Virus record (IMG/VR): IMGVR_UViG_3300020020_000112
Coordinates: 1 to 34,522 of that record
Origin: a virus
Direction: 5' to 3' (one strand)
Length of the DNA: 34,522 nucleotides
Under the pieces are notes generated by a model that was given only the letters and a program-made list of their open reading frames with translations, made no database searches and had not been told where the DNA came from. This document shows, in pieces, positions 1 to 34,522 of this stretch (the first letter of the stretch is position 1; each line of letters starts with the position of its first letter). The position numbers and the translations under genes are program-made.

Positions 1-327
1 AAGATATCCGTACCCCACAGGTTTCACGCTTCGACTTTGCTCGACAAATGGCGTGTCGTGTAAACGGGATTGAAGTTTCAACGCTCCTATCACCTGAATC
101 GTCTTCATATCAGAATGGTCAAAAGCACCTTTTCGAGACATTGCTGGATCAACTAAAAAAGACTCAATTATCATTAGATCAGAATCCGAAATATGATCCG
201 AAAGTTCGTGTGTTGTCAAATCTCGGGATACGCCGAAATCAACGACTTTCAAAACCCCTGTTTCGTCTAGAGTTACAGATGCCCAACCAGTCGATTCCCC
301 AGGATCAATTCCTAGAAGTCGCTTCAT
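1..327 (-). CDS. RuvC-like Holliday junction resolvase, 3' end cut off by the window
   Basis: The frame is open from an ATG at 327 down to base 1 (109 codons, no stop), so the C-terminus lies outside the window. The N-terminus reads MKRLLGIDPGESTGWA, the RNase H-fold first strand of RuvC with the metal-binding Asp at residue 8. A second acidic motif, MIIES, places a Glu at residue 55, as in RuvC. By family this is a metal-dependent nuclease that cuts four-way or branched DNA during recombination or before packaging. Its start overlaps the stop of the upstream gene by ATGA. The fold assignment is strong; the junction-resolving role is inferred from the family, and the later acidic residues cannot be checked. 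Confidence 0.85.
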   Translation of the reverse strand, partial: MKRLLGIDPGESTGWASVTLDETGVLKVVDFGVSRDLTTHELSDHISDSDLMIIESFLVDPAMSRKGAFDHSDMKTIQVIGALKLQSRLHDTPFVEQSRSVKPVGYGYL

Positions 328-500
328 GAACAGATCTTTACTATTTCTCGACTACAAAGCATAAAGCGCACATTCTTTTGATCTCGGTGAAATATTAAAG
401 TAGTCGGAGGAGTCATATCAGAATCATCAGACCAGGGGCAAATTAAATCAACAGCTTCTTCCGTAAATGAACTCCTGTAGGTTATCTTTGTAAACTCCAT
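324..500 (-). CDS. Small hypothetical protein (58 aa)
   Basis: No family recognised. The ATG at 500 is preferred over a longer open frame to 557: it gives only a 19-base overlap with the lysozyme-like gene, and GGAAAG lies upstream. The stop overlaps the RuvC-like start as ATGA, the usual coupling in this genome. The protein begins MEFTKITYRSS and has a short acidic stretch (WSDDSD) in the middle. One copy of the dispersed CCTGTAGG element lies about nine codons after the start. Confidence 0.55.
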   Translation of the reverse strand: MEFTKITYRSSFTEEAVDLICPWSDDSDMTPPTTLIFHRDQKNVRFMLCSREIVKICS

Positions 501-958
501 GGTGATGTATTCAACTTTCCGGGTGTGTAATTCCCGCCTCTGAGAAGCCAAAGACATGCTGGGATAATATTGGGATCGTCTCTATCAATTCCTTTATGTC
601 CAGCTGTGAAGCCAAATAAGTCAATAGTCCATCCGTGCTCGTAATATTTTCCAAAAAAGTAACCTGATCTGGAATGGACTGGATTGATTTGGCAGACTCC
701 TGTATCACCAGTAGCCTCATTGTAGGTATCCCTACCACACTCAGATTCTCGTTTAAGAATACCTCTACTAAAGAAAAATGCATGTTCTTCATTGGTCATT
801 CCATGGAATCTGAATAATTGTTCAAGAGAGCCACAATCGCCTTTGATGTAGGTTGGAGTCAAGTTAATTCGTTCTAGTCTATCAGCCGTAGAATCAACTG
901 TTGCTGATTCTGGACTAATCAAAGTGAGCAGAATACTGCTTAATAAGAGCCGTATCAC
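482..958 (-). CDS. Secreted lysozyme-like / transglycosylase-fold protein
   Basis: 158 aa. The start is GTG at 958, supported by AAGGAG eight bases upstream, and it overlaps the exonuclease gene by 44 bases. Residues 1-20 form a hydrophobic signal-like segment (MIRLLLSSILLTL). Residues about 65-158 carry a lysozyme/SLT-like pattern: KRESECG with the presumed catalytic Glu, then GDTGVCQINP, the usual G-x-x-Q-I-N strand, and a C-terminal ACLWLLRGG...SPWSLQ helix-plus-Trp motif. The family cleaves the glycan strands of peptidoglycan. A lytic enzyme inside the replication arm, far from the endolysin-holin genes, is unusual; it may act on the wall early, or be an accessory lysin exported by the host secretion system. 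Function is inferred from motifs. Confidence 0.75.
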   Translation of the reverse strand: MIRLLLSSILLTLISPESATVDSTADRLERINLTPTYIKGDCGSLEQLFRFHGMTNEEHAFFFSRGILKRESECGRDTYNEATGDTGVCQINPVHSRSGYFFGKYYEHGWTIDLFGFTAGHKGIDRDDPNIIPACLWLLRGGNYTPGKLNTSPWSLQR

Positions 959-1550
959 TTACACTCCTTCGCATTAGAGTTACTAAATCTATAGCTTCCA
1001 TTCTAGCATCCCAAAGTGCATGATGTGGAATGTATCCGTTGAGTTGGTGCTCATCTCGAGCATTTCCAAATTCCGGATTGCCACCATATTCCAAACCATA
1101 TCTCATGCTGCGCAGGCACAAATTGCGATAGTGAAATGGATGACTCCTATCTTGCATGGAGTAAATATAATTCATCCACATTCCATCAAATAACATTGGA
1201 TTAGCGCACATGAATCTTTTATCTTTATCAGGCTCAATCATGCCTACATATTCATCAAGCTCATCTAGAATTACACTGTCCCGTTTAATTTCTGCATCTG
1301 TATATCTCAACCAGGCAGCTGCAAAAGCCGGGTCATCATTTTGACGCTTTTCATTCCACCAAGCTTGTGTATCAGTTAAGTTAGCTGGAAATGCCCAATC
1401 TGGAGTAATAAAAGTTGTATCAAATTCTGTGTAGAATGTAGACTCCTGTAGGATCTCTCCATAATGAGTTACAGGAACAATCCCTAGTGTTAATGGCTCT
1501 CCCTGCCAGGGATCAAGTGCGTTTGTTTCAAAGTCGATTACAAAAAACAT
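915..1550 (-). CDS. DnaQ-like DEDDh 3'-5' exonuclease
   Basis: 211 aa. Motif Exo I is VIDFETN (Asp6, Glu8) and the C-terminal ExoIII-h motif is HHALWDARME (His about 176, Asp about 181), which defines the DEDDh exonuclease superfamily. An Asp in the LFDGMWM stretch could be Exo II. Such enzymes proofread or trim 3' ends. The phage polymerase has its own exonuclease domain, so this one is more likely a repair, recombination or RNA-processing nuclease. It is coupled to the upstream zinc-binding gene through TAATG. The family is secure; the substrate is not known. Confidence 0.85.
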   Translation of the reverse strand: MFFVIDFETNALDPWQGEPLTLGIVPVTHYGEILQESTFYTEFDTTFITPDWAFPANLTDTQAWWNEKRQNDDPAFAAAWLRYTDAEIKRDSVILDELDEYVGMIEPDKDKRFMCANPMLFDGMWMNYIYSMQDRSHPFHYRNLCLRSMRYGLEYGGNPEFGNARDEHQLNGYIPHHALWDARMEAIDLVTLMRRSVSDTALIKQYSAHFD

Positions 1551-1741
1551 TATCCTATTACCTCTCTAGCTATTTCGTCAGCGTGAATATTAAAACAGTC
1601 TTCGCATAGAGGAACATTACCGCATTGACATGGTAATTTATTACCCCATCTTTTAACAGATGCATCCATTAAACCGCATCTGTCGCATGGTACTTTTCTA
1701 GTATCAATTGGTGGTCCAAAGGTGAGTTGATATCTAGCCAT
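1550..1741 (-). CDS. Small zinc-knuckle protein (63 aa)
   Basis: Several in-frame starts exist up to 1780. ATG at 1741 is chosen because it overlaps the end of the upstream 55-aa gene by eight bases and aligns with the start of the 12842-13018 protein, with which it shares an N-terminal motif (FGPPIDTRKVP here). It then has CDRCG, CQCG and CEDC pairs, six cysteines suited to binding zinc, and ends in an acidic helix. Function unknown; such phage zinc ribbons often contact nucleic acid or host polymerase, but nothing here shows that. Confidence 0.65.
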   Translation of the reverse strand: MARYQLTFGPPIDTRKVPCDRCGLMDASVKRWGNKLPCQCGNVPLCEDCFNIHADEIAREVIG

Positions 1742-1901
1742 CAGCTTCATTCTTAGATTTAATGAATGCATCTCTGTCATCCTCGAATTTAAACATAGCT
1801 ATCAGACCTTTAGCTGTTGGGTGGACGTTTGATACAGCTATCACAGAATATGGCAATGGTGTTTGTTCAGTTGCTACAGGAATATAGGTTAGTTCATCCA
1901 T
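1734..1901 (-). CDS. Small hypothetical protein (55 aa)
   Basis: Open frame from ATG 1901 to TAG at 1734, beginning MDELTYIPVATEQ and ending in a charged KFEDDRDAFIKSKNEADG tail. It fills an otherwise empty gap exactly: the start forms TAATG with the preceding stop at 1901, and the end overlaps the next start. That packing and the codon choice make it a real gene, although below 60 residues. No family recognised. Confidence 0.65.
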   Translation of the reverse strand: MDELTYIPVATEQTPLPYSVIAVSNVHPTAKGLIAMFKFEDDRDAFIKSKNEADG

Positions 1902-2197
1902 TATGTTCCCTCAAAGTGGCAAATGGTACAAAGAAGTACAGAATCGTTACAGAACCATTTCATGTAATGTTCGCATACTTCTCCTGTTTCTTTATGAATT
2001 ACGTACAAACCTGTACCATAATCTAATACAGCTTTGAATTCATATTCTGGTTTGAGAGAATGTGTTCTCCAATCCTTCTCGCCAGTCTCAATGTATTCTA
2101 CACCATCTCTATGAACCAGATGTTCATTGTAGAATCGAAGTTGCTCTATAGCTGCTTCTTCATCGGACATTTCTAGTTTAAGTAAAAACCATCCCAT
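1901..2197 (-). CDS. Hypothetical protein (98 aa)
   Basis: Open to 2236, but the ATG at 2197 has CGAGG eight bases upstream and forms TGATG with the stop of the upstream 55-aa gene, so it is taken as the start. The protein has an acidic helical N-terminus (MSDEEAAIEQLRFYNEHL) and a C-terminal half with a YGTGLYVIHKETGEV beta-hairpin and several Cys/His residues (CEHYMKWFC, CTICH) that could bind a metal. No family recognised. Confidence 0.65.
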   Translation of the reverse strand: MGWFLLKLEMSDEEAAIEQLRFYNEHLVHRDGVEYIETGEKDWRTHSLKPEYEFKAVLDYGTGLYVIHKETGEVCEHYMKWFCNDSVLLCTICHFEGT

Positions 2198-2364
2198 CAG
2201 TGAAACCTCGTTGCATATGCTATTGCTAGTCGACAATGTGTATTAGCAATGTTATACCATTCGTTTTTCAATTGAGAATCGCCGCTCATTTTAGCATTCT
2301 CTAAGGCTTTCTCTGCTTCTTCTATGTGTTTGGCGTGTCCTGCCATTTGTTCTATAAGAGTCAT
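2197..2364 (-). CDS. Small helical protein (55 aa)
   Basis: ATG at 2364 overlaps the polymerase stop as TAATG; TGA at 2197 overlaps the next ATG as TGATG. The product starts MTLIEQMAGHAKHIEEAEKA and is predicted by eye to be almost entirely helical, with alternating hydrophobic and charged positions. It fills a 167-base gap that would otherwise be unexplained. No known family; being directly downstream of the polymerase it could be a replication accessory factor, but that is position only. Confidence 0.65.
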   Translation of the reverse strand: MTLIEQMAGHAKHIEEAEKALENAKMSGDSQLKNEWYNIANTHCRLAIAYATRFH

Positions 2365-4019
2365 TAGTTTAACCTCTTTATGTCAGTGCTGAAAAGTAGA
2401 CCAAAATCTTTTTCTGTCCAATCAGACATAAGGTGGGCTGCTTCTTCCGCATCCTTCTGAGAACTACAATTAATCCATACTGAATCGTGAACTTGGTTTC
2501 GCATGTCAAATCCGGCCTTTTCAAGAAGGAGCATCGACCTTTTGACGAGTTCAAATCCTCCTCCTTGAACGATAGCGTTAAATGCTTTGCGGCATTCAGA
2601 CTGATACTGAAAGTGCCTGTGTCGTCCACTAAACAAACGTATCTGCCCTTTAGATTGAGCAATCGCTTCAGCATTTTTAGCGAATCTAAATAACTCAGGA
2701 TAGTTCCGTTGATAGTCTCCGTAGACCCTTTGCGCTTGACGGATACTAATCTTAGCTTGGTAAGATAGAGCTTCTGCTTGTCCACCATAAATAAGTAAGA
2801 AGTTGACAATTTTTGCAAGTTGCCTTGTGATTCCGAGTGCATCTGCAACCGATTGATGGACATCACCTTCCTCCTTAAAAATTTCCAGTAGAGCAGGACA
2901 TTGAGAATAAACCGTAGCCATTCTCATTTCTAGATTTCGGAAGTCAACTTCCCAGAGTTGGTAGGAATCCTCCGGCAGAAACATTTTCTTGACGCCTGAA
3001 TCTCTAGGAACTTGTTGGAGATTAGGGTATTCACAAGATAAGCGTCCGGTGACAGTTCCATGCATTTTGAAAGTCGGATGCAACCTACTCTCTGATCCAG
3101 ATATACGTAGATAATTGGCAAAGTAGGATGACGCCATTTTTTGACACCGACGATACTCAAGAATAAGGCCACAGACAGGGTGATTCGTCTTTTCCAAGAA
3201 ATTCGTATTGATCTGGGGTTTGTTGTTACCAGTGTAACTAAGAGGAGTGAGTCCATAACCTCTAGGACTCTCTGAGAAGAGTTTTTCATGTAGAAGATTA
3301 CTGGAACCACAATCCCAACCGAGTTCACTTTTGATAGCTGCCATTCGCTCTCGGCACAAGATTTCTTGTCTTGCACATTCTCTCTTGTCAATTGGAATAC
3401 CTTTCGCTTCCATATCCAGTAAACAGTAGAGATAGTATCTGTCAACCTCATTCCATGCTGCCTCATATGGGCCGAATGATGGTCTGAGTGCATCAAACAA
3501 TTGCAAAGTAGAAACGGCATCTTCCTGCGCATATCTATCCATCCCATAGATAGGTGAGTTGTCCCAGCATAACATGAGAGCTTTTTTAAGTTTTGCATTC
3601 TTAGGAACTGTACAGAATTTGTTAGATAAGAATTCTAGATCATGAAATGAATTCTCATCAATAAAATGGTGCATCAACATTGTATCGAATAGATTATTAT
3701 ATCTACCATTATAACCTAAGGATCTGAGCACATGCAAGTCGAACTTAGCGTTGTGCATAATAATTGTAAACGGCTCTAGAGCTTTAAAGAACTCTGGAGG
3801 AATGTAATCTATGTTCTCTTGCGGAGTACCGACAATAGGTCTATGCCCTACAGGAATATACCAATGTTCATCTCCCTGAGCAATTGATACGCCTAAGCAG
3901 AATCTCTCTGCATAAGAATCTGTCCAATTAGTTTCAGTATCAATCGCTATGGGAAGCTGTGTCCGAGAGATCAAGAGAGATTCTACCTGGGCTAGCTGCT
4001 CCCTCGTGTTCACCAACAT
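2364..4019 (-). CDS. polA-like: Family A DNA polymerase with 3'-5' exonuclease domain
   Basis: 551 aa. The proofreading exonuclease domain (about 1-185) has Exo I AIDTET (Asp27, Glu29), Exo II HNAKFD (Asp94) and Exo III YAQED (Tyr163, Asp167). The polymerase domain has TGRLS...PNLQQVP near 324-338, motif A VDFRNLEMR (Asp359, Glu364), motif B R399-x3-K403-x3-F407-x3-YG and motif C QVHDS (Asp512). No 5'-3' exonuclease domain is present, as in T7-like and many other phage enzymes. Motif C has Ser513 where the family normally has Glu after the catalytic Asp. It copies the phage genome, presumably with the adjacent primase-helicase. The start at 4019 overlaps that gene by 80 bases; GAAAGG lies upstream. 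Confidence 0.96.
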   Translation of the reverse strand: MLVNTREQLAQVESLLISRTQLPIAIDTETNWTDSYAERFCLGVSIAQGDEHWYIPVGHRPIVGTPQENIDYIPPEFFKALEPFTIIMHNAKFDLHVLRSLGYNGRYNNLFDTMLMHHFIDENSFHDLEFLSNKFCTVPKNAKLKKALMLCWDNSPIYGMDRYAQEDAVSTLQLFDALRPSFGPYEAAWNEVDRYYLYCLLDMEAKGIPIDKRECARQEILCRERMAAIKSELGWDCGSSNLLHEKLFSESPRGYGLTPLSYTGNNKPQINTNFLEKTNHPVCGLILEYRRCQKMASSYFANYLRISGSESRLHPTFKMHGTVTGRLSCEYPNLQQVPRDSGVKKMFLPEDSYQLWEVDFRNLEMRMATVYSQCPALLEIFKEEGDVHQSVADALGITRQLAKIVNFLLIYGGQAEALSYQAKISIRQAQRVYGDYQRNYPELFRFAKNAEAIAQSKGQIRLFSGRHRHFQYQSECRKAFNAIVQGGGFELVKRSMLLLEKAGFDMRNQVHDSVWINCSSQKDAEEAAHLMSDWTEKDFGLLFSTDIKRLN

Positions 4020-5646
4020 CTAAGGGTGTACCTTTCAACGAATAATATAGTGTCTCAGTATCTTGCACTAAGTCCACCATGAATTTGCGATCGTATCGGT
4101 TCTTTAAGGAGTACAAGGCAATAAGTTTATCATCATCCACATCACGTTCCAAGTTCAGTACAGTATCAGAATCTTTACCAAAAATGTATGAACCATAGAC
4201 GTCACCCAACTGAGTTTCTTTGAACTTCTTACGACTGGTGTCTTTACGATTATGGTGTATACATAACCAGGCCGTGTTATATTTTCTGCGACACTTCTTG
4301 ATCCATCTTGTTATGGCTCTAGCTTCAGCTTCTTTTAACTCCTCAGATGCAAGTTCTGTTAGCGAATCCAAAAAAACGATGTGCGGCTTGTAATCAGCAA
4401 TAATTTCCTCATACTCCATGAGAGTTTTTTCTTCATCAAGAATTCTCACATTCTGATTCCATACTGCACTGCTATCGAATTTCTTGTTCAAACGTTGGAA
4501 GATGTATTGTAACTCTATAGCTGACATTTCTAGAGAAATTACCAACATTCTAAGATCGTTGGATACTATGCTCTTTCCAAAGAAATCAGATTGAGTCGCT
4601 AAATGCCAAGTGAGTTCTACCATTAGCTGAGTTTTTCCAGCAGCAGGCGGACCTGTTAATATTGCAAAACCTTTTGTGTGTATCCAATTATCTATGATCC
4701 ATTCGAGGTTTTCTTTGTGGTTGATAATGTCCAATGGACTATAGAGAGTATAGCCTTCTTCGACTTGATGGGCCAAAAGAGCAAGACTCGCAAGCTCAGA
4801 GAGTCTCGTAAGTTTATCTTTTCTACCTTTGAACTTACCAACTCTGTCATCCACATACGATAATAGGGTGACGATTTGAAGGTGGTTGCATCCAGTTTCT
4901 GCCAGTTCGTGTGCAATTTTAGTGAGGAAGGACGAACGGGCACGGGAATCTTTACTTGGCGTTTCACTGATGATCCTCTTTTTAAGATGAACATGCAGAG
5001 GGAGAACTTTAAGAAGGTCTTGAACATCAAGAAGCATTGTGGCATTTAGCCGGATTACTTCTCGCTCTACTATTGGAGCAATATCAAAAACGGATAGTTC
5101 TTTTGGAAAGAGCGATCCCTGCCCCTGTAGGTGCTTTAAAGTTACTGGAATACCTTCTCTTTTCCAGTTTTTTGATTGAGGGGGTCTTAGAACTTGTGTA
5201 GCATCATATCCAGAAGCATCCGCCTCTAGATAAAACATCAATCGTCTATTGATTCCCTCTAGGACTTTAATGTCGGTAAAGTAGGGAACCTTCCAGTAGC
5301 AATGCATATGCGTTTCGCCACTGGTTTGAATAACGCAATCTGGCTCGGGTAAATCTTGAAAATCAATTTCTTCTTGCCCATCGAATTCTACCCAAACAAC
5401 GGATGATCCTTGTACGTTAGGCTTAAGAGCATTTAAGCCTGTCTTGTATAAAGCTGGGGCTACGTAGACATCTAGTGTCTCCTGATTTCTGGTTACATAA
5501 TCGTAGACTTGTTGTTTCTTCTCCGGCCAATGAAAGAACTTTTGTTCCCACTTTTGGTCTACCGCCAAAGTGTCTTTTGTTGCTACGTATACATAACCTT
5601 CGGTTTCCTCGAATAAGAAGTCTAGGAATCTCGAAAGGTCGTCCAT
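3940..5646 (-). CDS. Primase-helicase: AEP PrimPol-like N-terminus and RecA-fold ATPase C-terminus
   Basis: 568 aa. Residues about 60-160 resemble an archaeo-eukaryotic primase core: VWVEFDG (acidic metal motif, 84-90), SGETHMHCYW (sxH motif, 109-118) and YDATQVLRPP (third motif, Asp148). The C-terminal half is a RepA/DnaB-type RecA-fold ATPase with Walker A TGPPAAGKT (331-339), Walker B HIVFLDS (422-428) and an IHHNRK sensor-like segment near 463. The combination would both prime and unwind DNA at the fork and sits immediately upstream of the polymerase. An intrinsic terminator lies between it and the SSB-like gene, so transcription reaching it may be partly read-through. Domain calls are firm; exact enzymatic partition is inferred. 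Confidence 0.88.
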   Translation of the reverse strand: MDDLSRFLDFLFEETEGYVYVATKDTLAVDQKWEQKFFHWPEKKQQVYDYVTRNQETLDVYVAPALYKTGLNALKPNVQGSSVVWVEFDGQEEIDFQDLPEPDCVIQTSGETHMHCYWKVPYFTDIKVLEGINRRLMFYLEADASGYDATQVLRPPQSKNWKREGIPVTLKHLQGQGSLFPKELSVFDIAPIVEREVIRLNATMLLDVQDLLKVLPLHVHLKKRIISETPSKDSRARSSFLTKIAHELAETGCNHLQIVTLLSYVDDRVGKFKGRKDKLTRLSELASLALLAHQVEEGYTLYSPLDIINHKENLEWIIDNWIHTKGFAILTGPPAAGKTQLMVELTWHLATQSDFFGKSIVSNDLRMLVISLEMSAIELQYIFQRLNKKFDSSAVWNQNVRILDEEKTLMEYEEIIADYKPHIVFLDSLTELASEELKEAEARAITRWIKKCRRKYNTAWLCIHHNRKDTSRKKFKETQLGDVYGSYIFGKDSDTVLNLERDVDDDKLIALYSLKNRYDRKFMVDLVQDTETLYYSLKGTPLDVGEHEGAASPGRISLDLSDTASHSD

Positions 5647-5673
5647 GTCCTTTTCTCGTACAAAAACGGAAAA

Positions 5674-5701
5674 GGGAGGCTAATCCGTAGACTAGCCTCC
5701 C
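5674..5701 (-). terminator. Intrinsic terminator after the SSB-like gene
   Basis: On the minus strand a perfect 9-bp stem (GGGAGGCTA with TAGCCTCCC) and a 10-base loop are followed at once by TTTTCCGTTTTT. It starts eight bases after the SSB-like stop at 5709 and precedes the primase-helicase start at 5646. It would reduce expression of the polymerase/primase genes relative to the recombination genes. Confidence 0.8.
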
Positions 5702-5708
5702 TAATCAG

Positions 5709-6173
5709 TTATTCAGTAACGGAATGCCACGCAATGATGTTGCCGTAAACTACGGACTTCTCACCATCTGTGTGCTTAATCGTTCCACCGATCTTAGTTC
5801 CAATGACTTCAACATCATTGAGACTACGAACAGTGTAATCTGGAATAGACTCATCGTAGGAATCCGCATCGTCAGGATCATTGATATCGAAAGTCATTCG
5901 AGTGACTTCATCATCAGTCTGGTTCAACCACTTAGTGATGAAAGCCTTTACGAATGGCTTTGTTGATTCCTGAACATTGAGGTTCTCTAGATGAGTTCTT
6001 CCAATCTCATCTCCACTTTCTTCGGCCACTTCAAGACGCAAACGGAAGTTATATCCGCCTTTACCTTGACCAGCCTTCTTACAAGTTGCATCAACAATGT
6101 CAAAGACATAGTCGCCTTCAGGGAGGGGTGTACCAGCAGAAGCAACACCACCCAGGTCCATATCAATAGGCAT
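5709..6173 (-). CDS. Probable phage single-stranded DNA-binding protein (DUF669-like)
   Basis: 154 aa, starting at ATG 6173 with GGAG nine bases upstream. The layout PEGDYVFDIVDA, then GKGGYNFRLRLEVAEESGD, then NVQESTKPFVKAFITKWL matches the phage DUF669/SSB-like OB-fold family, in which a short strand introduces the ligand-binding barrel and a helix follows. It overlaps the Sak4-like ATPase by 11 bases; these two are often paired, the SSB being loaded or displaced by the annealing/recombinase partner. The terminator just after it suggests high or separately controlled expression. Family identification is by pattern, not alignment. Confidence 0.68.
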   Translation of the reverse strand: MPIDMDLGGVASAGTPLPEGDYVFDIVDATCKKAGQGKGGYNFRLRLEVAEESGDEIGRTHLENLNVQESTKPFVKAFITKWLNQTDDEVTRMTFDINDPDDADSYDESIPDYTVRSLNDVEVIGTKIGGTIKHTDGEKSVVYGNIIAWHSVTE

Positions 6174-6930
6174 CAGTTAATTCTCCAATTCCAAAAAGAT
6201 TCTCCCATGTAGGAGATTCTACTTCTTGTTGCATTAATCCGTACCGATTCTTAGCAACGTACAATCCTTTACGTCTAACAAGCATTGTAGCTTTAGTTTC
6301 AGTAACGGACTTTCCAGCCACTAATTTAGTGGTTGTTTTGTTCTGAAGTCGTATAACTCCAGATACCAACTGCTTCACAGCATCATGTAATGCTGGTGTA
6401 ACAGCAGGACCTACTTCGGTCTTTTTACGGGATTCTCCTTCTCCCTCCCAATAGATCTTTTCATGACCTATGATTACGATATTAATATTTGCCTGTTGCA
6501 AGTCCATGAGAATGCGACTAAACAATGTCGTAGACCAACGATAATCTTTCCACTCCGCCATTCCACCTTTATCACCTTTAGTTCTACCTGTTGTCATCCA
6601 GTGATCTAGTTGGAAGGTTTGTGATGTAGAAAGAGTATCGAGGACTAAAGTTTTAAACTTAGTCTTCTCAACATTCCTACAGAAGTCTCTTACTTCATCG
6701 GGAGTATTTCCAGTACCAATAGGAATAACCTCAATCTCGTCTTTCCAGGAGGGGCGAATTGTTTCTGAGGCTTTCTTAATAGTATCAGAACTTCTCTCGA
6801 AATCTATCCAAACAGCAGGCTTAGGACAATTATCAGCTGTCCAAAATGTTTTTCCCTCACCTTCTGGTCCATACAGGAGTACCTTTACGTACCATACTAT
6901 CTGGTCAAGTGTTAATGGTTTTAGGATCAT
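6163..6930 (-). CDS. Sak4/RecA-like recombination ATPase
   Basis: 255 aa. Walker A is GPEGEGKT (21-28), followed by VWIDFERS, the usual second strand of this group. Walker B is KTLVLDTLS near 95, and NIVIIGHEK near 150 is the sensor strand. Size and order match phage single-domain RecA-fold ATPases such as Sak4 (P-loop 'AAA_24'), which promote single-strand annealing or strand exchange together with an SSB. It sits between the SSB-like gene and a Cas4/RecB-type nuclease, making a compact recombination set. The ATPase is certain; the Sak4 assignment is probable. Confidence 0.85.
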   Translation of the reverse strand: MILKPLTLDQIVWYVKVLLYGPEGEGKTFWTADNCPKPAVWIDFERSSDTIKKASETIRPSWKDEIEVIPIGTGNTPDEVRDFCRNVEKTKFKTLVLDTLSTSQTFQLDHWMTTGRTKGDKGGMAEWKDYRWSTTLFSRILMDLQQANINIVIIGHEKIYWEGEGESRKKTEVGPAVTPALHDAVKQLVSGVIRLQNKTTTKLVAGKSVTETKATMLVRRKGLYVAKNRYGLMQQEVESPTWENLFGIGELTDAY

Positions 6931-7126
6931 AACTAATATTCACCTCATGTTCAACAATGGAACAACCATACATCAATTTGTCAGTAACCCTATAAAAGCC
7001 ACGTCCATTAGGCGGGCACTCTACCGTTAATTGTGAACCATCCTCTAGAATTATCTGGATTGATTTCACTGGAAGTGTCTGTCTTGGTGTGCTTTCGTGC
7101 AATCTCTGTGAATTTGGAAAACTCAT
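6905..7126 (-). CDS. Small hypothetical protein (73 aa)
   Basis: Lies between the ATPase and the Cas4-like gene and overlaps both, by 26 and 119 bases. ATG at 7126 has a GAGAGAGA purine stretch upstream; the frame is open to 7192 and a later GTG near 7070 is also possible. The part with the best coding look is SIQIILEDGSQLTVECPPNG onward, a beta-rich sequence. Long overlap with the C-terminus of the nuclease is unusual. No family recognised. Confidence 0.5.
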   Translation of the reverse strand: MSFPNSQRLHESTPRQTLPVKSIQIILEDGSQLTVECPPNGRGFYRVTDKLMYGCSIVEHEVNISYDPKTINT

Positions 7127-7961
7127 AGTCTCTCTCGACATGCTTGTAGTTGGATTCAAGCATACCTTTGATTGACAAACCACGCAATTCAAAGTTACAG
7201 GGGTCTCTAAACTTACAACCTTTACAGTTGAAACTGCTGATGTGTCTTATCGCGGGTACAGTCTGCATATGATAGACGTAATCACGGAAGTATGTCCAGA
7301 AGGCTTCTAGGTATTCTTTAGTCAAAGTCTTCCTATAGAGTCCAAATAACTGATCGTTGGTCGCTCCATTTTTGTAGTCAATCTTGGTGTTAACCCAAGA
7401 TATTTCCACGATTGGAACTTCATCAAACAACATCCAAATAATACATGCATACAGGATCAACTGAGCATCCATTTCAACAGAGTCATCGGAATGTGCCGAT
7501 TTGTTTTCTCCAGTCTTATGATCCCGAAGAATAAGTCTTCCTCTACTTCTGTAAAGCAAGTCGACAATACCGTGTAACCCAGCATTTTCATACAGGGGAT
7601 ACTGAAGCTCCTTTTCAACCTCAACAATCTGTATTCCCATATCAATATCTTCTGTGCGACGATCGAGATACCGTCTAAAGATCAAATGTACCTGTGTCAG
7701 TGTACCAATAAAGTCGTCATGAACTTCCATGATATCATTCCGCATCTTTGTATCCATTGCGGAAAAGGTAAGCGGGTCCCCTACTTTGTAACCAGCTTTC
7801 AATAGCTGATAGTAGAAGTGTGCTAGTTCATGGAAATAGAGCCCTACTTCAAAGTGCTTCTCAGTGCCGAGATTAGGACGATATCCCATCTCATAGATGT
7901 ACTTATGAAGTTGTGGACATTTCTGATGACAACTAAACTGGCTGGGAGACACTAAATACAT
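7008..7961 (-). CDS. Cas4/RecB-type PD-(D/E)XK nuclease with iron-sulphur cysteines
   Basis: 317 aa from ATG 7961, which has AAGGA six bases upstream; the frame continues open to 8027 but would overlap the previous gene more. Core motifs are GIVDLLYR (Asp134), ILRDHKTGE (Asp147, Lys149) and MDAQLILYA (Gln167), the PD-(D/E)XK set of the RecB/Cas4 family. Cysteines C11 and C15 near the start plus C246, C249 and C255 (CKGCKFRDPC) match the 4Fe-4S staple of Cas4/AddB-like nucleases. It probably resects DNA ends for the neighbouring SSB/ATPase recombination pair. No CRISPR array is present, so the Cas4 resemblance is structural only. Confidence 0.85.
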   Translation of the reverse strand: MYLVSPSQFSCHQKCPQLHKYIYEMGYRPNLGTEKHFEVGLYFHELAHFYYQLLKAGYKVGDPLTFSAMDTKMRNDIMEVHDDFIGTLTQVHLIFRRYLDRRTEDIDMGIQIVEVEKELQYPLYENAGLHGIVDLLYRSRGRLILRDHKTGENKSAHSDDSVEMDAQLILYACIIWMLFDEVPIVEISWVNTKIDYKNGATNDQLFGLYRKTLTKEYLEAFWTYFRDYVYHMQTVPAIRHISSFNCKGCKFRDPCNFELRGLSIKGMLESNYKHVERDYEFSKFTEIARKHTKTDTSSEINPDNSRGWFTINGRVPA

Positions 7962-8091
7962 GAGGATCCTTGATAGTTTGAGGAATTTGCTCAGAACCGG
8001 TGTATTCAAGAATCTGAATAACATCATTCAAAGTCAAATCCTGGCTCTCGCAAGTCTTCAGAAAATGGATGATTTGGTTAAGGGTAAACAT
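7933..8091 (-). CDS. Small helical protein (52 aa)
   Basis: ATG at 8091 has GGAG seven bases upstream and starts one base after the previous stop, so it is preferred to the longer frame reaching 8145. Sequence MFTLNQIIHFLKTCESQDL then LNDVIQILEYTGSEQ is two amphipathic helices. It overlaps the start of the nuclease gene by 29 bases, suggesting coupled translation. No family recognised. Confidence 0.6.
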   Translation of the reverse strand: MFTLNQIIHFLKTCESQDLTLNDVIQILEYTGSEQIPQTIKDPHVFSVSQPV

Positions 8092-8092
8092 T

Positions 8093-8335
8093 CTAGTCTC
8101 CGATTTGAATCTCCTGTAGGGTATCGAATAACTGGTTGAACGCATCGGTGGCCTTCTCCCTATCAGTTACATAAACATCAAGTACAAATCGTTCAATTAA
8201 AGTTTCAACAACGAGAGAACACTTTCTTTCATCTTCAGGATCATGATAGAGCGATGCACTCCATTCATCATTAATCCGCATTGTTTGTTTAAGTGTTCCG
8301 TCGTCGTCGTTTCGTGTTGTCTTTACTAGTGGCAT
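8093..8335 (-). CDS. Hypothetical protein (80 aa)
   Basis: Begins MPLVKTTRNDDDGTLKQT and continues with an alternating hydrophobic pattern (SLVVETLIERFVLDVYV) that suggests a small alpha-beta fold, ending in an acidic helix. AAAGG precedes the ATG. The first 47 bases overlap the tail of a tiny membrane-protein gene in another frame. A CCTGTAGG element lies near its 3' end. No family recognised. Confidence 0.65.
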   Translation of the reverse strand: MPLVKTTRNDDDGTLKQTMRINDEWSASLYHDPEDERKCSLVVETLIERFVLDVYVTDREKATDAFNQLFDTLQEIQIGD

Positions 8336-8426
8336 CAGAACTGAATACCTTTCCCATGATGTAGAAGAATGTCAAATACAGCAGAAGTATAATACAAATG
8401 ACAACTATCACCCAAAGTAACCACAT
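8289..8426 (-). CDS. Single-pass membrane microprotein (45 aa)
   Basis: ATG at 8426 forms TGATG with the stop of the Acb2-like gene. Residues 2-24 are continuously hydrophobic (WLLWVIVVICIILLLYL), an obvious membrane helix, followed by a short polar tail with four consecutive arginines, which would stay in the cytoplasm. It is the only open frame in the otherwise empty 8336-8425 stretch. Function unknown; candidates are a membrane-targeted host-takeover or superinfection-exclusion peptide, with no direct evidence. Confidence 0.6.
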   Translation of the reverse strand: MWLLWVIVVICIILLLYLTFFYIMGKVFSSDATSKDNTKRRRRNT

Positions 8427-8791
8427 CAGGTCTCTAATGCGATACACTTAACAGCGTACATCAAAGATTCTTCTAATTTACGTAGAGCAATGGTTCTCTC
8501 AGGAGTACGATTAGTAAGAGCTATAATGGTAGAAAGGACAGCTTTGTAGTCGTCTCTAATTGTCTCAATTCTCTCGATCTGATCGCCCTCCGGGCGAATA
8601 TTTGTGAAGGATCGAAAGAACTTATCGTAATCGTCATCCAGGTGTTTTACTGTATTTGCCTCCTCTACCTTATCATGCAAAACATCTACAAAATCCTTAG
8701 TATCTCCAGTTTCATCAGGCATCAAGCCAGCATTATCATCATCGGGACGTTCCAATTGAACATCATCTTCATCTGGCACATATTTACCCAT
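8426..8791 (-). CDS. acb2-like: Acb2-like (DUF7681) cyclic-nucleotide sponge, probable anti-CBASS protein
   Basis: 121 aa. Residues about 60-120 follow the Acb2/Vs.4 pattern as I remember it: F-x3-P-x-GDQ, then R-x-E-x-IR, a hydrophobic helix, P-x-R/E, then ALRKLEESLMYAVKCIA, equivalent to the family's A-x3-LE-x-A-x-MWA-x3-IA ending. Acb2 proteins form hexamers that bind cyclic di- and trinucleotides and so starve CBASS effectors of their signal. This copy has an unusual acidic N-terminal extension of about 55 residues, rich in Asp/Glu, where many Acb2 proteins are only about 90-100 aa in total. It sits among small early genes, where anti-defence genes are common. Recognition is from memory of the motif; structure prediction would settle it. 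Confidence 0.72.
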   Translation of the reverse strand: MGKYVPDEDDVQLERPDDDNAGLMPDETGDTKDFVDVLHDKVEEANTVKHLDDDYDKFFRSFTNIRPEGDQIERIETIRDDYKAVLSTIIALTNRTPERTIALRKLEESLMYAVKCIALET

Positions 8792-8794
8792 TGG

Positions 8795-8962
8795 TCATTC
8801 CATCCTTAAGTGTTGTTGGATCATCGCTTCCTTTGGTCCACGAATCTCCGGGTTGGTATTAGATCTAAAATACTTGTGGGCATCCTCTAAAGGATATGTA
8901 ATCCCTGATTTAACTTCCGACATTTTTGGAAATTGCGACAGATATTCATCCCAATGGTCCAT
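8795..8962 (-). CDS. Small hypothetical protein (55 aa)
   Basis: The frame is open to 9019, but ATG at 8962 has GGAAGGACGAG directly upstream, a strong site, and leaves only a 17-base overlap with the previous gene. The product starts MDHWDEYLSQFPKMSEV and contains EDAHKYFRSNTNPEIRGPKE. No family recognised. It is three bases upstream of the Acb2-like gene and probably translated from the same message. Confidence 0.6.
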   Translation of the reverse strand: MDHWDEYLSQFPKMSEVKSGITYPLEDAHKYFRSNTNPEIRGPKEAMIQQHLRME

Positions 8963-9449
8963 CTCGTCCTTCCGGGTGTGGATCATATAAATACTTCCCA
9001 TCAAATTGAAGAAATTCATGTAATTCGTGATCCCACATAAGACCCACGATATCCGCTACTTTATGGCGCCACAAGGATTCGAGTTTTTCTCCATCTAAGT
9101 GCGGGATATACATTTCCATACCAAGAATCTTCCCATAAGTCATTGAAAGACTGCCTGGATCGTAAATATCATCCCACGTTGCTGTCAGTAGAACTGTTGG
9201 GGGTTCGATTGGATTCATTGAGTTCCATGTTACCCTCATCTTGAAATTCTTCGGAAGTCTTGTTCTCTGAACCAGATTCTCCAGAATTGTTTTCAGCGTG
9301 TAATGGTAAGAGAACCTGTTGTTGTCTAGCCCTCTCATTCGGAGAGTGTACTTCAAATCCGATTGTGCCTTTGCCAATTCTTCCGGGCTTAAAATTGATG
9401 TCGACTCGTCCACTGGATTCTTGCAAAATTCTTCTAAGTCGTTTGACAC
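8946..9449 (-). CDS. Hypothetical protein (167 aa)
   Basis: Starts at GTG 9449 with AGAGG six bases upstream. The middle has helical LEEF...SPEELAKAQSDLKYTL and the C-terminal half contains MYIPHLDGEKLESLW and ELHEFLQFDGKYLYDPHPEG, a compact alpha-beta pattern with several histidines. No family recognised. Its first 280 bases are also open in a second frame on the same strand (see 9169-9462), so this segment may encode two proteins. Confidence 0.7.
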   Translation of the reverse strand: MSNDLEEFCKNPVDESTSILSPEELAKAQSDLKYTLRMRGLDNNRFSYHYTLKTILENLVQRTRLPKNFKMRVTWNSMNPIEPPTVLLTATWDDIYDPGSLSMTYGKILGMEMYIPHLDGEKLESLWRHKVADIVGLMWDHELHEFLQFDGKYLYDPHPEGRDGPLG

Positions 9450-9462
9450 GGCTACCTCTCAT
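9169..9462 (-). CDS. Possible overlapping basic/acidic protein (97 aa), alternative frame
   Basis: The ATG at 9462 overlaps the stop of the upstream gene as ATGA, the standard coupling here, and the frame stays open for 97 codons inside the 167-aa gene. The product has a basic start (MRGSRVKRLRRILQESSG), a beta-like DINFKPGRIGKGTIGFEV and then a Ser/Glu/Asn-rich tail. Third-codon bases are more A/T-rich in this frame than in the overlapping one, as expected for true coding here. The weak ribosome binding site argues against it. It is kept as a candidate, not as a firm gene. Confidence 0.35.
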   Translation of the reverse strand: MRGSRVKRLRRILQESSGRVDINFKPGRIGKGTIGFEVHSPNERARQQQVLLPLHAENNSGESGSENKTSEEFQDEGNMELNESNRTPNSSTDSNVG

Positions 9463-9722
9463 GAATTGCTCGCATCTGTAAATTTTCCAGTAGTTCTACC
9501 AGGCCATGTATACGATCCATAGGAAGTAATGAAGGCTTCATATAAATCGTTACCTCTGGGATCATGTTTTCCATATTGTCTTTGAAAGAGGTTGTAATCA
9601 AATCTTCCGTAATCCACACCATTATCTACTCTCCGTAAATTAATGGGCGTTCCAGGAGGAAGAATTTCATCGGGAACGATTACTTCCCGCTGCGGCTCGT
9701 TTCCTGGCATTAAGCTTTTCAT
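9459..9722 (-). CDS. Hypothetical protein (87 aa)
   Basis: Rich in Pro, Gly and aromatic residues: EILPPGTPINLRRVDNG, YGRFDYNLFQRQYGKHDP and a C-terminal TWPGRTTGKFTDAS. It overlaps the upstream 83-aa gene by 56 bases. Two starts, at 9722 and 9710, are equally plausible; neither has a strong ribosome binding site. No family recognised. Confidence 0.6.
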   Translation of the reverse strand: MKSLMPGNEPQREVIVPDEILPPGTPINLRRVDNGVDYGRFDYNLFQRQYGKHDPRGNDLYEAFITSYGSYTWPGRTTGKFTDASNS

Positions 9723-9918
9723 CTACGTCTACTCTCAGATAGTTGTCTCTGCTTACGTAACTAGTCAATAATAGCAATTCACTGTATAGCTCAGGATTTC
9801 CTCTGAGGTATGATTTAGCTTGCACAGTGAATTCATCTTTACAAGCACAATTATACCCATGAGTAGGATTCTCTGCGGCGTGTTTAGCCATTGCATGAAG
9901 TGCATCATCTATGTTCAT
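9667..9918 (-). CDS. Hypothetical protein (83 aa)
   Basis: ATG at 9918 lies three bases after the tRNA-Arg 3' end; the open frame running upstream through the tRNA is not used as coding. The product starts MNIDDALHAMAKHAAENPTH, has a CAC pair, then a helical LYSELLLLTSYV segment and a basic Ala/Arg/Ser-rich C-terminus. No family recognised. Confidence 0.6.
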   Translation of the reverse strand: MNIDDALHAMAKHAAENPTHGYNCACKDEFTVQAKSYLRGNPELYSELLLLTSYVSRDNYLRVDVDEKLNARKRAAAGSNRSR

Positions 9919-9920
9919 AG

Positions 9921-9993
9921 TGCGTTCGACGGGATTTGAACCCACAACAAAGAGATTAGAAGCCTCTTGCTCTATCCATTGAGCTACGAACGC
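9921..9993 (-). tRNA. tRNA-Arg (anticodon UCU)
   Basis: The minus strand folds as a complete 73-nt cloverleaf. The acceptor stem is GCGTTCG with CGAACGC; the D arm is GCTC/GAGC; the anticodon stem is AGAGG/TCTCT with loop CTTCTAA, giving anticodon TCT; the T arm is GTGGG/CCCGT with loop TTCAAAT. The two outer T-stem pairs are G-U wobbles. The discriminator is A and no CCA is encoded, so the host must add it. It reads AGA/AGG, codons frequent in this AT-leaning phage. It lies in a gap between two small genes and would be cut from their transcript. Confidence 0.93.
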
Positions 9994-10012
9994 GCCCCAC
10001 AAATTGCGACCG

Positions 10013-10210
10013 TTATACTCCGAACCAGACTATATTCCGATCCCTTAAACGCTCTACCTGAACAGAAACAATAACTTCATATACTGTTTCAGGTTCCTTT
10101 TGCGTACTAAAAAATGCAGGAGATTCTTTTTCGTGAGCATGCATTACTTCAACATTACCGACATTAGCTTGAGCTTGAGCTAGTTCGATTATTAGATCAG
10201 AAATTCTCAT
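10013..10210 (-). CDS. Small conserved-type phage protein (65 aa)
   Basis: ATG at 10210 has GAAAGG ten bases upstream and is preferred to the start at 10243. The N-terminus MRISDLIIELAQAQANVGNVEV resembles a widespread group of small phage proteins that begin with a leucine-rich helix followed by GNVEV or GDLEV and a strand-rich remainder. Their function is not known. It is the first gene after the 10211-10489 gap. A TATAAT at 10226-10231 overlaps its leader. Confidence 0.6.
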   Translation of the reverse strand: MRISDLIIELAQAQANVGNVEVMHAHEKESPAFFSTQKEPETVYEVIVSVQVERLRDRNIVWFGV

Positions 10211-10489
10211 AGCGGTCAACCTTTCATTATACAAAAACGACAAATTAGGACAATCAATAGTATAAGTTAACTACTGACTGTCCTTAGAATAACTCGGCGC
10301 AGAGTACTTCCTGTAGGATGAAAGGTAGAAATTTTCCTACTAACCATCCCCGATTTAAACGTACTTGATCTGCCTTAACGACTTCGGGTTAGAGTGCCGA
10401 GAGAAAAAAGGAGCCTTTTAAAGTCTTGCTCAGGACTTCATCACAAGTTCAATCAAAGACTCACAGGGAATCTCCGAGAACTTGCAAGA
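10211..10489. other. Intergenic region (279 bp) with a CCTGTAGG element and foldable segments
   Basis: No convincing gene was found on either strand. On the minus strand, downstream of the 283-aa gene, there is a 6-bp hairpin (10421-10438) and a run of six T (10404-10409) some 11 bases later, a weak terminator candidate. A CCTGTAGG element at 10310-10317 adjoins a nested hairpin (GGATG/CATCC at 10316-10349 enclosing GTAG/CTAC). A TTGTCC-N16-TATAAT promoter-like pair (10226-10253) lies just before the 65-aa gene, but would leave almost no leader. A 26-codon frame starting MVSRKISTFHP is too weak to call. Confidence 0.5.
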
Positions 10490-11341
10490 TTAACTGGTTG
10501 ACGTTGAATCCTCATCATCATCATCGGTTGAATCATCATCGTCATCATCTTCTGGCTTCTCAGGAACATCCGTATCCTCAGCAGTAGGAATAAAGCCAGA
10601 AAGAACAGTTGAACCATTAGGCATGGTAACTGAAAGCTTTCCATCCTTCGGAGCCTTCGTATCAACCTTTGCATCTTGAAGATACTTAGTGAGATTAGTT
10701 GAAGGAGAAACAGAAACTTCCTCTTCCAAACCAGTTTCACGAGACTTCTTCGTCTTCTTTGTCTCGACGAAACCGAGCATCTCAGCAAGATCCTTGTACT
10801 TAGGTTGAGGATCAAGAATCGTGCCGTCAATTGCCCAAACCATCTTGGACATTGCTCTTTGTCCACGCTTGCCAATTGCGCCACGACGAGCCTTTGGCAT
10901 TGCCAATTCAACTCCGTCCATTGTTTCAGCAAGGAAAACAATCTGCTTAATTTGCTGATACAATTCCGAACGCTGCTTACCAAGAACTTCAGCTTCTGCC
11001 TCAGTAATAAGAGGCTCAACCTTTGGTGCAGCTTCCACAAGAGTTGCGACTGTCTTATCCATCTGCTCCTTGAATGCAGTATTCAAAGACTTGATGATGC
11101 CATAAACAACACCAACTAGTTGTGCCTCATCCAAGTTCTTCAGTTGAACAATTGTGTCATCAATTCCCTGAGAAGTGATTTCCTTATTCTGCTCAACAAG
11201 CTCGTTAACAACCTTTGTACGAGTTGCGGCATCCGAATCCTGCAATGAATCCAACTTCTCATCAATTGAATTAATTGCAGAGTTCACCTTATCATACATC
11301 GGCTGAACAGCAGTTACCTTTGTTTCAGCAACATCCGTCAT
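10490..11341 (-). CDS. Coiled-coil protein with acidic C-terminal tail (283 aa)
   Basis: ATG at 11341 has AAGGA eight bases upstream; an ATG nine bases earlier lies too close to the site. Residues about 1-140 are heptad-like coiled coil (VNSAINSIDEKLDSLQD, LYQQIKQIVFLAE). A central RRGAIGKRGQRAMSKMVW segment is basic. The last 20 residues are nearly all Asp, Ser and Thr. It stands alone between two non-coding gaps, suggesting its own transcription unit and substantial expression. No family recognised. An acidic tail is also a feature of the paralogues at 19955-20963, without other visible similarity. Confidence 0.8.
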   Translation of the reverse strand: MTDVAETKVTAVQPMYDKVNSAINSIDEKLDSLQDSDAATRTKVVNELVEQNKEITSQGIDDTIVQLKNLDEAQLVGVVYGIIKSLNTAFKEQMDKTVATLVEAAPKVEPLITEAEAEVLGKQRSELYQQIKQIVFLAETMDGVELAMPKARRGAIGKRGQRAMSKMVWAIDGTILDPQPKYKDLAEMLGFVETKKTKKSRETGLEEEVSVSPSTNLTKYLQDAKVDTKAPKDGKLSVTMPNGSTVLSGFIPTAEDTDVPEKPEDDDDDDSTDDDDEDSTSTS

Positions 11342-11492
11342 TTCAATCATTCCTTTGTTTGTGTGTTTGTTTCTTTAGACCGAGTGGTCCTCGCAGACTC
11401 CACTAGCATACATTTCAAGTATCAATGCAAGACATTTCTGACACTTGCCAGCTATCGAATCCGCATAGGGTACAGCTATGGGTTATCCACAC

Positions 11493-11861
11493 CTACAGGA
11501 GATTGGAGAGATCATTTTCAATTCTCGATTCTCCTTTATCTGTTTGTATGTCAGCTAATTTATGGCAAGAAGAACATCGCCAATTAAGATCCTCTACGTC
11601 GTTATCTTGTAAATCTTTACTTTCATGATCTGCTTGCAAAGCTTGAGGAGATAATACACGCAACTCAGTTGGCCATATTTCATCAAAGAAAGCGGGTGCA
11701 TCCTTTGGTGGTCTCGTTGTAGTTTTACCACAACTATGATATGATCCAAAAGTGTCGGTATAGCCAACACACTTGAATTCAATTCTTGCGTTATATAACG
11801 CACGCCGTGCTTTTCTTCTTCCCGTAGAACGCCAATCAACGATTGTTTCATCTTTTGCCAT
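11493..11861 (-). CDS. HNH endonuclease
   Basis: 122 aa. The core LQADHESKDLQDNDVEDLNW followed by CSSCHKLAD gives the HNH signature (DH, central N, final H), with the CSSC pair and an earlier CVGY...SCGK pair binding a structural zinc. It is about the size of a free-standing phage HNH nuclease, which may be a homing enzyme or a packaging/DNA-processing factor. The terminase is far away in the other arm, so a homing or host-DNA role is more likely than packaging. A CCTGTAGG element sits at its stop codon. Confidence 0.85.
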   Translation of the reverse strand: MAKDETIVDWRSTGRRKARRALYNARIEFKCVGYTDTFGSYHSCGKTTTRPPKDAPAFFDEIWPTELRVLSPQALQADHESKDLQDNDVEDLNWRCSSCHKLADIQTDKGESRIENDLSNLL

Positions 11862-11864
11862 CTT

Positions 11865-12065
11865 TCATTTATCCAAAGTTATAACTATAGGAAAACAAGG
11901 AATCAGACATATATAGATTTTAAGAAATTCCCTGCCCCATCGACCATCTTTTATTTTCTTATAATAGGTAGGATGTTTGTATCCATAACCTAATACAGAC
12001 CAAGATGAATTCCAATACACACCTATCCAACAATCTCTTTTCTCAAATTTAAATTGAATTTTCAT
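11865..12065 (-). CDS. Small conserved-type phage protein (66 aa)
   Basis: ATG at 12065 forms TAATG with the upstream stop and has AAGAAG nine bases before it. The N-terminus MKIQFKFEKRDCWIGVYW resembles a short family common in tailed phages (FEKRDxWIGxYW). The C-terminal LKIYICLIPCFPIVIT is hydrophobic enough to contact a membrane. Function unknown. Confidence 0.65.
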   Translation of the reverse strand: MKIQFKFEKRDCWIGVYWNSSWSVLGYGYKHPTYYKKIKDGRWGREFLKIYICLIPCFPIVITLDK

Positions 12066-12211
12066 TACATACCATTCTTCTTGAGCCATTTTTGACAATG
12101 CCAACAAGATACTAGTCTAGCGTTTCTGGTGTAAATTAATCCTTTACGAAATACACCGCATACTCCGCTAGGAAATGAATACTTCAGACTTTCGTAGTGT
12201 GCTTTGCTCAC
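12065..12211 (-). CDS. Cysteine-containing microprotein (48 aa)
   Basis: GTG start at 12211 with AAGGA six bases upstream, stop coupled to the next gene as TAATG. It contains Cys18 and a C-terminal CWHCQKWL pair, compatible with a small zinc knuckle. It accounts for the 12066-12213 stretch. The protein is strongly basic. No family recognised. Confidence 0.65.
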   Translation of the reverse strand: MSKAHYESLKYSFPSGVCGVFRKGLIYTRNARLVSCWHCQKWLKKNGM

Positions 12212-12213
12212 GT

Positions 12214-12528
12214 TCAGTCCTTAAAAAAGCCGGATCTACGTAATGGATTTGGGTACTTCTTTTCACGCATATCATCTATCTGTTGTCTTACTTTATCGCG
12301 ACTGCTAATTGAATCATGATATGTATCATCTGGGGATCCATTATCAGGATCGTATTCTTCTGGATGTTCAGGTCGTTCCAGTTCTTTAGTAGTATCTGGA
12401 TCAATTCCATGTTCTATAAAATCCGTTCCACCGCAGCTATCACAACGGCCGTTAATATTATATACCGCACGTCCGTTCTCGTACCAACAATTAGAGCAAA
12501 TAGTTGTCGGAGTGAATTCATCAGGCAT
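12214..12528 (-). CDS. Zinc-ribbon protein (104 aa)
   Basis: The N-terminus has CSNC and CDSCGG separated by 14 residues, a classic four-cysteine zinc ribbon. The C-terminal half is acidic then basic and probably disordered (PEHPEEYDPDNG), ending YPNPLRRSGFFKD. The stop lies three bases before the next GTG. Possible nucleic-acid or protein binder; no specific family. Confidence 0.7.
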   Translation of the reverse strand: MPDEFTPTTICSNCWYENGRAVYNINGRCDSCGGTDFIEHGIDPDTTKELERPEHPEEYDPDNGSPDDTYHDSISSRDKVRQQIDDMREKKYPNPLRRSGFFKD

Positions 12529-12721
12529 TATTAATCACCTTTTCTCGCACATCTTCTCTACGAACTGAGAATAACTTTCCATTCACATCAAAGGAAGGAT
12601 ATAATTCTTCATTACCCCGTCCGGGTTTATAGATGCCAGCAAACCTCTTGCTACCATAATAGCATATATACATTTTACCTGCTATCAATTCCTCATCTAA
12701 TTCTACTTCTCTAGCTTGCAT
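12521..12721 (-). CDS. Small hypothetical protein (66 aa)
   Basis: Begins MQAREVELDEELIAGKMY and has a beta-rich middle (YICYYGSKRFAGIY, GKLFSVRREDV), suggesting an SH3- or OB-like small barrel, though this is impression only. It overlaps neighbours on both sides by 8-11 bases. No family recognised. Confidence 0.65.
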   Translation of the reverse strand: MQAREVELDEELIAGKMYICYYGSKRFAGIYKPGRGNEELYPSFDVNGKLFSVRREDVREKVINNA

Positions 12722-12839
12722 TTTTTCTACACTCCTTACAAGTTGCCCATTTAGGGTCTTTAGCTATATGTGTCTTACGTTCTATTCTTAAACCACATTT
12801 AGTATACAGGGTTAATCTTATATGACTGGGTCCACTCAT
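12711..12839 (-). CDS. Zinc-knuckle microprotein (42 aa)
   Basis: ATG at 12839 with GGAG 11 bases upstream; ends at TAG 12711. Cys15 and a C-terminal CKEC pair within a very basic sequence (LRIERKTHIAKD) suggest metal and nucleic-acid binding. It overlaps the following start by 11 bases and fills an otherwise empty gap, which supports it as a gene despite its size. Confidence 0.6.
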   Translation of the reverse strand: MSGPSHIRLTLYTKCGLRIERKTHIAKDPKWATCKECRKNAS

Positions 12840-12841
12840 AG

Positions 12842-13018
12842 TTAGGCTTCTCCTGCATATATGGCATATACTGTGCCGTTAATAAAAAACCACTCGTATA
12901 AATATCTAACTCCCCATCGTTCACCAACTAGTACTTCTAGATGCTTACCAATGATAGGAACTTCCTGAGTATCTATAGGCCCGCCAAAAGCAATGGCATG
13001 TGTCTGGTTAGACATCAT
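12842..13018 (-). CDS. Small protein sharing an N-terminal motif with the 1550-1741 gene (58 aa)
   Basis: ATG at 13018 has GGAGG nine bases upstream. The N-terminus MMSNQTHAIAFGGPIDTQEVP matches FGPPIDTRKVP at the start of the zinc-knuckle protein at 1550-1741, but the rest differs: here a beta-rich, cysteine-free WGVRYLYEWFFINGTVYAIY. The shared module suggests a common ancestor or a common targeting peptide. Confidence 0.65.
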   Translation of the reverse strand: MMSNQTHAIAFGGPIDTQEVPIIGKHLEVLVGERWGVRYLYEWFFINGTVYAIYAGEA

Positions 13019-13217
13019 TTTTCTCTGCCTCCAGGAGGAAATCATTGAGCCGTTGTAATAAGTTAAGCAACCAAGACGCTGCTATCATTAGCTCAGTACT
13101 TGTTGCTCTATTTAATAGGAAAGGATATGCTTTTAATACCTTTTCCTTCTTCAAGAACTCCATGAATAAGTCTTCCGTGATAGGAAGATTACTCACTACC
13201 TTTCGTCGTGTAGCCAT
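13008..13217 (-). CDS. Small helical protein (69 aa)
   Basis: AAAGGA seven bases before ATG 13217. The sequence is largely helical: ITEDLFMEFLKKEKVLKAYP and LMIAASWLLNLLQRLNDFLL. It overlaps the next gene by 11 bases. No family recognised. Confidence 0.65.
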   Translation of the reverse strand: MATRRKVVSNLPITEDLFMEFLKKEKVLKAYPFLLNRATSTELMIAASWLLNLLQRLNDFLLEAEKNDV

Positions 13218-13227
13218 TACAATCCTT

Positions 13228-13611
13228 TCAATCTAAAGTAAAATCTAATCGTACAGATACCAAAGGAGGAATCTTCTCACTATAAAGATACCCCCAAGCA
13301 AGATAAAACTCACGAGAATGCCGTTCTTCGACATTATATCCGACCAAGTGACAATATCTATCCCTGGTGCAACGCTCGAATACTGTATGATTGTGCAGAA
13401 CAATAGACTTCGCAAAATCAAATGCCGGTACTTCTGTAGGAAAAAATACGTTAACAAATACAACATTGCGATCTTTACGCCAATTGGTACTTTCAACTGG
13501 ACGATTTTGGTATATGAAGATATCATCCCCAACATTGGATCTACCTTTCTTCGACTTCGTAAATCCCCGCAGTAATTCAGCGTTGGCGGCAATTAGGTCC
13601 GAAACGTCCAT
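13228..13611 (-). CDS. Hypothetical protein (127 aa)
   Basis: ATG at 13611 is chosen because AGGA lies seven bases upstream; the longer frame from 13647 has no such site. Notably the ribosome binding site is part of a CCTGTAGGA copy of the dispersed element. The product begins MDVSDLIAANAELLRGFTKS and has a hydrophobic beta core (RNVVFVNVFFP, HSREFYLAWGYLYS). No family recognised. Confidence 0.65.
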   Translation of the reverse strand: MDVSDLIAANAELLRGFTKSKKGRSNVGDDIFIYQNRPVESTNWRKDRNVVFVNVFFPTEVPAFDFAKSIVLHNHTVFERCTRDRYCHLVGYNVEERHSREFYLAWGYLYSEKIPPLVSVRLDFTLD

Positions 13612-13825
13612 GATCCGTCCTACAGGGGTTATTCTTAGGGTCATCAATACACTGAATCTTGTTACACATCAAACAACGCAGAATTCTAATGGGTGGGTTA
13701 TACACATACTCCCAATGCTCTCTATGGAAACTATCGCATATCCAATCCATAAAGATAGACCAAAGCGGGATTCTCTTGCGTCCGAACATATATCCATCCT
13801 TAAAGCTCATATCCATAGGTTTCAT
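13577..13825 (-). CDS. Cysteine-rich hypothetical protein (82 aa)
   Basis: The ATG at 13825 overlaps the upstream stop as ATGA, which fixes the start although the frame is open to 13885. It has aromatic-rich PLWSIFMDWICDSFHREHWE, then CLMCNKIQC and two later cysteines, a probable metal site. The end overlaps the next gene by 35 bases. No family recognised. Confidence 0.6.
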   Translation of the reverse strand: MKPMDMSFKDGYMFGRKRIPLWSIFMDWICDSFHREHWEYVYNPPIRILRCLMCNKIQCIDDPKNNPCRTDHGRFGPNCRQR

Positions 13826-13965
13826 GACACTGAATTCCAATGAATCATCAATACAATTGCAATTAATAAAGAGGCTATGAAACATATGTATATTTTGGTG
13901 TAGAACCTATCTATTCTTTTATGCTCCTCTTGCCGCATCTTCTCTAATTCGCAGGCCCAGCACAT
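13822..13965 (-). CDS. Membrane microprotein with N-terminal CxxC (47 aa)
   Basis: ATG at 13965 forms TGATG with the previous stop, and the end couples to the next gene as ATGA. It starts MCWACELEKMRQEEHKRI, a CxxC plus charged helix, then a membrane helix at about 24-41 (IYICFIASLLIAIVLM). Coupling at both ends makes it a confident small gene. Function unknown. Confidence 0.65.
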   Translation of the reverse strand: MCWACELEKMRQEEHKRIDRFYTKIYICFIASLLIAIVLMIHWNSVS

Positions 13966-14072
13966 CAGTTATCCTTATATCTAGTAAGTCGAGCGAATAG
14001 AATAGTAAATATTAACACGCACACAGCAAAGAACCCAATAGCGTGATTTACGGATATTGCTAGCGTGCCCAT
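13965..14072 (-). CDS. Membrane microprotein (35 aa)
   Basis: ATG at 14072 has AAGGAG five bases upstream, among the strongest sites in this arm. Residues 10-27 form one membrane helix (AIGFFAVCVLIFTILF), followed by a basic end LTRYKDN. It overlaps the upstream stop by 13 bases and couples to the next gene as TGATG. With the following gene it forms a pair of tiny membrane proteins. Confidence 0.65.
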   Translation of the reverse strand: MGTLAISVNHAIGFFAVCVLIFTILFARLTRYKDN

Positions 14073-14308
14073 AGTTCTCCTTGATTAGCAAGATACATTT
14101 TCTTTGCAGCATACCAAGCTAATCTAGCGGCCTCACAATCCATTCCCTGAGTTTTAATATATGCATTGCAATCGTCTCCATGAGCATGAACAATAATATC
14201 TATCACACCATTATGCGATTCTTCCTCAGGATAATCTTCTTCGTGCGCATTATCAATGCGCATGGTAGGTTCCTCTAGTGCAGTTCCAGAATAAATGAAA
14301 ATCTCCAT
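14060..14308 (-). CDS. Small hypothetical protein (82 aa)
   Basis: AAGGAG ten bases before ATG 14308. The first 45 residues are acidic with histidines (HEEDYPEEESHNG, IIVHAHGDDCNAYI), the rest a helical AARLAWYAAKKMYL segment. No family recognised. It overlaps the stop of the previous gene by one base. Confidence 0.65.
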   Translation of the reverse strand: MEIFIYSGTALEEPTMRIDNAHEEDYPEEESHNGVIDIIVHAHGDDCNAYIKTQGMDCEAARLAWYAAKKMYLANQGELWAR

Positions 14309-14460
14309 TATTTTTTCTGCTCCTTAAGAAACTCTTCTTCTATGATATCAGGATTAACATTGACCATCTGACATATATCTTTGGCTGTTTGATATGGATC
14401 TTCACAACCTCTAGCACTAATCAGGTCACCTATTTTAAGCCATATAGCTTCGTTGCTCAT
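14308..14460 (-). CDS. Small helical protein (50 aa)
   Basis: The ATG at 14460 overlaps the helicase stop as TAATG, so it is preferred to the open frame reaching 14490. Sequence MSNEAIWLKIGDLIS, then QTAKDICQMVNVNPDIIEEE, looks like a small three-helix domain. Downstream of the helicase it could be a partner, by position only. Confidence 0.6.
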   Translation of the reverse strand: MSNEAIWLKIGDLISARGCEDPYQTAKDICQMVNVNPDIIEEEFLKEQKK

Positions 14461-16448
14461 TAGATGAGCTTCTTCAAATATTCGGCCCAATCGCCGGGAC
14501 GCAGCTTTTGATCTTCCATAACTCCCTTGATCTGATTGTCCTTCTTCTTAATGATCTCATCTAACCACTGGTCAACTGAGTTCATATTCTTCCAGTGATA
14601 AACTGTTACTGGTTCACTAGCTCCTTGCCGGAATACACGATCAGTACATTGGTCATTACGACCAGAGTTATACCAAAGGTCCAAGAAACCGACATAAGAA
14701 GCCCCGCCAGTCCACTGAGAGGGATTTTTCTGAAGATTAAGACCCTCGCCCATTGCTGAGTTGATACACAATACTCGTATCTTTCCTTGCTGGAAACCAA
14801 CTTCGAGATTAGCCAAGTTAGCACTATTCTCTCCAATCAGCAGTTCACAAGTAATATTCTGCTCCAAACAGCGACGTTGAATCTCTCTCATCGGCTCATT
14901 GAATGAACAGAAGATAACAATCGGCTCATCACCGATAGCTTCGATTGTATCCATTGCTTCATCAATTTTGCTAGACTCTCTAACATCTAGCCTATCAATC
15001 TGAACCAACAGTTTACCGTCATCAGTTGTTACTGGCATTCCCGTGAATGGATCAACTACAGACTTTTTGAAGTCGATAACCGGCCAAACATTCAATTGGC
15101 GCAAACGAATCAGCTGAGCTATAATAGCGGATGCAGTAAAGATCTTCTCTTGATCCTGGTCTGCCAACCACACGAAGAATTGATCTCGCATTTGTTCGTA
15201 GACTGCTGCTTGTGCTGGCAACATCTCGAGCAATACTTCTCGCTGTTCGTACGGTGTAACAGGAGGCATCTGTAATCCTACCTCATCTTTGCGACGCTTA
15301 CACATACGTCCAACTAGTGCATTATTCAAAAGCTTGTCGGCATCAACTACCAGTTGAAATTCTCCGGCAACACTCATCATTGAAGTAAACGCATTTTCGA
15401 ATTGCCGGGCAGACGGGAATCTTTCAGGATCAAAGATATGCAAATATGCCCACATTTCTGTCACTCTATTAACCATAGGTGTACCGGACATAAGAATCTG
15501 CATTTTTACATTGCGTGTTATATCGAATACAGACTTCCATACAGCTGTAGGTCCTGAGACATTAGCCCCACCTTTTAGCTTGTGGACTTCATCCATTACA
15601 ACGAAATCCCAATCAACATCCTGTAGGGCTTCAGTTGTACGGACAGTTTCGTAGTTAGTAATACAAGACATTCCGAACTCATCAATCATTTCGAAGAATG
15701 CCTCACGCTGAGCCTTATTCATTGATCCTTCTACCGGAATTAATTGAATACCGGGCGCCCACATTTTACCCTCACGAATAGTACCACCCGTCTTTAGAAT
15801 GGAAGTCTTAGTGAGCCAAAGAATACGTGGTTTGCGATCGTATTCAGCTTCGAATAAAGCGGATAGTACTGTGAGTGTATCGAATGTTTCCTTAGTCTTG
15901 CCGAGTCCCATATCGTTAGCGTTCAAGAAACCATTGAAACCAGAAAGATATGCGTGGATTGTTTGTACAACATCTTCCTTTTGATATTGGTGAGCTTTTG
16001 CCCATGAAGGATTGTTCTCCATAATCTTGAAGACTTTATCAGCTGTTTCATTGATAGCTTGATTCTTCAATGCATCACGAAGCATTTCCTCTTTACGACG
16101 TGCAAGAGCAAGCTTAGTATCTTTGTTGCGATTAATATCGCTCAACACTGAGCTACGTGTTTCATCTAACATACGAAGCTTATCTCGGAGGATACGCATT
16201 TCTTCAACTACTTGTGCGTACGTATCTTCCTCAGAGGCAAGTTCATAGTTAACATATGTCAGAGAATCTTCAATCTCTGGTAATGTCATTTCTGCGATAG
16301 TTTTTTCAGCTGTCCAGTTATGACCAATTGAATCAACTGCATCTTTCATGCCCATCTGTTCATTGATGATATCATTGATCGCATCAATTTCAGCATCACC
16401 AGATGGCTCATCAGGCTTAGGTTCAAAGTTTCCAAATGAAATAGTCAT
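14460..16448 (-). CDS. SNF2-family superfamily 2 helicase/translocase
   Basis: 662 aa. After an acidic start and a coiled-coil stretch (about 55-140), motif I is ANDMGLGKT (177-185), motif II VVMDEVHKL near 285, motif III MSGTPMVN near 325, and the second RecA lobe ends with AMGEGLNLQ and DQCTDRVFRQG (motifs V and VI). This is the order of SNF2/Rad54-like translocases, which strip or remodel protein-DNA complexes or branch-migrate DNA. The neighbours are small uncharacterised genes rather than the recombination module. A role in replication fork or recombination handling is inferred from the family. Confidence 0.93.
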   Translation of the reverse strand: MTISFGNFEPKPDEPSGDAEIDAINDIINEQMGMKDAVDSIGHNWTAEKTIAEMTLPEIEDSLTYVNYELASEEDTYAQVVEEMRILRDKLRMLDETRSSVLSDINRNKDTKLALARRKEEMLRDALKNQAINETADKVFKIMENNPSWAKAHQYQKEDVVQTIHAYLSGFNGFLNANDMGLGKTKETFDTLTVLSALFEAEYDRKPRILWLTKTSILKTGGTIREGKMWAPGIQLIPVEGSMNKAQREAFFEMIDEFGMSCITNYETVRTTEALQDVDWDFVVMDEVHKLKGGANVSGPTAVWKSVFDITRNVKMQILMSGTPMVNRVTEMWAYLHIFDPERFPSARQFENAFTSMMSVAGEFQLVVDADKLLNNALVGRMCKRRKDEVGLQMPPVTPYEQREVLLEMLPAQAAVYEQMRDQFFVWLADQDQEKIFTASAIIAQLIRLRQLNVWPVIDFKKSVVDPFTGMPVTTDDGKLLVQIDRLDVRESSKIDEAMDTIEAIGDEPIVIFCSFNEPMREIQRRCLEQNITCELLIGENSANLANLEVGFQQGKIRVLCINSAMGEGLNLQKNPSQWTGGASYVGFLDLWYNSGRNDQCTDRVFRQGASEPVTVYHWKNMNSVDQWLDEIIKKKDNQIKGVMEDQKLRPGDWAEYLKKLI

Positions 16449-16678
16449 CAGTTGTACCTCTTTGGAAGAGCATGAATATATTGCATAGCTTCTTCTTTAC
16501 CACATTCAAGAGTCTCAGAAACATATAGCGCTGCTTCTGTTACTTTTTTGAAGAACTTACTATCAATCCACCAACATTCCACAACATCAGAAAACATGTT
16601 AATATATTGATGATAGTGATCTGGTTGAGTATTACTTTCGCAACCAGCGCACTCCACATATACAATTGTTTCACTCAT
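16448..16678 (-). CDS. Small hypothetical protein (76 aa)
   Basis: Three consecutive ATGs (16684, 16681, 16678) follow AAAGGA; the last gives the best spacing. It starts MSETIVYVECAGCESN with a CxxC, has histidine-rich PDHYHQYINMF, and ends in helical VTEAALYVSETLECGKEE. It couples to the helicase start as TGATG. No family recognised. Confidence 0.6.
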   Translation of the reverse strand: MSETIVYVECAGCESNTQPDHYHQYINMFSDVVECWWIDSKFFKKVTEAALYVSETLECGKEEAMQYIHALPKRYN

Positions 16679-16680
16679 CA

Positions 16681-16851
16681 TCATCCTTTCACAAAAATAA
16701 TGTCATCACCAGTAGTGGTCGAAATATTCACTGACTCTATTAGACCCTCTCTTAAGAGTCTCTCTATCAGCGTAGAAATAGCCACATCTTCTACTGCTAC
16801 AGGTAAATCCGTAGTCTTATCATCTTTGACATGACTTAGCAGGAATCTCAT
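16681..16851 (-). CDS. Small hypothetical protein, winged-helix-like (56 aa)
   Basis: ATG at 16851 overlaps the upstream stop as ATGA; the end runs into the next ATG cluster. Sequence MRFLLSHVKDDKTTDLPVAV, then VAISTLIERLLREGLIESVN, followed by a beta-hairpin, recalls a minimal winged-helix, but this is too short to be sure. It fills the 16685-16848 gap. Confidence 0.6.
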   Translation of the reverse strand: MRFLLSHVKDDKTTDLPVAVEDVAISTLIERLLREGLIESVNISTTTGDDIIFVKG

Positions 16852-16967
16852 TTCCGCACCAACTCATATTTTGAGAGAATATAGATCCAGGTAACGGAAG
16901 TACCACAGAGAGAACCTACTCCTATTAGAATCATATCTTTTATATCTCTAACAGTAGACTTTTTCAC
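16848..16967 (-). CDS. Membrane microprotein (39 aa)
   Basis: GTG at 16967 overlaps the previous stop as GTGA, and its end couples to the next start as ATGA. A basic N-terminus (MKKSTVRDIKD) is followed by one membrane helix at about 12-33 (MILIGVGSLCGTSVTWIYIL) and a short tail. No family recognised; coupling at both ends supports it. Confidence 0.6.
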   Translation of the reverse strand: MKKSTVRDIKDMILIGVGSLCGTSVTWIYILSKYELVRK

Positions 16968-17650
16968 AGGATCACTTCCTTAACTTGCACTTCTTCGGGG
17001 TGATTATCTGCGTACTCCATAACATCCATGTACTTGATACCCTCAGTAAAGATACCGAGTCTACGAGCTACAACACGGAAGTTATAGAATGGCTCTTCAT
17101 CGCCGGGGAAATAGAACGCATAAGTCTTTGCAAGACTCGCAGCGTAATTACCTGGCTTGCTCTTAATCTGGAACAAATCCAGTTCGTACATCAATTTTGC
17201 GATCGCACGAATAGGCTGCCATGCATCACGTAAACGCTTGTGTTGAACTTGCGCCATCTTCTTATCGCTAATTGATTCAGTCATTGTTAGTGACTCTCTC
17301 TTAGCACGGTCGTGAACAGCGTTCTCTAAGTCTTGCGCCAATCTACGCAATTCGTCAACCATCCCCAATACTACAGGGAATTCTAGAGTCTCGCCTAGCT
17401 CAGTCAAAAAGCCCATCACTTCTGAAGTGTGCTCTTTGAGCGTCTCTTTAAAAGCGGGGCTGGACTTGAAGTCATTACGAGCCTTATCTTCAATCTTAGA
17501 AGTAGGTGTCGCTTTTTCCTCGAGGATTTCTTCGAGTTCATCTACCTTGATCTTAACAGCTTGCTCAAACTTCTTCAAGTTAAGAGCATCATCAAGAAAT
17601 CCTAGATGTTCCGGGAATATTTCCAAGTCATAGAATACGTTGTTAGACAT
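16964..17650 (-). CDS. Hypothetical protein (228 aa)
   Basis: Helical through most of its length, with long charged helices (VKIKVDELEEILEEK, MVDELRRLAQDLENAVHDRAK). The C-terminus is more mixed, with YFPGDEEPFYNFRVVARRLG and a terminal YADNHPEEVQVKEV. No family recognised. It is one of the larger unassigned early genes and shares junctions with small genes on both sides. Confidence 0.75.
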   Translation of the reverse strand: MSNNVFYDLEIFPEHLGFLDDALNLKKFEQAVKIKVDELEEILEEKATPTSKIEDKARNDFKSSPAFKETLKEHTSEVMGFLTELGETLEFPVVLGMVDELRRLAQDLENAVHDRAKRESLTMTESISDKKMAQVQHKRLRDAWQPIRAIAKLMYELDLFQIKSKPGNYAASLAKTYAFYFPGDEEPFYNFRVVARRLGIFTEGIKYMDVMEYADNHPEEVQVKEVIL

Positions 17651-18153
17651 TATTCACTTACCTTTCTGAAAGTGATTTGCATACCAGAATAAACGATGCA
17701 TTGCATGGAATCAATATTGTAGGCGTGCATAAACTGCGACGCCAATTGTGCTTGTGAATCGTGTATATCACACCTATGTTCAGGGACTACAATGATATCC
17801 CCAATCATTGTTTCTTTTGTGATATCGAGAAACATCTCCATTATTGCACGAGGATCTTTATGATCTTCGGTTGCCCAACTATTTGAATTAAAGTCGGGAG
17901 AAATAGGGTCCATCGAAGTATCGTATTTCAATTCATCTTCAATGAGAAAATGACCGGGGATATGAAAAGTCTCATTAGTATCTCCCCGATCAAATACTAT
18001 TGATGTTCCGCTATCTGAAAGATGACCTAGATAAAGGCTATCGTTATAAAGTAAATTGCCATCTAAATGAGCACTCTTAGTATTGTAAGCATTGCCATAT
18101 ATCTCGTTAGCTAATGCTGCTGCCCATTGTGGAAATAAATCGTCATATTTCAT
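17650..18153 (-). CDS. Hypothetical protein (167 aa)
   Basis: Open to 18237, but ATG at 18153 lies just after the upstream stop and leaves no long overlap. Residues include LFPQWAAALANEIYGNAYN, a Gly/Asp-rich strand region (DSGTSIVFDRGDTNETFHI) and IIVVPEHRCDIHDSQAQL. It looks like a mixed alpha-beta globular protein; family not recognised. Confidence 0.65.
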   Translation of the reverse strand: MKYDDLFPQWAAALANEIYGNAYNTKSAHLDGNLLYNDSLYLGHLSDSGTSIVFDRGDTNETFHIPGHFLIEDELKYDTSMDPISPDFNSNSWATEDHKDPRAIMEMFLDITKETMIGDIIVVPEHRCDIHDSQAQLASQFMHAYNIDSMQCIVYSGMQITFRKVSE

Positions 18154-18154
18154 T

Positions 18155-18388
18155 TCAGATACCAAATGCCTTTCTAATAACATCAGTGTAAAGATCTTTG
18201 AATTCATTGTAGAAAGTAAATGCTTCTTCCTTAGCAAGAGTTAGATTAACAATTTGTACCTCATGAAACAAATCCCAATCAGAAGAACCATCATCTGTTT
18301 CTGCTGTTGTTTCTTTCAATTGTTGATCTGCCTTAGCATACTCGTGCCATAGCAAAGTTGCAACATGAACAATCAATGCATCATTCAT
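18155..18388 (-). CDS. Hypothetical protein (77 aa)
   Basis: ATG at 18388 forms TGATG with the upstream stop; a GTG three bases earlier is also in frame. Two helices (VHVATLLWHEYAKADQQL and LAKEEAFTFYNEFKDLY) flank an acidic linker TAETDDGSSDWD. No family recognised. Confidence 0.65.
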   Translation of the reverse strand: MNDALIVHVATLLWHEYAKADQQLKETTAETDDGSSDWDLFHEVQIVNLTLAKEEAFTFYNEFKDLYTDVIRKAFGI

Positions 18389-18657
18389 CACTTAATCCAA
18401 CCCTTCTTAATTGCAAAAGCGACAGTACAGATACGTGATCCATCTAATGTAGTAGATGAACCATCATCGTGATTGAAGTCGAACCAGTAGTTATCCCATT
18501 CTTCTATTGGTGTAGAAGAATTCTGTCCGTTCATTGTATTAGGTTGCGGATAACGATGAATTCTTTCTATTACTCCAGGCTTCATATCGTAATAGTTGAA
18601 AGCCCTATCACCTTGATGAAGAACTACTTTATCCTCAGTTGTTATATCAATGACCAT
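18388..18657 (-). CDS. Hypothetical protein (89 aa)
   Basis: Begins MVIDITTEDKVVLHQGDRAF, continues with a strand-rich and aromatic section (YDMKPGVIERIHRYP, WDNYWFDFNHDDGSST) and ends TVAFAIKKGWIK. The composition suggests a small beta-barrel. A 98-base gap before it holds a short TCGGG/CCCGA hairpin but no gene. No family recognised. Confidence 0.7.
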   Translation of the reverse strand: MVIDITTEDKVVLHQGDRAFNYYDMKPGVIERIHRYPQPNTMNGQNSSTPIEEWDNYWFDFNHDDGSSTTLDGSRICTVAFAIKKGWIK

Positions 18658-18755
18658 TGTTTGTTACTACCTTTCAAGTAGTTATTAGTTGCCGGGGATA
18701 TTTTGTATTTCGGGCATTCCTCTGTCCCGACTCAAGCGTACCACCGATCGGTCAA

Positions 18756-18932
18756 TCAGTCAAGCACTTTCTTGGTATTATAGTGCTTTATTAGATGGCG
18801 TACATAGGTGCAAGCTCGATTGTAGTCTTGAAACGGAGCTACATAATTAATAGATGTTACTACTCCCGGTGGAACGTAGACAAACCAAATACGTCCATGT
18901 TTCTTGATGGTACATTTAGCTGAGTAGTTCAT
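18756..18932 (-). CDS. Small hypothetical protein (58 aa)
   Basis: ATG at 18932 is preferred over an in-frame TTG at 18944. It is basic with a hydrophobic strand core: MNYSAKCTIKKHGRIWFVYV, then PGVVTSINYVAPFQDYNRAC and a helical end YVRHLIKHYNTKK. This fits a small RNA- or DNA-binding alpha-beta fold. It overlaps the winged-helix gene by 17 bases and is probably cotranscribed with it. Confidence 0.6.
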   Translation of the reverse strand: MNYSAKCTIKKHGRIWFVYVPPGVVTSINYVAPFQDYNRACTYVRHLIKHYNTKKVLD

Positions 18933-19410
18933 AAGCCCTCTCAATCATTGCTTCAAAGGTTTTAAGTTCCATCTCGAGTTGCTCCCTATTAATGGGCTTC
19001 TTTTCATGAAATCCTGTATGCATATCGGAACCGTTATCCATAGCTAGTATGAGAGTTATGTTGATACTTAGTAGACCTAGTACCTCTCCGTATTTGCGAC
19101 GCAGATCAGTTATTCTTTCACGGAACAAATCGTCTTGACATGCATATGCATTGGTAATTTCGGTGACGTTAGTAAAGCTCGTTAAAAACCTATGAACGGG
19201 CCAAGAATCCTTAGTACGTTCACGAGTAGACCTAGTAGCTTTCAACTCACCTAGATGAGATTCCTCTATTGCTTTACTTGCTAATAGTTTACGGATATTT
19301 AGATACACAGTCTTAGGGTCGAGGTAGCTAAATTCTGCTAAAGCGTTCTTTCTTGTACAGCCGGGGTGGTCAATAATGTAGTCTAAAATAGGTTGCTCAT
19401 AAGATCGCAT
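18916..19410 (-). CDS. Winged-helix DNA-binding protein, candidate phage regulator
   Basis: 164 aa from ATG 19410. Residues 6-62 match a winged helix-turn-helix: helices PILDYIIDH, TRKNALAEF and DPKTVYLNIRKLL, then a wing-like turn and GELKATR. The rest is charged, with helical RERITDLRRKYGEVLGLL and EMELKTFEAMIERAYELL suited to dimerisation. The frame is open upstream to 19533, but that extension has no ribosome binding site and contains a promoter-like TTGACA (19444-19449). The mRNA may therefore begin very near the ATG, possibly leaderless, as in some phage repressors. It is the first gene of the long leftward series and a candidate lysogeny or early-gene regulator. Confidence 0.6.
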   Translation of the reverse strand: MRSYEQPILDYIIDHPGCTRKNALAEFSYLDPKTVYLNIRKLLASKAIEESHLGELKATRSTRERTKDSWPVHRFLTSFTNVTEITNAYACQDDLFRERITDLRRKYGEVLGLLSINITLILAMDNGSDMHTGFHEKKPINREQLEMELKTFEAMIERAYELLS

Positions 19411-19418
19411 AGGCCATC

Positions 19419-19449
19419 CATATACATAGATGAGGAGTATGGCTGTCAA
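19419..19449 (-). promoter_or_regulatory. Possible promoter of the winged-helix gene
   Basis: The minus strand has an exact TTGACA (19444-19449). The -10 is ambiguous: TATATG (19419-19424) at 19-base spacing or TGTATA (19421-19426) at 17. Either would start transcription within a few bases of the ATG at 19410. The exact -35 is the main support. Confidence 0.35.
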
Positions 19450-19620
19450 GTAAAATATGATAGCTGGCGGAAGTGCCGATCGGGTAGTGGTGGGGTATGG
19501 GCTGGGGATAGCTGGCAGGTATCGGATAGGCATAACTACATGGTATAGTCGGGGTGTGATACGGTAACGTACACTGTATAAAAGGCCAGCGTAAGGCTAC
19601 TGTCTCTAAAGTTAAAAATA

Positions 19621-19665
19621 GGGAAAGTAACTAGGTAGGATTCTATCCGTACCCTAGTACTTCCC
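19621..19665 (-). ncRNA. Long bulged hairpin with U-rich tail: regulatory RNA or terminator candidate
   Basis: The segment pairs GGGAA with TTCCC, GTA with TAC, CTAGG with CCTAG, TA with TA and GGAT with ATCC around a three-base loop, about 19 pairs interrupted only by single-base bulges. On the minus strand it is followed by TATTTTTAAC, like an intrinsic terminator. Since the upstream gene already has its own terminator (19896-19928), this second structure may end a short non-coding transcript or guard the regulator promoter. No RNA family recognised. Confidence 0.4.
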
Positions 19666-19765
19666 GCCCTCCTCTAATTTTACCGAGTCCCATAGTACCC
19701 ATACCTAAAAACACGATTTACCATTCAGAGGACTTAACCTCAGAAATAGTCTATACGTATATCTC

Positions 19766-19777
19766 CCCCTGTAGGGG
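19766..19777. repeat. Representative copy of the dispersed CCTGTAGG element (17 copies)
   Basis: Here the full 12-base form CCCCTGTAGGGG. The 8-base core, in either orientation, starts at 474, 1445, 3847, 5124, 8113, 10310, 11492, 13619, 15620, 19768, 20435, 21919, 22339, 26403, 27822, 28942 and 34162. Flanks favour a pyrimidine before and a purine after, making a palindrome with a non-palindromic GT centre. It lies in both genes and gaps and in both arms. Confidence 0.7.
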
Positions 19778-19895
19778 CCAACTTAATTACATATATGAAA
19801 ATGAAGATAGAGCAAAGAAATATATAAATTGAATAACTAATAACTAAATGTATATGTGTTGGTACTAATTATGCGACGGACCTAAACGAACCCAT

Positions 19896-19928
19896 AAAAA
19901 TAGCCCCCAGATATTATCCAGGGGCTAT
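19896..19928 (-). terminator. Intrinsic terminator after the 110-aa paralogue
   Basis: On the minus strand ATAGCCCC pairs with GGGGCTAT (19900-19907 with 19921-19928) around a 13-base loop and is followed by TTTTAT. It begins 26 bases after the stop at 19955 and closes that gene as a separate transcription unit. Confidence 0.8.
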
Positions 19929-19954
19929 TAATATATTCCGGATCCGCTTATTAT

Positions 19955-20287
19955 TTACTCATCCAACAATGAATCCAACTCGCCCATTTCCAATTCAGCG
20001 AGCAAATCATCATCATTGGATTCTTTCTTGCTACGTGGCTTGCGGAAATAAGAAACATTAGTGAGGTGATCCTCACCATGAATTTTCCGCAGGTTTTGCA
20101 ATTCCTTATCATACATTTTGTATGCTGAGGCTAGAACCTTACGGAACTTATCGAGAGTTTCTTTGCGAGAAACAATTTCCTCATCCGTGAGTTTCCAGAT
20201 AGAACCTGAAACCAATTCGTTCAGGTACTTATCCTCAATTACGATCTGTAGAGTAGATCGCTTAATAGGCTTTGCTTTTACAGCCAT
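19955..20287 (-). CDS. Acidic-tailed protein, paralogue of 20565-20963 (110 aa)
   Basis: About 70 residues are clearly similar to the neighbouring 132-aa protein: LVSGSIW, then a helical section, then RKIHGEDHL and a closing YFRKPR. Here they are followed by a shorter acidic tail (DDDLLAELEMGELDSLLDE). The N-terminus is short and basic (MAVKAKPIKRST). The fold is predicted by eye as strand-helix-helix. A good promoter (20372-20401) and its own terminator make it monocistronic, a sign of strong or separately timed expression. Function unknown; a small basic core with an acidic tail could be a DNA mimic, ssDNA-binding accessory or polymerase-binding factor. Confidence 0.8.
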   Translation of the reverse strand: MAVKAKPIKRSTLQIVIEDKYLNELVSGSIWKLTDEEIVSRKETLDKFRKVLASAYKMYDKELQNLRKIHGEDHLTNVSYFRKPRSKKESNDDDLLAELEMGELDSLLDE

Positions 20288-20371
20288 TATTTCCTACCTT
20301 TCAAGTTGATAATCGGATATACCCTGAAAGGCGGGTCCGGAATAAATCTTCAGTTTTCAAGGTACGTATTT

Positions 20372-20401
20372 AATCTATCACACTCGAGGTATTATTGTCA
20401 A
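20372..20401 (-). promoter_or_regulatory. Leftward promoter of the 110-aa paralogue
   Basis: Exact TTGACA (20396-20401) and TAGATT (20372-20377) with 18-base spacing; TAGATT fits the TAnnnT form common in actinobacterial promoters. Transcription would start near 20365 and give a leader of about 77 bases. A CCTGTAGG element (20435-20442) lies about 35 bases upstream of the -35. Confidence 0.65.
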
Positions 20402-20521
20402 ATCATCAAGAGAAATGGATTTCATTAATTCAATCCTGTAGGGGTTATTATTTAATAGACGGATGATATAACTAAGTTATTATCGGTACTAGTAATGCGA
20501 CTGTGAGGAACGAACAAAACT

Positions 20522-20550
20522 AAAAGAGGGCAGGATTTCTCCTGCCCTCT
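20522..20550 (-). terminator. Intrinsic terminator after the 132-aa paralogue
   Basis: A perfect 11-bp stem (AGAGGGCAGGA with TCCTGCCCTCT) and a four-base TTTC loop, followed on the minus strand by TTTTAGTTTTG. It starts 14 bases after the stop at 20565. It is one of the clearest terminators in the window. Confidence 0.88.
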
Positions 20551-20564
20551 CTCAGCATTCAACT

Positions 20565-20963
20565 TCACTCCGAGGTTTCGTCATCCTCCTCATCCTCATC
20601 TTCTCCGAAGGACAAGTCATCCATCAAAGAAGTGTCAACGCCATCCTTCGGTGTCCGAGGCTTGCGGAAGAAGTTGACTTCCTTCAAATGGTCGTCACCG
20701 TGAATCTTCCGCTGATTCTTCAGTTCCTCATCGAACATCTTGAGAGAAGCCTTTACGGTCTTCATAAACTTCTCAAGAGTATTCCGAACCGAAATGATCT
20801 GGTCGGTATCTTGTGTCCAGATCGAACCGCTGACAAGTTGCTGAAGCATCTTGTCGTCGATGACTGTTTGGACGACACCTTTCTTCTTCTTGACTTGCAC
20901 CGTTGCGGACTCCTTGTCAATGAAGTCCGCAACTGGACCGATAATCTTTGGCGTGTTTGCCAT
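20565..20963 (-). CDS. Acidic-tailed protein, paralogue of 19955-20287 (132 aa)
   Basis: Shares the LVSGSIW...RKIHGDDHL...FFRKPR core with the next gene, but has a longer basic N-terminus (VQVKKKKGVVQ) and a longer acidic tail (FGEDEDEEDDETSE). GAAAGG precedes the ATG. GC content over five counted lines is about 48%, against about 41% for its paralogue, so the copies have diverged or one was acquired separately. It lies between the 83-aa gene and a strong terminator. Function unknown. Confidence 0.8.
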   Translation of the reverse strand: MANTPKIIGPVADFIDKESATVQVKKKKGVVQTVIDDKMLQQLVSGSIWTQDTDQIISVRNTLEKFMKTVKASLKMFDEELKNQRKIHGDDHLKEVNFFRKPRTPKDGVDTSLMDDLSFGEDEDEEDDETSE

Positions 20964-21019
20964 GACTAGTTACCTTTCTGTTTGTTGATTCGGCGACCTT
21001 CCCAGGTGGCCGAGGTTGA

Positions 21020-21271
21020 TTAGATCGGAAGATACTCGTCGAATGTCGACTTGTAGAAGTCCCTCAGTGTGTGACGCTGAGAATATGACAACTTGCTCAA
21101 GTAATCGACGGTAACCGAAATGTTGTTGAACTCGTACCGTGTCATTCGTGCCAGTTTGGCGCATGCGAGGAACATTTCCTCATCAAAGTTGGCATGCTGC
21201 GCCAACTGGACAACTGGCCAAGTCATGTAGTCCATGACCTGAAGTTCCTGATTCTCTCTTTCGATTCTCAT
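21020..21271 (-). CDS. Hypothetical protein (83 aa), first leftward gene
   Basis: ATG at 21271 with GAAAGG upstream; the open frame to 21310 has no such site. Mostly helical: MRIERENQELQVMDYM, then WPVVQLAQHANFDEEMF and a C-terminal LSYSQRHTLRDFYKSTF. It is the first gene transcribed leftward from the divergent control region and so an immediate-early gene by position. GC is about 50%, higher than most of the window. No family recognised. Confidence 0.7.
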   Translation of the reverse strand: MRIERENQELQVMDYMTWPVVQLAQHANFDEEMFLACAKLARMTRYEFNNISVTVDYLSKLSYSQRHTLRDFYKSTFDEYLPI

Positions 21272-21362
21272 TTCTACCCTTTCTTTGTCGGTTCTTTGGT
21301 ACAAGGTCAATATACACCCGACCCCTTATTATGACAATAGTTATAACCTAGTAATATAGGGA

Positions 21363-21378
21363 TGTGACGAAGGTCACA
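21363..21378. promoter_or_regulatory. CRP/GlxR-type operator (TGTGA-N6-TCACA)
   Basis: TGTGACGAAGGTCACA is a perfect palindrome in its outer six bases and matches the cAMP-receptor-protein consensus exactly (TGTGA, six bases, TCACA). It is centred about 37 bases upstream of the start expected from TATAAC (21340-21345) on the minus strand, close to the -41.5 position of class II activation. Host CRP or a GlxR-like protein is the likely binder; a phage factor is also possible. Confidence 0.55.
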
Positions 21379-21450
21379 TAGATAAAGGTTGTGTTACGAA
21401 TCACCATTTGAAATATATAAGGCTAGCAAGATACTGTATATAAGGTCTAC

Positions 21451-21479
21451 TTGACAGGTAGTAGTAGGTGCAGTTTACT
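21451..21479 (+). promoter_or_regulatory. Rightward (late-arm) promoter candidate
   Basis: Exact TTGACA (21451-21456), 17-base spacing, then TTTACT (21474-21479), a weak -10 with four of six consensus bases. Predicted start is near 21486, about 100 bases before the first rightward gene. A weak -10 would suit regulated late transcription. Confidence 0.5.
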
Positions 21480-21484
21480 GTGTA

Positions 21485-21502
21485 TGTTAGGCGACCCTAA
21501 CA
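21485..21502 (+). promoter_or_regulatory. Inverted repeat at the rightward start point
   Basis: TGTTAGG, CGAC, CCTAACA: a perfect seven-base inverted repeat with a four-base centre, covering the predicted start of the rightward promoter. A related half (TGTTAACCGACCC) follows about 20 bases later. It could be an operator or a leader hairpin. Confidence 0.45.
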
Positions 21503-21585
21503 AGATGTGTTAACCGACCCCCGGAATTTCTTTACCTCCCCTATCTGCGACGCACCTTTTTTGGAAAGGAGATGACGAAATAATA

Positions 21586-22368
21586 ATGAGCAGTGAAAAT
21601 AATGATTTAATTTCAGAAGTGGATTCTTTCATAGAATCTAAAAAGGCAGAACTTCTAGAAAATTTTGCCCCTCCGGAACAAAGCGAAGACGAAATACAAG
21701 TAGCCAATAAAGTAGTGCTACATCTTATTGATCCTCATGACATGCTGCTAATGAATGCGGTAGCATCGATCGAGAAGTACTTCTGGCAAGTAACTGAACT
21801 ACCAAGTGTGAATATCTTCTTGGATCTAGGGATTACTCTCGATGAGATGAAAGAGGTAATTAACCCAAAGCTGCGAGGCCGGGGAATTCCAGAGTACTCC
21901 TTTAACAAGATCGCTACCCCTGTAGGGGAAATTGATAGCGGATTAGATCCCAGATTTGTTCTAGCTTGTAACGTTATGTGCCGAGCTACAGGTAAATCGA
22001 AAGGTGCTAAATTTAAAGACTTAAGTACACTTGGAGTTAATGAACCAATGTGGAATGCTTGGCTAAGTATACCCAGCTATTTTGATTACGCTAAGAAACT
22101 CATGGACGTCCAATTTGAGAGCGTCACCGACTTAGATGCAAAGATGGGGATTAGTCGAAACGTAGCAAATGGCGATTTACAGAGTATCAAGTACTTCCAT
22201 GAATTCACAGGTCGCTTCAAGCCGCAGGATACCAACTCGGTTAATCTATTGATGCTGATTACTGCGTTGATGGAGATTCTGAGTAGAAACGTAGAAGCTA
22301 GTGTTCTAGAGAAGATCAGTCTAGAACTAGAGAACACACCTGTAGGGGAGTTAATGAGAGCGAGCTAG
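21586..22368 (+). CDS. Probable terminase small subunit
   Basis: 260 aa. It has an acidic N-terminus and a helix-turn-helix-like stretch at about 140-165 (KGAKFKDLSTLGVNEPMWNAWL, ending in the Trp typical of terminase HTH domains). Helices follow, with NGDLQSIKYFHEFTGRF at 195-211, which resembles the GDxxAxKxxxExxGR ending of many phage small terminases. That family binds the packaging site and presents DNA to the large subunit. It opens the late arm, but lysis and other genes separate it from the large terminase at 24629, which is unusual though not unknown. Two CCTGTAGG elements in it both encode TPVGE. The assignment is moderate. Confidence 0.55.
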   Translation: MSSENNDLISEVDSFIESKKAELLENFAPPEQSEDEIQVANKVVLHLIDPHDMLLMNAVASIEKYFWQVTELPSVNIFLDLGITLDEMKEVINPKLRGRGIPEYSFNKIATPVGEIDSGLDPRFVLACNVMCRATGKSKGAKFKDLSTLGVNEPMWNAWLSIPSYFDYAKKLMDVQFESVTDLDAKMGISRNVANGDLQSIKYFHEFTGRFKPQDTNSVNLLMLITALMEILSRNVEASVLEKISLELENTPVGELMRAS

Positions 22369-22370
22369 TT

Positions 22371-22553
22371 ATGAATGACGAAAACAAAAAGATACTCGCC
22401 GCTGTATTAAATAAGAGACCAGAAGATATTCAATGGTCTACCTTAGTAAGCGGGTATGATAAATTCGAAGTTAAAGTGAAGGGTCAACTAAATCCAGTTA
22501 TAGTGACTGGACAAGACATAGCAATCGCTAGACGAGCACAGGAGAATAAGTAA
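22371..22553 (+). CDS. Small hypothetical protein (60 aa)
   Basis: Two bases after the previous stop. Reads MNDENKKILAAVLNKRPEDI, then a beta-like YDKFEVKVKGQLNPVIVTG and a helical end. No family recognised; the next ATG follows its stop directly. Confidence 0.65.
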   Translation: MNDENKKILAAVLNKRPEDIQWSTLVSGYDKFEVKVKGQLNPVIVTGQDIAIARRAQENK

Positions 22554-22898
22554 ATGAGTGCAAAGAAATCAGTAGCTAAGAAACCAGCACCAGTTAAGAA
22601 AGCAGTTCCAGTTAAAAAGGTAGTTGCAAAGAAAGCTGCCGTTAAGAAGATTACTCCAAAGGAAGTACAAGCGGTTAAGAAATCTGTTGCAAAAAAGAAG
22701 GCAGCCGCAGTTAAGAAAGTTCCTACAGCTGAGACTAATCTGAAGGATCTGGTTGTTCGTATGGCCTATACGTACATTCCAGATGTACTGGTTAGAACAG
22801 CTGAAGAAGTGGATGACTGGAAAGAATTTGTCGAGCAGATTGAAACTTATTTGGAAGCTAACCTAGTCAACGTGCTGCCCACACCGGAGGAGAAATAA
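22554..22898 (+). CDS. Lys/Ala-rich histone H1-like protein with small C-terminal domain (114 aa)
   Basis: Residues 1-62 are lysine-, alanine-, valine- and proline-rich with repeated AKK and VKK units, like the tails of bacterial histone H1-like proteins, and would bind DNA electrostatically. Residues 63-114 (LKDLVVRMAYTYIPDVL, then WKEFVEQIETYLEANL) look folded and helical. Sitting next to the probable small terminase, it could help condense or deliver DNA for packaging; this is inference. Low complexity makes homology searches unreliable. Confidence 0.7.
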   Translation: MSAKKSVAKKPAPVKKAVPVKKVVAKKAAVKKITPKEVQAVKKSVAKKKAAAVKKVPTAETNLKDLVVRMAYTYIPDVLVRTAEEVDDWKEFVEQIETYLEANLVNVLPTPEEK

Positions 22899-22996
22899 TG
22901 TTTGCAGCTACCTATACAGTTAATCTAATTTGGCTATTGGTTGTTTTGGCTATTATTGTATGTGTTCTAATGATTTTGGGGAGAATTCGTAGATGA
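22898..22996 (+). CDS. Single-pass membrane microprotein in the lysis region (32 aa)
   Basis: ATG at 22898 forms TAATG with the preceding stop and its TGA overlaps the endolysin ATG as ATGA. Residues 9-27 are a membrane helix (NLIWLLVVLAIIVCVLMIL) followed by a basic GRIRR end. Placement directly before the endolysin, with a second membrane protein after it, suggests a holin component, antiholin or pinholin-like peptide. No family recognised. Confidence 0.65.
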   Translation: MFAATYTVNLIWLLVVLAIIVCVLMILGRIRR

Positions 22997-23709
22997 CATT
23001 AAGCCTCATACCTCATCCAGCTATTAATGGACAAACGACATCTGGTAAACGACATGTAGATATCCTTAAGTGGATCACTAACGATTTCTACATCAACAAC
23101 CAGCATTTGATTGTTAGTCCGCATGTTAGAGTAAATCTAATTCCTGAAGCTTCAACTCAGGCGTTTATCTTACCTAGATTAGGCATTATGCACAGTAATG
23201 CTGCCCCAGCTAGAACGCTGGCAGAAAGACTTGTTGCATTTTGGCGTAGGTCAGATATTACTGGTGAAGCTCATTTACAGATTTCCACCACAATGTCTGA
23301 ACAAGCTATGCCTTTTAATAGGCGTGCAGATTGTAATTTTAAGGCTAATGCTTTTGTAGTTGATGGTAGAACATATGGAGCTATTTCTCTTGAAACTGAA
23401 GATAATGGCTGGCCTACGCTAGATACTACTCCGTGGACGTTGAGCCAACTTAGAGATATTATTGGTGTTCTTACTTGTGTTAATGTTTGTTATCCTACAT
23501 CTATGTGGTGTACTAATCCAACTAGATGGAATGATAAAGGAATTGGTTATCATAGTCAGTATCCGGAATGGTCTAGTTATACTGGAAAGACTTGTCCTGG
23601 TGCAGCTAGAATCCGTCAGATGGATTATGTCCGTGCAGAAGTAGCAAACAGACTTGCTGAATTTGGTCGTGAGACTGGTTGGCAATGTGGAAAGGGAATT
23701 GCAGCATGA
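22993..23709 (+). CDS. Endolysin: N-acetylmuramoyl-L-alanine amidase (Amidase_2-like)
   Basis: 238 aa, GGGAG ten bases upstream of ATG. Zinc ligands expected in this family appear as His67 (IMHSNA), His187 (GIGYHSQYP) and Cys201 (GKTCPGAARI), with a catalytic-site Glu likely at 134 (ISLETED). The enzyme cuts between MurNAc and the stem peptide and releases virions at the end of infection. No separate cell-wall-binding domain is obvious; the C-terminal 30 residues are short. Flanking membrane-protein genes complete a lysis cassette. The amidase call is firm. Confidence 0.85.
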   Translation: MTLSLIPHPAINGQTTSGKRHVDILKWITNDFYINNQHLIVSPHVRVNLIPEASTQAFILPRLGIMHSNAAPARTLAERLVAFWRRSDITGEAHLQISTTMSEQAMPFNRRADCNFKANAFVVDGRTYGAISLETEDNGWPTLDTTPWTLSQLRDIIGVLTCVNVCYPTSMWCTNPTRWNDKGIGYHSQYPEWSSYTGKTCPGAARIRQMDYVRAEVANRLAEFGRETGWQCGKGIAA

Positions 23710-24011
23710 TTGTAGCTATGACTACAGGAGAAATTGTTACTCTTATTGGTGCAGTAGCAGCAGCAGTAGTTAGCATTATTGGTGCCTGGCGAGTTAATAA
23801 CGTGAAGAATGAAGTTGCTGGTGTTAAGCAAGAATTGAAAACTTCTAATGAATTGACGCTTGGTCAACTAGGTGCCAATACCGAAACTCGTAGAATTGAG
23901 GAAATCCCTTTTCAGGATCGCACGGCTCAAGAAGGTCGGCATATCGTGCAGTCAGCTGAAGCAAATATTGTACAGCAAGCGAAAGATATTCAAGCTCATG
24001 AGAAGCCTTAA
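23706..24011 (+). CDS. Holin-like membrane protein (101 aa)
   Basis: ATG at 23706 overlaps the endolysin stop as ATGA. One clear membrane helix at about 8-28 (EIVTLIGAVAAAVVSIIGAW) is followed by a helical cytoplasmic region (VNNVKNEVAGVKQELKTSN) and a tail with DRTAQEGRHI, a pattern I associate with phage holins that have a single N-terminal helix. It would form lesions that let the endolysin reach the wall. The membrane helix is certain; holin function rests on position and resemblance. Confidence 0.65.
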   Translation: MIVAMTTGEIVTLIGAVAAAVVSIIGAWRVNNVKNEVAGVKQELKTSNELTLGQLGANTETRRIEEIPFQDRTAQEGRHIVQSAEANIVQQAKDIQAHEKP

Positions 24012-24629
24012 ATGTTAATTCGAAGTGATTCTTTTGATGTAGGAGCATCGTATGTTCCCTCAGCGGGGCAAGAGGTTTATGATACTGAGAAAGGATATAC
24101 TTATGTAGGTAATGGTTATAATACAGTTGCTCAGTTAACTCCCGTCAGAAATAACCCAAGGAATCCCAAAGAAGTTATTAATTGGTATTCCATGAATGAT
24201 GATGCTTCTCAATATGCTCTATTAAATGGTATGCAATTTCCGGGCAAATTAATGGCTGATGCTGTTAATACTGAATGTACCTTTATTGCAGAAATTCCTA
24301 GAACTTGGCGTACAGTTGCAATTGAACTGCTAGTTCATAATGTTAGTGCCGCTGCTGGGAACGTTAGATTCTTTACTGATTTACAAGTTATGGATATAAA
24401 TACCTTGTTGAATGAGCCTATAATTCAAACTACAACTGTTCACGCTATGCCTGGAATAGCCAATAAATACGGTTGGTATTCAAGAACAGCTGGGCAGCTT
24501 CTTTATTTTGCTCTTACAGAAGTTACTTGCTTGAGCTTGAGAGTACAAAGAACTGGTGGGCATGCGTCAGACACATTTGCAGCTGATGTAGGTGTGCTAG
24601 CATGTAGATTTAGAGATGTGACAACTTAA
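24012..24629 (+). CDS. Probable virion protein (205 aa)
   Basis: Beta-rich: WRTVAIELLVHNVSAAAG, YFALTEVTCLSLRVQRTGG and DVGVLACRFRDVTT alternate in strands with Gly/Ala turns, as in phage decoration or fibre jelly-roll domains. The N-terminus has DTEKGYTYVGNGYNTVAQ. It overlaps the large terminase start as TAATG. Related-looking strand patterns occur in the 30875-31381 and 33113-33961 products. A head or tail appendage is likely; no precise family. Confidence 0.55.
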   Translation: MLIRSDSFDVGASYVPSAGQEVYDTEKGYTYVGNGYNTVAQLTPVRNNPRNPKEVINWYSMNDDASQYALLNGMQFPGKLMADAVNTECTFIAEIPRTWRTVAIELLVHNVSAAAGNVRFFTDLQVMDINTLLNEPIIQTTTVHAMPGIANKYGWYSRTAGQLLYFALTEVTCLSLRVQRTGGHASDTFAADVGVLACRFRDVTT

Positions 24630-26152
24630 TGACACGTAAAGCTGATGAGCTGGCTCTGCCAGATTTGCAGAGATTGCTCGTTAATTCCGTTAGAAAGGCT
24701 AAGTTAGCCCCTGGTATCGGGGGCTTCAAGGCCAATAACCGTAAACAAAGACGCTTTCTTGCTTCAAAATGCAAAGGCAAGATGTTGATGGGCGGGAACC
24801 GTTCTGGTAAAACAGTTGGTGGAGCGGTTCTCGCAGTATGTTATATGACGGGAGAGCATACTTTACATGACGAAGAAGGGAACGAGTTTCATCTAGATTA
24901 CGTTCCAGCCGCTCCTACAAGAGGTAGAATTGTAGGAGTTGATTTTAATTTAGGAATTAATCAGATTATCATTCCTGAAATTAAAAGATGGCTTCCTTCT
25001 AAGTACCTCATTGGTAATTCGTGGGATCAATCCTATTCTAAGACTGATAGAATTCTTACGCTGGCTAACGGCTCAACGTGCGAGTTCATGTCTTATGAGC
25101 AAGATCGTGAAAAGTTTCAAGGCACTAGTCGAGATTGGACGTGGTTCGATGAAGAACCACCTAATGAAATCTTCAAAGAATGCCTAGTTAGACTTATTGA
25201 TGCAGATGGAGCTTGGTGGATGACCATGACTCCATTGATTGAAATGTCTTGGACCTATGACACCCTGTATGAACCAGCATTGGCGGGAGATATTTCTGTA
25301 GAAGTTATTGAGGTAGAAACCTTTGAGAACCCGTATATTCGAAAAGAGTCTTATGACAGACTTACGGAGATAATGAGTGAGGAGGAAAAGAAAACTAGAT
25401 CAACAGGTGTCTACATCTCTCATACAGGATTGGTATATGGTGAGGTGTTTAGTCCATCTAATAATGTATGTCCTGATATTCTTAAGTCTTCTCGTTGGGC
25501 TATACTTCGTGATACATGGGCTCATTTTCAGATGATGGATCATGGATTTAATAATCCAACGGCTATTCTTTTTGGTGCGTACAATGGTGATGGGAAAATA
25601 ATTATATATGATGAAATCTATATCAATAAGAAAATCATTTCTGAACTAGCTAGTATGTGGCTAGATAGGCAACTCTCTCTAGTAATTAAGACAGAATATA
25701 TTATTGGTGATCCTGCGCTAGCTCAAACTGACCCGCATCAAGGTGTTTCAAGACAAGCTCAATTTGCTGAACATGGGATCTACATTGGTTTAGGAAACAA
25801 CAGTGTTGACAGCGGTATCACATACGTGCAAACTATGTTCCGTGAGCAACAGCTCATTATATCGTCAAGATGTAAAGAGACTCTTAAAGAAATTCGTAAG
25901 TATCGTTGGGATAGACATCTTACGAAAATTCGTGATCGCAGAAATCTAAAAGAAGAGCCAGTCAAGAAGGACGATCATGCATGTGACGCCTTACGTTATG
26001 GTGTCATGTCTCGGCCTACTAAGTATGCAGAAACTGCACAGAGAGAGGTAGTTCAAGGATTGCATGTAGCATTGCCTGCATCTGATTATGATTGGGAGCA
26101 GGCTGTTAAAGACGAATTAACTATCGACGAATTTTTAGGAACGGAAACATGA
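24629..26152 (+). CDS. terL: Terminase large subunit (ATPase-nuclease)
   Basis: 507 aa. Walker A is MGGNRSGKT (54-62). Walker B is WTWFDEEPP, with Asp174 and catalytic Glu175. The C-terminal RNase H-like nuclease has MMDHGFNNPTA near 308, YDEIY, and DDHACDALRYGVM near 450, the last acidic motif. It powers DNA translocation into the procapsid and cuts the genome. Length is typical. The stop overlaps the next gene as ATGA. This is one of the firmest calls in the window. Confidence 0.96.
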   Translation: MTRKADELALPDLQRLLVNSVRKAKLAPGIGGFKANNRKQRRFLASKCKGKMLMGGNRSGKTVGGAVLAVCYMTGEHTLHDEEGNEFHLDYVPAAPTRGRIVGVDFNLGINQIIIPEIKRWLPSKYLIGNSWDQSYSKTDRILTLANGSTCEFMSYEQDREKFQGTSRDWTWFDEEPPNEIFKECLVRLIDADGAWWMTMTPLIEMSWTYDTLYEPALAGDISVEVIEVETFENPYIRKESYDRLTEIMSEEEKKTRSTGVYISHTGLVYGEVFSPSNNVCPDILKSSRWAILRDTWAHFQMMDHGFNNPTAILFGAYNGDGKIIIYDEIYINKKIISELASMWLDRQLSLVIKTEYIIGDPALAQTDPHQGVSRQAQFAEHGIYIGLGNNSVDSGITYVQTMFREQQLIISSRCKETLKEIRKYRWDRHLTKIRDRRNLKEEPVKKDDHACDALRYGVMSRPTKYAETAQREVVQGLHVALPASDYDWEQAVKDELTIDEFLGTET

Positions 26153-26781
26153 GACCTATTCAAATTATGGATAAGCCTGCTGCAAACCCGCATGTTTGCA
26201 TAAGTTGTGGCGCTGGTAATGAGAGACTATTCTTTGTTGATATTGGCGTTGATACTCTGATGGAAAAGAATGATGAATACGATACTAAGTATCGTACTGA
26301 AGGTGTCGTTTATTTGTGCAGTGAGTGTATTACTAGTCTAATTGTTGAATTTAATCGTAAGCTTATTCCATATCTTACACACTATCTTACTGCTAGAGGT
26401 TTCCTACAGGAAGCTAATAAAGATGAAATTAAGACACTTCAAGACGAAGTTTTTATGCTTCGTGATCTTTTGAATGCAAAAGATGTGGAGAATCAGGAAA
26501 TGAGATATGCTCTGCAATCTCGTCTTGATATGGAGAATGAAACAATTTCCCCTCCTGTACCAACTACTCCTACAGCTGATGAGTTGGTCGATAAGATGTT
26601 AGGAAACGATACAGATGGAAATCCAGCCGGAAGTAATGATCCAAGTTCTGATGGACGTGATAGGGACACAGAGGGAACAGATCCGAGCACTAGTGGAGAC
26701 AGTTCAACAACTAAATCTGATAGTCTCGAAACAGCCCATGTTGCTTTCGCCCTCGGACACTTCAACACCGGGGATTCATGA
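26149..26781 (+). CDS. Zinc-knuckle protein with disordered C-terminus (210 aa)
   Basis: Residues 14-70 carry CISCG and CSEC pairs about 40 residues apart, a likely zinc site, followed by a coiled-coil stretch (LQDEVFMLRDLLNAKDVENQ). The last 70 residues are Ser/Asp/Gly/Thr-rich and presumably disordered. Over its final 167 bases another frame is open and has a ribosome binding site (26615-26923). It lies between the large terminase and portal. Function not known; a packaging or assembly accessory is possible. Confidence 0.75.
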   Translation: MRPIQIMDKPAANPHVCISCGAGNERLFFVDIGVDTLMEKNDEYDTKYRTEGVVYLCSECITSLIVEFNRKLIPYLTHYLTARGFLQEANKDEIKTLQDEVFMLRDLLNAKDVENQEMRYALQSRLDMENETISPPVPTTPTADELVDKMLGNDTDGNPAGSNDPSSDGRDRDTEGTDPSTSGDSSTTKSDSLETAHVAFALGHFNTGDS

Positions 26782-26923
26782 ACCTGACCCTGAGTTAGAT
26801 CCTAATGATCTAGATAATAATGCTAATGAAGAATCCTTTCTCGATAATGTCTGGGGTAATGTAGATGGCGAACTCGATCAGCTCGACGCCGGATCAGAAG
26901 TTAGTGGAGGAGTACCTAGCTAA
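26615..26923 (+). CDS. Overlapping ORF bridging the zinc protein and portal (102 aa)
   Basis: ATG at 26615 has AGGAA nine bases upstream. The first 55 codons overlap the zinc-protein tail in another frame, the middle is the only open frame in the 26782-26864 gap, and the last 59 bases overlap the portal start. The product has a helical segment (QREQIRALVETVQQLNLIVS) and an acidic second half (HEPDPELDPNDLDNNANEES). An internal ATG at 26738 would give a shorter protein with less overlap but has no ribosome site. A +1 frameshift from the 210-aa frame would also reach it. Confidence 0.55.
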   Translation: MEIQPEVMIQVLMDVIGTQREQIRALVETVQQLNLIVSKQPMLLSPSDTSTPGIHEPDPELDPNDLDNNANEESFLDNVWGNVDGELDQLDAGSEVSGGVPS

Positions 26924-28886
26924 ATTTGATGCTGCAAAATCTCAGCGGCAACCATTCGAAAAAGAATGGTACAACAATTTAGCTATGTTCTTCGGTAAGC
27001 ACTACATGCAATGGTCTGGTTCTGCAACTACTGGATTCTCTATGAATCAGCCAAAAGTGGCTGCATGGAGAGTTAGACTGGTAGCTAACCGTGTTAAGAC
27101 TATTGTTCGCAAAGAGAACTCAAAAGTCAATAAGGAACGTGGGATTTGGTATGTAGTTCCTCAAACTCCAGATGATGAGGACTTGGCAAAAGCCAGAATG
27201 GCGACGGCTATTACCGATCAACTTCTTGACTCAAAGAATTTCCAGCTTAGAAAACGGGAAGCTATTTGGTGGAGAGGTGTTTGTGGCACAGGATTCATGA
27301 AAACGTACTTCGATCCAAAGAAGGACATTTCATATCTTGCACCCTCTACTTTCCATATGTGGTTTCCTAATCTTGAGGAACAGGACATTCAAGAACAAGA
27401 TTGGTGTTGCCACGGAATTGCTACAACTGTTGAAGCTGTTAAAGCATTGTATGGTGTTGATGTAGACCCCGATTCTAATGCGGATATTCCTGAGTCTAAG
27501 TTCAGACTTAGCTTGGGTCTTGCTAAGAAGGGTGATGCAAAAGATCACGTATTTCTTAAGGAATTCTGGGTCAAGTCATGTCCTTCATTCCCTGATGGCG
27601 CAATGTTTGTTATTTCAAATTCTGAACTTATATTTATGGCTGAGAAGCCTCCTGAAATGCAGTTGGGACCGGATGGTAAACCAGTAATAGATCAGGCAAC
27701 AGGACAACCTGCACTAGTTGCTAAGACTTTTAAACCTAGTAATATTCTAGGTGGAGACGCTCCTGAATCCGCATTCCCCTATGAACACGGTAAGTATCCT
27801 TTTGCTAAAGTAGATCATATCCCTACAGGTAGGTTCTATGCAGAATCTGTCATTAAGGACTTGATTCCTATTCAAAAGGAATACAATAGATCACGTTCTC
27901 AAGGAATTGAAGCTAGAAATCTAACTGGTAAGCCTCAATGGGCAGTACCTAAAGGTTCTGTAGACGTTAAGAAACTTTCTGCACAACCTGGATTGGTTAT
28001 TGAATTCACCCCCGGTTTTGATGCTCCTGCACCTGTAAGAAATCCTGAACTTCCTTCATACCACTTTAATTTGGAACAAGCCTCTTTGCAGGATATGGAT
28101 TACATCAGTAATCAATATGAAGTTAGTCAGGGTAGAACACCACCAGGAGTAGAGGCAGCTTCTGCTATTGCTTACTTGCAAGAAGAAAATGATAGTATCT
28201 TGGAAGAAACTATTGCCTCAATGGAGGAAATGGTTCAATCTGTGGGCTATCAGTCTGTCATGTTAGCTAAGCAATTCTGGGATGAACAGAAAATGGTCCA
28301 GATTATTTCTGGCGATCAAGTTTATGAGGTAATGCAATTCAAGCAGAATTCATTGCCAGATCAAGTAGACTTTAAAGTCGAACACGGTTCAATGGCCCCT
28401 CGTTCAAGAGCGGCCAAGCAAGCATTTATTATTGATTTGATTGATAAGCAATTGATTCCTCCAATGGAGGGTTTGAAATATCTTGAAATGTCTGAAGTGT
28501 CTCGTTTGTATGCAGAACTTGCAATTGATACTCGTCAAGCAGAGCGAGAAAACTTTAAGATGAAGAAAGTGCAGCCTGAAACTGCTGCACCACCTTTGGA
28601 CGGAATGGGTGCAGTTACTGGTCAAACTCCGGAACCTGCTCCCCTCCAAAATCCTGTGATGGTAAATACTTTTGACAACCATCAAGCACACATTTACGTC
28701 CATGGTAAATTCATGAAGTCGCAATCCTATGAACAATTGGATCCGATGGTTCAACAATTGTTCTTGGCCCACTATAACGAACATCTAATGACTTACGGAA
28801 AGCAGATAACTGATGCCGGAGGAACAGAGAACGGAAACGGAGACTCGTCTGGAGGCGCTCCAACTGAATCTGGGCAACCAACCTGA
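26865..28886 (+). CDS. Portal protein (P22-like)
   Basis: 673 aa. The N-terminus (FEKEWYNNLAMFFGKHYMQW), the segment NRVKTIVRKENSKVNKERG followed by VVPQTPDDEDLAKAR, and later IPTGRFYAESVIKDLIPIQKEYN and QYEVSQGRTPPGVEAASAIA match the pattern of long podovirus-type portals. The last class of motif (GxxPxGVxSAxAI) is typical of the portal stem/crown. The ring docks on the procapsid vertex and passes DNA. The C-terminal 60 residues are Gly/Asn/Ser-rich and overlap the scaffold gene by 74 bases. Start supported by GGGG upstream. Confidence 0.88.
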   Translation: MANSISSTPDQKLVEEYLAKFDAAKSQRQPFEKEWYNNLAMFFGKHYMQWSGSATTGFSMNQPKVAAWRVRLVANRVKTIVRKENSKVNKERGIWYVVPQTPDDEDLAKARMATAITDQLLDSKNFQLRKREAIWWRGVCGTGFMKTYFDPKKDISYLAPSTFHMWFPNLEEQDIQEQDWCCHGIATTVEAVKALYGVDVDPDSNADIPESKFRLSLGLAKKGDAKDHVFLKEFWVKSCPSFPDGAMFVISNSELIFMAEKPPEMQLGPDGKPVIDQATGQPALVAKTFKPSNILGGDAPESAFPYEHGKYPFAKVDHIPTGRFYAESVIKDLIPIQKEYNRSRSQGIEARNLTGKPQWAVPKGSVDVKKLSAQPGLVIEFTPGFDAPAPVRNPELPSYHFNLEQASLQDMDYISNQYEVSQGRTPPGVEAASAIAYLQEENDSILEETIASMEEMVQSVGYQSVMLAKQFWDEQKMVQIISGDQVYEVMQFKQNSLPDQVDFKVEHGSMAPRSRAAKQAFIIDLIDKQLIPPMEGLKYLEMSEVSRLYAELAIDTRQAERENFKMKKVQPETAAPPLDGMGAVTGQTPEPAPLQNPVMVNTFDNHQAHIYVHGKFMKSQSYEQLDPMVQQLFLAHYNEHLMTYGKQITDAGGTENGNGDSSGGAPTESGQPT

Positions 28887-29661
28887 AGAAATCTTTAATG
28901 GTAATGGAAATGGTCCGCCTAATTTAGATGATGAAATTCCTCCTGTAGGGACTCCTAATACTGATGACGCATTTGTAAATGAATTCCTTAAGAATGTCGC
29001 TCCTGAGGATTTGCCAGCAGTAGAGAAGTACTATAGGGATTGGGGTGCAAAAGTAACTCAGAGTTCGCAGCAAAAGTCGGCTGAACTTCAAAAATATCTA
29101 GATCTTGGAGTTGACTACGATGGTATTGTTGCTGCTGTTAATCTAATGAAAATTGGGGACCAAGATCCTCTACTGCTCTACAAACAAATCGGCGAATATC
29201 TTAAGGAAGAAGGTTTACTCGAAATGCCTCAAGAACAAGAAGTAGAAGTTGATCCAATGTTCGAAGGGGCATCCCCCGAATTGGTGAAAGAATTCAAAGA
29301 GCTGAAGGGCAAAGTTGGCAAGTTTGACTCTTTCATGACTGATATCGAACAAGAGCGTTCTAATGCGGCTGGTCAACGTGAGCTTGACAAGATGATGTCA
29401 GAGCTGCATACTAAGCATGGAGAGTTCGACGAAATGGCTGTTCTAGCTAGAATTATGAATGGCAAAAAGCCGGACGAAGCAGTTAAAGATTATAACGATT
29501 ACTTAGCTAAGAATTACAATCCAAAGCCAAAGGCTTCTGCACCACCTGTTCTTGGTGGTGGGAGAACTGCGGTGGATCAAGTAGATTCTTCAAAGATTAG
29601 AAATGATAAAACAGCTAGAAAAGCTCTAGTTGGTCAACTACTTGAAGGAATTGATTCATGA
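28813..29661 (+). CDS. Scaffolding protein
   Basis: 282 aa, directly before the capsid gene and after the portal, the standard position. Acidic and Asn/Gly-rich N-terminus (LDDEIPPVGTPNTDD), long charged helices (VKEFKELKGKVGKFDSFM, EQERSNAAGQRELDKMM) and a basic C-terminus with KTARKALVGQLLEG, as expected for a coat-binding scaffold. Starts 74 bases inside the portal gene; GGAAAG lies 12 bases upstream. A CCTGTAGG element encodes PPVGT near residue 45. Confidence 0.8.
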   Translation: MPEEQRTETETRLEALQLNLGNQPEEIFNGNGNGPPNLDDEIPPVGTPNTDDAFVNEFLKNVAPEDLPAVEKYYRDWGAKVTQSSQQKSAELQKYLDLGVDYDGIVAAVNLMKIGDQDPLLLYKQIGEYLKEEGLLEMPQEQEVEVDPMFEGASPELVKEFKELKGKVGKFDSFMTDIEQERSNAAGQRELDKMMSELHTKHGEFDEMAVLARIMNGKKPDEAVKDYNDYLAKNYNPKPKASAPPVLGGGRTAVDQVDSSKIRNDKTARKALVGQLLEGIDS

Positions 29662-30875
29662 CCGCAACTCTTACTACCGTCGCTGGCATTCTTAAAGAGG
29701 TTTATGAAGGCCAGATTAACGATCAGCTGAATGAGGAAAGAATTACCATTAAGCGGCTCGAAAGAACCGCTGATGATGTTACAGAAAACATCGGTGGTAA
29801 GTATGTTGTCTTCCCCGTTCGTTCTACTAGAAACCACGGTATTTCATATCGTGCAGAAAATACTCAGTTGGCGGCCGCAGGTCGTCAAGGTTACAAAGCA
29901 GCTACTGAGCAACTTAAGTACGGTTATGGCCGTGTTTATTTTACTGGTCAGCTTCTTCGTCTTGCTAGAACCAATAAGCAGGCTTTCTCCAATGCTCTTG
30001 ATGAGGAAATGGATGGACTTAAGACTGATGTTGGTAAGGACGAAAACAGAATTGCATGGGGTCACCCAGATCAAGGTGCTCTAGGTCATACAGGAATTCT
30101 TGCTAAGCTTACTTCTTCTCCTGCTGGCGTATTGACATTTACTGTTGATGACGCTCACTGGCTTGAAGCTGGTATGAAGATTGATACGGTAAACTCGGCT
30201 GGTCCGACTGTTACTAACTCAAACTTCGAAATTGCATCCGTTTCTGGTAATACTGTTACTATGACGGCTGTTATTACTGCGACTTCTGGTCACTACATTA
30301 GTCGTACTGGTAACTACAACCAAGAGCCTTATGGTATCTGCAATCTCGTTAATTCAGCGGGCGCACTTCATGGACTTAACCCAGCAACTGCTACTCAAGA
30401 GTTCTGGAAGTCCACGATGGATACTACTACAACTAATCTTACTGAACTTGCCATGATTACTATGGCTGATAGAATTAGAATTGCTGGTGGAGCGCATGTT
30501 TCAGCAGTGTTCTGTTCTCTCGGAGTTCGTAGAGCATACTGGAATATTCTTACTGGACTTCGTCGGTTTAATGAGCCGAAGAAGTTTACTGGCGGTCTTG
30601 TTGGTCTGGCTTTCCAGGCTGATTCAGAAGGCGCAGAAATTCCAGTTGTCGCTGATCCTGATTCACCGGCATCCAATATGGCAATGATTACGGAAAAGGA
30701 AATGAAGGTTTTCCGTGATAAGGATTGGTATTGGGAAGATATTGACGGTGCAGTCTTTAAGTGGGTTTCAAACTTCGATGCGTATGAAGCTCTTTTGAAG
30801 CAGTATTGGCAGCTTGGTACTCACAAGCGTAATGCTCACGGTAGATTTACTGCACTCACGGAGGTTTCAGCCTGA
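29658..30875 (+). CDS. Major capsid protein
   Basis: 405 aa, ATGA overlap with the scaffold gene. The N-terminal helix region (ILKEVYEGQINDQLNEER), the E-loop-like NIGGKYVVFPVRSTRNHG, AATEQLKYGYGRVYFTGQL and the later MADRIRIAGGAH and RRAYWNILTG fit HK97-fold coat proteins of tailed phages. GRFTALTEVSA closes the protein. Gene order and size make the assignment strong. It forms the icosahedral shell. Confidence 0.9.
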   Translation: MTATLTTVAGILKEVYEGQINDQLNEERITIKRLERTADDVTENIGGKYVVFPVRSTRNHGISYRAENTQLAAAGRQGYKAATEQLKYGYGRVYFTGQLLRLARTNKQAFSNALDEEMDGLKTDVGKDENRIAWGHPDQGALGHTGILAKLTSSPAGVLTFTVDDAHWLEAGMKIDTVNSAGPTVTNSNFEIASVSGNTVTMTAVITATSGHYISRTGNYNQEPYGICNLVNSAGALHGLNPATATQEFWKSTMDTTTTNLTELAMITMADRIRIAGGAHVSAVFCSLGVRRAYWNILTGLRRFNEPKKFTGGLVGLAFQADSEGAEIPVVADPDSPASNMAMITEKEMKVFRDKDWYWEDIDGAVFKWVSNFDAYEALLKQYWQLGTHKRNAHGRFTALTEVSA

Positions 30876-31381
30876 TGCCTATGGAACAAGATGACGGGAC
30901 AAAAACATTCCAGTTGGTTCCATCTGGAATTTTTATTCCCGCACAAATGTTTCTTGCGGCTGCTGCTGGTCCTGCAATTGTTATCTCTGATGCTATCCAT
31001 CAATCATGGGCATTAGATGGTGCAGGCGCATCTGAATCCGTATCAACAGGTTTTGTTTGCCCGCCCTATTGGGATGCGGTAGATATGACTTTCTACGGAT
31101 ATAATGTAGGTGCAGGTGCAGGTGGAGTAGTAATTGGATACTATCTTGAAGATTTGATTCAGGGGCAGAATATGGTTACAGAAGCCCCTGCAATTGCTAA
31201 CTTCACCACCTTTACAGCATTGGCGCAAGATCTTCTTTCTGTTGTAGCTGGACCTACAAAGGTTGCAACTACAAGAGGAGCATATCATTCACTCAGAGTT
31301 GGTAGAGAATCTGCAAATGTTGGAGATACTCTTGCTAATGACTGGGGACTGCTAGGAGTACTGCTTAAGAAAGCAGCATAA
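30875..31381 (+). CDS. Probable capsid decoration or head protein (168 aa)
   Basis: Follows the capsid gene with a one-base overlap and precedes a terminator, so it is expressed with capsid. Ala/Gly/Val-rich beta pattern: VDMTFYGYNVGAGAGGVVIG, then TFTALAQDLLSVVAGP and ending WGLLGVLLKKAA. Such low-charge sandwich proteins often decorate shells. No precise family recognised. Confidence 0.55.
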   Translation: MPMEQDDGTKTFQLVPSGIFIPAQMFLAAAAGPAIVISDAIHQSWALDGAGASESVSTGFVCPPYWDAVDMTFYGYNVGAGAGGVVIGYYLEDLIQGQNMVTEAPAIANFTTFTALAQDLLSVVAGPTKVATTRGAYHSLRVGRESANVGDTLANDWGLLGVLLKKAA

Positions 31382-31404
31382 ATAACCTCAAAGGAGGGGC
31401 AGTT

Positions 31405-31449
31405 AAAGCTAGGGTCTGGGTAGGTGGGTCTGCTCAACCCTAGCTTTTT
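31405..31449 (+). terminator. Intrinsic terminator between capsid and fibre genes
   Basis: AAAGCTAGGG (31405-31414) pairs with CCCTAGCTTT (31438-31447) over ten bases, and the tail is TTTTT (31445-31449). The 23-base loop is G-rich with four G runs counting the stem edge. It would lower transcription of the fibre genes relative to capsid. GAAAGG for the next gene follows it. Confidence 0.85.
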
Positions 31450-31467
31450 CTGTTTGAAAGGATTTAA

Positions 31468-31755
31468 ATGGCTATTAAAGATGATGCAAGAACACTATCT
31501 ACAACTCCAGAACTTATAGCTAGCGGCGGAAGTGCGGTCAATAGGAAAACTGTTATGATTCGAGATGCCTCTGCTACAGTTTATGTTGGCGGACCCTTGG
31601 TTGACGCAACTAACGGTTTTCCTATTAATGCTTCAGAAATATTCAGTTTGGAACTTGGTCCAGGTGATGATTTATATGCTGTAGCTTCAGCAGGAACACC
31701 GACCATTAGAACTATAGTTACTTTGAGTGATAGTAGAGTTGGTGCGGGCGATTAA
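31468..31755 (+). CDS. Small virion-like protein (95 aa)
   Basis: GAAAGG precedes ATG. The pattern KTVMIRDASATVYVGGPLVD then EIFSLELGPGDDLYAVAS and TIRTIVTLSDSRVG is all strands, matching small phage head or tail proteins that report a 'value plus default' fold next to fibre genes. It begins the unit after the terminator. Function inferred only as structural. Confidence 0.55.
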   Translation: MAIKDDARTLSTTPELIASGGSAVNRKTVMIRDASATVYVGGPLVDATNGFPINASEIFSLELGPGDDLYAVASAGTPTIRTIVTLSDSRVGAGD

Positions 31756-32253
31756 ATGGCTGGTGGCGTATTTGTTCCTGGAGGTAGCGGCGGGCCACAT
31801 ACTCACATTAAATCAGAAGTAACTGATTTTTCGCATGACCATGTAAAGGCTCATGTAACCGACTTTCCGCATAATCATGTAAAAGCAGATGTAACAGATT
31901 TTGCTCATACTCATCCTAAAGCTGAGATAAGCGATTTTGCTCACGCACACGTAAAAGCGGACGTAAGCGATTTCGCTCATAATCATATAAAATCTGAAAT
32001 AACTGATTTCGCACATACTCATGTTAAAGCCGATACTACTGATTTTGCACACACCCATCCTTCTTCAGATGTTACTGATTTAACAGAAATTGTGCAAGAT
32101 ATGCTTAGCACCTTTCTCGTTGAAGGTACTGATATTGATCTTGTTTATAGTGATGTTGGAAATACGTTAACAATTAATTCTACAGCTTCTGGTGGTGGAG
32201 GCTCGGGACTAACTGAAGCACAAGTTAGAACAAGGAGCTTTATAAAGTGTTAA
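31756..32253 (+). CDS. Fibre protein with eight HxH repeats (165 aa)
   Basis: After a glycine-rich start, residues 15-110 consist of eight 12-residue units of the form HxHxKx-D/E-V/I-T/S-DF. Each begins with His-x-His, and this is followed by a beta/turn domain (IVQDMLSTFLVEGTDIDL) and a Gly-rich tail. In T4 gp37 and related needle fibres, HxH motifs from three chains bind iron along a trimeric shaft; the same is likely here. It overlaps the next gene, which starts with GTG at 32247. A short spike or fibre shaft is the best guess. Confidence 0.75.
   Translation: MAGGVFVPGGSGGPHTHIKSEVTDFSHDHVKAHVTDFPHNHVKADVTDFAHTHPKAEISDFAHAHVKADVSDFAHNHIKSEITDFAHTHVKADTTDFAHTHPSSDVTDLTEIVQDMLSTFLVEGTDIDLVYSDVGNTLTINSTASGGGGSGLTEAQVRTRSFIKC
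31798..32085 (+). repeat. Eight tandem 36-bp coding repeats
   Basis: Encodes residues 15-110 of the fibre protein, phase-locked at 12 codons. Units share CAT/CAC-x-CAT and GATTT(C) words with synonymous differences, so they are old repeats under protein-level selection rather than a recent slippage product. The last unit is degenerate (HTHPSSDVTDLT). Confidence 0.9.
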
Positions 32254-33104
32254 TATTAGACGCCACAACCAAACGACTTAGATTGGCTTTGGGAACGGCT
32301 CAAACTACCACACCAATGCGCATCGTTAGTTCGTGGCGTGATACAACTTCAACAACTTTTACTCCCGGAAGTACTTTAGCTAATTCTAATGGTACAACAC
32401 CAGTAGAAATTGTTCCTGCACCTGCTGCTAGCACACAAAGAGTTGTTGATTTTGTTTCTATTTATAACAGCGACTCCGTTACTAAAGTCGTAACCCTCTC
32501 CTTATATGATGGTACAACAGATTTTATTATCACTTCTCTTTCTTTAGGTGTGGGAGAGAGAATTGAATATTCCGAAGCAAATGGTGTCGCAGTTTATAAC
32601 TCCGCTGGCGCCTTAAAAACAATTATTACAGGAACAAATAATCTTGTTAGCTCTGGTTTTAGCACTGTCATTCTTGGCGCAGATATTACAAATAACAACG
32701 GTGTTGCTAATACCATTGCAGATATAACAGGGTTGTCTTTTCCAGTAGTATCTATTAATAGATACTACTTCAAATTTATAATTCATTATACTGCTGCTGC
32801 AACAACTACAGGCGCTAGATTTGCAGTTAATGGTCCAGCCTTTACTTTGTTGACTTATCAAACTAGTTGGGGTTTGCTGGCAGCTACTGGAACTGACCAA
32901 ATCAGTACAGCAGTTCTAAATGCTTACGATCAACCAGCAGCATCCAACGCTACTTCTCCAACTACAGCTGGTAACTTGGCTGTAATTGAGGGCTTTATCA
33001 CTCCCTCAGCAGATGGTAATGTTATTGCTAGATTTGCCTCAGAAGTGGCAAGCTCAGCGATTGTTGCAAAGCAAGGTTCGCTCGTTCAATATGCTCAAGT
33101 TTAA
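32247..33104 (+). CDS. Fibre or receptor-binding-type virion protein (285 aa)
   Basis: GTG start at 32247 with AAGGAG nine bases upstream. Residues about 65-120 (VVDFVSIYNSDSVTKVVTLSLY, then GVGERIEYSEANGVAVYNSAG) look like a common fibre beta-module. Residues about 170-285 (NRYYFKFIIHYTAAATTTGA through GFITPSADGNVIARFASEVA and KQGSLVQ) resemble a C-terminal beta-sandwich I know from phage tail and receptor-binding proteins. It probably partners the HxH fibre. No enzymatic motif. Confidence 0.65.
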   Translation: MLILDATTKRLRLALGTAQTTTPMRIVSSWRDTTSTTFTPGSTLANSNGTTPVEIVPAPAASTQRVVDFVSIYNSDSVTKVVTLSLYDGTTDFIITSLSLGVGERIEYSEANGVAVYNSAGALKTIITGTNNLVSSGFSTVILGADITNNNGVANTIADITGLSFPVVSINRYYFKFIIHYTAAATTTGARFAVNGPAFTLLTYQTSWGLLAATGTDQISTAVLNAYDQPAASNATSPTTAGNLAVIEGFITPSADGNVIARFASEVASSAIVAKQGSLVQYAQV

Positions 33105-33112
33105 GGAATAAC

Positions 33113-33961
33113 ATGGCTGGATATGTAATAATACCTTCTGTTGGTGGTGCTGTAGCTAATCCTCTTTTTCCTCCACCCCCTCTAAATGATAAAGTGGATT
33201 TAGCTGCATCACTAATTACAACAATAACGTGCACCGCTAGTGCTACTCCTCATGCAGCAGGAGCTTGGGTTGAAGTAGTTCCTTCTTTATCTGATGACAG
33301 TACAGGGATATATTTTACTTTTGCAGCTAGCTATGCTGCTACAACTGTAGATACCTCTAGTATTTTAGAATTTGGTTTGGGCACGGTAGGTAATGAAGTT
33401 GTTTGGGCTAGTGCTTTAGTAGGATTTATGACCGCTCGGATGCAGGTATTTGTTCCAGGTTTTATTCCTGCCGGATCTAGAGTATCTGTACGAGCTAGAA
33501 GTCTAGTCGTTTCTAAAGTATTTGCTTTTCTTAATTTTAAATTTGCTGGGGCTAGTGCTGCTGCTTTGGGCGCTCCAGTAAATTATGGTTTCAATACAGC
33601 TGCTTCTAATGGAGTTGCTTTAGCTCATTCGGGGGCTATAAACACTAAGGGAGCTTGGACTCAAATTGTAGCTGCCACAACAGCAGCCCATAGTGTGCTA
33701 GGAGTATTCCCTCAACCAGCTAGCGCTGATATAGTCAGTACCATTCTTATTGATATTGGCATTGGGGCGGTAGCTGCTGAGATAGCAATAGTATCAAATA
33801 TTTTTATTACTTTCAGCGCTACAGAGAGTATATTAGATACTCTACCCAGTCCTGCGTGCTTTGGGATTGATATTCCAATTGGCAGCAGATTATCTGCTAG
33901 ATATCAAACATCTAGATCTACTGTTGCAGATCTTATGACATTAGCATTGGTGGCAGCATGA
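33113..33961 (+). CDS. Virion protein with two tandem similar beta domains (282 aa)
   Basis: Residues about 35-155 and 165-282 share the same layout: GAWVEVV against GAWTQIV, ILEFGLGTVGNEVVWASALV against ILIDIGIGAVAAEIAIVSNI, and IPAGSRVSVRARS against IPIGSRLSARYQTS. It is thus an internal duplication of one beta-sandwich domain. No catalytic residues. It is likely a head or tail appendage; the N-terminal PPPPLNDK is a flexible linker. It couples to the next gene by ATGA. Confidence 0.65.
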   Translation: MAGYVIIPSVGGAVANPLFPPPPLNDKVDLAASLITTITCTASATPHAAGAWVEVVPSLSDDSTGIYFTFAASYAATTVDTSSILEFGLGTVGNEVVWASALVGFMTARMQVFVPGFIPAGSRVSVRARSLVVSKVFAFLNFKFAGASAAALGAPVNYGFNTAASNGVALAHSGAINTKGAWTQIVAATTAAHSVLGVFPQPASADIVSTILIDIGIGAVAAEIAIVSNIFITFSATESILDTLPSPACFGIDIPIGSRLSARYQTSRSTVADLMTLALVAA

Positions 33962-34461
33962 CAGATAATAAATCTGCAACAATTCACCTTCCGGGTAAAG
34001 ATGATTTTATCATGGTTGGTGATATGATGGTAGAAAAGCGTGCTCATGCAATTGTTGAAAGAATCAAAGATATTGATGACTCACTCGAAGTATTATGTGT
34101 CGATCCAGATATGTGTCCATTCTCGGAAGCGCCCTTTGTCTTGGCGGAAATTAGACAAACTCCTACAGGATTGAGAGCATTCAAAGTATTTGAATTCTGG
34201 GAACTAAATGATTCCGTGGTAGAACGGGTTCAATTAGCTGATTCCAGCAAGCATGATATTCTTGAACTGATTGACAAGAATAATAAGAAGATACAAGACG
34301 ATCTTAAAAGCGCTGCGAGAGAGCGGTCTGAATCTAAGAAGGATTTAGTAGAACATATCATTGCTAATACTAAGTCTTCTTACTCCTATATCGACCCGGA
34401 GCGTAATGCAAAGGTTACTATTCACGACGATAAACCTTCAGAGGTAGAACGCAGATGCTAG
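33958..34461 (+). CDS. Hypothetical phage protein with coiled coil (167 aa)
   Basis: The first half is alpha-beta (TIHLPGKDDFIMVGDMMVEK, then PFVLAEIRQTPTGLRAFKVF). The second half is a charged helix (LIDKNNKKIQDDLKSAARER). CCTGTAGG occurs inside, encoding PTG. It is coupled to fibre genes and to the next gene; virion assembly is likely, but no family recognised. Confidence 0.6.
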   Translation: MTDNKSATIHLPGKDDFIMVGDMMVEKRAHAIVERIKDIDDSLEVLCVDPDMCPFSEAPFVLAEIRQTPTGLRAFKVFEFWELNDSVVERVQLADSSKHDILELIDKNNKKIQDDLKSAARERSESKKDLVEHIIANTKSSYSYIDPERNAKVTIHDDKPSEVERRC

Positions 34462-34522
34462 CATCAGATGTGATTACGCCGGCTAAACTTCTATTCGGTG
34501 ATACAAATGGAGTTATTGCGAT
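34455..34522 (+). CDS. Unidentified gene, 3' end cut off by the window
   Basis: ATG at 34455 overlaps the previous gene by seven bases. The visible start, MLASDVITPAKLLFGDTNGV, is 22 complete codons and stays open to the edge. Next in order after portal, scaffold, capsid and appendage genes one would expect a head-tail connector or tail gene, but the visible part is too short to decide. Confidence 0.5.
   Translation, partial: MLASDVITPAKLLFGDTNGVIA

Follow-up and report, generated by a model that had tools for sequence, protein, structure and literature searches.

A recurrently doubled, unclassified phage gene pair whose second copy may form a boxA-led, closed-loop expression unit

Two neighbouring minus-strand genes of a phage, which we call copy A and copy B, belong to an uncharacterised family that recurs as a tandem pair in distant relatives. 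In our preferred reading, to which we give a probability of roughly 0.37, copy B is a high-output unit with a boxA-like leader and a closed-loop mRNA, the product of which would be needed in bulk early in infection, acting on nucleic acid or on the transcription machinery. The strongest new result behind this reading, obtained by sequence analysis, is a layout of predicted leader and trailer elements that, in distant relatives too, accompanies copy B only; it is weakest in the window itself and where arm and string overlap in some loci.

The DNA studied, IMG/VR virus record IMGVR_UViG_3300020020_000112, was analysed at its full length of 34,522 bases (hereafter the window). Left of ~21.3 kb the genes run leftward and encode a helicase, exonucleases, a Sak4-type protein, a primase-helicase and a DNA polymerase, and right of ~21.3 kb they run rightward and encode terminase, portal and capsid. 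Because of its gene content, the leftward block is presumably the early one. Copies A and B lie near its head, and this promoter-proximal place, proposed in an earlier sequence-only reading of the same DNA, is kept in relatives. The capsid protein is 54% identical to the capsid of the uncultured phage record MW202795 and ~35% identical to those of Microbacterium phage Shocker and the Jasmine-group Arthrobacter phages, and the phage is a distant relative of the Arthrobacter podovirus Jasmine. Elsewhere, the window holds a tRNA-Arg (TCT) gene on the minus strand (9920-9993), the only element that an Rfam search of the window returned, and a 36-nt tandem repeat array (31798-32059, with repeats such as HVKADVTDFAHNH) within a 165-aa ORF (31756-32253) that perhaps encodes a tail protein. 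The non-coding stretch after copy B is a possible origin or RNA gene; its blocks collinear with the relative G001 are AGTTACTTTCC, CCTTACGCTGG[CT]CTTTTATACAGTG and GATACCTGCCAGCTATCC, and the stretch has no Rfam match.

Table 1. Features of the copy A/copy B locus in the window.
Feature	Position	Strand	Basis or remark
96-aa ORF upstream of copy A, probably in copy A's unit	21020..21310	(-)	likely true start ATG 21271; 45.7% identical gene before copy A in G003 (L034)
Candidate promoter of 96-aa/copy A unit, TTGTCA-17-TATATT	21309..21337	(-)	promoter scan
Copy A, 132-aa protein with basic helical core and acidic tail	20565..20963	(-)	
Intrinsic terminator of copy A unit	20519..20556	(-)	scan; fold -33.1 kcal/mol
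Post-terminator motif GTCGCATTACTAGTAC	20486..20501	(-)	
Copy B promoter, TTGACA-18-TAGATT, extended -10 (TG before -10)	20372..20401	(-)	conservation
boxA-like leader string CGTACCTTGAAAACTGAAGA	20347..20366	(-)	
5' arm of predicted leader-trailer helix	20331..20347	(-)	
Copy B, 110-aa paralog of copy A	19955..20287	(-)	
3' arm of predicted leader-trailer helix	19931..19947	(-)	between stop codon and terminator
Copy B terminator hairpin	19894..19934	(-)	fold -28.0 kcal/mol; omitted by terminator scan
Post-terminator motif GTCGCATAATTAGTAC	19862..19877	(-)	
~540-nt non-coding stretch after copy B	19411..19954	(-)	blocks collinear with G001
Next gene, possible winged-helix protein	18916..19410	(-)	relatives after the locus in G001 and G007; family match weak

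Both ORFs are present as the sequence-only reading described them, including the shared LVSGSIW, RKIHG[ED]DHL and FRKPR segments, and they are true paralogs, since BLASTP aligns them with 43 of 86 residues identical (50%) at E = 7e-32, a value at which likeness means homology. Each protein combines a basic core (pI 9.65 and 9.56) with the acidic tail noted before, for which we compute charges of -8 in copy B and -13 in copy A. Structure prediction of each protein alone, a check proposed at the time, gave helical models for both, with one long helix spanning residues 35-70 of copy B and 53-87 of copy A; the models are poor, with a mean pLDDT of 67 (copy B) and 60.

The earlier reading knew of no family for the pair, and in searches of Pfam and PHROGs nothing passed the threshold for a match (the curated cut-off for Pfam, E <= 1e-3 for PHROGs). 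The best Pfam match was vATP-synt_E to copy A (E 0.00094, 19.1 bits, below its 24.2-bit cut-off), the best PHROG match had an E of 0.021, and a sequence search of solved structures in the PDB gave 0.25 at best. Foldseek returned no match with E <= 0.001 from the PDB or BFVD, the best in BFVD (E 0.45) being uncharacterised proteins of Caulobacter phages. With VIA-align the helical matches were weak, and the exonuclease VII small subunit (XseB) topped the list for the copy B model only. This likeness is a weak one between helical hairpins (Z 4.7, rmsd 2.5, 60 residues aligned, model pLDDT 67), and a Z of 4.7 is common for helical bundles. The XseB Pfam profile (PF02609) matched in none of five of these phage records, whereas of 14 control genomes 13 had a match in that search and 9 had one over the cut-off.

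Members of the family were found by profile rather than by single sequence. Against 50,697 phage records, tblastn matched copy B nowhere, copy A once and weakly (E 0.3), and none of three other members; with the MW202795 protein discussed below it matched that protein only. Viral contigs scanned with the two proteins and their pair alignment yielded none, later profiles found three loci each in viral contigs, and the genome contigs scanned held no family member. The profile search built from both copies, which the earlier reading had suggested, found members in 3 of the 22 records searched, with one copy in G001, two in G007 and a locus truncated at the contig end in G003, and a scan added one more contig with two copies, L037. 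Further loci were taken with a terminase profile (best 80 of 217). In an hmmsearch of 13,635 ORFs from 102 fetched loci, using a profile that included the MW202795 candidate, L065 showed two copies (E 4e-5 and 1e-4). Sub-threshold candidates in L061 (two) and L019, with E of 5.7, 8.8 and 0.66, were then added by hand for their slot and strand; a plus-strand ORF in L092 that scored better than the hand-added candidates (E 0.25) was not taken. With them in the profile, a copy in L062 and a second copy in L019 appeared, which brought L061 and L019 to two copies each and L062 to one. When profiles were compared without the MW202795 candidate, the window group matched L065 at a single-comparison E of 3.1e-6 and L065 matched L061/L019/L062 at 9.9e-7; the window group compared directly with L061/L019/L062 gave 0.071, so that this link is transitive through L065. 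The candidate itself (MW202795, ctEqG8, 34888-35199) fits by place and tail, but was rejected as a member, its profile comparison not being significant (E 0.05) and its high hmmsearch score being circular because it was in the profile. We used it solely as a single-copy control and left it out of the nine-record count.

Six of the nine records with the family carry two tandem copies (the window, G007 and the contigs of L037, L065, L061 and L019), two carry a single copy (G001 and L062, the latter on a contig that stops 1.4 kb further on) and one, G003, is cut. In all six, the tandem copies share a slot near the head of the leftward operon, and within a locus they are about 48-59% identical. 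A check of 50 loci for minus-strand paralogs upstream of terminase or structural genes, with an upstream limit that was a rough guess for six, gave family pairs in L061, L065, L054 (G007), L055 (the L037 contig) and L019; the absence of pairs in the other loci says little, because many of them are short or distant. Low-scoring pairs in L072 and an overlapping frame in L019 proved not to be family members.

In a tree of 15 proteins, the A and B labels form no two clades: none of 200 bootstrap trees (0%) can be explained by a single label change, and the well-supported branches require no fewer than 4. Support for the L061 pair as a clade is 96/94.9, and the tree does not resolve the other pairs tested. 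An ancient A/B orthology finds no support here, and since the labels are unsorted, doubling or homogenisation of the copies happened more than once; the tree is compatible both with recurrent duplication and with gene conversion. The finding of two copies in six records is an argument that dose or separate control is important. The A/B pair is real, recurrent and unclassified, and no local accident.

One reading of these proteins is that the product is a nucleoid-associated or silencing protein working like Lsr2 or H-NS, with a helical dimerisation part and a basic hook, and that it is produced in large amounts on entry so as to coat phage or host DNA. Such a role is compatible with our preferred reading, and the odds of the two overlap, but taken for itself we consider it rather doubtful. 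It would account for the basic core and for the GRP/GRK-type motifs in the MW202795 candidate and L061, and the same slot in Jasmine holds an Lsr2-like gene that is present twice. Position alone, however, is not homology, the hook is not conserved, being missing in L019, and no Lsr2 or H-NS profile of Pfam or PHROGs was listed at E <= 1 for copy A, copy B or seven distant members. An AT-hook reading of the copies was likewise dropped, because L019 has no such motif.

The claim that the two genes form separate transcription units stood for copy B, which looks like a stand-alone unit under separate control, and not fully for copy A. Copy A starts 56 nt after the 96-aa ORF, which has a candidate promoter, and is therefore probably not alone in its unit, but expressed together with this upstream gene. 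The strong terminators ascribed to both copies are present as hairpins (Table 1). A good promoter had also been ascribed to the 110-aa gene, and it is credible by conservation rather than by scan, the scan alone giving 8 sites against 10.4 in shuffles. G007 and L037 have a promoter of this type in the corresponding position, and shuffled A-B gaps of the window, G007 and L037 produced one in 0, 1 and 0 of 1000 cases, with a pattern that was written after the sites had been seen and that was applied to these three loci.

The A-B gap holds a terminator, the motif GTCGCATTACTAGTAC and an extended -10 promoter, with 100, 95 and 91 nt from the start of the motif to the -35 and 84, 110 and 104 nt from the end of the -10 to the start codon of copy B (window, G007 and L037, respectively). 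The motif, GTCGCA(A/T)T(A/T) or GTCGCATAA, follows the copies close behind terminators or terminator-like hairpins, as judged by eye in the relatives, and is found twice each in the window, G007, L037, L061 and L019, once in G001 and three times in L065. A looser form also occurs elsewhere (window 2, G001 5, G007 4, L065 2), and the strict form, at 2 in the window against a shuffle mean of 0.48 and maximum of 2, is only modestly enriched, so the claim rests on the place of the motif and not on its count.

Other repeated elements were seen around the locus and beyond it. An operator-like TTA[AG]GNNN(N)GCCTAAC occurs once each in the divergent control region of the window (21485-21500) and of G001, with a TTAAGCATGCCTAAC form in G007. 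A hairpin, TGAG[CT]A-N11-TGCTCA, is kept between genes in relatives of the locus (L034 2294, L035 5367, L036 3442 and 4389, L037 4942), and was not found in the window. The most over-represented 8-mer, CCTACAGG, is present 17 times in the window (0.64 expected), 23 times in G001 (0.84), 29 times in G007 (0.82) and 28 times in MW202795 (0.96), in coding and non-coding DNA, on both strands and in all frames (in the window for example at 20435-20442, 19768-19775, 15620-15627 and 27822-27829). As a motif local to the A/B locus it was rejected, being genome-wide. Its one-mismatch variants are mostly rare in the window, the commonest being CATACAGG with 7; Jasmine (2) and Shocker (1) show no enrichment of it and have 8-mers of their own, TCCCACAG at 23 (1.18 expected) and CCTTTACAGG at 23. 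Judged by their sequence distribution, repeats of this type look like a dispersed system of binding or recombination sites.

Inverted repeats around copy B emerged unasked, with 17-nt arms at 88% in the window and 18 nt at 94% in G007, and their complementary arms are predicted to pair the leader with the trailer. We computed duplex energies for fixed flanks of 110 nt before the start and 45 nt after the stop, with 1000 shuffles of each side. For copy B of G007 (-31.6 kcal/mol), L061 (-44.0) and L019 (-48.9), no trailer shuffle and no leader shuffle was as low, followed by L037 (-33.0; 14 trailer and 22 leader shuffles) and the window (-23.4; 85 and 53), the weakest of the five. Copy B of L065 has no helix (298 and 316 of 1000) and no boxA-like string. 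Neither copies A (0 of 6; 150 to 983 shuffles of 1000 as low) nor single copies (0 of 3; 91 to 541) stand out. The predicted helix is thereby present in 5 of 6 copies B against 0 of 9 others (Fisher p = 0.002), or, if only loci without any equally low shuffle are counted, in 3 of 6 against 0 of 9 (0.044, calculated by hand).

With tight, UTR-limited flanks, chosen after the inverted repeat had been seen, 1 of 500 and 0 of 500 shuffles were as low in the window and none on either side in G007, and copy B of L037 (19/500; 24/500) did no better than copy A of G007 (28/500; 12/500). Of the six trailers, its own is the best partner for each of the five leaders, with L061 and L019 also cross-pairing (-31.1, -26.1). 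Compared with ATG ORFs of at least 60 aa in the locus as fetched, the helix ranks lowest among 33 in L061, among 29 in L036/G007 and among 11 in L037, and in L019 it lies below all 28. Among the window's own ATG ORFs, 7 of 83 (itself included) are as low or lower, and of the other 54 listed genes 4 are lower.

The five leaders predicted to close into a loop all (5/5) carry a boxA-like string. The pattern TTG[ATG][AC]AA[CT]T[GA]AAGA, derived from these five sites, occurs once in each of five records or pieces (window, G007, L037, L061 and L019), before copy B only, and in 0 of 6 others; the single copy of G001 has neither the string nor the helix. An 18-mer of the window string, TACCTTGAAAACTGAAGA, has 12 exact matches in bacterial genomes, a number close to the ~7 estimated by chance for 257 Gb. 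One of the 12, in Geomicrobium halophilum, lies ~60 nt before a 23S gene, at the place of the pre-23S boxA, and the other 11 had no rRNA in the piece fetched (Rfam). A second boxA set is described before 23S in pre-rRNA (PMC10250234). The strings meet the gamma-proteobacterial consensus GYTCTTTAANA (PMC5725501) only loosely; we infer that they correspond to the boxA of the host.

In L019, and in one of two pairings of L037, the arm overlaps the string, so that pairing and Nus binding would compete and the string could be conserved as part of a stem. This overlap favours the view that the pair is nothing special: accessory genes, duplicated and drifting, under commonplace promoters and terminators, whose arms form no more than a stem that stabilises the mRNA, with the string a piece of that stem and not a boxA. 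The single-copy relatives G001 and L062 point the same way, as does the window helix, unremarkable among the window's own genes. We hold this view to be unlikely on balance, although a serious competitor; the recurrent two-copy state and the features confined to copy B in distant relatives speak against it.

It is also conceivable, though very improbable in our view, that the copy B transcript matters more as RNA than through its protein, serving as a boxA decoy by which NusB/S10 would be titrated away and host rRNA synthesis reduced. The string and the rRNA-like layout in 5 of 6 two-copy loci would suit a decoy, but every copy seen has an intact reading frame, a leader-trailer helix is not needed for decoy action, and a single boxA per transcript would be inefficient.

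In lambda, the corresponding layout is nutL-N-tL1. The place of the pair near the operon head, the boxA-like string before copy B, the small basic-core protein and the strong terminator directly 3' would all fit a product that acts like lambda N, that is, an antiterminator working through the boxA-like site in its own leader and letting polymerase pass the copy B terminator into the rest of the leftward operon (for the roles of N, boxA and NusB, see PMC10250234). We regard this as improbable. By alignment, the window, G001 and G007 have similar TTGAC-containing stretches ahead of the next gene, so that this gene may have its own promoter; the single copy of G001 lacks any match to the string, and no N-type PHROG is among the matches listed.

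The reading that we prefer, copy B as a high-output unit, would work as follows. Copy A and the 96-aa gene upstream of it would be expressed together, and copy B would be read from its own near-consensus promoter, with host RNA polymerase starting just after 20401-20372. The polymerase would take up Nus factors at the boxA-like string, and leader and trailer would come together before the strong terminator, as on pre-16S rRNA, giving a short, stable and abundant closed-loop mRNA. Its product, with a helical basic core, a basic FRKPR hinge and an acidic tail, would be needed in bulk early. Its place in the operon, its basic core and its acidic tail favour an action on nucleic acid or the transcription machinery. 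The earlier idea of an important early product, such as a host-polymerase modifier or DNA-binding factor, finds partial support in the true paralogy, the separate control, the place kept in relatives and the lack of a family match.

A more specific proposal is that of a phage mRNA built on the pre-rRNA plan, with boxA-directed Nus antitermination and a leader-trailer helix that closes the mRNA into a loop, used for the second of two tandem copies of a takeover protein needed early and in bulk. Compensating sequence changes would have preserved this plan in a group of uncultivated phages. We put this forward tentatively, as an unlikely but worthwhile possibility; a narrow search of the literature on boxA/NusB and phage mRNA turned up no phage mRNA of such build. 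If it is true, phages boost one mRNA by rRNA-type antitermination and leader-trailer folding, the roles of boxA and helix are separable from ribosome assembly, and the locus offers a high-expression cassette as well as a family of small proteins, so far undescribed, that could be tested for a part in host takeover. Should the rRNA parallel fail, the repeated tandem doubling in a single slot would still indicate selection on dose or separate control.

Besides XseB, three known systems invite comparison. The Lsr2-like gene of Jasmine (gp1/gp58; PMC5513430), a distantly related podovirus, occupies the same slot and lies within a 1,330-bp terminal repeat, and is therefore present in two doses per genome. 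It differs in having no match to our family profiles and in being doubled by the terminal repeat rather than as tandem paralogs; the likeness is a parallel of position, not homology. The suhB mRNA of Enterobacteriaceae likewise has a boxA in the 5' UTR of a protein-coding mRNA (PMC5725501); there it represses, which means that a boost by the boxA-like string of copy B is not a given, and a leader-trailer helix is not known to be part of it. E. coli rrn pre-16S rRNA differs from copy B in its dimensions. The body of copy B is a short mRNA and the longest perfect runs of its helix are 9-17 bp, whereas >17 bp are reported to be needed for 30S formation, and the predicted arm directly follows or overlaps the string, whereas 18-19 nt separate boxA and boxC in pre-16S (PMC10250234). 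The order of elements is nevertheless alike. On pre-16S rRNA, NusB holds boxA while the next leader arm awaits the trailer (PMC10250234), and copy B presents the same succession of a boxA-like string near the transcript start and then an arm predicted to pair with a trailer arm after the RNA body.
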